This document shows, piece after piece, positions 1 through 64,000 of a stretch of 64,000 nt of DNA (positions within the stretch are counted from its first letter, which is position 1; the number at the start of each line of letters is the position of its first letter). A model generated the notes under the pieces. The model had not been told where the DNA came from and did not search any database. It saw only the letters and a program-made list of their open reading frames with translations. The stretch is from positions 3,202,800-3,266,799 of the forward strand of contig NC_087388.1 in NCBI RefSeq assembly GCF_963675165.1. The letters run 5' to 3'. This DNA is from Halichondria panicea. Lineage: Eukaryota > Porifera > Demospongiae > Suberitida > Halichondriidae. The translations under genes and the position numbers were made by a program.

Positions 1-120
1 CCTTAATTAAATCTTGTGAATAAGCTGATGCTCTCTTAAGGCTCCAGGACATCTTTCAATTCAAAATACAGATACCTGCACATGTACAATAATAAAAGTA
101 ATAATAAAATTAATAGTAAA

Positions 121-300
121 AGTCAGCAGTTGACTTCCATATATGGAAGTCATTGCTGTGTCTGCTTAGCCCTGTTACAAGAACTCTGCAAAACCCTGTA
201 CCCAAAATATTATAGTCAGCAGTTGACTTCCATATATGGAAGTCTTTGCAGTGTCTGTTTAGCCCTGTTGCAAGGATTTTGCAAAACCCTGTATGTATTA
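121..300. repeat. two-copy tandem repeat, ~93-bp unit
   Basis: Two head-to-tail copies start near 121 and 214. Each opens with the palindromic stretch GACTTCCATATATGGAAGTC and ends in AAAACCCTGTA; the copies differ at scattered bases. The small open frames over this block on both strands come from the repeat and look non-coding. Confidence 0.85.
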
Positions 301-360
301 AGACATGCAGAGAAAACATGTAGAATTTTGTATAATAGGCATGCAAACATGTACCTGTAG

Positions 361-660
361 TATAAACTATATATATACCTTCAAGCCGCAATTTCTTACT
401 GCCTCCCAGAATGGGTCATAAAGAAGATCACCAGAGAGGTCAACACATGGAAATTGGGCATATGGAAACTTAAGACTGCTGAACAGACCACGAACCATGA
501 ATACCATCATTGTCTTCGCTAGCTTAGGTTTTACGAGTTTGTCATCTTCAATGCTCTTTTAAATCCAATCATGGCACCAGAATGTTTGTCGAAAACCATA
601 CTTCGTGCGTTCTTCTTTGTTGCAGCGTCAAGTTGGCAAATGAATTAGGAGAAAGATCTT
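361..660 (-). pseudogene. P-element-like transposase fragment
   Basis: Read on the minus strand, two segments in different frames resemble the central part of P-element-type transposases. One contains VFDKHSGAMIGF; the next reads KLAKTMMVFMVRGLF, then FPYAQFPC and DPFWEAV, the order seen in that family just before the catalytic region. About 15 residues normally lying between them are missing and the frame changes, so this is a broken remnant. No ends or terminal repeats were found. Family assignment rests on remembered conserved wording, not on an alignment. The rest of 1-1028 holds the tandem repeat, a 17-bp duplication (733-766) and no other recognisable gene. Confidence 0.5.
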
Positions 661-1028
661 TGAGGAAAGTGGTTTCCTCCAACCCACCCTCTCAGTTCAA
701 GAAGACAGGGCTCATTTAGTGGCGCACCTTCTGTCCGGCACACTGATTGGTCCGGCACACTGATTGTCAACTATTGCTAGGTTTTACTAGTATCCGGTGC
801 TCTGTGGTGCTCTGCTTGTGTCTCGCTACGCCATGCCTTGAAGGATCAACGACTTAAAAACAGTACTGTCAGTACCACTCATGTCAGCAAAGTCAACTAC
901 AGGTACGTACTTGGCGTATGAAGCACTTATTCTGTTTATCAAGTTATACATTGTAGAATCGCCTGACACAAGCAACTCAAAAGCAACGTGACTGAATCAA
1001 ACAGAGGATTGGGCGTCACTCTACCTCA

Positions 1029-1579
1029 TCATGACCTACTCGATACGGCATCAAAGGGTGGGTTGGGCGGCAGGCTGGTCCCTGCTTTCCACATGAGTGA
1101 CACTCTGCATCCTTGAAACGCTGCGGAGTGATTCGACTTTCCACAGTGGTAACATGGCTGCGGTCTCCTTTTGCTTTGTATGTTCTGGGTTGCTGGCCTT
1201 GAGCGCTCTGGTGTTGCTCTCTCCTGTGCGATTTTCATTGCTCTCGTCTTGCTTCGCTTCGGAGTCCTGCAACGAAACGGTCACGTAGGGGATACGCCCC
1301 AAAATTGCAGTGTGTTGCCAGCTTGCGTAGAGCTGCATCGTATTCTGCTAAAGATTCGTCAGGGCCCTTTTTTGAAAATGAAAACGTTCTGCGATCACCG
1401 CTCGTGTCGGTTCGTAGTGCTTCCATAGTGCAGCAAATATTTCTCCCTGAGGCGAACTTCGTCTTCGCCTCGGGTGCAAGCAAGTCACATAGAAGACTGT
1501 AGGTCGTTGCACCAATGGATTGCTTATCCGTGAGGTAGAGGTCTACCTGATCCAGGTAGGACTCTTGGTCTGGTCCCAT
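1029..1579 (-). pseudogene. gag: Ty3/gypsy gag fragment with zinc knuckle
   Basis: Three overlapping minus-strand frames continue one another. The first (from 1579) has the gag-like text ESLAEYDAALRKLATHCNF followed by LRDRFVAGLR, typical of retrotransposon gag capsid regions in gypsy-type elements. The last frame carries a zinc-knuckle beginning CYHCGKSNHSAA. The protein is spread over three frames, so it is decayed. Upstream, at about 1590-1700, lies what may be the untranslated leader or LTR edge; no second LTR was found. Nothing downstream (below 1029) continues into protease or polymerase, so only the 5' part of the element survives here. Confidence 0.65.
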
Positions 1580-1799
1580 AGTGTGTGGCTGTAGGGTACT
1601 TGATCCACAATCCTCGTCGCCAGTGAGATAACTTCAATAATTTATTAAATCAGAACTCACAAAATACACAGGCTGTTTATACCAACTAAATAAGAACATG
1701 AAACCACTAGAACTAACACAACACAGTATTTCCGGAATCACAGTCTTTATCTAATGTTAGTTCCATGTCGTAAGGATACCACAATATGAATATGAATGT

Positions 1800-2260
1800 A
1801 CCTAGCAACTGACCACCCCCCCTAATTAGCGATTGTTTTGTATGAAGGTTGTGTTCTCAATATTCTCACGGGTCAGACGCCTCATGATGTCCACTGCTGT
1901 ACTAACGCTGATGCCTCGGTGAGTCTACCGTACCCCTATTCCCCAAAAACATTTGTAAAACATTTGTAACAGTCATTCCGCGAAAATTTATACCCTCGAA
2001 ATAATACCATACGGACAAAGGGTCAGAAAGATCGAGTGTGGAGCCGGGGAGTCTTCACACCCCTACCCGAATGGGTTTGTACAAAAGTCTCGCTGACCTA
2101 CCCGGATACATATCGCATGTTCATCAGTACTCTTGTATCTGCGTGTTCCCCTATGAACACATTCCTTAGTTCCCCATTCACTTCCTCTTCGCATGAAGAA
2201 GCCGATTAAAATAGCGCCTATGTTGCGCATGACATTTATAAACAGTGAATCTTGGCTGAC
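1800..2260 (-). repeat. piggyBac-type repeat family 1, partial copy
   Basis: Shares with other copies in this window the block CTAGCAACTGACCACCCCC followed by CTAATTAGCGATTGTTT, and further on ATGATGTCCACTGCTGTACTAAC. Related copies are at about 7549-8060, 28675-29440, 34760-35250 and 43840-44530. This copy lacks a clear terminal CCCTTT/TTAA end. Confidence 0.6.
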
Positions 2261-3029
2261 GTAAGCAGTGGTAGTACTCGTGCCTGATTCTTGGCAGAAT
2301 CAAGGTGACACTTTAATCAAGGTGACGTTGCAGGAAGTATCGGCCACAAGAAACTTTGTAAACTTTGTATACAGAAATCTTTAGTGTTCACAATGGCAAG
2401 GAAACAACACCCCCCCTCGTCGATGATGTAGAAGTCGATCAATTCGATCACTTTGATGGGGAACTCTCAGCTTAAAAAGTGTTAAGAAATTGTGTCATAA
2501 AAAAGGACGAAGCACACGATAGTAGAAGCTTCAGAGAGTACTTTTGATGGATCTACGAAACATACGATAAGTGTCTGTTAATGTCGTCGTTTTAATAACC
2601 CCTTAGCAGAAGTACAGGAAAAGGCCAACTAGTACCAATACCAAACACACCCTGAATCGAAACACACCCTGAAACACACCCTGAATCGACACACCCTGAA
2701 TCGAATTGAGATGAGCTTCCTCGTTCTGGTTTTTCAAATCGAGGCGATTGATGTGGGGATATTTGTCATGGCCAGAAACTGCAAGTACTGCAAAGCAAGT
2801 GGCAAGCGACTGATTCAGCACAGATGATGATGATATGAGCTGCTATGAGCTGCTATGATGACAATCAAGCAACATTGATATTTCAGATGATTTGGCTAAG
2901 TCCCTGTGCGTAGCCTGGCTACCAGTGAAGGTAATTTTCGGGGGACAAAATATTCATGGTGCATAATTCATGGTGCATAATAGGATGGCAAAGAACATGA
3001 GGTCACGATGGAGAGCTTTCAGTTATCCG
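2261..3029. other. no gene seen; simple local repeats
   Basis: No convincing coding exon. The stretch 2640-2705 is a run of short imperfect repeats of ACACACCCTGAATCGA, and two 12-15 bp head-to-tail duplications lie at about 2830 and 2955. Confidence 0.5.
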
Positions 3030-3400
3030 TCCGTAGTGAGTGCAGGCAGAGATTTTATGTAGTTATTAATGTTATTCATTGCAAGTGACATCATAAGGTC
3101 GCGTATTTGCTTAGCTAGATTATCTTTGGCAACAAATACGGCGGACCACAAATACGGTGGACTTAAATAAGGCCCTCAAAAGATAGATTGATTATGTTTC
3201 CTTGATGGGAAGTAAAAATGTAAAAATGTCCAAGTCCTTGTTTTTGAAGCTTAGCTTGATCTTGGCATCTTCAACGCAGTTCTCTTTAAGTGGCAAGACG
3301 TAGCTATATAACCAAATAATACAGTAAATTTTGGTATTGAAATCTGGACCCGGGCCGTAAGTGCGCAGTGTTGATACTATGAATGTCTCACTTGAAGTGC
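3030..3400 (+). repeat. dispersed repeat J, copy 1
   Basis: Matches 11015-11590 in order and orientation: a TTATTAATGTTATTCATTGCA block, then ATTATCTTTGGCAACAAATA, then GGCCCTCAAAAGATAGA, then TTGATCTTGGCATCTTC, then TTGGTATTGAAATCTGGACC. The spacing between blocks differs between copies. No terminal repeats or protein were recognised; probably a non-autonomous element. Confidence 0.7.
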
Positions 3401-3582
3401 TACCATTGTGATTGGCAAATCATTTTTAGTTAAATGTCGAAAAATGGTCACTAACCATCAAGGGGAAGTTTGCTTTTACTAACTTTGTGTCTGCTTGTTG
3501 TGTTTGTATAGTGTCCTAACTAGCTGGTTATAAGCGGTGCCCTTCTTTGTGTCAGTTGATTTCAATAACCGCACTTATTTAA

Positions 3583-6500
3583 GGGTGCTGGGACACTACG
3601 CCCACACACGGTTGTTAGGGAAAGTTTACAGAAAACTACTTGCTGTAGACACTTCTTACCTTCACAGAACTATTAAGAAGTGGATAACTAGTTCATGTTC
3701 CAAAAATCAAGAAGTGAGGACCAACAACAGGATTGTTATAAGTGACTGCACTCTGAAGATAAAAATCGTTCGATCTGGAGAACCGCTTGTGCTACATACC
3801 TGATTCTTTGTTTATTAGCTAAACTGTACTATTGTCTACGAAGTTACGAAGAGTTTTTGATTATGTAGAGCTTCTTTTTCTATTTATCCAATACGGCACA
3901 CCCATATCTCATGCTCTGGGTAGCGTATGAAAAATATCAAAACGTAACTTTGTTCATATTACGTCATTGGAGTAGCATGCAAAATATAAGCCCAGTCCAG
4001 GCGCTGGTTCTCTAGATCGAACACTTTTTGTGACATCATCTTTGCGTTCTTATGAAAAGAAAATATTTTGTGCGACGGTGGTTAGCTCTTAGAAGAGCTG
4101 TTTATGAGTAGCCGTCCAGACTGAGGTGACAGCGCAGAAGATCCACGGGGCTCTGGCTGTAGTCTGGCTGACTGCTGATGTAGTTGGAGCAGGTGAGTCA
4201 CTCTCACTGCAGCAGCACATTCATTGATAAATTCTTTCTCAGGGGCTTGCTTTTTACTCCCTTAGCTTTCAAAGCCTCCATGAACGCCTCTGGAGTAGGG
4301 CAGTCTGTTCTAAGGGTCTTCAAAGTAGCAATCCCCAGTCCAAGTTCGCCTAGTTTCTTTGCCTGTGCTTTGCTGATAGTTGGCTTCCCCAAGGCCTTCA
4401 CAAGGGAAGCCGACTGCTGATGCACAGCTTTCTGTGTTGACCACAGCTCGATCTGTCTCTTAGGAGACCGAATAGGAAGGTTGGTGAGGCAGCTCACTAG
4501 CGACGGGTGAGTCATCACTGCTTCCATAGCCTGGACGTCGGGAAAGGCCCTGTGAGCACCTAGATACGAGTTGAGTGTTATCATTTTATTTGCTACAATT
4601 TTGTACGTTACCTTCTACAGCAGTACCCAGGATGTGCAGGTGGAGCGCTTCCATACCCAGCCTGGTGCCATTTAACTCACTCCGGCCATCTTTCTTCATC
4701 TACAATCATTGTACGATAAGGCTAATTTCAGTTCTTGAAAAGTATACCTGACGTAGGAGAGGTAGGGTATCGCTAAAGTGTATTTTTTTACTCTCAAAGG
4801 CAGACATACACAGAGTCCCTTGGCGTCGCTCCACTTCAGCCAGTAGAATTGGGAAATCAAACAAGAACCCATTGTGAGCTACAAGAACTGGGAAAGTAAA
4901 ATACCATAATAATTTGTGTTACATGGGTATTTTATTTGTCTTACCAGGATAGTGAGGATTCGTGGTCACATCACTAACGTATGTGGTGACAGCAGTAACC
5001 CAGTCCAGGAACAGAGGGAGGACAACTGACAGCGGCTTCTCACCACGGAGAGTGGTAGTGCTGATACCAGTTATCCTGGTAACTAAAAAATATAATCATC
5101 ACTGCAACATTTACTCTTAGCCTAATGTGTACAGTACCAGTTGGTGAGATGTGTCGTGATGTTGCCACCAGGCTCGAGAAGGTTGGTGTCTCAAGAGGCA
5201 CGGGAGATGCAACAACTTTAGCACCTACATCTGTGATGTGTTCGTTGTAGATACTGAGGCCTGTCGTCTCGCAATCATGGAAAATCAGAAGAGGGTGTGC
5301 ATCGTCACTGCTAACCTCTTCATTATTCTGTGACTGGTCATCGAGTCCCGGCTCAGCAGCCTCAATCTCAACATCAACAGACGTAAGTGCCTCCATTGTT
5401 GACAATTCTCCCTGACCACCACCCACGTACTCCCCCACAGCACTCCCCATCCCACGGATAGTTTCCATGTAGGATTTCTCCTGCTCGTGGCGTGCTTTCT
5501 TGGCTTTCTTCTCGATGTTTCTATTGGAAAATTTATAGCAATCAATACAGGTTAGTACACTAGTACTCTACCTCTTATGGAGATACTCCTTTGTGGACCT
5601 CTTCTGCCTGTTGGTCTCCCATAGTAGTTGCTCCTTCAAAATTGATTGAACGGCCTCAAATGGCATGTCTACTTCCATTTGCACCAGACAGAAATTTGCA
5701 CCAGACAGAACACCCTCCACACAGGGCCCATGTTCTACAAACGAGGTAGGTGTAGCATAACATAATTATAGAAACGTGTAAGATACCTTGTGGCAAATGG
5801 CCATATTTGTTTTGTTTTGCATGTGTAGTGCACATGACCAAGATATGTCTTCTTGCCTCTATACAGTAGAGCCAGCCCGTGGAACCCCTCAACGGTGTTT
5901 GTGGTCAACCGCCCGTGGTCGGAGATGTAGTCCTGAGGGTATGCCGCCATTCGCTCGAACAGGCTCTTGAAACCACTGACCTGAGCTCTACAGCTGAATG
6001 CGTGTTTTCCTTTGTAGGGACTACCATCTTCAGTCAACTAAATTTGAAGCCAATGATTAGAAAATGTTATACATACTGTACATGAACTAACTAACTTTCT
6101 CGTGATGACACCATGATGATGTGTGCACATCCAGGCAATAGTGACAGTGAAAGTTGACCAGCGCCTCAGAGAAGGACTTGAGTGGATCTTCGCTGTTTTG
6201 AATCGTGTCAGACGAGATAAGGTTGCTAAGAGCCGCTTTGCAACTCCCCATGAAAGCCTCCGTCATCCTCTTGCATCGAAAGTCAGCAGCTCGGCACTGT
6301 AAAAATGGAGTAAGTTAAATTAGTTTTGTAAAAAGTAACTCACCTCACACTTGTTCTGCTTGATTTTCTGAAGATCTTTGTGGAGGGTCTTTGCACAGTG
6401 ATTAGAGCAGTACGTGATGGTGCCCTCAGGGAAATGACGGCAAAAGATACTGTTGACCGAAGAGTCTTTGTCTGTTATCACCTCGCTAACTCTAAAACCG

Positions 6501-7544
6501 GTGGACTTCACTTTTCCGAGTATCTCATCAAACATATCCCCCTCAGCTGCACAAGATGTACCGTGCCAATTGTGATGAGGACCCTTCTTCGTACGGTGAG
6601 CAAACCACGCAATGCCACCAGTTGTATAGTCATGTAGCGTAGCTGAGGAATTGTTTAGAGTAGTGGCCCCGGGTAAGGTAAAATCCGTCGAAGGATGCCA
6701 CCCAGTTTGTTTGGTTGCCACATTCAATGATATCTTGTCTTACTTTACCACAGGACCACTCAGCTAACTTGGTGACATGTACCTCAAGTCGCTCAAGTAT
6801 GCGATGCCACTGCTTATTGGAACACTGAGGTAGACCCAACCAGCCACTCATCCGAGCATACTCAGCGTATAGATGACCGTTTAGGAGGAACGACAGCACT
6901 GGGTAGTATTGCTGCCACGAAAAACTGGGTATGGTGAAATCTGGCGAATGATTAAAGCTCACACAACCACTTGACACAAACAAAGATAAACTCTCAACAT
7001 CAAAAGACAACCCTATTTGCTCTGCGACTTCAGCCAGCCTTTGGGTTGTGCTCATTTGTAAAGGATGTCTTCGTTCAGTGCTCTCTATCTCTGGCTCTGG
7101 CTCTGTCTCCTGTTCTGGCTCTGGTTGTGGTTCTTGTTCTGGCTCTCTCTGCGCTACAGGGTTGTCCTGCGTACTTGAAGACGTACACGTACACTGAGAG
7201 TGTGTGATCGGTTCTACAAAGAAAAAATTATCTCAGTCTGCACTGAATACCTGTATTTATTTATACCTGTACCTAAACATTGTATTTTCCTGGCTTCTGT
7301 TGCAGCTTTGAGCTGTAGAATTCTCTTTCTGCTGGGCAATTTGGGCATCCTACTATAGCTATCCAAACAATTTGTAACACTGTGCTATCTGTCTAGACTC
7401 TATAGCAACTGTAACTTAATTAATGCGCGGCTCATGCTAATAGTAAATTATTGCACGCTAATATTGGCGCATCAATGAATATTATTATGTAAACGACATT
7501 CCTGTGGTTTTGTTACATCAATTTGTTGCTATGTCCCAGCACCC
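3583..7544 (-). mobile_element. complete TTAA-target DNA transposon (DDE + exonuclease)
   Basis: The element is bounded by inverted termini GGGTGCTGGGACA (left, 3583) and TGTCCCAGCACCC (right, ending 7544), each flanked by TTAA (3579-3582 and 7545-7548), the expected target duplication. TTAA targets are known for the Kolobok and piggyBac superfamilies; the encoded protein does not look like piggyBac. The only gene, on the minus strand, fills 4204-7348. The region 3583-4200 is non-coding 3' flank, and 7349-7544 is the short promoter side. The right TTAA is shared with an adjacent piggyBac-type repeat starting CCCTTTCCCC. The terminal repeats are short (13 bp), so boundaries rest on the pairing of terminus and TTAA at both sides. 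Confidence 0.8.
4204..7348 (-). CDS. ten-exon gene: DDE-type transposase core fused to DEDDh exonuclease
   Basis: Ten exons with GT-AG introns were traced: 7348-7273, 7213-6344, 6296-6096, 6037-5787, 5734-5572, 5520-5138, 5082-4945, 4887-4748, 4699-4612, 4559-4204. The protein starts MPKLPSRKRILQLKAATEARK-like (basic), then has a Pro/Glu-rich stretch. The transposase-like core follows: VASFDGFYLTRG, VSEVITDKDSSVN, a Cys/His segment CSNHCAKTLHKDL, and TTNTVEGFHGLA, candidate D, D and E positions. The C-terminal third is a DEDDh exonuclease: motif I FHDCETTGLSIYNEH, motif II LVAHNGFLFDFPIL, motif III GAHRAFPDVQAM. Three small head-to-tail duplications break the frame: one base near 6654, five near 5815 and 17 bp at 5677-5710. 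Discounting these 23 bases the coding length is a multiple of three, about 880 residues. Catalytic assignments are by motif only; the transposase superfamily is not certain. Confidence 0.8.
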
Positions 7545-7548
7545 TTAA

Positions 7549-8060
7549 CCCTTTCCCCGCCACTCTAGTGGTAATTTTCAAAAATTCGCTGTGCATGCTG
7601 TGTTGGAGCTATGCGCACGCTGTAGGTACCAGCACATGCGCATTGAGCTGCTGCCTCGAGGTACGCTTCGTACAAGAAAAGTGACAGTTTCAAGATCTTC
7701 GTAGTAAAACCTCAGTGAGGTTCTAGAGCAGCTAGACAGTGAGAATATCGATGCTTATGGAAGCTACCTCAAGCTAAAGAATATACCTTGCGATGGATAA
7801 ACTATTTGGATCTGGTAAGGCTTCAGTATAACTGTATTTAGGTTGAACTTGTAAACGAACTTGTAAACCTGTGTGTAGGTGAAGAAAACATTTCCCGGGA
7901 AAAGGGCGTCTGCCTCACAGATAACTTTATGCAGATCCTGATTGAAATGAACTTATTTAGTGTCTTTAGCCACTTTGTGCCTTGTGCCCTCATACAATAT
8001 TATTTGTGTACATTTGTGAATGTTACATAATGAATGTTTGCAAATTTTAATAATTTATTG
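7549..8060 (+). repeat. piggyBac-type repeat family 1, copy with TTAA end
   Basis: Starts directly after TTAA with CCCTTTCCCCGCC. It then shares with 28675-29440 the blocks GCTGTGTTGGAGCTATGCGC, ATGCGCATTGAGCTGCT, CTAGACAGTGAGAATATCGA and GTGTGTAGGTGAAGAA. TTAA flanks and CCC-starting termini fit the piggyBac superfamily. No opposite end was identified. From 8061 to 8519 nothing else was recognised. Confidence 0.6.
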
Positions 8061-8519
8061 TATTGACTTTTTTATTCGAGTATGCCTCAGAAAGAAAGTT
8101 CTGCGAAAAACCATTCTACAAATACTCAGTTCTGAATAGCCGCAAATTTGCGTCATTAAGGATCTCTCTACTTCGGTGTAGAAGCGATATGGGGCTTGTT
8201 ACCTATCTCTTAAACTCTATCTATTAAACTCGCATACTCACCAAGGAGCAAGTATACTGGCTCGATAAGAACTGTAGCCTGTTGGTCAGTGTGCATTAAT
8301 TGAGATGCCTTGCTGTAAATGCAATAGGACAGGCGGATGCGCTTGTGTAAAAGCTGGAAGATCCTGCACAAGTTGCCTACCTACCAAGATAGGAACATGT
8401 CTCAACCATACTTTGAAGTTTGCAGCCCAGAATGAGATGATCCCAACACCCCCAGCCCCTTAGCCAACAACAACTGTGGACCATAATCTGAACGAGCCAG
8501 AAGTAAAAGCATTGCCTCC

Positions 8520-9870
8520 ATGCATTGCCTCCATACATACACACCAATTTCAGAACCAAACTTTGGATGGGGTAGTGAAGATGGCAAGACAATCACAAGC
8601 ACCCTAAATAGAATATATGACAAGATTGTCCACTGGAGAAGAAACCTTTTTAAAGTACCATCTGGGAAACACGGAAAGTCATTCGTTCGTGAACTGACAC
8701 GAATGTTTAATGGGTACGGGGGTACGGGGAAGGATCAGCACTTGAAATCATAGCCGCAATGACAATGCCTACCCTTCTCCTACAGAAAGAAACCCAGCTC
8801 CAAATCCAAGCGACGCCTGAAACTCTGGACGGAGGGAGAGCCATCCTAATCCATAACCAATCGTCACGGCACAACAGAGAAGATCAAACTGCCAGAATAT
8901 TCGCCAAGCTAATGATGGAGCTAATGATGGAGGGAAAAGTGCGTGCAGCCCTAAGACTCATTACCCAATCAGGCAGTACAGGCCCACTCCCTCTAGACAG
9001 CCTAGCCAATCACAATGATCCTGCAAGTCCTAGTCGAGAAGCACCCCCTAAAGCAACCACCCAAGATCACGTGCATCGCTAAGCCCGACAACCCTATAGA
9101 TAATCCACATCCCATAATTTTTTTTGAAGAAATTAATGGTACAATGATTAGGAACATTATACTAAAAATGGATGGGTGCGGTGCGTCTGGTGCGTCTGGT
9201 CTGGATGCTGCTTTCTGGAAAAGTCCCTGGCAGCCAATGCAAGAAGAATTAGCACATCCTATGTTGACCCAAAGGGTTTGAGTGCGTTTGTTGTCCCAGG
9301 GGAGGCTTTCCATCGATATGCTACAATGAGATTCGTGAGATTCGTGATATGACTGCAACCCTAATGAGCGAAGTCTGCCACAACGTGAAAATAGAACCTG
9401 GATTACAACCTGTAACTGGGGAGCAATTCGAACACAGGACAGCCAATCGCGAGGATGGTGCTCATTGTCGCACAAAGCTTTTGGGGACAGAGTGCATTCT
9501 TTGATGTTAGGGTTTTTAACCCATACGCACCTTGCTACCGCAACTCCACCCAGACCCAATGCTATAGAAAAAATGAGTTAGAGAAGAAGAGATGTTATGA
9601 AGAGCGCATTAGAGAGATAGAACACGGCTCGTTCACCCCACTGGTTCTCTCTGCTGCTGGAGGAGTTGGCCCAGCCGCAACCATCGTATACAAGAGGTCA
9701 CTAATTTCAGAGAAACAAGTCTACCCTCCCTCCATTGGGTGAGATGCAGATTAAACTTCTCTCTACTAAGATCGGCTGTAATGTGCATACGTGGCTCCCG
9801 ATCTACCTTCGCTTTCGAAGTTTCTATCGACCTGGCCGTCCACGAAGGCCAGGTCCACGAAGGCCAGGTG
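8520..9870 (+). pseudogene. non-LTR-type reverse transcriptase element, internally deleted
   Basis: The first open stretch (8520-8753) reads HWRRNLFKVPSGKHGKSFVR, an N-terminal signature of a reverse-transcriptase family common in sponges and corals. It continues through frame changes to MDGCGASGASGLDAAFW (around 9165) just upstream of where the polymerase domain should start. The polymerase itself is missing. The sequence resumes at about 9300 with EIRDMTATLMSEVCHNVK and the C-terminal region FFDVRVFNPYAPCYRN, YEERIREIEHGSFTPLV and GGVGPAATIVYKR. So the catalytic centre has been deleted and the flanks retained. Several 10-15 bp tandem duplications (8509-8534, about 9183, 9840-9869) add frameshifts. 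Family naming is from memory of conserved wording. Confidence 0.6.
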
Positions 9871-10353
9871 CAATCTTTTTAACTCTTTTTAACTCAACCT
9901 TTTTTAACTCAACCATATAAGAATAATTAGATCTAAACATATATATAACTTTCCTTTCCTGTATTGTCACACGTATTATTTGACTTCGAGGGAAAAATAA
10001 GCTGTTAACCGCGGATGACGCATATTTGCGTCAACCGCACATTACTCTACTCTCAGATCTATGTGTGCGTGCGTGCGTATCACTACTGTAATCACTACTG
10101 TAAGTGCCTGCTGTATGTGCCTGCTGTACGGTTGCAATGTAGGTCACTTGTGGATTTCAACTTAAGCTTTGTTTCGAGTTATGGCTTGTTTTTGTAAAAG
10201 CAATTTGAAGTCTCTAGACTCGCGCGCATGCGTAGCAAAATGCAACTACATGGTAAGTAATCTGCACTACAGCGCTAGCTACTTTTCGCAGATGTCTAGT
10301 AGCTTAATAGTCTTCATACTGTCATTGTCATTGTCCATATACATGAATTTTTA
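9871..10353. other. no gene seen
   Basis: AT-rich spacer with short direct repeats (AACTCTTTTT at 9875-9915; CACTACTGTAAT at about 10080). No exon or element end was recognised. Confidence 0.4.
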
Positions 10354-10715
10354 GGGAACATGGAAAACACAGCTGAGACAGTGGTTCTCCAACAAGCGGA
10401 GGGTACCGAAACATGGTGACCAGGTATAATAATAATAATAATAATGCGGGTTGTTTCAACATAATCGTTCTTTCTACATAATCATTCTTTTTATAGGATC
10501 CCACAGCCACACAGCCCCACACAGCCCCCTACGAAGAAAAGAGATACTCATCGTGATGGTGATGGTGATGAGGAATTGAGGGACATTGAGTATGTGAAGC
10601 TTCTGGACATTGAACTCAAAAAAGACAAGCCTACCAAAAAGGTAGTGAAAGATTTAATGGAATCCTCGTATACAGGCAGAAGACGGTGGATAAAGCAAAC
10701 GTATTATTTTGAAGC
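10354..10715 (+). pseudogene. truncated copy of the SAM-type transposon accessory gene
   Basis: Two exons are visible. The first (about 10354-10422) reads GTWKTQLRQWFSNKRR and ends at a donor GTATAA. The second (about 10497-10715) runs from a Pro-rich start to DIEYVKLLDIELKKDKPTKK and ends ESSYTGRRRWIK. These correspond, in the same order, to exons 3 and 4 of the minus-strand accessory gene of the CACTA-like element (GTWKETLK and VKKLMKVTFGGRRSWIL). The frame is cut where a fragment of an inverted-repeat element begins at about 10707. The SAM domain and the rest of the gene are absent here, so this is a remnant of another copy of the same transposon family. Confidence 0.65.
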
Positions 10716-10775
10716 CAAGAGAACGCTTTATTGGATTCAACAACAAAAACCGTTATGGTGTTTTCCTAGGCCCTG
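10707..10775 (-). repeat. end fragment of the 24.7-26.0 kb inverted-repeat element family
   Basis: The reverse complement starts GTGACAGGGCCTAGGAAAAC and continues to GAATCCAATAAAGCGTTCTC, matching the left end of the element at 24695. Only one end is present. Confidence 0.65.
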
Positions 10776-11014
10776 TCACATTTGTTGTAAGCTACCTAGC
10801 AGCTATTAAAGGCCTTAAGGTTATGGGTATATTGCTCATGAATAATTCATAAGATATTTATTTTCTTTATTTCATTAATTTTTTTGTAACTAGCAATGAA
10901 ACTAGTAATGATTACTCTGCGCAGTTAAGGCCTGGGTCAGGCACTGATAAGATTAATTTTATTCATTGCCAACATTTTATGTAGATCATGTAGATCATGT
11001 AGTGTTAATGAGAT

Positions 11015-11590
11015 TCATAATGTTTATTAATGTTATTCATTGCATGTGACTTCATTGCATGTGACGTCATAAGGTCAATATATTTGCTTAGCTAGCTGCT
11101 AAAACTATTATAGATTATCTTTGGCAACAAATACGGCGGACTTAAACAAGGTAAGAGTAGCTGTTTAGGCCCTCAAAAGATAGAGTATGTTGTTATGATT
11201 ATGTTTCCTTGATGGGAAGTAAAATTGTCCAAAACTTTCTTAGCTATGCTAGCTTCTTTAGCTCTGACAGCCACCCTAGAGGTAGGTGTATCTCAAGAAT
11301 GCAATAACTCCTACTCTTCCCATCAAGGATACTAGTACCTAGCTATGAGATGTTCATCTAGCCTTGTTTTTGAAGCTTGATCTTGGCATCTTCTCTTTCT
11401 GAAAGTGGCATGACGTCATCATTCTTTATGAGACTAATTAGCATAATTGAATTAAGCTAATTAGTTTTTTGGAAAAAGAAAACATGGATCATTTTGATGC
11501 AGCATACACTGTATATTGCAAATAATACAGCAGTATGAACATAGTGTAAATTTTGGTATTGAAATCTGGACCCGGGCCTTAAGTGCGCAG
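11015..11590 (+). repeat. dispersed repeat J, copy 2
   Basis: Same succession of blocks as 3030-3400, with longer spacers, ending at TTGGTATTGAAATCTGGACC (11556 onward) and AAGTGCGCAG. The extra spacer here includes a second AGGATACTAGTACC/ATGGGAAG pair in inverted order. Confidence 0.7.
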
Positions 11591-11731
11591 AGTAAAGATA
11601 AAACAATGCTAGCAGCTAAAAGTATCTATGAAAATCCAATGAAGTGGTCTGAGGTCAGCTGGAAAAAACTGAAAATTTTAGCGTCAAGTTTTGTTGACTG
11701 CATATAGCTTCCAGGTTGTCAGACTTACTGG

Positions 11732-11831
11732 AGGGCGACTCGAAGAGTTTAGCAAAAAATATGTCCTTGTTCTACAGTCGCCTACAAAAACAGCTAGAAA
11801 TGGCTTGGGAAAAACTCTTCGAGTCGCCCTG
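11732..11831. repeat. perfect inverted repeat, ~18-bp arms
   Basis: AGGGCGACTCGAAGAGTTT at about 11732 pairs with AAACTCTTCGAGTCGCCCT at about 11813, enclosing roughly 60 bases. No associated gene or element was recognised. Confidence 0.7.
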
Positions 11832-12917
11832 CCCCTTTATTCCCTTTATTTTATTGCAGACTATACGGGTTTCCTGATGCTTAGAATTGACGCCAAGTGA
11901 CCATTGCTGCCAGATGACTGCCAGATGAGAGCCATTTTACTGCATTGAACACCCACGCAAATATGAGCGTGGTATACCGTAACCTACTATTAGATAGTAG
12001 AGAACTGCTGCGCAAGACAGAGTGCAGCCAAGCGGGGACAATTCAAGTAAATATTAGCTTGTTGTTTGTATAGACTACCTCTACTGCTTTTGTATGAATC
12101 TGTGCAAAAGCAGATATAAGTATATGATATCAGGATTCCAGGAAAATGATTAGGATTTATTTTTGATTAAATTTTCAAAGTAATTTCAATGTTGGCCTTG
12201 GCCTTTCCTGAGGTGCCCGCGCGGGTGTATCTGTGCACGCGCGCGCGCTCTGTGTGTGTGTGCCTGTGGCCCGACACAGGAAGAGCACGACAGGTGTAAT
12301 TTCAAGAAGCACTTTATACCATGCTAAATATTATCAGTGCTCTGCCTGCACAATTAGGCTCACTACTCAATAATATTAGGCTCACTGTGTACATGTACCA
12401 TGTACAGAGGTTGATTGCATAATAATGGGCTTATGAGTGTACTGCATGAGGTCTCTTGCTATATCCAGCTATGGCTCTCTCACTGGTAGCCCAACAGGTC
12501 GTTTATTGCGGCATATGTCAATATCTACACAGCCTCTACACAGCCTTGGCTGTGTGTTGATCGTTAATACATGTTCCTGCTCCATTCACAATGTATATAG
12601 ACGAAATCGTACCACAATTTATTCGTACAACAATGTATTTGTGCGGAGACTTCAGGCCACCTACTATGTGTATGATGTGGGTTACCCCAAGCCCCAAGCC
12701 GTATCACCGAGCCGTATCACCGTTGCTGTACTTTATCCAAGATTTTCTGCGGAACCTCGTAGGATAAGGGCGGCGACGATTTATCCAGGGGCACGGAGGT
12801 TCACGGAATCATTGAACTTTAAACGCGGTTTTCTCAAAAGGACCTAGACATGATGGTTCACTCTAACCACTAATTTACAACATGGCTAACTACAAGCAAT
12901 GGCTAACTACAAGCAAC
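11832..12917. other. no gene supported; GC/GT simple repeat inside
   Basis: A CG-rich and GT-rich simple repeat lies at about 12215-12265. An open stretch of 136 codons at 12437-12847 resembles nothing I know and has no clear exon context. A 17-bp head-to-tail duplication directly precedes the copia LTR. Confidence 0.4.
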
Positions 12918-13107
12918 TGTTGTTATATAGGTCTATGCTAAACCCTATGCTAGTTTAGTTGACTATTCAACAACAAGAGATAATAATAGACAGAGAACAT
13001 GTGCTAAAGTAAAAACGAACACAATGGTTAAATAGACTACAGAATATTCTAGAATGTTCTACAGAGTATTCTAGAATGTTCCATTACGTAATAATTACAT
13101 AACAACA
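12918..13107 (-). repeat. copia 3' LTR
   Basis: Begins TGTTGTTATATAGG and ends CATAACAACA in plus-strand reading, about 190 bp. It matches 27414-27629 apart from a ~32-bp segment missing here and small changes. A purine-rich tract (AAGTGGGAG on the minus strand) lies immediately inside it. Confidence 0.9.
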
Positions 13108-13129
13108 CTCCCACTTAATTTTACGATTG

Positions 13130-15191
13130 TTATTCCTGAGACATGCCCATTTCGTCGCGAAGTGACTTGAAACGAATTCGGTTCAATGGCTTAGTGAGCA
13201 AGTCAGCTACCATTTTTTCTGTCGGACAATACGTCAATGAAATGATCCATTCCTTTACAGCTTCACGTACATAGTGAAATTTGATGTCAATATGCTTTGT
13301 CCTAGCATGTGACACAGGATTCTTGCTAATAGCGATTGCTGCTTGATTGTCTTCCATCAATACAGTCGGCACCTTTTGGCACACTCCTAAGTCTGTGAGC
13401 AATCTTCTCATCCACACGGCCTCTTTGAGTGGCAACACTAAGAGCGACATACTCAGATTCCGCGGTGGATAGAGCTACCATCGTTTGTTTCTTGCTCATC
13501 CATGAAACTGCCCCTCCGGCCATCAAGAACAGGTTTCCACTTGTAGAATGACGATTGTCTTGGTCTCCAGCCCAATCGGCATCGGAATAGCCCATTAGTG
13601 CATTGGCCTTCGATTTCTCATACTTTAGTGTTAGATCGGCTGTTCCCTTTAGATACCTCAATATTCTCTTGGCGGCCGTCAGGTGTGCTTCACTCGGGTT
13701 CGAGTTAAACTTGGACACTGCTCCCACTGCTTGAGCTGTATCTGGACGTGTACCAATTGCACAATAGAGTAGACTTCCTACAAGTGACTGATACTGAATA
13801 GAATCAACTGGTTTGCTGGTTTCGTCGTCCCTTTTGAGAATTACGTTTACATCAGCTGGTGTCAAAGCTGCATTAGCTTGAGTCAGATGCTTGAGTCAGT
13901 CCAAATTTCTCCAGCATTGCCTGTATGTACTGCTTCTGATGCATTCGTATACACTTCCCATCTTCATCGTGGTCTATGGAAATACCAAGGCAGTAGTGGA
14001 GCTTTCCTAAATCCTTCATCTTAAAACGTCCCTCCAAACTTTGCTTCACCTCCTTCATCTTTTCAGGTGTCTTGGTTAAGATGATTAAATCGTCCACATA
14101 CACAGCAACGATTGTTAGGTCACCCTCTTCAGTTTGGACAAACACACAAGGATCAGCACTGCTTTGAACAAATCCTGCTTGCTCCATGTATTCCGTAAAC
14201 ACAGCGTTCCAACATCGTGGAGATTGATTGTTTCAGTCCATAGAGTGACTTGTTTAACTTGCAGACTAGTTTTTCTTTGCCTTTCTCGACATAGTGGGAC
14301 GGTTGCTCCATATATATCTCTTCTTCTAGTGTGCTGTTTAAGAAGGCTGTTACAACATCCATTTGGTGGACAAGCATGTCCTTCTGTACAGCCAGTGCTA
14401 GTAACAGCCAGTGCTAGTAACACTCGAATTGATGTGAAACGCACTAAAATGTTTCATCATAATCTACACCAAATTTTTGTGTGCAACCTTTGGCTACTAG
14501 GCGAGCTTTGAGTCGCTCCACTTCACCGTCCTTTCCGCGTTTGGCCTTAAAGACCCACTTGCTTCCAATAGTTTTTCGACCACTTGGTAGTTCTACAAGA
14601 TCCCAAGTCTTGTTTTCAATCAGGGATTGATATTCGGAATCAGCAGCTGCTTTCCAGCCCTCAGAGTCATCACATGATAATGCTTCTTCTACTGAGGCTG
14701 AGGCTGGGTTGTTTTCAAGGATTGCAGCATTAATGTACTCATCCTGACCATACCTCACTGGTTGAGCCCGTTGTCGACTAGGGTATCGATGAGTTTCTTC
14801 AGCTTCGGGTTCAGCTTCAGATTCAGCTTCAGATTCAGCTTTAGTTTCAGCTTCACTAGTACAGGGTACTGTTTCCGTTCGTACTGAAGTTAGGGTCTGT
14901 AAATCAATTAGTGAATCAGTCTCTTGAAAAACAGTCTCGTTGAAAACGACATCTCTTCGAATGACGACTTTAGATGTTGTTTCGTCCATTAGTCGGTATC
15001 CATTGGATTGAGAGCAGTATCCTACAAACTGTCGTTTTTCAGCCTTCTTTGCAAGTTTGTTTCTTTGCGAATCTGGTATGTGTCTGGTATGTGTGCGTAC
15101 GCTGTACAACCAAAAACTCGTATGTGGCTCAATTTCGGTTTCTGTGCGTACCACCTCTCATATGGTGTGATTTTGATCTTGAAGGCTCGAC
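13130..15191 (-). pseudogene. pol: copia pol, 3' half: integrase tail, reverse transcriptase, RNase H
   Basis: In minus-strand order: the end of integrase (IPDSQRNKLAKKAEKRQFVG), an acidic linker, the reverse-transcriptase start (GSKWVFKAKRGKDGEV then ARLVAKG), the catalytic YVDDLI region near 14090, and the RNase H region (YSDADWAGD, ALSTAESEYVALS) ending near 13130. Breaks are caused by head-to-tail duplications, for example 13 bp at 13876-13900 and 16 bp at 14389-14420, plus smaller shifts. The 5' end of this half is cut by the CACTA-like element at 15194. Not functional as it stands. Confidence 0.85.
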
Positions 15192-15627
15192 TACACTGTT
15201 AAAAATGGGGTGTTAATTAACACCCTTTTAGGGTGCTCGTTGCACTGTTTAAGTTTAACACACTGAGATGTGTTGATCAACACACACTCTTGAGTGTGTG
15301 TTGATCAACACTGGTGGTAGTGTGCTCACATGACATGCATGTTAGTGTTTATATAGCACGCACTGTATAGGTAATGTGCTCACATGACATGCATATAAGT
15401 GTTTACACAGCATGCACTAGTGTACATCCACATTGTCATAGTAACAAGAATAACGATATAGCATAAACGAACAACAAATAACAGTGGACATAATGAACAG
15501 TCAATTTAAGATACAGCATGGTGATACACGATGGTGATACATGAATGATAAAAGATAGTGAACATTTGATATAATTATAAGCAGTTTAAGATTATGTGGT
15601 GATTAAATAAGTGATATTGAATGCCTA

Positions 15628-18600
15628 TAATTTGTCTAAGGAAGTGCATAAAATAGTAACATTCGTCGGGATTCTTTGTTGGTCAAAAATATTTAAAATA
15701 ATATGCTGAATAAAGATTAATAATGGATAGAGCTGCCTAGGGTAAACAATATCAAAGGAATAGTATGCTCCAATGAGATCGAGCACGCTTCCTTCTATGC
15801 TAGCACATAACATTGGTGAAACAGTACAAGGTATAAGTATAATAATACATGCAGGGTATCAAGAGTATAGACAAGAGTAAGAATGTTGAACTGCTAGTAA
15901 CAGCAATTGCCTGCTCCTGCGTCATCCATCACTTGATAGTAATCAGTACTAATTTTTTATGTTAGCAACACCTCCCAGAAACCGCATGCACATGCTGTGA
16001 TTGCGTAATTCAGTGCTACAAACCACAGACCATGCACAGTTTACTTAACAGCACTCATTAATTGAATAGTGACGACAGTGATGACGCATGTTAAGGCGAA
16101 TGTGGTTATGCAATTACTATACAGCAGTTCAACACTCTTACTCTTATCTATAAATGCTCTTGACGGTATATATACACACGGTACAAAGTATATAATTGTA
16201 ATACTGCCGTATCCAACTTACAGGGAACTCATGAAGGATCTTCTCTTTGCTCCTGGTAGCCAATATTGCCGAGAGCAGGCGGATTGTTTGAACGCCTTGG
16301 GAATCTGCAAAAAATAATGAAACACATGGTGAGGAAAGACACATGCTCACTATAGTTCACTACATGCGTGTATAATAAATTATAAGCAAGCTATATTGTT
16401 GGTAAAAATTAATGTTGTTTTAATTTTGTAGGTCTGAGGAACATCAAACAATCAATTAGTACTGTTGGAGAACATTAACAAGTCAACCCTTTAGTATATA
16501 AGAGTATTATTCTACCATGACATTATTCATTTTACGTATAATAGTTTTTGTAATTAAAACGATTATTGTCTCGCACGTGAGACTGCCCCTTGAAATACAA
16601 AGTTGGTATTATAGCTTGTCTTTTAGGTACATTGAATGTATCCCATAACTTATTTAGTTATACCTGGTGATTGTTCTTGCTTAGCAAACTCTGAGCACAG
16701 TTTCTGAACAGAAGGCTTCGTTTCTTTTCCCCCATAGACCAACACTTTGTCACTTAATGGACACCAATTAGCCAGAAAGTTTGTTGCTTTGTCCACACCC
16801 AGAACTAAACAAAGTTCCCTTCGAATCTGGGATATTTATAATTAATCAAGGCATGGCACAGTAAAAATGTAATGACTAGCTTACCGCGCTCGGTAATTTT
16901 AGTGAAGGGAAAACTTGGATAACTTCCGCTACGGTTGGAGTGTCCTTTAGAATCCAGGAGCGCCTTCCGCCAAAAGTCACCTTCATCAATTTTTTAACTT
17001 GGCTACGAGATGGCACTTCTTTGTGGTGTTCATCTGCAAGCTCCTCTAATTGCTGAGTATACCTCTCATCAATGATGTCATGCTGGTTGTTATCAGCTAT
17101 TCCTAAAAAAAAAGAGTAAGTGAGGCATCTTGCACGTGCATTCATACCTTGCTTCCTTTTCTTTTTGTTGGAGCATTGTGCTTGGCTGGTGGCTGGCAAA
17201 GGTGGTACATTTTCCTCGGCTCCGGAATCTCCAGACTCAGGTAGGGTTCTTTTCAGAGGTCTTCGTCCATTTCTGAATTTCTGTTTTTAGCGTCTCTTTC
17301 CATGTTCCCTGTAATAACAGCAAAATAGCGATGTACATCAATCAACAGTTTTCAGTTAGCCTTTTAGCTTTTGTTAGCTACAAGAGTCCGAAAAGAGTTG
17401 CAAAGCTGTACTGCTAGCAAGGGCTTATAAAGGGCATATCCACACATTGTGATCTTTCTTGTTCATTGATAATATGTGACAGGCTCTGGGAAAACAGACC
17501 AATTGGCGCAAGCTATAATTTTTGCGATCTATATACCAGATGATAGAGCAAAGAATTGCCTGCGCATTGATATGCTTAGTTTGCACATACCTTGTTCCAT
17601 GCCTGAGTTATGCGCGTTGGAAACTCGAAGTTGTAAAACAGCAGTATTGAGAAACGCCCACTCAAAGATTGCTAAATTGGGAAAAGTAAGGTAATGGTGG
17701 CTGTTTAGACAAAGCGCTTTGGTGGAAAGAGTTGGATTCAGAGCATCAGATTTTGCAGAGAGGTAGTAGAAAGACTATAGATAACTATAATCCAAGAAAA
17801 AAATTTATGAGATTATACACTGTAGTCTATAAATCTGGCTTTTGCTCAATACCAATATCTGCTCCAATTGGTCTGTTTTCCCAGAGCCTGTCACATATAT
17901 ATATTATTATGATTTCATAAGACAGTTGCTATAATTATTGTAATAATAATGATAATGTATAGTCCAAACATTAATCTAAAACTGCGAAATGTGCAATGGC
18001 TTCTATACGTCATTCTGAGCAGCTGTACATATGCGTAAACTTGGTAGTACGACCATTTTCACCAACAATAATTGCTCGCTATAGTATACGTACGCTATAG
18101 TATACGTATTGCTTACATATCCACTCTCAGTCTTGTCCACGAGACAAGGATACTTTTCAACCAGCCTCCTGCAACTTGCTCTTGCTCTGTACTCAAAGGG
18201 TGAAGGGAAGTCTGTGTACTGCAACATTCTTGTATGCAGTGAGCCGATTATCTCAGATCGAGCAGTAGAGGATATGCACACATCTTCAAGGCATTTCATT
18301 GTCTTGTTGGTGAAACGCCCAGGAATTTCAAAAGAGAATACCCAGCTACTTGATGCTGGGGCTGACATATCTGGTACCTGTCAAAAATTTAAAAAGTAGA
18401 CTGCATGCAACTAGTAACTACATATTCTACTATTTTCTACCATTTTGATGACATCACAAGCTGCTATAACCACAAATCGATGACACCCACGTAAGTGGGC
18501 GTACAATAAAGTGGGCGTACAATAACAAGGTAGGCAAGGTCGCTTCATTTGTGGGTAAAATATTCGTGGTCAGACCTCCAACCACGAAAATTTTGACCCA

Positions 18601-19171
18601 CGAAAATTACATGCTATACGGTATGTACATGATGAAGTCTAGGACTTTAGTTGTACAAGATTACTGTTTTATTACTCTAACCGATTACCCACTATAACAA
18701 TTTGCTGTTGTTCTATTAATCACCACAAACCCACCACCTTATGTTTCCATAGAAACATTTTTGGATATGTTGTAGCTTGGTCATTCACCTACACATTGGT
18801 ATCAGCACAATTTCTTATTAATCGAAAGATATTTACATTTAAGTACAGCTACTCACACATTTGTGGTAATCTACTCAATGAACTGTATATAACTTATTAT
18901 TATGCTCCATGCATCAGAAATGATATTAACTAACCTTCGAGATTCTATTACTGGCATGTACAGGTTGCAATTCTCGCAATATCACCGAGACACTTAGTCT
19001 TGTTCCAATTTGAGGCAATAGTTCCTTGAGGTCTGTATCTGTTAGTTTGAAGAAAATTGCACCGCTAATACATTGTTCTCTAAGTGTAAGTTCCGCTGCC
19101 TCATGGATTCTGCCAGATAGAAACTTGCACAGTTCGTCAGTAGTGAGGTGAGAGAGGTCGTTTGTTGCCAT
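15628..19171 (-). CDS. SAM-domain accessory gene of the CACTA-like element
   Basis: Six exons join in compatible phases: 19171-18935, 18377-18117, 17308-17148, 17102-16885, 16826-16664, 16304-16222. A probable last exon lies at about 15830-15628 (GAYYSFDIVYPRQLYPLLIF, stop), whose acceptor I could not place. Exon 1 (79 codons) is a SAM-type helical domain: LTTDELCKFLSGRI, then ISGAIFFKLTDTDLKELLPQ. Exon 2 carries FEIPGRFTNKTMK and RRLVEKYPCLVDK. Later exons have a Lys-rich segment and VKKLMKVTFGGRRSWIL. SAM domains usually mediate protein self-association. A one-base insertion near 17270 shifts the frame in exon 3. The ~800-bp intron 2 contains a 419-bp MITE. Function is unknown; its place beside the transposase gene and the second broken copy at 10.4 kb suggest a conserved transposon partner. 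Confidence 0.7.
17476..17894. mobile_element. 419-bp MITE, ATAT-flanked
   Basis: The inverted ends read GTGACAGGCTCTGGGAAAAC from both sides, with ATAT directly outside each end (17472-17475 and 17895-17898). It is the same length and shares internal blocks with the copy at 40251-40669 (for example GATAGAGCA and TATGCTTAGT). It lies in an intron of the SAM gene. Confidence 0.8.
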
Positions 19172-19456
19172 GCTAAGACTTGAAACTTGAAACTGTTAGT
19201 CTCTTGCGCTGCACTTCTAGTAGTTCTGTTAGTTGGAGCTGCTCCTGTATCTATGACAACTCATACAGCACCGCGACTGCGCAGCTGGTGATCGCTATTT
19301 GTGCTTACATCACTACTAATTAATTTCATTGGTCAACAGCCGTAAGGTCTGGGTTTGCCTCGAATCAAGGATACAGAAAAATAAGCGCGAACCTTTGAAC
19401 AGCTTTATAATTAATTATAGCAAGCTAGCTAGCTAGCTATTCAGATCTATTAAGTA
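19172..19456. promoter_or_regulatory. shared divergent 5' region of the CACTA-like gene pair
   Basis: About 285 bp separate the two outward-facing start codons. No TATA box at a convincing distance was identified. The spacer has a short AGCTAGCTAGCTAGCT run near 19425. A bidirectional promoter is inferred from position alone. Confidence 0.4.
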
Positions 19457-21548
19457 ATGGGGCAGTTAGACTGCCCATCTTGTTTTCATTTTAGTGGAAC
19501 AAATATTGGAGACTATCTTCGTCATATTCGATTGTTCCATAATGATACCGGCACTACATTTCGAGTTTTTTGCAATCTGGGATGTGCAAGGCCAAGGGAC
19601 AGACCTTTCAAAAACTTCTTCACATTCCGTAATCATGTTTACGCCTACCACAGTGGCCTCACCGCAACTGCAGAGCAAAATGAGAATGAGACCAATGCTA
19701 TCGGCGATAGTGAACCAGACCAAAGTGTCACAACAGAGGAGATTGAGATTGATCAGGGCTTCACCTGCCAGCAGACTGTTCGAAAACCACAAAACATCGA
19801 TTACAAATTCAGAAGTGCGCAGCTACTTTCATTTTGAAGATACAGGAAATGCATCGCCTCCCTCAAAACACCATGGACACAATAATCCAAGAAATTGAGT
19901 CACTCTATCAGGTGATTGATTACACAATATCCAAAAGCATGATATTAATATGCTTTAATAATTATAGGTGATCCTTACAAACATACGGGGTATTGTTGAT
20001 GACACTCTCAAGCATTTTGACGTAAGCGAGAATGTACGCATCCATTTAGAGAGTACGCTCGCTGGAGATGGGCCACACGGGAAGCTGTTGTCTGGTCTAG
20101 AAACGAACCATTTGCAGATGAAGTATTACAGGCAGTACTTCAACTTTGTGGTAAATTTATTACTATAATACCTATTACGCTGGGAAGTTGTGATTGGTCA
20201 TTTACTAATAGGAGCCACGGACAGTGACCCTTGGTAGTGTGAGAAAGTATGTGGGCAGCGGTGCAAAACGACAATGCGTAGAAAAGGATGAGACAATGAT
20301 GTACTCCAGTACTGCATACATCTGAAGAGATACTTTCGGTTGTCATTTCTCAATGACCTGATCAGCAACTTTGAGCTGGGATATATGGAGTCAACAAAAC
20401 GTCCCACCCCAATCAAAAAGAGCACCCTACACTCTAGTGATCACTCTTTGAAGCAGAATGGTTAGTACAGATGTGAAGTACTTGTACGTGTAATGTAGCT
20501 TGTAATCTTGCAGCATCTCAGATGTGGTTACTTGGTCGGATTTTGCCCTTGATGGTTGGTCACTTAGTTCCAGAAGATGATGACAAATGGACAAACCTTA
20601 TGCTTATGCTTCAAATCACTGGCTATCTGTTTGCACCTAGATTGACATCCGATGAGGCAGATTATGTGGCTCTACTAATTGAGGAGCATCACTGTGCTTT
20701 TTGTAAGCTGTATCCAGATGTTAGTATCACCCCTAAGTTCCACTACTTGGTGCACATGTCGAGACTTATTAAAAAGTGAGTATTTTACGTCAACTCACAC
20801 GTGAACAATTGTGTACTTCTATCATCAGGTTTGGGCCAATTGTCCGTGGTTGGACCATGAGGTTCGAGGCTAGACATAGGCACTTTAAGCAACTGGCCCT
20901 GCAGCTGGGCAACTTTATCAATATCCCATTCACCTTGGCTATGCGTCACCAAAAGCTTCAATGTTATCACCAGCTCAGTGACACACTTGAAGGGGAAGAG
21001 GTCGATATTGGTCCCGGTCCACACGATACTGGCAGAGGTGGTTGAGGGGCTCTCATCTTCACACAGCACTGAATTGTTCAGGTACAGTATATATCCTGCT
21101 AAGTGGTTGTGGCCTATATAATTATGTTTACTTACATGCAATCTTAATCTAAGATCTGAGATAGATAATGTTGAAATTCATTTTTAGCAAAATTGAACAA
21201 CCACTTAATTTCACATTCAGGGCGAAGTGGGTGGAAGTGTATGGAACCAAGTACAAGAAGCCATGTGCACTTGTTGTTGGTGTCAAGTATGGTGTCCTAC
21301 CTCAGTTTGGTAACCTCGAGGACATTCTGTTCGACAAGGATGAACTAATTTTGATTGTTCGACTATACAAAACAATTGAGTTTGCTAGCCATTTCAACTG
21401 CTTTATTGTAGAACTATCTACTGAGCTTGTCACCATTACTCAAGGTGCATTATATTCACATGAGCCTCATCATGTACGTTGTGTCCAAGGCCTTACTACT
21501 GGTACACAAAGAGCAGTTGTTCTCAAAACACATTTATCTTCATTATAG
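19457..21548 (+). CDS. C2H2-finger and transposase-like gene of the CACTA-like element
   Basis: Exon 1 (19457 to about 19912) begins MGQLDCPSCFHFSGT and carries Cys/His fingers (CPSC..H..H, then CNLGC..H..H). Exon 2 (19970-20153) reads VILTNIRGIVDDTLKHFDV. Exon 3 starts about 20212 (VTLGSVRKYVGSGAKRQC), exon 4 about 20517 (WLLGRILPLMVGH to PKFHYLVHMSRLIKK), exon 5 about 20829 (FGPIVRGWTMRFEARHRHFKQ), and the last exon ends at 21548. The segment from FHYLVHM to FEARHRHFK resembles the C-terminal region of animal transposase-derived proteins of the CACTA/KDZ kind. No complete catalytic triad was identified. Frame changes near 19780 and 20300 suggest decay or sequence errors. Role as the element's transposase is inferred from position and resemblance. 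Confidence 0.65.
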
Positions 21549-22730
21549 TTTTGTACCAATTATTAGTCTTTTCAGTAGTCAATGACATATTGAATGGTGT
21601 GAAGAATCATAAGTAAGCATAGTTTCATAGACAAAATAACTAATGAAGTGTGGCATGATCAGATAATTATAAGGGAGCACTTCCATTGCATTTCTTACCG
21701 TCATTATGACACGGAGCAAAAATGCTTAAAGCTTCACTTAATAAATGAAAGTTGGTTGTTTTTGCGTATCCTAAAAAATTCTTGGCAAGTTCCTTGGTTT
21801 TTCATCAGTACAGTCAAATCACCTGAGTGTGCACCTGTATAATGTATAAGGGGTATACAGCATAATGCACATGCATTGTAGCAGGTGACATAATTTGTTT
21901 TTTATAATTAGAGTTTTGTTACTAAGCAACAGTTATTGCTTTTAATGTACAACTACAAATGAATCATTTCCTATATAGACAACAGTGCATGCATGTGTGT
22001 ACACTATAGCTTGATTTGAATGCAAAAATGGCGAGTGTAAACATTATAGATTAGGGGTGCTTACATTGCACCAGTTTTAGTGCTACAGCCACACCATTCT
22101 TATTGGAGTTACACAACCTGGTGTAGTTACAGTCCTATGATTATAACAACTATAGGCAGGTGCATGCACAACACTGTTTAAAGTGTTCCACAAACACTTT
22201 AAAGTCTATAATAGCACCCTTTATTGTTATTGTAACACGTAACAGTTACGACTGCGCTCCTAGTGTTGTGATAGCATCATTAGGTGAGTGTTGGCCGTGG
22301 GAGGTCAAGGCCCGTGGTGTCTCTAAAAGTGTACTAAAGCAATTTGAAGGACTATACTGCAAATGTTTATGAACAGTACAGCTTATTAGCATGAAACCAT
22401 TCTATGTAGCACTTAATTAATAACCAATGTCCTTGAGTAAAGACAACGGACTTAGAGCTTGTGGTATAAACTTACTTCTCTAGAGTACCTTCCAGCCCCT
22501 GATTGCTAGTGGATAGAAGAGCTAAAATACAACACAGAACGATCAACCACAACATATTCGCGAGCGCAAAATTAATTATAACGCGGAGTGTTTCAACCTT
22601 TTACACAGGTCGCTTCCAATCCCCTTCCTTTTTAATCTATGATTATAGGCAAGTGCATGAACAACACTGTTTAAAGTGTTCCACAAGGTCTTACAAGTGT
22701 AATAGCACCCTTTAAACACGTAGCAGTTAT
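21549..22730. other. CACTA-like element, 3' non-coding region with internal repeats
   Basis: No exon seen. A block around CAACACTGTTTAAAGTGTTC occurs at about 22168 and again at about 22662. The downstream text CTCCTAGTGTTGTG recurs at about 22256 and 23520, the second copy being interrupted by an inserted element. Confidence 0.6.
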
Positions 22731-23511
22731 TATGCACCTATCAATGTCAAGCCCCACCCCTGACATACGGGCAGTATAGGGGATTGGGTGATGGGGATTA
22801 TACATTTTCAATTATATTGAATGCCCAATAGGGTGGGGTTCCTCATGTGTATAATCCCCTATCAATCCCTTGTATATAATTATGGTGGGGGTACACTGGG
22901 GATTAACAGGGGATTTAGATTTTTTGTCAGCTAATTTTACTTAGAAGCTTTTATGTATACAGCTTTCATATTATTTTCTGCTTATTGTTATTAATTCGTG
23001 CTCGTCTTGTCAAGGGTACGTGCTGAGGTGTACCTTTGGGTGACCCACGGGTCATCCGTAGATACTATGGTACTATAGTTACTCTGGGCATACTGGTACG
23101 TGCTGGGGTGTACCTTTGGGTGACCCACGGGTCATCCCTAGATACTATGGTACTATAGTTACTTAGGGCATACTGGTACGTGCTGGGGTGTACCTTTGGG
23201 TGACCCACCGGTCATCCGTAGATGCTATGGTACTATAGTTACTCTGGGCATACTGGTGCGTGCTGGGATGTACCTTTGGGTGACCCACGGTAAGTGCTGG
23301 GGTATCTACCTATATGGGTATTTATACATTAGTATATGTGCTGATCATGCTGGTCCCATAGTATATTAGTTGGACCCTTATGATGCACTTATGTTAAGCC
23401 TGATGGCACCACCGGACAACCCTGGGAAAGTGAGTGCTAAAAGACCCCCTACTAATGCCCCTATATACTGCCCGTATGTCAGGAGTGGGGCTTGACATTG
23501 ATAGGTGCATT
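22731..23511. mobile_element. ~780-bp inverted-repeat element carrying a minisatellite
   Basis: Arms of about 50 bp pair: TGCACCTATCAATGTCAAGC at about 22734 with the reverse complement ending at about 23509. They also include TGACATACGGGCAGTATA. It splits a repeat of the host element (CAGTTA before, TTACAACTTC after), with a possible TTA target duplication, which would fit a Harbinger-type MITE. That classification is tentative. Confidence 0.65.
23016..23297 (+). repeat. minisatellite, 80-bp unit x ~3.5
   Basis: Units start at 23016, 23096, 23176 and 23256, exactly 80 bp apart, each with GTACCTTTGGGTGACCCAC or a one-base variant. The last is truncated. Few substitutions separate the units. 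Confidence 0.9.
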
Positions 23512-24142
23512 ACAACTTCACTCCTAGTGTTGTGGTAGCACAATTATTTGGTGAGTGTTGGCATAGCACTCAAGGTGCTATTGTATAACTACCCATTTTT
23601 AACACTTACTCTTTGTTAGTGATGATTTGATCCAGGGTAATCCAATCAGCCATTACAGCAGCAAATGGTACAGCAATAGTCAACCAAATATAGGCCATCC
23701 TTGATCCTATACCATCGATCCTGTATAAATATAGATTTGGTAAAGAGTTTAGAACAAACAAGCAACAATCACACTGAGCCACCACAGACGGTAAAGAGCA
23801 ACTATGCAATAAACACTAAACATTGAGGCTCTGATAATACAACCTATATACAACCAGCTAGGGGTGTTAAGTTACACGCTTTTCAGTTGGAGCGTTCTGC
23901 TTGCAAACTCTTAATATAATCATTACTTCATAGCTAGCTGGATGCTCAGACTATATCTATATCTATATCTATAGACTTGGAAACATCTAGATGCATAAAA
24001 TTCAATCTCAACGAGGAGTTAAGGCTGCAATTTTCATATTTTTGGGCTGTGTTGTTGTGCACAGATGTGCTTGTTTAGCACACACTCAAAATTGGACATT
24101 GAAAATAGGGGTGTTAATCAACACCCCATTTTTAACAGTGTA

Positions 24143-27100
24143 GGCATCCTATCTCTGAGGTACGCAGCTGTAGCAACTGCCTCTGCCCAAAAACGATCCG
24201 ATAATTTTGCTTGAGCAATCATACACCGAGCAGCTTCCATGAGTGTGCAGTTCATTCTCTCTGCCACTCCGTTTTGTTGTGGTGAGTAGGGAGTTGTTAA
24301 TTCGTGTCGAATCCCTTGGCTCTTCAAGTAGGGCTTCAAATTCCTTGGAAACATATTCCCGATCGTAGTGTGTCGATATTTAGACCACATTCATTGTATT
24401 CCTTGAACTTATCTAGCACTTCAGATTTGTGTCGCATGAAGTAAACTTTGCAACACCTTGAGAAGTCATCAATGAACGTGACAAAGTACTTTTTTTCTCC
24501 AAATGACTCCGTTGGCATGGGACCACACACATCACTGTGTATGCGTTCCAACTTTCTTATTGAGCGGATTTCTCCCATTGGTTTAAATGGCTTCCTCTGT
24601 ATCTTTCCTTGGACGCAACTCTCACAGAAAGAGATATCTGGGGACTTCGAGACTCCGAGACTCTTACTCCCTTCACAATGGCGAAATCGTATATGTGACA
24701 GGGCCTAGGAAAACACCCCTTAACGCGGGTATACCCGAGTTTATTTTTATTGTTGAATCGGATAAAGCGTTCTCTAAGCTTCAAAATGATACCAAGATCG
24801 ACCTCCTAGCTATTTTCTATCCGGAGATATGTTCGAGGGAACGCTACGAAGGTATTGCAACGCCCTCTTGAGTAAAACGCTCAAACGTCATGAATAATTG
24901 AAGTTCAATTATTGCCTTCCGGGCACTTCCGTATACTCATAAAGCTTCGTAAAAGATGTTCTGGAGAAGACAAGTTAGTAGCTAGCTAGTATAGCTATGT
25001 AGCTGGATTGCTTGGCACCTAGGAAGGATCTTCGAAGAAATAAAGAGGCAAAGACTGCCGTCGCTCGAATGGTAAGCTCTCATGTCTTGTTATAAGCTTG
25101 TACTTATTATCTGTGTAATGTATCAGTCTTATAAAAGATCCCTCACTTGTATGGAGCCTACAGAAAGTGTCTCTGTCCTTCATACAGCTTAAAGGAAGCC
25201 TAAGTGATCTATTATAGGTAGTCTTTCACTTAGTATTCGTCCGTATCGATCTAAGGCTTGATCCAACTTATTAGTAGCCTTATAAGAAGCTTTCCTCCTT
25301 TAATTTAGTACTGGTATCACTGCCATTGTGCTTAGTAGTAACAGGCCTGATGGGATGGGTGATCACATCATGGAGGGCCCAGGAAACTGCGTGGAATTGT
25401 CGTATAACATTTATATTGATGGTTCCCCCAGGTGGTGGTAAGTGTCAGAGGCCTGAGAAACGCTTGTCTATTGGCTAGAATGTAAGATATTGTGTCTATC
25501 TTAACTTACTACTTATCTGTAGGTTGTTATGGAGTGTTTATGAGGATAAGTGGCACGGGATACGTACATCTAAAGAAACAAGAGTGGATCTACGCCAAGC
25601 TAGCTAGCTAGATAGCTGCTCTTTCTAATCTATTTCTGTTGCTAAATTATGTTTGATAAGAAGTGGAGCTATAATATACCTGGCTCCTCTTGATGATTGT
25701 AAGTACTGGGCTGATGAAATAGTCCTTACAAGTTGGCCTCTTTTATTTGTTAAAAATAATTAACAATATTAGGGAAATTCCCAGGGAATTTCCCCTCACA
25801 TAGACAGTAAATTTCTTTCATTATAAAAAATGAACGTTCGGTGAGTTTCTTCAACGTCCGCGCTTGACCTGTTTAAAGCTTCGTAGAGACCCAAATTTTT
25901 ACAGGTAGGTAGAGGAAGGGTTGAAGTTAGCACCTAGCACCTGTGAAAAAAAAAATTTTTTGCCCATGTTTTTCATTTCTACTAAATTGGCTTATAGCTT
26001 AATTTAATTAGTGCCGCGTTAAGGGGGGTTTTCCTAGGCCCTGTCATATATCTGCTGCTGGTTCACATGACCTAGCCTTTGGTGCCAGAGATCGGCACTT
26101 TCTTCCTGCTGATTGCGGGCTGCAACTGACGCGTACTCAGGGGTTGTTGTCTTGCAATCCAGTTGATATAGTTTCCCTACGAGATAGCCCATACCAAGCA
26201 AACGTCCGCATTTCGACTTTCCAAACTTAAGAAAATTTCCTATAGACGCGGCTGCTCTTACTGAAAACAAGTTGCAGGCAAGTTTGGGGACATAGAGTAC
26301 TTGATACATTACACACCTTTTAGGATCACTCACTTTAAATTGCATGGACAGGTCAACTTTTCCAACACCGATAGCGTCCACAGTTCGACCATCTCACACT
26401 CGGTTTCGAGAATTCCTCATAGTCAGTGAGCAGCTCCTTTGCGTTGGTCATGTGACTTGATGCCCCTGAGTCTATCAGCCATCTCTTACTGGTTACAGAT
26501 GTCTGGGACGTACTCTGGGATGTTGTAAATGCACCAGTTTCCTCCGTGTAGATGTTTCTGCTGATTTTGCTTTATGTCTCGGTCGGTTTGGACAGTCTCT
26601 TCGGATGTGTCCCTCTTCACCACAGCCATAGCAAGTTATTCTGCCACGCTGAAAGCTGAAACTTTCGTTTACGTCCTCCCAGTAGAGCTGACGTATCTTG
26701 GTTTGATCCGCGCTGCTTAAACTCTCCATTTAGTTTGCTCTCTTCATGAACAAGGCTCTGCTGTACATAGCTTAGGGACACATTCTCTCGAGCTTCCAAG
26801 GCTGTCACCAGTGACGAATAACTCTGAGGTAAGCTTCCCAACAGCGTCACCACCTGGTCTTCTTCATCGACAGGAGCTCCAATTGAGGCCAGTCTATCTG
26901 TCAGTTCGTTCATCTGCTTTAAATGACCTTCAACTGACGTGTTCTCTCCCATTTCCATTCGAAAATATTGTTTCTTTAGGAGTAACTTATTGGCCAGTGT
27001 ATCACGCTCAAAGTGATCACGCAGAGTATCAGGCATCTTTTGCTCCATCACATGAAGTAATCAAATAGAGCCGGGATGTAGCAATTGTCATGACAATGGA

Positions 27101-27306
27101 CGAGAATGCCCTGCCCTTTGTGCTCTTCTTTCAAATTCAGCTGTCTGGGCTGGAGTAGCCTCTTCTCCGATAGTTTCTGAGCCATCCACGTGACCCCAAA
27201 GTCCTTTAGCCAGCAACATGTGTTTCATTTGGAATTTCCACGTAGACCAATTCGAGCCTTCCAGCTTATCAATCGACCACTTGTCGTCCGTCGTTCCTTC
27301 AGCCAT
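24143..27306 (-). pseudogene. gag-pol: copia gag, protease and integrase, 5' half
   Basis: On the minus strand gag begins MAEGTTDDKWSIDKLEGSNW, continues in a second frame (KMPDTLRDHFERDTLANKLL), and ends with a zinc knuckle CYGCGEEGHIRRDC. The protease has WLIDSGASSHMT at about 26480. The pre-integrase segment ends LWHQRLGHVNQQQIY at 26046, where the 1.35-kb insert begins. The integrase core follows from 24690 (TFIDDFSRCCKVYF, then TPYSPQQNGVAERMN) until the CACTA-like element interrupts it at 24140. Several frame changes in gag and protease show it is not active. Confidence 0.85.
24695..26046. mobile_element. 1.35-kb inverted-repeat element inserted in the copia element
   Basis: The left end reads GTGACAGGGCCTAGGAAAAC and the right end is its reverse complement less one base; the arms extend over CCCTTAACGCG. 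TATAT flanks both sides (24690-24694 and 26047-26051), and a single copy of it restores the copia reading frame across the site. No transposase is encoded; the interior has no supported exon. The termini resemble those of the 419-bp MITEs, so it probably belongs to the same superfamily. Confidence 0.75.
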
Positions 27307-27399
27307 ACTCGAATAACAAGATTCTACTCAGCCAGTCACACTCCAGTTCGGTTTTCCAACTCTCAATCAATATACTAGCTTGTCAGTACAGGTAGGTGT

Positions 27400-27413
27400 C
27401 TGGGCCCATAACC
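27400..27413 (-). other. copia primer-binding site, tRNA-iMet anticodon-loop type
   Basis: Directly inside the 5' LTR lies CTGGGCCCATAACC on the plus strand. This equals the anticodon stem-loop (CAU anticodon) of eukaryotic initiator tRNA-Met, so the minus-strand RNA would pair with it. Drosophila copia is known to prime from an internal cleaved half of that tRNA. Confidence 0.75.
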
Positions 27414-27629
27414 TGTTGTTATAATAGGTCTATGCTAAACCCTATGCTAGTTTAGTTGACTATTCAACAACAAGAGATAATAATAGACAGTCGCACACAA
27501 GAGACAAAAATTAGGAGTAAGAACATGTGCTAAAGTAAAAATGAACACAATGGCTACAGAATATTCTAGAATGTTCTACAGAGTATTCTAGAATGTTCCA
27601 TTACGTAATAATTACATAACATAACAACA
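27414..27629 (-). repeat. copia 5' LTR
   Basis: Same TG...CA ends as the partner LTR and 216 bp long. It includes a ~32-bp stretch (GTCGCACACAAGAGACAAAA region) absent from 12918-13107. Confidence 0.9.
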
Positions 27630-27799
27630 GCAACCACCTGCATGCGCACTACCTTTTATTTTTAGACTGCGCATAATGCGCACTTGGTCATTAACTTCTT
27701 ATGTAATGTTTAATAATCATTTCCATGACAAAAATAGTGATGTAAAAATAGTGATGTAAGAATGATGTGGAGCACAAACATCTAAAAAAAGAACAGTAA

Positions 27800-28030
27800 G
27801 TTGAGAGAACAACACACAGTGCACATTGGCACTGGGAATACATTGGGAACAAAGCATAAAGAATTGGAGGATTGCAAGTAAAAATAATTATCTCACAAAA
27901 CTTCTCAATGTCCGAAGCCAGTGGCACGAGAATCCCCAGGTTATATAATATGGTTATATAATATTGGGAATACATTGGGAATTGTCATGTTAGTCCACAA
28001 AAATTGTTATCATACAATCTGACAAGGGAG
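27800..28030 (-). repeat. dispersed repeat I, copy 1
   Basis: Shares GGGAATACATTGGGAACAAA, TTGCAAGTAAAAA, AATTATCTCACA, CCAGTGGCAC and TCCCCAGGTTAT in the same order with 51745-52020. A further partial copy is at 52060-52320. No coding content. 28031-28670 holds no recognised gene. Confidence 0.65.
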
Positions 28031-28674
28031 ACAAAAACACATACTTTCACTAACACTGGCCGACACGTTGATCTTCTATGGAGCATCTTTCTTTGCTTGC
28101 TGAATTGCCAGTATATTTCACACACTCAGAGGCTAAGTCAGCTCAAAAGCTGAACTAGGAAAATCTATAAACACACAGAGCTTACTTGTGAAATGATCGG
28201 GTTGGCTCCTCCGTTCGAAACTTAGAGATCCTGTCAGAGTAACTATTCTTGCAACAAAGTTGCCTGCAGAAAACTGCTACTGCTTCTAAATTAATTTGGT
28301 TCCGCGGTGGGCGGTAATACGTATGAAATCATAACCACGGCTATTCGGTTGACATGAAATTTCCTTGTAAAACTAATTACTAGAGTGCAAACCCTCGGCT
28401 GGTGACACAATAATAAAGAAAAGAAACCATGCATGTAGCATGTATGAAAATAAAACTAAACTAACAACGTACAACGTACATGCATGAGACATGCACTGGA
28501 TCACAGCGAACCTCCAGGCTGGAGTCAGTCAACAACCAGTCACAATTCTACATTCTTGATGCTGAAAATACTGAAAATACATCCCGTACCTAGATCCCGT
28601 ACCTAGGCCACGTGGCAAGTTTAAGCTTCTTAGCTTTTGCTCGCTATTTAACATCAAAATCTGCTACTATTTAA

Positions 28675-29440
28675 CCCTTTCCCGGCGGGACAACATATGT
28701 TGTCCAGCGGACCGAGATTTTTCAAAAATTTGCTGTGCACACTGTGTTGGAGCTATGCGCACGCTGTAGGTACCAGCACATGCGCATTGAGCTGCTCTTT
28801 CATTGAGCTGCTCTTTCACGTGGTATTTTCAACATATTGCTTCGAGGTGCACTTTGTGCAGTACTGTCGAAAGAAAAGTGACCGTTTGATCTTCGTAGTA
28901 CAACCTCAGTGGGGTTCTAGAGCTGCTAGACAGTGAGAATATCGATGCTTATGGCCTTGTAGAGTGAGAGGACAGTGACTGGGATCGTAGCTAGGTAGGA
29001 AGCTACCTCAAGCTAGAGTACTGTATTCTGATAGCTTCAGGATAGCTTCAGTATCAGTATAGGTTTGCTTAGGCTAGTTAGTACAGCAGTGGATATCATG
29101 AGCCACCATTGACGTGTGTGTAGGTGAAGAACGTAAGGGATATGACCTCGCAGAGAAGTTTCGGCAGATCCTGATCGAACTATGTCACCGTGAGAACATT
29201 GAGAACACTTACTTAGCACTTACTTAGTGTCTATTGTCGTATAATATTGTTTGTGTACATGTTTGTAAACAATCGCTAATTAGTTGGGGGTGGTCAGTTG
29301 CTAGGTAACGATGATGATGTCATGGTACCCCCAGGGTCTGGGCTACCTGTAGGAAATAGTTACGAGTGATTTCAATGTATGGTTCATAAGATATGGATTT
29401 TTAAAGAAAAGCGTGTATTTATTCTGTATTAGTATTATTT
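28675..29440 (+). repeat. piggyBac-type repeat family 1, longest copy
   Basis: Preceded by TTAA (28671-28674) and starts CCCTTTCCCGGCGGG. It contains all family blocks including GGGTGGTCAGTTGCTAGGTA and CATGGTACCCCCAGGGTCTG, and runs to about 29440. A 16-bp duplication (ATTGAGCTGCTCTTTC) is at about 28787-28818. Confidence 0.65.
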
Positions 29441-29801
29441 TGTTTTAATTAAAGCCGGGAAAGCCAAGATATTGTTGTGTGAAGGCTGTAAACGCAGTGC
29501 TATGGCATCCAGGTGACTTGTTACAAACAAACAAACAGACAAACACCCGTGGCCGCCAACGGGTAGGTCTATACAAACATAGATAAAGAGAGGGATTGGC
29601 AACGGAAGTTAAAACGTAGACTTTTGTGCAGGGGGTGTGGCTTAATCCTCCCAAAATTGTTTCTAGATTGTTGAGAGCGTGAGAAGGTACATAGCGAGTG
29701 GCTAAATGCAGTACGTTAGCCTGTGTAAATGACCGTGAATCTCATTATAATTGCACCGTAGCTAGCCTATAGGGGGCGGCTAATAATAATTATATTCAGT
29801 C

Positions 29802-30128
29802 GGGTTAGGGTTAGGGTCTGGAGAGTCTGGAGAGTCTTAAGAGACTGGCGAGTCCTGAGATTCTGGAGAGTCTAGCGAGTGCCTGGAGCGAGTGCCTGGA
29901 GTCTAGCGAGTCTGGATGGAGTCCTGAGAGTCTAGCGAGTGCCTGGAGTCTAGCGAGCCCTGAGTCCTAAGAGTCTGGCGAGTCCTGAGAGTCTGGCGAG
30001 TCCTGAGAGTCTGGCGAGTCTAGCGAGTCTGGAGAGTCTAGCGAGTCCTGAGAGTTCTGAGAGTCTGGTAAGTCCTAGAGAATGTTGAGAGTTTAGCGTG
30101 TCCTGAGAGCCTGGGGATTCTAGAGACT
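29802..30128 (+). repeat. telomere-like motif followed by G-rich minisatellite
   Basis: GGGTTAGGGTTAGGG (29802-29816) is followed by more than 300 bases of degenerate ~10-bp units of the form GAGTCTGGC / GAGTCCTGA / GAGTCTAGC. Units are in one orientation, G-rich on the plus strand. Confidence 0.8.
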
Positions 30129-30309
30129 GCTATAGTGCTGCTATAGTGTGAGTAGAGTACTATAAATTCTAATCATGATTGTATAATTATCACAAGGCAC
30201 ATAATAATAAATGGTTTTGATCAGAAAAGATATATTATTTTTACTATTATTTTTTCAGACACGTATTTACAGAGAAAAGAGTTAAGAGTTTTCGTTTAGA
30301 GTTTTCGTT

Positions 30310-30490
30310 TAGCACGGGCGGCCCGCAATAGTGACTTTTTTGCGAAATTCTAATTCTGCGATACTTAGGAAGTAGCTCGAACTACGCACATCCCTGAAGA
30401 GGAAGAGCTGTAGAGGAAGAGCTGTAGAATCACGTGCAATTTAGTCTAGAATTTTCCAAGCCACGTTTCTATGTTAAAATTTCATTAGCA
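30310..30490 (+). repeat. dispersed repeat G, copy 1
   Basis: Inverted match to about 54895-55040: GCAATAGTGACTTTTTTGCG, AATTCTAATTCTGCGATACT, GCACGTGCAATTTAGTCTAG and CCAAGCCACGT. This copy contains a 15-bp head-to-tail duplication (AGAGGAAGAGCTGT). 30491-31920 has no gene I can support. Confidence 0.7.
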
Positions 30491-31920
30491 TCTTAGCTAT
30501 GGCCAGGTGGCGAGAAAGGACAACACTGGGTAGCTTGAATCGTGGAGCACTGAAGAGAAACGCCTCCACTCGACAAGACAGTGTTTCGACATCAAGAACT
30601 TGCTGTGCGACTTCTCTGCACAATTCCTAACCTCTGGGACTGGGGTCTGTCTGCACACTTGCGCTGATTGTACTGGGACTGGCGTTTCTCTCATCTACTG
30701 AAGTCTGCACTCTCCAGGCTTGCTAGTAATCAAGAGTGTACAATAATTGTCCATAAACCATCGAGTATACACATCGAATTATCAAGAGTACAGAGGGTTG
30801 TAAACGTTCTGTAAACTTGAAGCTAACTTGAAGGTCACAGTTTACAAACACAGGTACATGACCTGGTGCCTGGTGCATGGGTGCTGTTGTAATTATGCTA
30901 TAATTATGCTAAATAAATTGCCATGAATATAAATAATTATTACATGGATGGCATGCATGATTAGTTCACATCACACCATGCAGACTTCGACTGCCATAAT
31001 GTTCCACTTTATTCTTTCCGGTTGAACGTTAGCCTTAAACCACGTTCCACGTTCCATTGATATAGAGTATTTTCCAATTCTTGTTTTCAGATCTAAATCC
31101 TTAGTTGTAAGTGGGCTTTGTCTGTGGGTAAGAATGCCTATAATATGTAGTGTGCATGTGCTCCCACATGCCTGTGGGGGTCGGCCGCGGACTCCTGTGT
31201 AGGTATAAGAGTGCTCCCACATGTCAGCTACGCCGGCTTTGTCTGTGGGGTCAGACTGTATATATAAATGTGCCTACGTGTATTACTGTCATAATTATGT
31301 ATTACCTTAATTCTGCATATGATTGTTTTTCTGTAGAAATGTTGAATGAAGAATGCGGCTGTTACATTTTGTATATGACATTGTATTATTGTATTCCGTG
31401 CTACCACAACTGCAATAAAATTTACATGATCAGTTCCTATTTCTCTTCCAAAATGTACCCAACAGTCACGATAAGCAATGAGACGGGAATATAACACAAG
31501 TTTGGCACAGGTATAGCAGGCCAAACTTCCATGGGTTTACCATACCAAACTTTACAAACATGACTTTCAAAGAAGTTGACAGCAACCAACCATACTTCTT
31601 TTTTGATGTGACATTAAAAGGCGACTTTTTTTAGAGCCTAAAATGAATTTCCCGAGCTTGACTGCATTGCACTTAAGAAACAGAGTAAGAACTTCAAAAG
31701 TTTGGTTTGTACAGATTCTGTTTCAGCCCATCTTTTTCAAAGGCATCTTCAAAGGCTGGTGACAATAAAGGCTGGTGACAATGGCTCAATAATTTCGTTA
31801 CCACTAAGATTCATGTGACAGGGAGCCCTTAGAACATTGAGGAAAAGTCACTCTTCCGGCCAAAATTGTACAGAGCAATCACGAGAGTAGAATTCCATTT
31901 AGTTTTTCGAACGTAAAAAG

Positions 31921-32096
31921 CCAAAAAGAATAAACTGGTCCGTACTCTAAAATGCAAGTCTGCATGTAGAAGAAGATTATATTCCATACAGCTGCTCGAA
32001 TAAAGCCAAAAAGTATAAACTGGTCCGTACTCTAAAATGCAAGTCTTCATGTGTGCATGTAGATGAAGATTATATTCCATATAGCTGCTCGAATAA
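31921..32096 (+). repeat. two-copy tandem repeat, ~84-91-bp units
   Basis: Units 31921-32004 and 32005-32096 both run from CCAAAAAG through AAACTGGTCCGTACTC and AAAATGCAAGTCT to GCTGCTCGAATAAA. The minus-strand open frame across them is repeat-derived. Confidence 0.8.
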
Positions 32097-32215
32097 ATAA
32101 AACTCAATCAACAGCGTACTACAAAGGAATCCACAAGGAATCCACAAGTGATTGAATTTCTTCAAACTGATTTTGTTTTATAAGTTCTCTTTCTTTCCAA
32201 ATGCGTACCATGTGC

Positions 32216-33420
32216 TTAGCAGAAATTGAACGACGACACAAAAGTGAACAAGCTTTGGTGAACAATTGCCAGCAGTTGAAAGAAATCACGAAATGGCAGT
32301 AGATGTTTTAAACAATGCAATGAAAACAATACAGTCCAATTGCGCCATTGTTCAGCAGTAAAACCAGAATATTTTAGATAGAGGATGGTGTCCTTCCAAC
32401 ATGGTATCCTTCCAACATCATTGGGTACTACAAAGGAATCCACAAGTGATTGAATTTCTTCAAACTGATTTTGTTTTATAAGTTCTCTTTCTTTCCAAAT
32501 GCGTACCATGTGCTTAGCAGTACCCAAAAGAAGGTTATGCATTGGGTCAATGACACACATAGCAACAGGATCGACATATGGCAACTTAAAACTTAAGTAA
32601 GCAACTGTACCTACAACCATGCTCCCGTTCAATGACAGTTTCAGCTGCTTGTGTCTTAGCAGCAACGTGTTTTTTCTGCAAAACGCCTGTGTGAGTTCAC
32701 ATTCCTTAATTCCCAGTTTTCTCTATCAAAACCGGCAAAGATTTAAAGCACTTCGAGCAGGCACTATGACCAACAAATCCGCATACTTTGCGTGCCGCGG
32801 GGATGTCGCAGGCAACACCACTCTCAAGGACAACACCCGAGTTTTAATTCCTCTACTAGCGGATACAAAAATGTGTTAATTCCCACAATCAATATGTTGT
32901 TAGGCAAGAAACGATTGATTGATTGCAATGTAAAGGACACCACCAGAATTTTGAGTGGGTCTAAACCAGTCCACATGTAAAGTAAGTGCATAGTTGTATA
33001 TGTAAGAAAGGGACATTAACTATTTGAAACTGGTTCCAAATGATGGTACCATCATTATATGTCGGCCAATACATTGCTTCCGTTTTTCGTGATCACCACT
33101 CTTCACACTTTCTATGGAAATCAGGCTGAGACAAACATTTTTTAAGGTAGTCAATTTTAGAGTATATCTGTCGGGGTTTAAGAATGGTACTTTTAAGAAT
33201 GGTACTGTGATGTTCTTACAGTTTTTAACAGAGGAGTATGGCATGCTTTTCGGTGCCAGGGTGATCTGGAAATCGGCATTTCATTGATCTCCAATGACAA
33301 CTGTACATCGGTCAATATCATATATTTCACTACAAGAAGGACAGCAGGCATATTTTTTGAAGTTATCAGCAGTTCTTGCCGATACAGTTGAAGACATCAA
33401 TTGACCAAGCACAGCTATAA
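32216..33420 (-). pseudogene. CACTA-type Tnp2 transposase remnant
   Basis: Segments in minus-strand order match a Tnp2 (Transposase_21-type) protein. A Cys motif CCPSCSEIYDIDRC (about 33320) comes first, then FPDHPGTEKHAIL, then CLSQPDFHRKCEEW (about 33130), then VDWFRPTQNSGG (about 32960), then CDIPAARKVCGFVGHSAC (about 32800). The longest open part (32665-32216) has VIDPMHNLLLGTAKHM, NDVGRIP and SGFTAEQWRNWTVLFSLHC. Frames change repeatedly, so it is a pseudogene. A ~105-bp piece covering AAACTGATTTTGTTTTATAA is present twice (32114-32221 and 32418-32522), the outer copy being a displaced duplicate. No CACTG ends were found for this copy. The family call is by remembered conserved motifs. 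Confidence 0.7.
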
Positions 33421-33426
33421 ACCGTG

Positions 33427-33918
33427 CTACAAATGTTCTTTGAGCCTCAGGGCATACAGTTTTCTCCTCAAGTGTAGCTTGTTAGCCCGCTGGAACTGTT
33501 CCTCCAGCCTTTTCCAGACTGTTCCTGGATTCTCCGGCTCTCCTAGCAAGTAGAGTAGGGACGGGTCCACCGCAAGTACGATGACTGCAAGAGCGCGATC
33601 ACTTCTTGCAACGAATTTCTTTCTTGCTTCATCTGTTGCATCTTCAGCCAAAGTCTCAGTTCCTTTAACAATGTCCTCTTTCCATGTGGGTTAGGGGTTA
33701 GTTCTTGCCGTTCAGCGGCACAAGCGAGATCTTGAAATCAGTCATTATTCCACACTATCATTATTCCACACTATTGAGTTTTGATGAGTAGACTTGCTGC
33801 GAGAATCGATCGATCGGATTGAGAGTTTGTTAGAAAGTTCACGGTGGAGTCTTTGTAGACAGCCAGCTAAACTTCTCTTCAAACTATAGAGTGTGATAGC
33901 CTGGCTGGGCCCATAACC
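33427..33918 (-). pseudogene. gag: second copia element: gag fragment and primer-binding site
   Basis: The minus-strand frame 33651-33427 reads DRALAVIVLAVDPSLLYLLG and TVWKRLEEQFQRANKLHLRR, a copia-type gag (UBN2-like) segment. Upstream is a leader and, at 33905-33918, CTGGGCCCATAACC, the same initiator-tRNA-Met anticodon-loop complement as in the first copia element, directly abutting an LTR at 33919. The gag stops where the Tnp2 remnant begins, so the rest of the element is lost. Confidence 0.7.
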
Positions 33919-34173
33919 TGTTGGCAGGGGATCTAATGTGTAGTTTAGCTTAGCTTGCTAGAGAGCGGTACGTTGACTGACAGAGGTTCAGGTAACAACA
34001 ATATTCACAAAGAGACACTGACAACATTCATACACAGTAATACTAGCGCAGGCCCTCTTTAACAAAAGAACAATAAGGGCGCTGAGCTACAGGAAATGAC
34101 ATCACTACTAAAACTAAATTCCTAAACACAGTACACAAAAACCAAAAACCATAGTAACTAACTAGTAATAACA
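33919..34173 (-). repeat. copia-type LTR (second element)
   Basis: Starts TGTTGGCAGGGGATC next to the primer-binding site and appears to end TAGTAATAACA (TG...CA). The second LTR is not in the window; a short LTR-like fragment with GTTCAGATAACAACAGTATA is at about 59226. Confidence 0.55.
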
Positions 34174-34329
34174 TTCAGTACAAGTGTTAATGTCCTTTCC
34201 ACAGAAAGTGTATTAAAATAGTCTTCTACGCATGAATCTGATTCATGCTGGTTGAAAATTACTCAAGTAAGCACAAACAACAAACACAAACAGACGTGAC
34301 AGTGAAATAGGTATCCAAATAGCATACTT

Positions 34330-34720
34330 ACCGATTGCCCTTTCAACATGAATTCTTGCAACATTTCTGAACATTTAAAGGTGACATCTTGGGGTATGTT
34401 CAATTCGATGTCTAACTCTTTGAGGATATCCTTGATGGTAAACCCTTTATCTGCCATTATCTGGATACCGTTTTTTTAGCTGGGTTGTTAATTGCTGGGT
34501 TGTTAATTGAACATCAGAAATAGATCCTACATTATAATGGAGAAATGAAACACACCGCTCCATTTGGTGTGCATGCAAGCAAAAACTTCGTTGTGTTATG
34601 ATCACTCCAGGATGACGACTGTAATGACGACTGTAAGGAGTTTCAATAAAGATTTCAGATCCATCAATGATTGCATACGTATTTGGATATTTCTCCTTAA
34701 AGGAGCGACCTGTTCTACGG
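34330..34720 (-). pseudogene. DDE_Tnp_4 (Harbinger/IS5-like) transposase fragment
   Basis: On the minus strand FKEKYPNTYAIIDGSEIFIE (about 34720-34655) matches the first catalytic-Asp region of DDE_Tnp_4 proteins. It is followed by a frame-shifted part and then MADKGFTIKDILKELDIELN (34457 onward), the second conserved Asp block. A 13-bp duplication (ATGACGACTGTA) near 34614-34640 and a 16-bp duplication near 34478-34510 break the frame. The terminal Glu region is not present. No element ends were found. Confidence 0.65.
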
Positions 34721-34759
34721 CATCCAATTAATTTCCTTTAGGTGGTATACAAATGAATT

Positions 34760-35250
34760 CCATGTGGTAATGTATCTCAAAAACGAAATGCCAAGTCTTT
34801 GGTCTTTAGATTCTGCAAATGATCTACAACTGGTCCAAGAAACTCCAAAAAGTTAAGAAGCACTTTGTAAGATATAAATCCTATCATGTTTAATTTTATC
34901 AAGTCTAAAATGTAAAATTTTTTCTCTGCAGACCCTTTCCAGAAAGTACAGACATGTTTTGTTTTTCTAAAACAAAATCCATATCTTATGAACCATACAT
35001 TGAAATCACGTAGCCCAGACCCCGGGGGTACCATGACATCATCATCGTTACCTAGCAACTGACCACCCCCAACTAATTAGCGATTGTTTACAAACATTCA
35101 CAAATTGTGAATGGCACAAAGTGACTATAGACACTAAGTAAGTCTCAATGTTCTCATAGTTCTGCCGAAACTTCTCTGCGAGGTCGTATCAGCAGACGCC
35201 CTTTTCCCGGAAAATGTTCTTCACCTACCACCTACACACAGTTCAATGGT
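34760..35250 (-). repeat. piggyBac-type repeat family 1, minus-strand copy
   Basis: The reverse complement shares GGTGAAGAACATTTTCCGGG, CTCGCAGAGAAGTTTCGGCA, the CTAATTAGTTGGGGGTGGTC block and TACCCCCGGGGTCTGGGCTA with 28675-29440. The 93-codon open frame here is repeat sequence. The 7-kb element at 35292 inserted just beyond it. Confidence 0.65.
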
Positions 35251-35291
35251 GGCTCGTTCAGCTGGAGCTTCACCCCTGTTTACTGATTTCC

Positions 35292-35522
35292 CAGAGGAGG
35301 CTGGAACCACTTAACCTTAGCTAATTAAGGTCACTAATTGGATTTTTCACAAACTTCTCTTGCAGACTACTTCTTCCTTAGTTGTTGGTGTCTGCAAGCT
35401 TTTAAAGGTATTTTTCAGGGGGGGGTCAAATTTTGTTTTTGCCAATTTTGCTCAGAAGCAGAGATATGAATCAGTGCCCCTTGTGATGGCCTCGAGACAG
35501 GGAGCGGCCTGGTCTCGAGCAT
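35292..35522 (+). repeat. left terminal inverted repeat of the 7-kb element
   Basis: Pairs with 42053-42282. Differences seen: a G/C change in the TTTTTGCCAATTTT region and four versus three Cs in CAGTGCCCC. The inner end falls at CTCGAGCAT on both sides. Confidence 0.9.
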
Positions 35523-35731
35523 GCTATGCTGTCTATTGTAATTGTCAGACCAAGACTAGACTGGCAGTACCCTCTGTCTGGCAGTACCTCTCCTCTCTGT
35601 TCACTGCTATGTTTTCAAGAAGCAGACCAAGACGACATGCAAGAGACTCACCAGCAGGTGATACATCCACTCGAACTCCCATGCAACCTTCTAGGGAATG
35701 TGTAACGCCAAGATGAAGAAGGCCTAGCGAG

Positions 35732-38700
35732 ATGAATAGGTCCAGGTTGCCACCTAGGCAACTTAAACGCAGTTTCACTCCAAAAGAGCGAACACTACGG
35801 GACGTACCGGTACAAGTCAATTCCTGGACTGATGAAGAAGAACACTCCCTTATACTGTACATTATTGGCAAGGGCTTTGTTAAAGAGTGGCCTTCAACCA
35901 AGACCACTAAAGCATCTTTCTGGGAGGGTGCTGCAAGCCATACAGCAATTGGGATTCAGTATCAGGACAAGTGAGTTTTCTACTGTTAAGAGTATATGAC
36001 ATTTTGTATTGTAAGTTGCTACAATTTATTTTGGGTTGGATTCTGCCACACCGTAATCGTTCTAATTATTTTTTTTCTAGAAAAAGTGTCTGAAGAAAAT
36101 TGGTAGTATAATTATGGGCGTTATAAAAGAGGGCGTCCTAACCGAGGCTGTTTCTATAATTAGAACGCTACATGTACTATACATGTTTGGTCGTATTTTT
36201 AGTCTATACATGTACTGTACATGATATGGACCTATTAAATTTGTTCAGGTGGTAGTTGCCGATCAAAGATAATGCTCAAACTATGCAAGAAGTTTGTTTC
36301 CCCTAAAGAAGCCAAGAAGCAACTGAATGATGCCAGTGAGAGTGATTTGCCATCATCACACACCTCTTCTTCGCCTCCACTTGAAAGCTTAGTCAAGCGT
36401 CTACTTACATTGCCTCCTCAACCTGATCACTCTTATTCTCCTATGTCAGTTGAACACCTGGCTGTATCACCAGATGTTTCTCCTGAAGTGGTCGCAATGG
36501 ATGACCCCTTGTTCGAGGCATTTGTGTCCCTCCCTCAACAAGACCAAGTCAATCTTGTCAGTGACCTTTTGTCACACATTGCCGACAAGCAACACAGCGT
36601 ATCTGTACCAAAGGACTTTGTTCCTCTGCTGCTAAAAGGAATGGCACACTTAAATCGAAAGAACAAGCCAAATCTCATTTATGATTTTTGTCGCGGGCTA
36701 GGGTCACTCAGGCCTGATGGAAGCGATTCCTTAATTCCAACATCTAGGATGCCATTTGGGCTCTTGCAGTACTTGATAGAGTTTTTCACAACGCAAGGTG
36801 GTCTTAAGGTAAGTTATTTCCTGCAAACTTGTTTCTACATTCATAGTATCATTTTTGAAGTTATATTGCCCGGAAGACTACAAGCAGTGGCTGGAAACTA
36901 TGTACTCTCTCTTTGGGTCAAAGTGGTCAAAGCTTCATTGTGGGCCTATGTACAGCATTGAGTCTACAGAGCAAGGTAGTGGTCGTGAAAGAGATGATGC
37001 GTTTAACAGATTGAAGGTACAGTGTATACTTTGTATTGAATAATACTCACCAGAATTGCACTGTTTACAGGCTCGTGTAAATGTACCAGGACTGGGGGAA
37101 AGAGCACTCCGCACCAGTATTGCTAACAGTGGTTTTTACATTACTTGTGAACTCCAGGTAATATTGTGTAGTTACTTATTTTTACCATGTCACTTTTAAT
37201 ATCACACAAAGATGAAAGTAATTGAAGAGGCTCTCAGATTGCTCCCCTCTGCAAATTGGTGGATCAAGGCAGATGGGGTGGATGTCATCAGTAGCCTTGA
37301 AGAGTCTATGAGGCTGGAATGGAATGGAGATGTAGACCTAGGTAGACCTAGGAGATGGGCACACTCAAGCGTTGTATGAAGAGTATTGTGGAAGGTTAAA
37401 AAGTGCAGAAGACCTTGACCTATCACTTGGCAATGTGCACAGTGTAGCTGAATGTGTTCCAGTTCTGCTTGAGATACAACAAGCTATTTGTGATGACCTT
37501 GAATTCATCAACAAGTGTAAGTTTTGTGATTTTTATTCATCAACAAGTGTAAGTTTTGGTGATTTTTATTACAATTTTATTCTCTCTATGCAGGTCTTAT
37601 ATCTGCCACTTCAGATTATTCAAAAATGGTTACTTGCGATCATAGTGTATCAGAAAAGAAGTTGCGTAATGCTGGCTGGAAGGTTGACGAACTCTCACGA
37701 CTGAACAAGGCCGGCCGTCAAGTGAAAGTTGATATCCAGTGTGTAGTGGAACTTGCTGACCAAGGAAATTCCCAGCTTCACCGTATTCACCGTATCTGTA
37801 AAGCTGTAACTGGATATTTGAAAGGTCGAAACTCTTAATTGTATGTACATGTACACGTACACTGTGGTATAATTATGTAATAAATATGATTGTAAATGCC
37901 ATGTCTTTACAGGCTTATATCGTCACAAAAGGACAGCTGCAACGCATGTTCTGGCTGTTCTGGCTGTTATGATTAGTCCTGATGACCGGAGAAGGAAGCC
38001 ATATGCATTGCCTGTACAGTGTATTCCTTATGTTTCGCTATGTTTCGCTCAGTCATCTTCAAATCAGATCGATAGTGACGAATGTTGCGAAGGCAATGAA
38101 AGAGAAAGGAATGAATGTTGTTGGTGAGCTTGAAAATGTATGTTTATCCGTATCTCACCCTAAAATATTGACAGGTTTTGTGGCTAACGGTGAGTTTAAT
38201 TCATTGCGAAGTATGGGTTACTCTCGACCATTGTCAGTGCTCAAGCTAAAATCAAACGCACGGGCAAAATATGCTCAGATGGGGAAAGCAAAGATGATGC
38301 GAATGTTGTCTCCTACTTGTGAGTACATATGTTACATACCGTATAGCGCGAAATTTTCGAGGAACTTATATTTCGTGGAATGGCCTCTAAAAGCATTTCG
38401 TTGCACAATGTTTGCGGAATGACTGCTTACTGGAAGCCACGCCTTTAAATCTTTGCACGTTATAGTAATTAAAGAACAATTTTCGTCGACTTAATTTTCG
38501 TGTAGGATTGCTAACCCACGAAATCCACGAAAATAAGCCCCTCAAAAATTTCACGCTATACAGTACATAATACATAATGCTATACAGTCATGCACATACA
38601 TGTACATGACTGTATAGTATTATGTATTGTCTTACAGTGTGTACGTGTCTTAGTTTAACCTTTCTAGGCACAAGTACTGGTGATGTTGTAGGAGAGGAAC

Positions 38701-40084
38701 ACAACTGCGTTGTCCCGAGGGAGGTGCTTTGTGAGGTGTTACTTCTCAAAAGAAATGGAATGACAATGGAGGATATTGTCAGCCGGCTTAGATGTAGAAC
38801 TGTGCCATCTGGATACCCTATACATAGCTGGAGAACCTTGTCAGGTATACATGTCTTATCTCATTCTTATATTGTCAGTGATGTTTGTTTATACTTAGAT
38901 GGTGAAAGTGAGTCACTGGATGATAAACTACGCTCTATTCTTGCTCAAATGGAATTTACGCATGTTGTTCGCTCCTGGGACCAGAAAGGTGTGCCATTTC
39001 GCACGTACATATATGTACCGGAAGAACATCCAGAACTTGGCACAGTCTTCCACGAGCGCGAAGATGAAGGACATGTGTACAAGGTAAATAGAAGTTTATT
39101 TCTATTCATGCACTTCATTGCTTTTTAATAGAGAATGAGAAATTCGACTCTAATGGGTGGTCCAAAACGGTTCAAGCTGGAGCGCTTCAATGAAGCTGTT
39201 TATGATGAGTCAGCAAATCTTACCTACACAGCTTTGATTGGAAGAAGAAAGCAGTCAATTCGTGATGTGGAAAATTTTTTCTCGTCCTCTGTTGCCGATT
39301 TCATGAACCGAAAGGGATACACATATGAAGCTCAGTTTGTGACTACTGTACGAAACTGGAGACGTGCATGTGATGAACGTGGCCTCACCCAACTTAAAAG
39401 GTGCCAGTTCAACTATGAGCTGCTGAATATGTTGTTGGATGAGCTCATGCCATGGCATAGGACGCAATACGATCTCTCATTGATGGAAGTTAACAGGTAT
39501 GTGGTAGATACATATACTAGTATTGTAACAGTTATAATAATGCACTAGCTTTGTACATGTAATACGTAAGCATAAATTTGCTATTAGGCCCACACGTGGT
39601 GTTCTGGGATTCACTCGTGAGACCGTGATCAGAGAGTCGTGAATATGTGCGTCGTACTCACCCAAATCCAGAACACCCAAGAGCATCGACCACCGATGAC
39701 GTTGAGTGTCTATTCAGTATCATGCGTTACCTTGCAGGAAAGCATTTTACTGTTCGAACGTGGAACTATAATTGGCGAAAAGTATGCTCGGAACTATCGA
39801 AGCGGTTGGATCCAGATTTGGGCTTCTTCTATCACACCAGTTCTCATGATAGATTTTACGAGGGTGAGACGCCATCATTTGACAAAGAAGGAAAATCAAA
39901 ACGAAACCCACGAAATAGGCGAGTGAGAAGAAGAGAACTCCTAACAGACACGGTGTTTGGACGGGCTAGTCTCCCTGAGCCAGGAGCCACTTCCCTACGC
40001 TTGCAGTTCCACAATGTAGCAGTTGAACTACCACCACCTCCATCAAGTGTTTTGCCATTAACTGATCATACTTACACTTCGTAA
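35732..40084 (+). CDS. multi-exon gene of unknown family carried by the 7-kb element
   Basis: A first exon (35732-35972) encodes a SANT/trihelix-like segment (SWTDEEEHSLILYII, FWEGAASH), though its junction to the next exon is out of phase. Clear exons follow: 36081-36102, 36249-36808, 36861-37016, 37071-37156, 37212-37516, 37594 on, 37913-38124, 38175-38319, 38668-38844, 38899-39083, 39132-39496, 39589-40084. Conserved-looking blocks include FCRGLGSLRPDGSDS, GLGERALRTSIANSGFY, WWIKADGVDVI, MISPDDRRRKPYALPVQCIP, GFVANGEFNSLRS and DDVECLFSIMRYLAGKHF. Acidic positions in these could form a DDE-type site, but this is speculation. Duplications of 10 bp (37336-37356 and about 38019-38039) and one base near 39632 break the frame. 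I associate this protein with unnamed families in sponges and cnidarians; role as transposase is inferred from its position. Confidence 0.7.
38338..38567. mobile_element. TA-flanked MITE inside an intron
   Basis: The ends pair: TACCGTATAGCGCGAAATTT on the left and the reverse complement of GTACTGTATAGCGTGAAATT on the right, with TA outside, as for Tc1/mariner-type MITEs. A related partial sequence with GCTATACGGTATGTAC is at about 18565-18625. Confidence 0.7.
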
Positions 40085-40250
40085 TTTTTTTCACCCCTAT
40101 ACGTACCAATTTTCTGCTGTTTTATACTTATACACATGATTTTGTCATGTGTGTTAATGTTCATGTTTCCGTTTCAAATTTAATGACAAAAGAACAATAG
40201 CGAAATGAATTGCAATGTCCTTATAATCATGAGTAATTTAACAGATATAT

Positions 40251-40669
40251 GTGATGCAATTTGAGAAAACAGACCACTTGGCTTGGTCTAAAAAAGTTGA
40301 GATCTCTATGCATACTGATAGAGCAGAGAAATGCCTACACAATGCTATGCTTAGTCTGTACATACCTCATTCTATGACTAAGTTATAATCGTTTGAAGTT
40401 GGTTGCTATGAAATTGCATTATTGAAAAAACGCCATTCAAAGATGCCCTACTCCATTAGTAAGCCTATGTTTTGCGTTTTTTGACGAAGCACTGAGGTGA
40501 ACATATTTGGATTTAGAGCACCAGCCTTCACATAGAGATAGTAGAAAGGCTATAGATACTTGTAAACTTATAAAACTAAATTCATCACTTTGCACTCAAG
40601 GTCACAAATTTGCCTCTAGCTCAAATTGAAAATCTAAGCCAAGTGGTCTGTTTTCTCAGATTGCATCAC
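40251..40669. mobile_element. 419-bp MITE, ATAT-flanked (second copy)
   Basis: The ends read GTGATGCAATTTGAGAAAAC and the near reverse complement, flanked by ATAT on both sides. Same length as 17476-17894 with matching inner blocks. It lies between the two convergent genes of the 7-kb element. A remnant of its right end is at 62391-62440. Confidence 0.8.
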
Positions 40670-40901
40670 ATATAAGAATGAACACAGTATATGTATAATT
40701 ATTGGAAGTTCCACTAAATATATACATACTGTAGCTATAGACTAATTATGATTATTTGAAGTTTCATGTACATTGTACGCGTGGATAATCACCTAGTACT
40801 AGAAGCCCTCATGACAGCAGTAGACCACTTGCCTTTTTTGTAACATTCACTCCTGCGAAAAATCCTGGACCTGATCGACTCCAGTCTGTTATGTATTTGA
40901 T

Positions 40902-41872
40902 CTACTTGAAAGAAACACTTAAAATCTCCCCTCGGGCCAATACATTACACACCTCGTGAGAAATTTCTTTTACTACATAACCAATTCTTAAGAATTTGCC
41001 ATCCTTTAGAGTGAGGAAAGCGACAGCATTGGGATCGTAGGGATTGTTGGGTTCACGTTGGAGCTTTACTTTGACAACACTATGCTCCTCAATCATGTTT
41101 CTTGCCCAAACCAGCACTGACTGATAAATCGTCTCCTTGGTGCACCCGATTACCTTAAAGGTGACTGTGTGTCTATCAGTATTATGTGCTTGGTCAGCTT
41201 CTACACCAGAAGATGCGTCACTTGGTTCACTGTCGTTATCAGAAAAGTCTTCATTACTGTCAGATGAATGATAATTAAGGTGAACAATCACTTCCCACTC
41301 CCAAATTACCAAAACTTGTCCATTCAGTTTCAGCCCAGATATTTTTGCTGATTTTTTTAGCTCTTCAACCTAGTCAACTCTTCAACCTAGTCAAATAAAA
41401 TAATTATAATTAAACATCACCATGAAGTGCATGGTTAACAGTATGAGTATGATTAAACCATGCATGGTAACAGTATTACTAAACATACCTCAATCTTACA
41501 ATACTTCAACATTCTTAAACAAGTCGGTACAACAATAGCAGAGTCGTTTTCTTTAATAAAAGCATCGATATCATTAACAGTCCCTAGGCTGGTAGTACAC
41601 CTGCAGCGAATATGCCGCAAATTAACTGTAAGAAGGCTGAGTTTCACATCAGTATATTGATACATATTGCCACTCCATACAACATCCATTTCCTCGCTGC
41701 ATGAATCCTCCTCTTTTGAAGTTGGTGTTAAACTATCATCAGAATCACTTGAACTTTCAGGTCTCAGCTGTTTAAGAATGGGTGTCAGCCTTTTTGCTCT
41801 CTTTTTTGGTAGACCACATGTAGATCCACCTGTTGGTGAGTTCTGGTCTCTTGGTATGCTTCTTGAAGCCAT
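40902..41872 (-). CDS. HIRAN-domain gene of the 7-kb element
   Basis: Two exons, 41872-41489 and 41369-40902, splice in phase to about 283 residues with no internal break. The N-terminus (MASRSIPRDQNSPTGGSTCG) is basic and Ser-rich, followed by an acidic Ser/Asp stretch (ESSSDSDDSLTPTSKEEDSC). Exon 2 has a second acidic linker (SDSNEDFSDNDSEPSDASSG) and a C-terminal HIRAN domain: VVKVKLQREPNNPYDPNAVA, FLRIGYVVKEI, then VLARGEILSV. HIRAN domains (HIP116/HLTF, Rad5) bind DNA, in HLTF the 3' single-stranded end. Here no helicase or RING domain accompanies it. An 18-mer tract around the intron acceptor is duplicated (41361-41394); only the inner acceptor keeps the frame open. Convergent with the large gene, 0.8 kb away. 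Confidence 0.8.
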
Positions 41873-42052
41873 AATGATATTGATTTGTGAACAAAGAGGT
41901 ACTGCCAGTACAGTGCAGTCTAGTCTAGTCGTGGCCTGACTATTAATGATAAGTCTTGTTCAAGTCTTGTTCAGCTCCAACTCCTCTACACTGTATACAG
42001 GTTCTTCTTGTATAGTCTCTTCTTAGTATAATTCTGTAGTACTCAGTATAAT

Positions 42053-42282
42053 ATGCTCGAGACCAGGCCGCTCCCTGTCTCGAGGCCATCACAAGGGCAC
42101 TGATTCATATCTCTGCTTCTGAGCAAAATTGGCGAAAACAAAATTTGACCCCCCCCTGAAAAATACCTTTAAAAGCTTGCAGACACCAACAACTAAGGAA
42201 GAAGTAGTCTGCAAGAGAAGTTTGTGAAAAATCCAATTAGTGACCTTAATTAGCTAAGGTTAAGTGGTTCCAGCCTCCTCTG
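42053..42282 (-). repeat. right terminal inverted repeat of the 7-kb element
   Basis: Reverse complement of 35292-35522, ending CCTCCTCTG at 42282 and followed by the target duplication CTGATTTCC. Confidence 0.9.
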
Positions 42283-42539
42283 CTGATTTCCAGAACGAAA
42301 AATGCAAGCAAGTAGTTTTTGAGCAGGGCTAGCTTAGTATCTACTCTATCTTTATATTCTTTGTTTCTGACTGATATAGATTGTTATCGTGTGACTATTG
42401 CAATCTAGTGTATGCTATTTTCGAGCCTTCTTTTGGGATCCTTGCTGCCAGGTGTATAGCACCAGTGTTTGTTGTAAGCCAGTCTTGCACGAGAAAAAGT
42501 TGACAATAATTGATCGCTCCGATTATTGCTACATCCGTA

Positions 42540-42800
42540 AAATTAGTGATGTACACACGTACTACTGTACATGTACGTGTACGAAGTCCTAAAAATTGAT
42601 TTTACAGGCACGTACTGTCGTGTCCGTAAAATCACACGTACTCCTAAAAATTGATTTTGCAGGCACGTACGTAGTTATGTACGAAGTCAACACGTACCGT
42701 ACATTAGTGATGTGCACACGTACTACTGTACATGTACGAAGTCCTAAAAATTGATTTTGCAGGCACGTACTGGCACGTACTGTACGTGACACGTACGTCC
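42540..42800 (+). repeat. short tandem array, irregular units
   Basis: Three occurrences of AAAAATTGATTTTACAGGCA or the TTTTGCAGG variant, separated by CACGTAC-rich palindromic text (TACTGTACATGTACG). Unit spacing is irregular. Open frames across it are repeat-derived. Confidence 0.7.
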
Positions 42801-42909
42801 AACATAAGTCGGTGAGAGGCTTCATGATTACCAGTGATGGTAGTAACGCGGTCGCACTTCGCACTAAATCATTGCATCTCTGTAGTCTTTCAGTTTGGTC
42901 ACACTAGAA

Positions 42910-43116
42910 GGAAGTAGCTTGCGACAGTAGCCAGGGACTCTACCAGGCAGAAGCGTCCTGTGGACCTCAGAGTAGTTGGTAGGAAGTAGCTTGCGACAGT
43001 AGCCAGGAACTCTACCAGGCATGTGGACCTCAGAGTAGTTGGTAGGAAGTAGCTTGCGACAGTAGCCAGGGACTCTACCAGGCAGAAGCATCCTGTGGAC
43101 CTCAGAGTAGTTGGTA
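42910..43116 (-). repeat. three-unit tandem repeat with 3n unit lengths
   Basis: Units of 72, 63 and 72 bp start at 42910, 42982 and 43045 with GGAAGTAGCTTGCGACAGTA. On the minus strand an open frame (43091-42864) repeats GRVPGYCRKLLPTNYSEVH three times. The middle unit lacks 9 bp. No start context or neighbouring exon supports a gene. Confidence 0.8.
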
Positions 43117-43147
43117 TGTCTGCGTGTCTGCTTTATAATTACCTTAA

Positions 43148-43718
43148 GGACACTATTTTAAACGGGTACTAAATTTGGCGGTTTGGAGACCTACCAATTT
43201 GGCAGGTACTAATTTTAGCTATTTCATAATTCAGTTTCCAAATTTTTTAATTAGCGATAGGAATAATTATCACACACAATTGAATTGAATGAATTAGCTA
43301 GTGTCACAAACAATGCATTCAAAAGGGTCCTCTGGTGGTAAAACAGTTGTTCCATCCAATAGTCCTGATATGCCAGCCTTCATCCATCCATTATATATGA
43401 CTTTTCTTCCTTTCTCAGTTGAAAAGAAGTTATACAAGTTAACTAACCATTGGGCATGGAGTGGTTTAATCACTGAAAGACGAAAGTCAACTTCAACATC
43501 TTCAAGAATACACTACTAAACTAGTACTATACTGTACGTACATATACATGTATTATATTTGTTGTACTAGACCTATAATGATAGCTAATAGACTACTTCC
43601 ATTTAAACGAATTTTAAAAATTTCTTTGGTTAAATAAAAGTATGCGAGTACTTATATTAGCGGTTTGGGTCGTTCTCGCTAAAAACGCTAAATTTAATAC
43701 CCGTTTATAATAGTGACC
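43148..43718. mobile_element. 571-bp TTAA-flanked MITE
   Basis: TTAA at 43144-43147 and 43719-43722 encloses inverted ends GGACACTATTTTAAACGGGT and, from the other side, GGTCACTATTATAAACGGGT, continuing through AAATTTGGCG/AAATTTAGCG. The TTAA target fits Kolobok or piggyBac. A 72-codon open frame within it has no recognised match. Confidence 0.75.
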
Positions 43719-43839
43719 TTAAGGTATTTATTATTATTGTGCCTGCCTACATAAAAGTATTGTATTTGCTTGTTGCCGTGCACTCAAGAGTGCCCAGTGA
43801 AATAGTCCAGGGTAACTGTCCTCCCTCATCACCTTTCCT

Positions 43840-44530
43840 GAAAAAAACAAAATACAGAATAAATACACATCTCATGAACCATGCATTTGTAATCACTTGC
43901 AACTGATCCTGGGGGTACCATCAACTGACTACCCCCCACTAATTAACGATTTTTTACACATTTCACAATTATGTACATAAACAATAGGCATAAAGTAACT
44001 AAAGACACTAAGTGCAGTGTTCTCAATGTTCTCACGGTCAATCAGGATCAGCAGAAACTTCTATCAGCAGGGAAACGTTTTCTTCACCTACACACTTCAC
44101 CTACACACACACTTCACCTACACACAGGTTTACAAGTTCAATGGTGGCTCATGATGTCCACTTGTGTACTAACTAGACTAAGCATCCATTGTAACGTAAC
44201 GTCCATGCTCAGGAGCTTCTTCTTCTTCAGTTATAGTCGTCACTGTCCTCTTACTCAACAAGTCCATAAGCATCGTTATTCTCCGTTATTCTCACTGTCT
44301 CACTGTCTAGTTGCCTTGTACTACAAACATCTTGTAGCCATTATCAAACGGTCGTTTTTCTTTCGACCGTACTGAACAAAGCGTACCTCGAGGCAAGATA
44401 TTAAAAATACCACGTGAAAAAGCAGCGCATGTGCTGGTACCTGCGTATAGCTCCAACATAGCGCGCACAACGATTTTAAAAAAATTATTACTACCGCTGC
44501 CGTCATATGACGGCTAAAGCCGGGAAAGGG
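43840..44530 (-). repeat. piggyBac-type repeat family 1, minus-strand copy with TTAA end
   Basis: The reverse complement starts CCCTTTCCCGGCTTTAGCCG directly beside TTAA (44531-44534) and continues with family blocks to the TACCCCCAGGATCAG region. It contains a run of CACTTCACCTACACA repeats at about 44094. From 44535 to 45182 only simple TCTCTTTATCTCGC repeats are visible. Confidence 0.65.
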
Positions 44531-45186
44531 TTAATGTCATCAATGATGATGTGATGATGCTACACGCTGTGCTCTAGACATCGTGCACTTGCAGAATTTC
44601 TTTTCAACACTAGTATTTTTTATTGTTGTGCATGGGGAAATTCCCTTCCCAGAGAGGGTATTTCCCCTTACGAAATGGCCACCCAAAATATGCACGTTAG
44701 TGGCTCTCTTTATCTCGCTCTTTATCTCTCTCTTTATCTCGCTCGCTTGAACAACTTTGTCCTAAAACTTTGTCCTAAAACTTTGCAGGCAGCTCTAAGA
44801 AAGGTGGAACTTTGCATCTGTGAAAAAAACATGTTTGCTTATGTTTTCGCACTGGTCCTTTTTTGGCCTAGTGCTCAATTTAATATTTACCGCGTGAAGG
44901 TCTGTTTTTATTGGCCCTGTTCATCTTCCCCTACAATATTCACAATAATTATTCATAATTATTATTAAGTGTTTAAGCGTATGTTTTATAGCTACTAAAT
45001 TTGTGTTTTGACATCATTTGTCGACATGTTTTAATTCCTTTAGAAAAAATTTGAAAAAAATAGCTTCTTACCAGAGCCATATCTGTAGCATAGCACTTCC
45101 TCTTTCAAATAGAACCTGCTATTACTGTGGTACTTTCATTGTGGTGATGGTGGTCGTGATGATAGCTGCGCAAATGTTATCATTAA

Positions 45187-45480
45187 CCCTTTCCCCGCTT
45201 TAGCCGTCGGCATGGCTACTGCGTGGCTTCGAGGTACGGTTCAATCAGAATCGTCGAACAAGGTACAACCTCAGGGAGGAAGCTAGAGAGTGAGAATATC
45301 GATGCATATGATAGGCTGATCAATAAAAAAAAATTTTTGGATTTTATCTCACCGCTGGCCGGGCATTTAAAAATGATAAAAACGGGTGGGCGTAATAACC
45401 GTGGTTGCTATGGCAACATGTGTTGCACCAGGGCTAGGCATTTTTATTGCTCTGGAAAGACATTTCACTTCACTGTTAAA
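45187..45480 (+). repeat. piggyBac-type repeat family 2, copy 1
   Basis: After TTAA (45183-45186) it starts CCCTTTCCCCGCTTTAGCCG. It then has TGATAGGCTGATCAATAAAA, TTTTATCTCACCGCTGGCCG, ACCGTGGTTGCTATGGCAAC and GACATTTCACTTCACTGTTA, shared with 54258-54640 and 62440-62776 in inverted or direct form. Confidence 0.65.
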
Positions 45481-45779
45481 GGTAGAAACGTCCTACCCGG
45501 TCCTTGCTCGGGTGACGGGGTTCCGAGGGAGTGTTCTCGTCTAAATTCTCGTCCTCGTCCAAATTCTCTACTGCTGGGGGCACTTCTTGTTGGGGGGACT
45601 TCTTATCGTCAGAGACACAAATATGGAGGGGTTAACGTCATTCTTAGACGTTACTGCCGTGGTATGGCTTCCTCCTTTTGCTTACCATCACACGATTGCC
45701 TACTAGTATTTCCCTGTCATACTATAATTTCTGATGATCTTGTGCTCCCTCTTTAGCAATGCTCTCTCTTTAGCAATAC

Positions 45780-48700
45780 TACAGGAAGTTTCAAAACAAG
45801 TTCAGTCCGATAATCTTCTGCATCCAGCTCATACACGGGTGTGGGCATACTCATCCCGTCTCCGTAGCCATACAAGAGATAGAACGGTGATTCCTGGGTG
45901 GCATCATTGTTCGATACGCATACAGAAGGTATGGTAGATGATCGTCCCAGTCACGTTTCTTAAGTATCACAGCATTTGGCAATGAGTGTCGAAGCGACTA
46001 GACCATCGGTTTGCGGGTGATATAACCTGAGGTGTTTGATTCCAAGTACATCACACACTCCTTTGATCAACTCGGAAAGGAAGTTGGTTCCTCTGTCTGA
46101 AAGCAATGTGTCTGCAAACGTAATGTGTCTGCACGTAATGTGTCTGCAACGACTTGCTCAACCAAAATTCTATCGGCCTTTTGGTCAGCCATGGGGAATG
46201 CTTCAACCCACTTGGTGAGATAGTCCACAAAACAAACAACGTAACGATTGCCCTTGTGAGTAACTGGCAACTGCAGCACATCAACTCCAACAGGAATAGG
46301 TACAAGGGGTGGTCGAACAGCTCTACCAGGACCCTGCACAGACTAAACATTTCCGACAAAAGTGGTACACGTCTGCTCGCATACCCTTCCACCAATAGTG
46401 CCTTCGCAGGCAATCATACACGAGAAATGTCCGGCAAAACAACTGGCATGGCCTTCTTGTAAAAGATTGTCACTACCACTTCTCGGGACTACAACACATA
46501 GGCGGCCAATGGACGTCGGTTCATAGTGTAGAACACCATGTATCAACTCAAAATTTCGAGGACAATTCTTTTTTCATCCGTTGGCAGGACATCAGCTATT
46601 GGCACAAGTGAGTTTGGTCATCTGTTCAACATCGGGTCGTGGGATGGCTCCATTGGTCATAGCAAGCGTCTCCACAGCATCGGGTTCGGCATCAGCATTG
46701 GCATTGCTTTTTCCTGACCGGTGCTTTATCTCTAAATCCATCTCTTGAATGGAACTTCCCTGTGGGTCGGGGGTTGTTTAACAACGAAGTACATGCTGCA
46801 TGGTCAGTGTACACAACAGTAATGATGTCCAAGGACATAATTATGGGCGGAATGTCAGACGAGACCAAGTGTTTCCAATTCGGATATACCGTAGTTGCAC
46901 TCGTGGATGTCTAACGTTCTGGAGGCATATGCGTTCTGGAGGCATATGCGATGGGATGGAGCTGTCCTTCTTTTTCTTGGCTCAACACAGCACCAAGGCT
47001 GTCTCCAACACAAACTGCTTGCCTGATCCACACTCTGGGTAGGAGCCTTCAAGCGTTCGAAGGCAGTCCACTCGTAGGTGATGTCTTTTCTGGTCAAGCG
47101 GTGGGCAATGCCAGAGATAAATCTTCTGTAATAACTAGCAAGGCCAAGGAATTGTCGTATCTTCGTCATGTCAGTGGGGTCGATCTTGGCAAGATCTGGT
47201 CGGTACATGCCCTAGATAAGGGACTTTTTTGCGAAGAAGGATACAGGTTTAAGACGCGTAAACCAGCTCTTCTCAACCTCTTCCGAGAGATGCTTTACAA
47301 GGATGTCATCCAAATAGACAAAACAGCTCGTCCTGCCTGCATTAGTCGCTGAAAGGTCACTGGGGCATTACAAAGTCCAAATGGCAATCTTGTGAATTCC
47401 GTCGTGAATGCAGACTTCTCGCGTGCCTCTTGGTCCAACTCTACTTGCCAATATCCTGAGGCGGAAGAAAAATACTTGGGACCTCCTGCTGCGTCCAAAA
47501 TATCATCAATCCGGGGTAGATGGTATACATCTCGTCTAGTGACAGCATTCAATCGGCGATAGTCGACGCAAAACCTCTTGCTACCGTCCTTCTTGGGAAC
47601 TATTACAACGGGGCTGGCCCATGGACTACACCTTGCTCCTTACCATTCAACTGATCGGTTCTCGGTGTCGGTGGGTGCGATAGGTGGTGCGATAGGATTG
47701 TTGCTTTACTGGGTGGCAATGGCGCACTACATTGGTGCGACCTAACTCAGCACCGCAAATACATCCGAGTAATCATAGGTAAGCTGAATTTGCTGTCCTT
47801 CCGAAAGGATCATGGAATCAATACCTAAGACCGTCTTAAGTTGGTTCATACGTTCAGAGGTCTTAACAAGGTCTTAACAACGGTGTCGTATTAGTACAGC
47901 AAACATCTCTGGGTTCCAAAACAGGCACAACGCCCTATCTCCAAAAGTTGAGTCGAGGCACCATGCACATTAGGTACCACCATCACATTCACCATTGAGA
48001 CTAGCATACAACCATCATCGTCAATAGTAATAAGGGACTCTTGGGAATACAAACCCTTAGGCTCAAGCTGACCAGGTAGTGCATGTACATTGTCGATTTT
48101 GACTCTCACAAAACTGCCTTTCAAGCTGGGTACTATGACACCTTTCACTAACCGCTCAATAGATATTTCGGGATTTCGGGGTCGGGTTACTGCTTGATTA
48201 ACAATAGGGGTTGAGAACGTACAAATATGGGTACACAAACTGACTCACGGCAATTCAATCTGGGCAGTAATCACTGTCTCTCTGCTACCTTCCTTGCCAT
48301 AGAGCCATCCTTGCTCGCAGAGGGTGTCGGTAGTGGCTGGTCTTCGGTTCGGAGGTGACGTACAATTTCGTGTAGCAAGAGATTATGGTAGACTGAGCAC
48401 AGTGTCTTCTACAGGCACTCCACATATGTTCACAGGTACATACACTGTAGGACCGGTCGACTGCCTTGGGGCTTTGTTCTTGGTTGACGGTCACGGTATT
48501 CATCGTAGCTTCGTCTCTGGGTAGATTATCACATTCGTCACCCAGTCGCTTTACAGCTATCAGGGTTTCTATTGACAAACTGTTCAAATGTGTCTCCTCA
48601 CTTGGTTTGGTCTCCAGTAGTGCATTACGGGATGTACTGGTGTTATTTCCATTGTGATTCCACTGTGATTTCCACTGTGACGGTTTAAATGACTTGACCT

Positions 48701-49400
48701 CCCGCTTCTGTAAGGGTTAGTGTTTCTCCCAGGCTGATTTCCACGAAAGGGGCAATCACTCTTGTAGTGCCCAGGGTGATAGCACACGGGTTCTCGAGTC
48801 TTCTCGGTGTGTACTTTCAGACTGTGGTGTGGCCTTGCTCACTCGTGCCCTATCATAGAGCTCTTTGGTGCATCCAGTCTCCTTTGCCAAGAAGCGTCCT
48901 TTCAGCAAACGTTCAAACTCTCGGCCTTGAATTGATGGGAACGCTTTGCGCGCTAGTGTTTGAAGCTACATCTTCTATCGACTCATCTCTCTGGACTTTA
49001 TGGTGGAACTCCAGTTCTTCAATATCGACAGCCTTGAAGCGGACTCGTCTGGTCCGTGTCTGGGAGAGCAGTTTTCTCCAATAACAATTTAATCTGATAT
49101 CACTTTTGCCATCCGGCAACTTTAGCTCGTTCTTCAAACTGTTCAATCCAACGCTCGAATCCACCTTTAGGGGTGGTAGGTGCTGGGCAGCTATAGCTTG
49201 TGTTTGGGCAGCAATTGCCTCTGTGTGAGCGACTCACTAGGAGACTCTCTTCCAGCAGGGGGCTCCTGGTGGCTCTGTTCTTCGTTTATTAGTTTCGTTC
49301 TTTCAGTTCCTCGATCAGTTCTTCGGGTACCAACAATACCTCTCTCCATACTTAGGGTCTCTAGCACATTTTTCACCTCTTCGTCAACGAAGAACTAATA
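45780..49400 (-). pseudogene. gag-pol: Ty3/gypsy gag-pol, degraded
   Basis: On the minus strand from 49400: gag-like frames, then a knuckle-like CYHPGHYKSDCPFRG (about 48780). Reverse transcriptase follows at 47552-47320 (DVYHLPRIDDILDAAGG, FTRLPFGLCNAPVTFQ) with a YLDD catalytic motif near 47320. Then comes the thumb/RNase H side (PTDMTKIRQFLGLASYYRRF, about 47170). Integrase is at 46339-46067 (FVDYLTKWVEAFPMAD), with its C-terminal part (AYRT, then FYLLYGYGDG) down to about 45780. The frame changes many times, often at head-to-tail duplications (about 46110-46150, 46916-46950, 47866-47890). No LTRs were identified, and the left edge merges with a piggyBac-type repeat. Confidence 0.75.
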
Positions 49401-49599
49401 GTGGCTGAGAGCAATAGATACGGTGGATGAAGCGAACAGAGGTACAAAATAATTACACACACACACACACCCATGCAACATGCACACTCACACAACCACT
49501 AATAATGCTACGTTACCTTTACACAGTCCAGAAGGGCCTGGAAAGATAACAGGATCAGCCCACAGGATCAGCCCACAGCTATAGGTTCCGTTCTCTGGC

Positions 49600-50625
49600 G
49601 ACAAAAAGATGGAGTCCGAATTGATGTGCCATGCCCAGAGGCTCTAACCATTTAGCAGATGATCTCTCCCGTAATCGTCTGTCATCTTTCCTCTTGGTCT
49701 CCAGTCTGGAGAGCTCAATTCAGCACTATTTTCAGCAAGGTCTAGCCCCGTCAACTCGTAGAGCCTATCAGTCGGCAACCAAACGGCAACCAAACGGTTC
49801 AATTTAACATTATCAACCCCTTTCCCGTCTCCGAACATCACGTTTCTGGCCAATGAGGGCCTAGCACCTCAGACCTGCAAGTCCTACCTGGCAGCAATTC
49901 GCAACATACAAATCTCTCCCGGACCCGAGAGAGCAGTCCTCCTTCCCCGTCCTTAAGAGAGTTCAAGAGGGAATTTGCCGGGCCAGGATGCTCGAGGGAA
50001 CGACAGCTAAGATCAGGCTCCCGATCACGATTCAACTCATGCAAAAAATTCACGATTCACGACTCACTAATGGCATCGAACAACCCGGAAAAGCTGGTTA
50101 TTTGGACAATTGCCACCGTCACCTTTTTTGGGTTTTTTCGGCTGGGTTTTTTCGGCTGGGTGAGTTACTCATTGCTGCCTCAGCATTCGACCCATCCACA
50201 TGTCTGATCAACGATAGCCCAGGTGCGTCTAAAGACGTCTAAGGAAGTCCAAATGCAACCAATTTGGAAAGGGGGCGTACATCATCCTTGGGCGCACAGA
50301 AACCCAGCGTGTTGGCCTTACTCCAGTACACAGGGGTGCGGATGACACAGCCACCGGGATTGTTCTTTCTCATGTGTTGGTATTCGAGATACCCTCCGGG
50401 CTCTCGGCCTTCCCCAGGACGACTATGCTGGTCATAGCTTTCGGATCGGAGCGGCCACAACTGCTGCCGTTGCAGGCATTGCTCGATCCAGACCTTGGGA
50501 AGGTGGCAGAGTGCTGCCTTCCTACAGTACATACGGACCCCGAAGGAACAACTGGCCACATTCGCCCGGATAATGTCCTCGGCTTCAGCTCCCCAAGTTC
50601 AGGGACACCCAGTATATGACAAACT
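49600..50625 (+). pseudogene. DIRS-like retroelement: RNase H tail and tyrosine recombinase
   Basis: The plus strand reads HLADDLSRNRLSSF at about 49648 (end of an RNase H region), then QQGLAPSTRRAYQSATKR. It continues with LANEGLAPQTCKSYLAAIRN (about 49850), the N-terminal core-binding part of a tyrosine recombinase. An Arg motif FFRLGELL follows (50135-50170, with a 14-bp duplication), then AGHSFRIGAATTAA (about 50428), and finally SYSTYVRTPKEQLA (about 50518), where a Tyr is the likely nucleophile. This order and wording match recombinases of DIRS-type elements rather than integrases. Reverse transcriptase lies outside or is lost. Several frame changes mean it is inactive. Direct repeats follow downstream. 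Confidence 0.75.
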
Positions 50626-50793
50626 CTCTGAACGCTCCGTTTAGGAGCTAGCGAGGTTTATGCTGTGTGTTTATGATTATGTGTCTCTATCATTTGGTCA
50701 GATACCTATCCTTACGGTTACTTTATTTTGGGGTATATAATAATATACTGACCTTAACTTAACATTACACCACTCCTTGGGGCTGAATGAGGG

Positions 50794-50973
50794 CCCCCAA
50801 CATACGGTCATAATGCATAATGTTAACCACAGGGGCCCCTCACTCAGTAATCCCCCAAAACCTAACCACAGTCACGTGACCCCCGACCGATCGAGATCGA
50901 GACTGAGGGTCACATGACGTCTGATTAGGCTTGGTACTACCAAATGATTATAATATCCGCATACAGGATATGA
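50794..50973 (+). repeat. direct repeat downstream of the DIRS-like recombinase, copy 1
   Basis: Matches 51208-51375: CCCCCAACATACGGTCA, ACAGGGGCCCCTCACTCAGT, AATCCCCCAAAACCTAACCA and TCTGATTAGGCTTGGTA. Each copy contains an inverted pair GTCACGTGACCC / GGGTCACATGAC. Copy 1 has a 13-bp extra stretch (TAATGCATAATGT). Confidence 0.85.
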
Positions 50974-51207
50974 CGCTTAATTACTGCAATGCTACATACA
51001 ATAACTACGACTATAGTTAAATGTAGTTTAAGGTAGTTAAACGTGAGTAGTCCAACTACGGCCTAACCAACTACGGCCTAACCTCGAGGAATACCGAAGG
51101 CGTGATGCCTACCAATCTAGCTCTAACTGATAGCTATAACAAGCAGGTTTAGCACATCATTGCGATTTCAGTCGCCAGTCGCATGATGTTGATCACCAAA
51201 TGGGGCT

Positions 51208-51375
51208 GCCCCCAACATACGGTCACCACAGGGGCCCCTCACTCAGTAATCCCCCAAAACCTAACCACAGTCACGTGACCCCCGACCCCCAGCGCGGGAT
51301 CGAGACTGAGGGTCACATGACGTCTGATTAGGCTTGGTAACCAAATGATTATAATATTCGCATACAGGATATGAC
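51208..51375 (+). repeat. direct repeat downstream of the DIRS-like recombinase, copy 2
   Basis: Same order of blocks as 50794-50973. DIRS/Ngaro-type elements carry split direct or inverted repeats instead of LTRs, so this pair may be part of the element's 3' end. 51376-51744 contains no gene. Confidence 0.8.
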
Positions 51376-51744
51376 AGATTATAAATATTAATTTGCACAG
51401 AGGCAGGAGGGCTATTACTACTTCTACAAGGTAAGTAAATAGTTTTGACAAACAGTATTACACATGTACTATAATTATATTTGATGTGTGTGACCTTGGG
51501 GTGTGTGTGACCTGTACAAGTCAACAAGCTATCATTGGGAACTGAGAAGTGCCTCTTATGCACATACACAGAGAAAGCTAAAAGCCAAACAGAATTGAAT
51601 TGTAACAGGTGCATAGTGATCCTTAGGAGTGCCTAAACATTAGCATTGGGAACAGATAATACACTACAAAAAGTGTCTGTTATGCACACACAGCACACAC
51701 ACAGCCAAACAGAATTTAAATTGCAATTGCAACAGGGAACAAAA

Positions 51745-52320
51745 TAAGAAGTCGAAATACATTATCACTGGGAATACATTGGGAACAAAAAAGCATAAAA
51801 GAATTAGAGGGTGCCTACTACAGACAGACATTACATTGCAAGTAAAAACAATTATCTCACAGAAGTACAACCACAATTGAAGTGACCTATGCCTAAAACA
51901 TGACCCTACAAAAAGGTTATAGTTGCACCATAATAACACACAACCAATGTCCTATGCCAGTGGCACAACACATGACAATAATAGAGAGAATCTGTACAGA
52001 CATTCCCCAGGTTATCAACAATCGTCAACAATCGTTGAGAATAATACAAAGCAGGTCTAATACATTGGCATTGGGAACAGACAATGCATTATCTCACAGA
52101 AGCCAAAAAGTACAACCACAATTGAAGTGACCTTTGGAATGCCTAAAACATGACCCTACACTTAATTATAACTTTACACAAGTAAGAGGTAATAATGTAG
52201 TTGCACAGGCCAGTGGCACAACACAGTGGTTAGTTACTACACTTACTACACAACAATTGTAAAGTTGCCTAAGCCAGTTATCATACAATCTGACAACAGT
52301 AAGACTAGACAACACAAAAA
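51745..52320. repeat. dispersed repeat I, copies 2 and 3
   Basis: 51745-52020 matches 27800-28030 block by block. Parts (CATTGGGAACAGA, TATCTCACAGAAG, AAGTACAACCACAATTGAAG, GCCTAAAACATGACCCTACA) recur at 52060-52320. No coding content. Confidence 0.6.
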
Positions 52321-52365
52321 CAGTGCTGTAATTGAGATAAACAGCAAAGCTTAATTATGTTAGGT

Positions 52366-52393
52366 CACCACACACACACACACACACACACAC
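52366..52393 (+). repeat. (CA)n microsatellite
   Basis: About 13-14 uninterrupted CA units just upstream of the piggyBac remnant. Confidence 0.9.
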
Positions 52394-52439
52394 CTGAAAC
52401 AGTTCCCCCTACCCTTGGACTCCCCCCTCCCCCCACCCT

Positions 52440-53260
52440 CCATGACCATTCTCGATCCAATCTGTAGGCCCAGCTGTATCCATCTCAAGTTCTCCCTTAG
52501 ACATATTCCAGCATTTCTTTACCACTGAAATCGAGACAAATCTATACTCTAGGCAAATGATGACCCCACTACAACACGATAAATGGACCCCACTCACGAC
52601 TGCTGAGCTAAAGGCTTACATGGGATTCTGCATTTTCATGGGGATCGTGAAACTCCCATCAATTGAAAATTATTGGAGGAGAGACGTGGAGGAGAGACTC
52701 ACCAATTGCATCGAAGATCTCACGCAATCGCTTTAGGGACATCCAACGATACCTCCATTTCACGGACAACACCACTCTCCCGACTCCAGGCACCCCAGGT
52801 AGCGATCGTTTGGCCAAAGTACGCCCCCTCTTCAATAAGAGCAGTAGACGAGGCAATGATAAAGTTTCAGGGTAGATCTGCACTGAAACAGACAGGTACT
52901 TCCACAGTGTATACAGGGAGAGAGGCAACACCAACTGGGAGCACGAGACCTCTGAAGCACAAGTCGACAACTTTTTCACGTCTGTCCAACTGTTGGAAGA
53001 CTTGGAGAAGGATGGCATTTATGCTTGTGGGCTGACCGCAGGCAGAGGCGGCTCTCAAGCTGACAGAAAGGTAATTGTAATAAGCATAATAAAAAATTAT
53101 ATTATTATTTACCTTTTCAGGGGGGAATACATTACTCTTCAGAAAGACAATAGGGTTTTCCGTGTGATCTCCACAGCCACTTCGGTCACCTCTGTACAAC
53201 GTACAGTCAAGACAGGCAAAAAAATCTCCGTCCTGTGCCACAGCGAAGGATCCTAGAGGT
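52440..53260 (+). pseudogene. piggyBac-type transposase remnant
   Basis: Plus-strand segments in order. SVGPAVSISSSSPLDIFQHF is followed by ETNLYSRQMM and AYMGFCIFMGIVKLPSIENY (about 52600-52670). Next is ISRNRFRDIQRYLHFTDN (about 52720), then DEAMIKFQGRSALKQ (about 52850), DNFFTSVQLLEDLEKDGIYA (about 52965) and QKDNRVFRVISTATSVTSVQ (about 53140). This is the DDE_Tnp_1_7 order of piggyBac proteins; DEAM and DNFF hold the usual first two Asp. A 13-bp duplication (GGAGGAGAGACGT, about 52674-52698) shifts the frame, and there are further shifts and a deletion after the KQ motif, so it is dead. It could have been a source of mobility for the TTAA/CCCTTT repeats in this window, but no ends were paired with it. 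Confidence 0.75.
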
Positions 53261-53451
53261 AAGATTTTGTGTGTATAACGATCGTACTGTATAACGATCG
53301 TACGACAGAGGCCGTGGAGATCTACACTCTTCCAGATCTTCCAGATCTCCCTCACTTTCGAGAAGTTCGCACTTGAGCAGTACTCCCCATTCCTCAAGAT
53401 CTGGCTTCGGGTAAGTATAATTATGCAAGTGATCTGTATACTGATACACAG

Positions 53452-53587
53452 AAACTGTATTGGAGAGAATTTTATCTGAAGTTAGACAAACAAATAAGCA
53501 TCTCTCAGAGAAGTTGGAAAACCTAGAAAAGAGGGTTGAGCTTGCTCAACAACCAACAAAAAAGAAATGCCTTCACTTGAAGTTAGG
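53452..53587 (+). CDS. possible isolated exon encoding a coiled coil
   Basis: Between an acceptor (TACACAG) and a donor (GTATGT) one frame is open and reads TVLERILSEVRQTNKHLSEK, then LENLEKRVELAQ and KKKC, with heptad-like hydrophobic spacing. The neighbouring exons were not found; it may be a leftover of a BEN-domain-like or other gene. Low confidence. Confidence 0.3.
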
Positions 53588-54257
53588 GTATGTACATAAT
53601 TTACATATAATAATCTTCTTGTAGGAAGTAGTAATTGTAGGATGGTTGGGATTTGGAGTAGGAGTAAGTTAACTAATGTCTATCTATTCCATAAATTTCA
53701 CGCTGCCAATCAAGAGGTTGCCAATCAAGAGGTGGCTTGTCTCTGAGGCAAAACATCACCTTAAAGACACACCTTAAGACACACCTTAAGACACACCTTC
53801 GGCTACAATAAAAGGTATTTTATATTCAGTATTTTATATTCAGTATTTTATATTCATAATTAAATCTATAATACTTAAATCTATAATACTTACTTTAATA
53901 GTAGTTAAAATCCTCTGGAAAGTATAAAGAAAAATGTCACATTGACTGGTTGCACTTCAGATTCTCGGAGGCTAATCATTTAGAATTCGTCCTCTACTGT
54001 GGCGAAGTCAAAAAGCGGATAAACAAAAAGCGGATAAACTTTTCTATAGTCTAGATCACAAATCTCAAAAAAAGAAATCAAATACTGAAGATGACTCAAG
54101 GGATTGCCAACAGGTGATAATTGTTAAGTAAGTTAATTGTTAAGTAAGTGAACTTTATTTGAAACTGTTCGAACTGTATTGTGTTGCTTAACGTTAGTTC
54201 AGTATGATTACCGTGTATTTCGTGATTCATTTCATCTATGTGATTCATCTATGTGAT
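53588..54257. other. no gene seen; dense short tandem duplications
   Basis: Within ~450 bases there are at least six separate head-to-tail duplications of 12-16 bp (53704-53733, about 53763, 53821, 53863, 54030 and 54122), several with three copies. Confidence 0.75.
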
Positions 54258-54640
54258 TTAACCGTCAGATTCTTAATTAGCAGTGAAGTGAAATGTCTGT
54301 AAATTCTCTATCTCTGGTAAAATGCCAATACCAATATAATGCCCATACAACAAGGAATAAAATGGTGCAACATGTGTTGCCATAACAACCACGGTTATTA
54401 CGCTTACCCGTTTTCATGCTCGGAGATAAAATCCAAAAATTTTTTTTTATGGATCAGCCTATCATATGGTTGACTAAGCTTGATTTTCACATCATATGAA
54501 TGTAACAGTGCTAAGATATATCAATTTGAAGTACAATACGTACGAACGATCTATGAAATTTACAAGCTGCTAATTCTATTTTAGCTATACTATTATACTA
54601 TACTTACACTACTGATATTCTAGCTATACTATACTACTTG
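54258..54640 (+). repeat. piggyBac-type repeat family 2, copy 2
   Basis: Contains AACCGTCAGATTCTTAATTA, GTGTTGCCATAACAACCACG, ATGGATCAGCCTATCATATG, ATTTTCACATCATATGAATG and ACGATCTATGAAATTTACAA. The reverse complement of the same series is at 62440-62776. Confidence 0.75.
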
Positions 54641-54894
54641 CCAGAGTCATACAGTGAGCCCTCTCCTGACCGTCCTGGTCCATAGCTCTAGCGTCTAGGT
54701 CCATGTCATGCATGTCCTCAGTCCCAGACAGTTCATCAGCCTCTGGCATAAAGCTGGTAGCCTTTGGGAGGTATCCTACTATCCCCTCTCCTTCATAGGC
54801 ACTGTCATCACCAGAGGAGACTGCTGTCCTCAAGCTGTTCAAGCACATTGGCACAAGTAAACAACCTAGCCATAGCCGCTTCGTGCGGTAAGAT

Positions 54895-55040
54895 GCAAAT
54901 GAAATTTTAACATAGCAACGTGGCTTGGAAAATTCTAGACTAAATTGCACGTGATCTTCCTCTATACAGGGAGTTCGAGCTACTTCCTAAGTATCGCAGA
55001 ATTAGAATTTCGCAAAAAAAGTCACTATTGCGGGCCACGA
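54895..55040 (-). repeat. dispersed repeat G, copy 2
   Basis: Inverted match of 30310-30490, ending at AAAGTCACTATTGCGGG. Confidence 0.7.
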
Positions 55041-55459
55041 TCCCCGTGACGGTTAAGGTTAATTTAAAAATAATATTGTAACACATGGTAAGCAAAAGAC
55101 AGGTTTTCTAAATATTTCAGCTGCAAAATTCACATAGGTATGAGTATAAAAATAAGTTATATTCACTCTAGCAATATTCACTCTAGCACAACACTCGTAC
55201 AGTACAAATGTGGTACAAAATTGGCAGATCACAAGCGGCAGATCACAAGCGGAAAAAATTAACTCATGAGTGCCATGCACACATTGTTTGATTGTACCCT
55301 GACTATGCTATCCCGAGACGTTTCATGTTAAGAGAAAGAGAAAGGAGAGGTTGATGACATTGTTTTTGAGTGCAGATCAAAGAGTTGGGTTCAGATTTAG
55401 TAGTTGAGCTCATGCTGCATAAAGCCTGACCAGTTTTTGTAGGTCTGCTATAGTTTATG

Positions 55460-55550
55460 ATAGAGTGACGTACGCAAGTATCGAACGTAGGCATACTGTA
55501 CACATCAGATGTATGCGGAGAGTAACGTGACTTCTTTCTGTCATGGGCTC
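55460..55550 (-). repeat. dispersed repeat H, copy 1
   Basis: Inverted match to 58425-58496: the reverse complement has AAGTCACGTTACTCTCCG and CAGTATGCCTACGTTCGATA. No gene is supported anywhere in 55041-58006. Confidence 0.65.
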
Positions 55551-56549
55551 TAAGTTTTGCCACAGCACCAACTTCAAAAATAATTGCGAAGATGGAACGT
55601 GTGGAAGGCAAAGAAAACCAAGCCAAACGACGACATAAACTTACCTCAAGTGCAAGCGCGTGCTAAAGCAACAAAGCAAAGAGTTACTACACTAGCACTG
55701 CAGGAAGCGAACTATTTGCTTCTGTGTCAGTTGCACATTTACACCTATCCTTGTAGAGCTGATTTTTAAAATTAATGACTTGATGGCTAAGAGTCTGACA
55801 AGGGAGCACAGTGGTATGAAGAAAAGTGTAGCTTTATGCTACGAGATGATCTTACTAACACGTTGCACACCCTCTCTTTACTCTAAGTTATAATTGGTTG
55901 TTGTTCAGAAACCAAAATGTCAAGAGCCACTGCAGTACAAAGCGCTGTGTACAATTACCTGATGCTGCCGTCAGTGACATGCTCTGTACTGCCAAAATGA
56001 CTCATTCATCGGGTTCATCGGGTTCATCTGATGTCGTCAACACCACCAGAAGATGTGTACTATCGCTGACTTCATAGTTGTCCAATGGATAAAAGATCCT
56101 CTGTCATCAGTGAAATAAAGGCTACAGACAAGGCACATGTCCCACCTTCCCTTCCCTTCTATACAGGGTATACAGAGATCGGGGGTTTATGTACTTTCCA
56201 TACAGCGGATCAAAAAGTTAAAGCTATAGCAAATGAACGAACATCATTGATGTTGACTTAAAAGTGTTTTTACCGATTCATTAAGTTCGAAGTTTGATTG
56301 TTTGGACGGGTTGGAATCTGCTATTGGTGCTGCAATACTCGTCTTAGTGAATTTATGGACGACAAATGCAAGTATCAAAAAGTGGAACTGCTACTCTTTG
56401 TGGACAAAATCTTCGAGACACTCTACTCAGTGAACATGTAAATATGAAGTCACAATTCAATGAAGAACTAGAACTAAACTATAGACTGTGTGCGAAGGTT
56501 CACATAAAAATGATAAAAATGATATTGACAAAATTCATACTGTTGTTCT

Positions 56550-56875
56550 TACTTGTGATTGTACCTTGCCACTGTGATGACATGTAGAGATAGTACGACA
56601 CACAGCACGTGCAGTAGCATAGTTTCCAGCAGTTAGACTGGCTAAATAACGTCTCGACTGCACTGCGGTGAGATAAAGATAAAATTCTTAGGATGAGACT
56701 TCATGTGATTGTACCTTGTGATTGTACCTTGCCACTGTGATGACACGCAGCACGTGCAGTAGCATAGTTTGAAGCATCCAGCTTTCCACCAGCAGCATAT
56801 ACTTAAACTGGCTAAATAACGTCTCGACTGCACTGGAGGTGAGATACTGGAGGTGAGATAAAGATAAAATTCTTA
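56550..56875. repeat. two-copy tandem repeat, ~160-180-bp unit
   Basis: Both copies run from GATTGTACCTTGCCACTGTG through CACGTGCAGTAGCATAGTTT and GGCTAAATAACGTCTCGACT to GATAAAGATAAAATTCTTAG. The second copy holds an extra ~20 bp and a 15-bp internal duplication. Confidence 0.8.
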
Positions 56876-58010
56876 GGCTGCTCGCTGCTCGAAATCGTAA
56901 ACATCGACTCTCCTCTCAATAAGTCCTATGCTGCAAAAACAAATACAATGAAATAATAGCAATAAAATTAATTACTTCTAACTGTTGAACTACATGTATC
57001 TGCTTCGTCAAGAATGGACTTGAGCCAACCAGAGTAGAACAAACCCCTGTTGAATGTTTTTCAACACGTCTATAGAAACCGGCCCTTCTCAAAAATTGTG
57101 TTGCACGCAGTCAAATACTTAGTGTTAGATTCAGGATGCGTAGATGATCTTGATTGACATAGGATCTTGATTTGCAAAACATGTTCCTGCTGCAATTTGA
57201 TAAAAATTAAGATGCTGAGCACAATGTGTCAATACGTACCTGCATAATAAACATGCCATGTCTTCATGAGTCATTGACTTCCACATTAGGCGAGAACGCC
57301 ATCACCATGTGGTCGTTTTTATAACTGCTTGTATAGTGAACCTACATGAAGGGAGTACATGAAGGGAGTACACTATTAATATATTATACTTCAGGTACAG
57401 ATATTACATCTAAACATGCCTGGATCGAGTTGAATCCTTTCAAAGCTTCATACGCTACACTGCCAATGCTATATACAAATTCGTAAACATAATTATGACC
57501 AATTGCACAAGTCACATAAAAGAGTAATGCACCATAGACATGAAAACATAGACTACACACACCCAGTTACAACGCTGCTTCGTTTTCCAGTTTCTGATGA
57601 ATTGTTTTTCTCTTGATCTTGATCTTTATCAAATTCTTTCTTGTCAGCTCTTGTCAGCTCTCAAATCATTCGCCCAGATTATTTTTGACAAGGTGTCAGA
57701 TGATTTATGTCGATTTATGTCGATGCCATTTGGTCATCATCTTTTTTGTCTATACAATCATAATTATTGTCTCTTCTTTTTTTGGCACTAGGCTGCCGAG
57801 ATAATTTGTTAGTGGGAGTTAGTGGGAGTTAGTGGGAGTTACTGCTATAGAGAAGCTCGAACACGTTGATCTAAATGACTCAGCATTTTTTTGCATGGCT
57901 GACACAACGTCATCCATATCCTTTTCAAAAACTTGTGCCACAGTTTACAGAGTGTTGAATCAACCCTTCTGAAAGGTTCTGTTGCGATTCTGACAAGGTC
58001 AATTACTTAA

Positions 58011-58110
58011 CCCTTTGCCCGCTTTAGCCGACTATAGTGGCTACTGATAAAATTAATTTCAAAAAATCATTGTGCACGCTGTGTTGGAGCTATGCTAGGA
58101 TTGTTACCAA
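58011..58110 (+). repeat. piggyBac-type terminus (TTAA + CCCTTT)
   Basis: TTAA at 58007-58010 is followed by CCCTTTGCCCGCTTTAGCCG and then GCACGCTGTGTTGGAGCTAT, the same end as families 1 and 2; the rest is lost after about 100 bp. Confidence 0.6.
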
Positions 58111-61100
58111 CGATGGTAGAGAATACTTTTTGAGTGCATGTTTCCCTGCTTTAATTAAAAGTGAATATTTGCATATTTTGTTCACTCATGAACCTTCACT
58201 CATGAACCGTATCTAGTTCCACAGGTAGAACCGGACCTGTCGCATCCATGGACTCATCATTGTTGCCTAGATTGCTAGTAACCAACCACCACCCCACAAC
58301 CCCACAAATAACAGAGATATTGATCCTGACATTGTCTTAGCATTGCTTCTCACGATCACGCATAATGGCGGCTTCAATCGATTACGTCACCCACACTCTG
58401 ATTGATCAGTGCGCAAATTCCAGGCCCATGACAGAAACAGGAAGTCACGTTACTCTCCGTGTACATCAAATGTACAGTATGCCTACGTTCGATACTAACT
58501 CTTGTGTACTATACTGATACGTTGCTGTGGTACGTTATCTTTGGGAGTTGAAGCAGCTATAATTCTACCCCTTACCATCCTACAATTTTGCCACATTGTG
58601 GTAAACACCGTACCGTACCAGGAAAGTACTTTGTAATGTAAGCAAGCGTATCTCATCATGCGTATCGTATCTCATCATAACTGATGAGTTTACAATTAAG
58701 CCCAAATACATGCATGGTCCACCGATGCTTTCGCTACAACACTCTAGAAGTGTTTTACATTATCAAACATTTGCAAATTTTGCGAGGGTTGATCAGTTCG
58801 CAACAATAAAAAGCTAGATCGCCAAACCTTGCTAGATCGCAAAGGGTCATTTGATATGCAAACTTGCAAAATATTATAGTAATACGGAATCATGCCGTTT
58901 TCTTTCGACAAAATGCACTGCTTTCATTTTCGGATAGTAAAAATCGATATCTCGACGGCAGTTCCTATGGAATTTTGTTGGTACATCTGGTTGTTGTTTT
59001 CACTGGAACACCACTATAATATAGTAACTCCTAAAGGTGCAGATGTCAAGAAACTTGATAAATTGACACAGTAACTGTTGCACTTATGCAAACTGTAAGG
59101 GAGGAACAAGATGCTGAAGAAAACCTAGCAGGTGTGTTAGATAAGTGTTAGATAATGTGTAAGTACAAATCTGAAATGCATGCATAGGCCCCTATAGCTA
59201 AGTTGATGAGCTTAGCTATTTAGCAGGTTCAGATAACAACAGTATACACAGTCTTACACACAGACAACTACACAACTACACACACAGTCTTACACACAGA
59301 CAACTACACACAGATAACTAGAGTTTGAAAGCTATCACTGGAGTGAGGTGTACCTTACATTATGACCTGTGGTATAGCAACCTGTGTCACCGTAATGTTT
59401 TTCCTTTTTTCAGGGAATGTTTAGTTTTATTGATCTACTCTTGAGTCAAGAAATTAATGTTCGAGGTAGTCTAGAAACCTAATTTTTGCAATTTTTGCGA
59501 CAAATTATCCTCATAAGATTATGATGGATGATGTGACACCTATCGTCCGGAGCCGATTTCCAAATACGGAATTTGTGCATGCTAGAGCGATCTGCCAGTA
59601 GGGGGTCACGGTGGAACCAATTGGATTTAGGGAAGCTTAGGGAAGCTGTGTATCGAACAATGGGCAGAAAACCATAAACCTAAGAGCGCCCATTGTCGCT
59701 ACAAACTGACATAAGTTGCAGGCATGTAATTAACAGCTATATATACATATATATACAGAGTGCTATCCAGATCCCATTTGAGCCTCTTGGATGGATAATG
59801 AGAAAGTATAAATATATAGGACTTCAATCAGAGGTCCTCAGTGTAAGGGATCGCATGTAAAATTCTATTTTCACAGCAACCAATATCAAGCTGGAATCCC
59901 CCCTCTAAGGTACCTGATTGCATGTGCAGCGCTGTAGGCTAAGGAGTGCATTATTTCTGTCCCTGAGTTTGTATTCCCTGAGTATTGTATGATCGAACTC
60001 CATCACCAAGACTAGAACTAGCAGTCCCCGGAATGATCACTCACATGATTTTTAGTGACGTTTTGCTTAGGCACAGTGTTCAGTACAGTACATCAGTACA
60101 GTACATCATAAGTACAGTACATCATAACATCATAAGCATCATGATTCCATCGGAAAAATGTAGACAAAATAAGATTGACCACGTGGGCGGTGCGAAACAC
60201 GTGGTGCGGAGCGCCGGAAAATTTGAGGCTAGCTACGGCTCTGCACTGATATGCAATAATAATAATTATTAGCCTCATGAACACATTCTGCAAGATGGGT
60301 CGATGAATGCCGGCGTGCCTAAAAAAAACGCATTTCAAACAGCATAAAATGCCAAGAAGGCTGAAGAGGCACAACCTCATCCACTAAAAATGGAAAGTAG
60401 AGCCCTTGTCTCTACTGTCATTCCTTAGCAACAGCGTGTGGGCGTAGGTGGGCCAGCACCATTGCATATCTGAACTTGTCACACTTGTATTTTCCCTCGT
60501 GTCGTGTTAATCGGTGCAGGAAAATTAAATATTTGCTTGTATTTTACCCATAATTTATATCATCATAGATTTTCTGCCAAAGATTGCGTCTTTGTCAACA
60601 GATTATCTCCCTCAATGGCAACCCTCATTGCCCGCAACCTGGTACAGGAATCTTTGCAATATCCACAAAAAAGCGTTGAGCGTTGTGGTCAACCATAAAG
60701 TTGTAGATCTTAGTCAGCATGCTCAACAATTACAAACAGTTGATGTATCAACTTGAAGAGTCTAAGCAACACTCTTGATAAGACAGCTTTTTCTGATGCA
60801 CTATTCTCCATCTTATATCCCAAAATAATAATGCCTTGGTCAGCTTGCCATTTTGTTTTTGAATTTTGCTTACTAAAGCACACTTGGCATTTCACCACAA
60901 TGTGTTTATAATTACATATCCATATAAGGAACGCTCTGCAAAACCCTGTATCTCTGGAGGTCAGCCTTCTCTCTTATACGCTATCCTCTGTTGATCGATC
61001 CCCCTTCCCTGATGTCTGAACCTCGTCGCTCGTCGCTCACTCTCTTTCTGACGGGCTGGAGCTTTTCCACTGGGGATTCGACATTTCGACATTATAAAAA

Positions 61101-62390
61101 TTTAATTATTATTACTGCGAGCTATCAGCTTTGACTGGGAGGATCGGCTGAGCAGCGGGATTGGAAACGTAATAATATGGAAACGTAATGATATTGATAT
61201 TGGAGATATTGGAAACGTTTGGTTCAGATGCGTGGTTCAGATGCGTGTCTCCATCACGTGATTAATTAATGGTGGGAGCTATGGCAAGCAAGCTAGTCTC
61301 CAGGCGCAGGCTAGGGAGAAACAGTCACTGAGAAAAAAATTGTGGCTGTGCTTGCTCAATAAATCTCAAACGGTGCAATGAGGAGAACACCGTTACTACT
61401 TTGTTCGATGTATAACTGCACCTAGACTGGATAACAAAATTGTTACCATTAATTGTGTATGTGTGCTCATTGTGTGCGCATTGTGTATGTGTTTTGAGCC
61501 CTAGTCGGTAATTTAATGTACCAAACATCAGTATTACCTACACATAATACTTACCTACACATAATACATACATGTACATGCAGAACATTTTAATGTTCTA
61601 ATCCTCAGAGTATTGTTCATCCACCAGTTTGTTCATCCACCATGCATGTTCATCCACCATGCACCACTAAGGTCAGGAAAACTCAGGAAAACTCCACACA
61701 GCAACCAAGCACTGATTTACTGTTACAACTGGTCCACTAATCAACAAGACAGTGCAACACAGTGTAAGTGCAACACAGTGTAGTCAAATGAACCTACTCT
61801 AATGAAGTTTCTTTACAGACAGGTATAGCACACACATAAGATGATTGCGGGGGTGGCTACACAGAAAGATTGTAGACACGCATATCACTACGTGGGTTGT
61901 ATACTGGGTCACGTGCATACAGATTGCATGTTACTTCCATACTGATAACGGTAATCGTGCTGTAATCACGATGTGAGGAGAAGCAGAAAACACTCCACAC
62001 ACAACACGTTCCACACACAACACGTTGTCAATTCGAAGATTAACATTTTATGTGGGCCAGTGGTGGGCCAGTGGTGAACATTTCTTGGGTCGCTCGCTTA
62101 CCTGGGGTATACGTCCTCCACACACTCGACACAGCTTTGACAGAGCGCTGTTGATAATTAACTTGTGTTGCAACAATGCAACAAGGAATTGCTTGTTACA
62201 CAGCTCACTCGTGTGCACATTGGCTCAGTAGTGACTTAGGCCCGAGGGTGTCTTTACATGTACAATGAGAACTCAAGACATAAAGTTTTATATGTTTTGC
62301 ACTTGAGGCACACAGTAGATTCTGGGTACTAATTTTGGCGGATTTGTAGCCAATTCATTACCATCATTACCATAATAATTATATGTGATG
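58111..62390. other. no gene seen
   Basis: Only dispersed fragments were recognised: repeat H copy 2 (58425-58496), an LTR-like piece near 59226, and many 9-15 bp tandem duplications. Open frames are short and lack exon context. Confidence 0.5.
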
Positions 62391-62440
62391 CCACTTGGCT
62401 TAGATTTTCAAAGCGATGAATTTAGTTTTATAATCTAGAA
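62391..62440 (-). repeat. remnant of the ATAT-flanked MITE
   Basis: ATATGTGATGCCACTTGGCT and GATGAATTTAGTTTTATAA match the reverse complement of the right end of 40251-40669 with internal sequence missing. Confidence 0.65.
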
Positions 62441-62776
62441 TAGCTAAAATAGAATTAGCAGTAATGAACAGTAGCTTGTAAATTTCATAGATCGTTCGTA
62501 ATAATAATTGTACTTCAAATTGATATATCTTAGCACTGTTAGTTACGTTCATATGATGTGAAAATCAAGCTCAAGCCTTTATACCATAATGATAGGCTGA
62601 TCCATAAAAAAAAATTTTAGGATTTTATCTCACCGCTGGCCGAGCATTTAAAATGATAAAAACGGTAACCGTGGTTGTTATGGCAACACATGTTGCACCT
62701 CCTTGTTGTATGTTGCTAGGCATCTCTGGACAGACATTTCACTTCACTGTTAATTAAGAATCCGACGGTTAAAGGG
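62440..62776 (-). repeat. piggyBac-type repeat family 2, copy 3 with TTAA end
   Basis: The right end reads CGACGGTTAAAGGG directly before TTAA (62777-62780). The body is the reverse complement of 54258-54640. Confidence 0.7.
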
Positions 62777-63529
62777 TTAAGATCTTAAAGGAGCGGGATA
62801 TTTACGTTACGTCCTTGTAGTTTCAACTTTCACTTCACTTCATCAATAACTACTACTACTTTTGACTTTTGCATCTCGGCGTTTTGGTTGAGTGATGAGA
62901 TCAATCAATTTTCCTTGGTCAAAACCTGGCAGTGATGAGAATGTACGAGAATCAAGGCATCTATAATAAATATAGAGACTTACCTAACGACTTACCTAAC
63001 GACTGTCAAGTGAGCGTCTTTTGATATGAGCCCCAACAAGTTGACTCCTTCGTACTAAAAATAATAGGAATAAAAATGTACCACGTCTTTCTCTTTCACT
63101 GCCACCTTGTGCTCCATTTTTCTTTTTACAGCCTTTTCTATTGTAGACAATCTTTCCTCTTGAAATGCTTGAAATGCCTACAAAAAAACACTTCAATTTT
63201 AGACTGCTCAAGGTTTTGCTGAATGGGTGCCAAACTCCACAACCTCTGGAGAAATAGACGTTTCTTAAGTTGTCTTGAGATGTGACCAAGCCCAATTGCA
63301 CATTTAATCTAACACATTTAATCTAACACGAAATTGGTATGCACAAGAAGTGATAATACTCATTTTCTTGAGAAGAGGGATATGCTATTCCAGCTCCCAG
63401 CGATTGGGATAGGTTTGACGCAACATCCATCTCTGAAGTGAGCATAGAAGCACTGTCATCACTTGCCGCCTTGAGTTGAGGTTTTGTGTCCGATAGTAAA
63501 CAAACCAGTACCCTTCTTGAAAGCCACTC

Positions 63530-63765
63530 AATGCAACAGCTAAATGAACTCAAGGTAGAATATACTAACGAACAGTTTAACATTTTAGAGTTTAACATTT
63601 TAGAGTGGTGCTGCAGCAAGAAGAATATTCCTAATACAGCCGTCATCTGCTGCATCAGAAAGGGTTTTTTCCTTGCTAAATAATTCGTTTGGTGATTAAC
63701 AAGAGAATGCCCTTCAAGATTATGTTGAATCTTCACTCATGTTATGATTTTTATAATGAAGAATA
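63530..63765 (+). pseudogene. hAT transposase C-terminal dimerisation fragment
   Basis: The plus strand reads EQFNILEF-NILEWC (a 15-bp duplication at about 63574-63604 repeats part of it). After a frame change it reads QPSSAASERVFSLLNNSFGD, a stop, and QENALQDYVESSLML. The SSAASERVFS motif and the following DYVESSLML are the hallmark of the hAT C-terminal dimerisation domain. A stop codon within the motif block and the frame change show it is broken. The N-terminal BED finger and catalytic part are not in the window, and the reverse-strand 137-codon frame here is its shadow. Confidence 0.7.
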
Positions 63766-64000
63766 ACAATAGAGCTGAATCACTGAGAATAATAGGCTTT
63801 AGCTTGAGAATAGAATAATGGCTGAATAGAATAATGGCTAGCTAGCAGGGATGTCCAAGATAGTGTACAAGTTGGAAACTGAAACTGTATTTGCTGTGCA
63901 GTTGATTTAGAGTAGAGATTGTCTCCGTCTCATCGTCAGCGTTGTCGTCTTCGTACTTTCCTACTTTCCTCCCAAGTAGGTGTTGGTCTAGCCAGTCTTC

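Follow-up and report, generated by a model that had tools for sequence, protein, structure and literature searches.

Two questions are raised by an element in the sponge Halichondria panicea: which superfamily of DNA transposons does it belong to, and what does its second gene contribute? The element spans positions 35292-42282 (6,991 bp) of the 64,000-nucleotide stretch of DNA analysed here (the window), with terminal inverted repeats (TIRs) of about 239 bp and a target-site duplication (TSD) on each side:

35283..35291, no strand: left 9-bp TSD, CTGATTTCC (direct reading)
35292..35531, plus strand: left TIR, which starts CAGAGGAGGCTGG (repeat search)
40247..40669, no strand: nested inverted-repeat element of 423 bp, not in the C8 copy (see below)
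42044..42282, minus strand: right TIR (repeat search)
42283..42291, no strand: right 9-bp TSD, CTGATTTCC (direct reading)

Both TIRs of the window copy begin CAGAGG, and over the first ~230 bp a single substitution and a one-base gap separate the left TIR from the right. Direct reading and the repeat search thereby bore out the TIRs, the CAGAGG start and the 9-mer on both flanks that the first-pass annotation had described.

A search of the left TIR against the same 131-Mb genome, as that annotation had suggested, gave at least 71 matches (a lower bound, 40 of 239 candidates having been scored) and many copies with a 9-bp TSD. Both ends were present, in order and inside the pattern limit, in 21 of 37 regions around TIR matches, namely a second full element (the C8 copy, C8:4921926-4929773) and 20 small copies, which among the regions examined are mostly MITEs of ~430 bp. 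The TSD is a perfect 9 bp in 18 of the 20 small copies (L036 has 8 bp, L042 none) and 8 bp in the C8 copy. Exact 9-bp TSDs also flank full elements of two further families, C7 (C7:6989116-6994810) and C8b (C8:4372657-4378193), and the deletion derivative L051. By eye, the TSD agreed at 8 of 9 positions in C10, at 6 of 9 in L100 and in the 7 visible bases of C15, and none was seen for L053 and C1a; one end was missing for L052 and L054 in the pattern search. In these families the ends start CAGAGGAGG. Because of the number of TIR matches and the repeated 9-bp TSDs, the TIR/TSD structure is not a product of chance. The first-pass annotation had also considered that no other copies with the same ends might exist, or that the large protein might come from a conserved single-copy host gene; many such copies were found, and the transposase family is multi-copy, which rules out a single-copy host gene.

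The window differs from the C8 copy by 16 substitutions and 15 indels, with two large indels, a 1,298-bp insertion inside transposase exon 1 of the C8 copy and the 423-bp nested element of the window. The reading as a DNA transposon is supported, with near-identical copies and 9-bp duplications. The element had further been called young on the basis of TIR identity, which is a poor ground because insertion of a DNA transposon does not make its two TIRs identical; how closely the element matches the C8 copy is stronger ground for calling it young. Among the matches listed, the two flanks of the window insertion had no second place in common that could be its empty site.

Inside the TIRs lie two convergent spliced genes. 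The transposase gene has thirteen exons:

35609..35984, plus strand: exon 1, Myb/SANT-like N-terminus (boundaries by hand)
36081..36102, plus strand: exon 2, whose C8 counterpart joins in frame, GT-AG
36249..36808, plus strand: exon 3, from the C8 exon structure
36861..37016, plus strand: exon 4, from the C8 exon structure
37071..37157, plus strand: exon 5, from the C8 exon structure
37212..37516, plus strand: exon 6, first catalytic Asp, WWIKADGVD
37594..37824, plus strand: exon 7, a portion of the extra helical insert
37913..38123, plus strand: exon 8, RNase H strands beta2-beta3; PF21787 spans this region in homologues
38175..38318, plus strand: exon 9, Asn at the second catalytic position (D2), VANGEFNSLR
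38668..38844, plus strand: exon 10, from the C8 exon structure
38899..39083, plus strand: exon 11, D(2)H motif, REDEGH
39132..39496, plus strand: exon 12, insertion domain with the ACDERGL motif
39588..40084, plus strand: exon 13, catalytic Glu, TTDDVECLFS

The second gene, which encodes a protein with a HIRAN domain, has two:

41489..41872, minus strand: exon 1, an open reading frame with an in-phase GT donor (boundaries by hand)
40902..41369, minus strand: exon 2, HIRAN domain with the NNPYD motif

In the C8 copy, the transposase reads open for 975 residues after exon 1, across GT-AG introns; Asn replaces the first Asp of the TTDDVE motif there. Compared with that copy, the window transposase carries a TGA at 35714-35716 and lacks 2 bp at 35941 (both exon 1), has a frameshift from a 10-bp tandem duplication at 37332 (exon 6), tandem duplications of 9 bp at 37947 and, frameshifting, of 10 bp at 38029 (exon 8), and is frameshifted in exon 13, where 17 bp are missing at 39631. 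The HIRAN gene has a 17-bp duplication at the intron edge and a nonsense change at 40903, so that exon 2 stops at a premature TAG while the C8 copy continues for 38 residues. Judged by these changes in the sequence, the window copy is dead, since both of its genes are broken where the C8 copy is taken as reference. The pair of convergent spliced genes described in the first-pass annotation is real; their disablement had escaped it.

The affinity of the transposase was read from fold and profile comparisons. In the model comparison, which used P0121, a homologue from Dysidea avara with 45% identity to the C8 protein, and not the window protein, we found the P transposase fold, including the insertion domain between beta5 and alpha4. 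For the structure model and the homologues, P transposase was by a wide margin the best match among the transposases listed; the structural alignment gave 14% identity to P, and the hhalign probability was low. PF21787 (TNP-like_RNaseH_N) was found in 9 of 10 homologues at E<=1, in three of them over the cut-off; the Pfam scan of the window/C8 protein gave no match, PF21787 included, and a PF21787 search of this genome at E<=0.001 recovered no locus of the clade. The GTP-binding domain PF21788 matched 0 of 10 homologues at E<=1, and the fold alignment extends into the insertion domain. PDB sequence searches gave no transposase match. The first catalytic Asp, the D(2)H motif and the Glu are kept, and D2 is variable. 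The Asp of the ACDERGL motif is present in 126 of 126 aligned proteins; an Asp stands at the putative place of D444 in 126 of 126, and D954 lies three residues before the Glu, as does D528.

At the N-terminus, Pfam scans of the C8 protein and the homologues gave no match to a THAP domain; the homologue P0123 has a weak match to Myb_DNA-bind_4 (E 0.016), and residues 75-148 of P0121 are confidently modelled helices. The TSD is mostly 9 bp, not the 8 bp described for P/THAP9 elements. Because the clade departs from described P elements both in TSD length and in its N-terminal end, we file the element as P-allied and not as canonical P. Very probably, what lies in the window is the dead remnant of a cut-and-paste DNA transposon that had two genes and belonged to a divergent clade near the P-element superfamily; the most likely reading is that this clade is P-like and unusual in several respects, and a new superfamily is unlikely. 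The profile and structure comparison that the first-pass annotation had called for thus ended in a P-type fold (on P0121) and PF21787 in homologues, instead of the undescribed superfamily or very divergent Mutator-like element (MULE) that it had put forward. P-type transposases are hereby extended to a clade seen in sponges, a sea anemone and lancelets, which adds to them a different DNA-binding end, integration stagger and partner gene.

Compared with the Drosophila P transposase (PDB 6p5a, 6pe2), the sponge clade has a Myb/SANT-like end in place of the THAP end and extra helical stretches at P0121 residues 427-563 and 640-771; the sponge element has a TSD of mostly 9 bp versus 8 bp, a TIR of ~239 bp versus 31 bp, and a second gene. 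Galileo, of the P superfamily in Drosophila, has a single gene and a 7-bp TSD. According to the excerpts of the literature at hand, it likewise has unusually long TIRs, whereas its transposase has a THAP domain. The excerpts on THAP9 and zebrafish Pdre2, animal P-like transposases, give the same triad layout, and the Pdre2 element, unlike that of the sponge, is described there with an 8-bp TSD, 13-bp TIRs and a THAP domain. Canonical P elements of the same genome (among them L090, L091, L092, L095) share the Asp-Gly block and the D(2)H motif and, in the four read, have Asp at D2; unlike the window/C8 protein, they match PF21787 and PF21788 over the cut-off.

The clade might instead be a separate superfamily whose resemblance to P, hAT, RAG and Transib ends at the general DDE-with-helical-insert architecture. 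This would fit the 14% identity, the other DNA-binding end, the mostly 9-bp TSD, the two extra inserts, the HIRAN partner and the spacing between D2 and the Asp of the D(2)H motif, 155 residues in P0121 versus 36 in the Drosophila P protein; we consider it quite improbable. A very divergent MULE is more improbable still and was rejected on fold and profile evidence, which points to P: the long TIRs and 9-bp TSDs recall MuDR/MULE elements (MuDR also has two genes), and MULEs too have a [C/D](2)H motif in the interval from D2 to E, yet no MULE Pfam family matched in any scan, in agreement with the MULE hallmarks found lacking in the first pass. A very distant relative could escape such scans, and the structure alone does not exclude a MULE because the chains listed included no MULE structure. 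Viral relatives were also considered and discarded; 33 viral-contig stretches matched a pattern and none encoded a relative, and in the viral fold library one match passed E<=0.001, with an E of 9.8e-4, a probability of 0.14 and TM-scores of 0.06 and 0.05, and was not credited.

The HIRAN partner proposed in the first pass was confirmed by PF08797, which scores 37.2 bits on the window protein (cut-off 24.7). The best PDB match of the protein is HLTF (E 0.007), with LQREPNNPYD on LQRDPNNPYD of the HLTF HIRAN domain (PDB 2mzn, 4xzf, 5bnh), so that the NNPYD pocket motif is kept; unlike HLTF, the window protein is short, and no SNF2 or RING was seen in its two exons. In excerpts of two papers (PMC4666394, PMC11237066), N90 and N91 of HLTF are the residues mutated to disable the HIRAN domain, whose ligands are given as 3'-ended single strands or forks, the sources differing on specificity. 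Asn stands at the N91 place in 9 of 9 families aligned and Asp three residues further in 8 of 9.

Across the genome, we compared 44 HIRAN matches (43 loci) with 92 transposase exon matches (25 clusters). A HIRAN match lies within 2.4 kb of 16 of the 25 clusters, convergent in 16 of 16, while by our own arithmetic about 0.04 such neighbours are expected by chance. This co-location makes the HIRAN protein a regular component of the element. For the other 9 clusters the list contains no HIRAN match, though C16 among them has a partial HIRAN, found only with another family's query. The 27 remaining HIRAN loci are not beside any listed cluster; at the two looked at (C2:5807087 and C12:4927503) transposase remnants adjoin, and others of the unpaired loci are probably host genes. 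Distances of HIRAN and transposase were correlated over 12 loci (Mantel r 0.78, p 2e-4) and, with near-copies removed, were not (r 0.03, p 0.44, 9 loci). Because the correlation vanished, we do not claim co-divergence; vertical co-inheritance of the two genes is plausible. Nor do the canonical P elements compared share the HIRAN gene. Of 29 PF21788 matches, 27 places were compared, the remaining two being next to places already included; a HIRAN match occurs less than 10 kb away at one of the 27, but the P element there is bounded by a ~32-bp inverted repeat of its own, and the HIRAN is part of a separate ~2-kb element next to it. Beyond work on sea-water viruses, we found nothing in the PMC literature on HIRAN domains in transposable elements.

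We propose that the transposase would bind the CAGAGGAGG TIRs via its Myb/SANT-like and helix-turn-helix N-terminus, and that the RNase H core with its P-type insertion domain, a fold modelled on the homologue, would cut and join the DNA. The integration stagger, as seen from the TSDs, is 9 bp and sometimes 8 bp. The MITEs and the internally deleted copies that keep HIRAN may be mobilised in trans. P elements leave unusually long 3' overhangs. Because of these overhangs and the HIRAN domain of HLTF, the HIRAN protein might bind 3' single-stranded ends from cleavage or repair, a tentative assignment that we put somewhat below an even chance; by analogy with a known relative that binds such ends, it is a candidate handler of P-type 3' overhangs.

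Instead of binding ends, the HIRAN protein might act as a repressor or help the element to escape silencing, which is rather unlikely. Such a role would suit L051-L054, which lack the core but still have HIRAN and both the Myb and the C-terminal end, and so resemble KP, whose products are repressors of P elements. It is decidedly unlikely that an ancestor once captured the HIRAN gene from host DNA and that the gene is now a functionless passenger. The clusters without a HIRAN match, the further genomic copies of this common domain and the loss of co-divergence without near-copies speak for a passenger; on the other hand, HIRAN persists, always convergent, in families whose transposases are about half identical, keeps the Asn and Asp noted above, and is retained in core-less deletion derivatives with one stop in the matched stretch.

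Returning to the P-like transposase, the D2 column of alignment A3 (60 rows) has 30 Asp, 7 Asn, 5 other residues (apparently misaligned) and 18 gaps. Within H. panicea, Asn is found in five families (window/C8, C1b, C7, C10 with its near-copy C15, and C8b) and Asp in C5, C4 and C14 with its near-copy C16. Parsimony requires at least 5 changes at D2 on the tree, two of them forced by well-supported branches. Over 231 codons in three conserved segments, pS was 0.75-0.99 and pN 0.21-0.35 in 35 of 36 family pairs, with no distinction between Asn and Asp types; the one other pair, C10-C15, consists of near-copies. Because pN is so far below pS, the Asn-type transposases are constrained in these segments.

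We offer the speculation, unlikely as a whole, that several P-like lineages swapped the D2 Asp for Asn and kept moving under purifying selection; the active Asp would arise later, through A-to-I editing of the transcript or spontaneous Asn-Gly deamidation of the protein, as a built-in delay or switch, or else the Asn or the neighbouring Glu would be catalytic, and the HIRAN partner would guard the 3' overhangs. If true, the view of the DDE triad as fixed would be challenged by lineages that are constrained and mobile and yet repeatedly have Asn where a catalytic Asp is expected. In the PMC literature we found no report of Asn at the catalytic site or of deamidation in transposases. The Asn codon in the window is AAC, and in the cases seen the Asn always precedes Gly-Glu (NGE).

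Pairwise alignment of the window copy with the second full copy of the same family (C8:4921926-4929773) showed just 16 substitutions beside four tandem duplications in the window copy, of 10, 9, 10 and 17 bp at positions 37332, 37947, 38029 and 41361, respectively. These duplications could have been left behind when elements excised, or by repair through end joining. Between its transposase and HIRAN genes, the window copy also has a nested inverted-repeat element of 423 bp (40247-40669) that is absent from the C8 copy. The C8 copy carries a 1,298-bp insertion (approximately 999-2296 of L009, the fetched region holding this copy) with the ends CAGGGGCGGATCCAGG, and the 5-bp repeat ACTGT was found at the insertion edges. 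This insertion is a transposon of another type. The left flank of the window element contains a high-copy repeat of about 95 bp (35161-35255) with at least 40 matches in the genome (40 of 271 candidates scored).

Four internal deletion derivatives of about 2.1 kb were found in the fetched regions L051, L052 (reverse), L053 and L054. All retained the Myb end, the C-terminal end of the transposase and HIRAN, and had lost the catalytic core. P elements have KP repressors, which these derivatives call to mind. A CAGAGGAGG element of about 2 kb was observed at L100 (1075-3073), where a HIRAN match is accompanied by a remnant of the transposase C-terminus. A search of the genome for HIRAN showed that the L100 HIRAN pattern, three or four internal TGA, is common to nine matches.

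When the 20 two-ended small copies (L012-L045) were compared with their consensus, they fell into two sets, with divergence of 1.6-3.7% in ten copies and 9.8-11.4% in the other ten. Thus, the small copies probably represent two MITE subfamilies of different age.

Canonical P elements are present in the same genome: a search with PF21787, the P-type RNase H profile, returned 46 canonical P-type matches, including C16:4254274 and C1:9759107, and 11 of the 46 had open frames of more than 550 codons.
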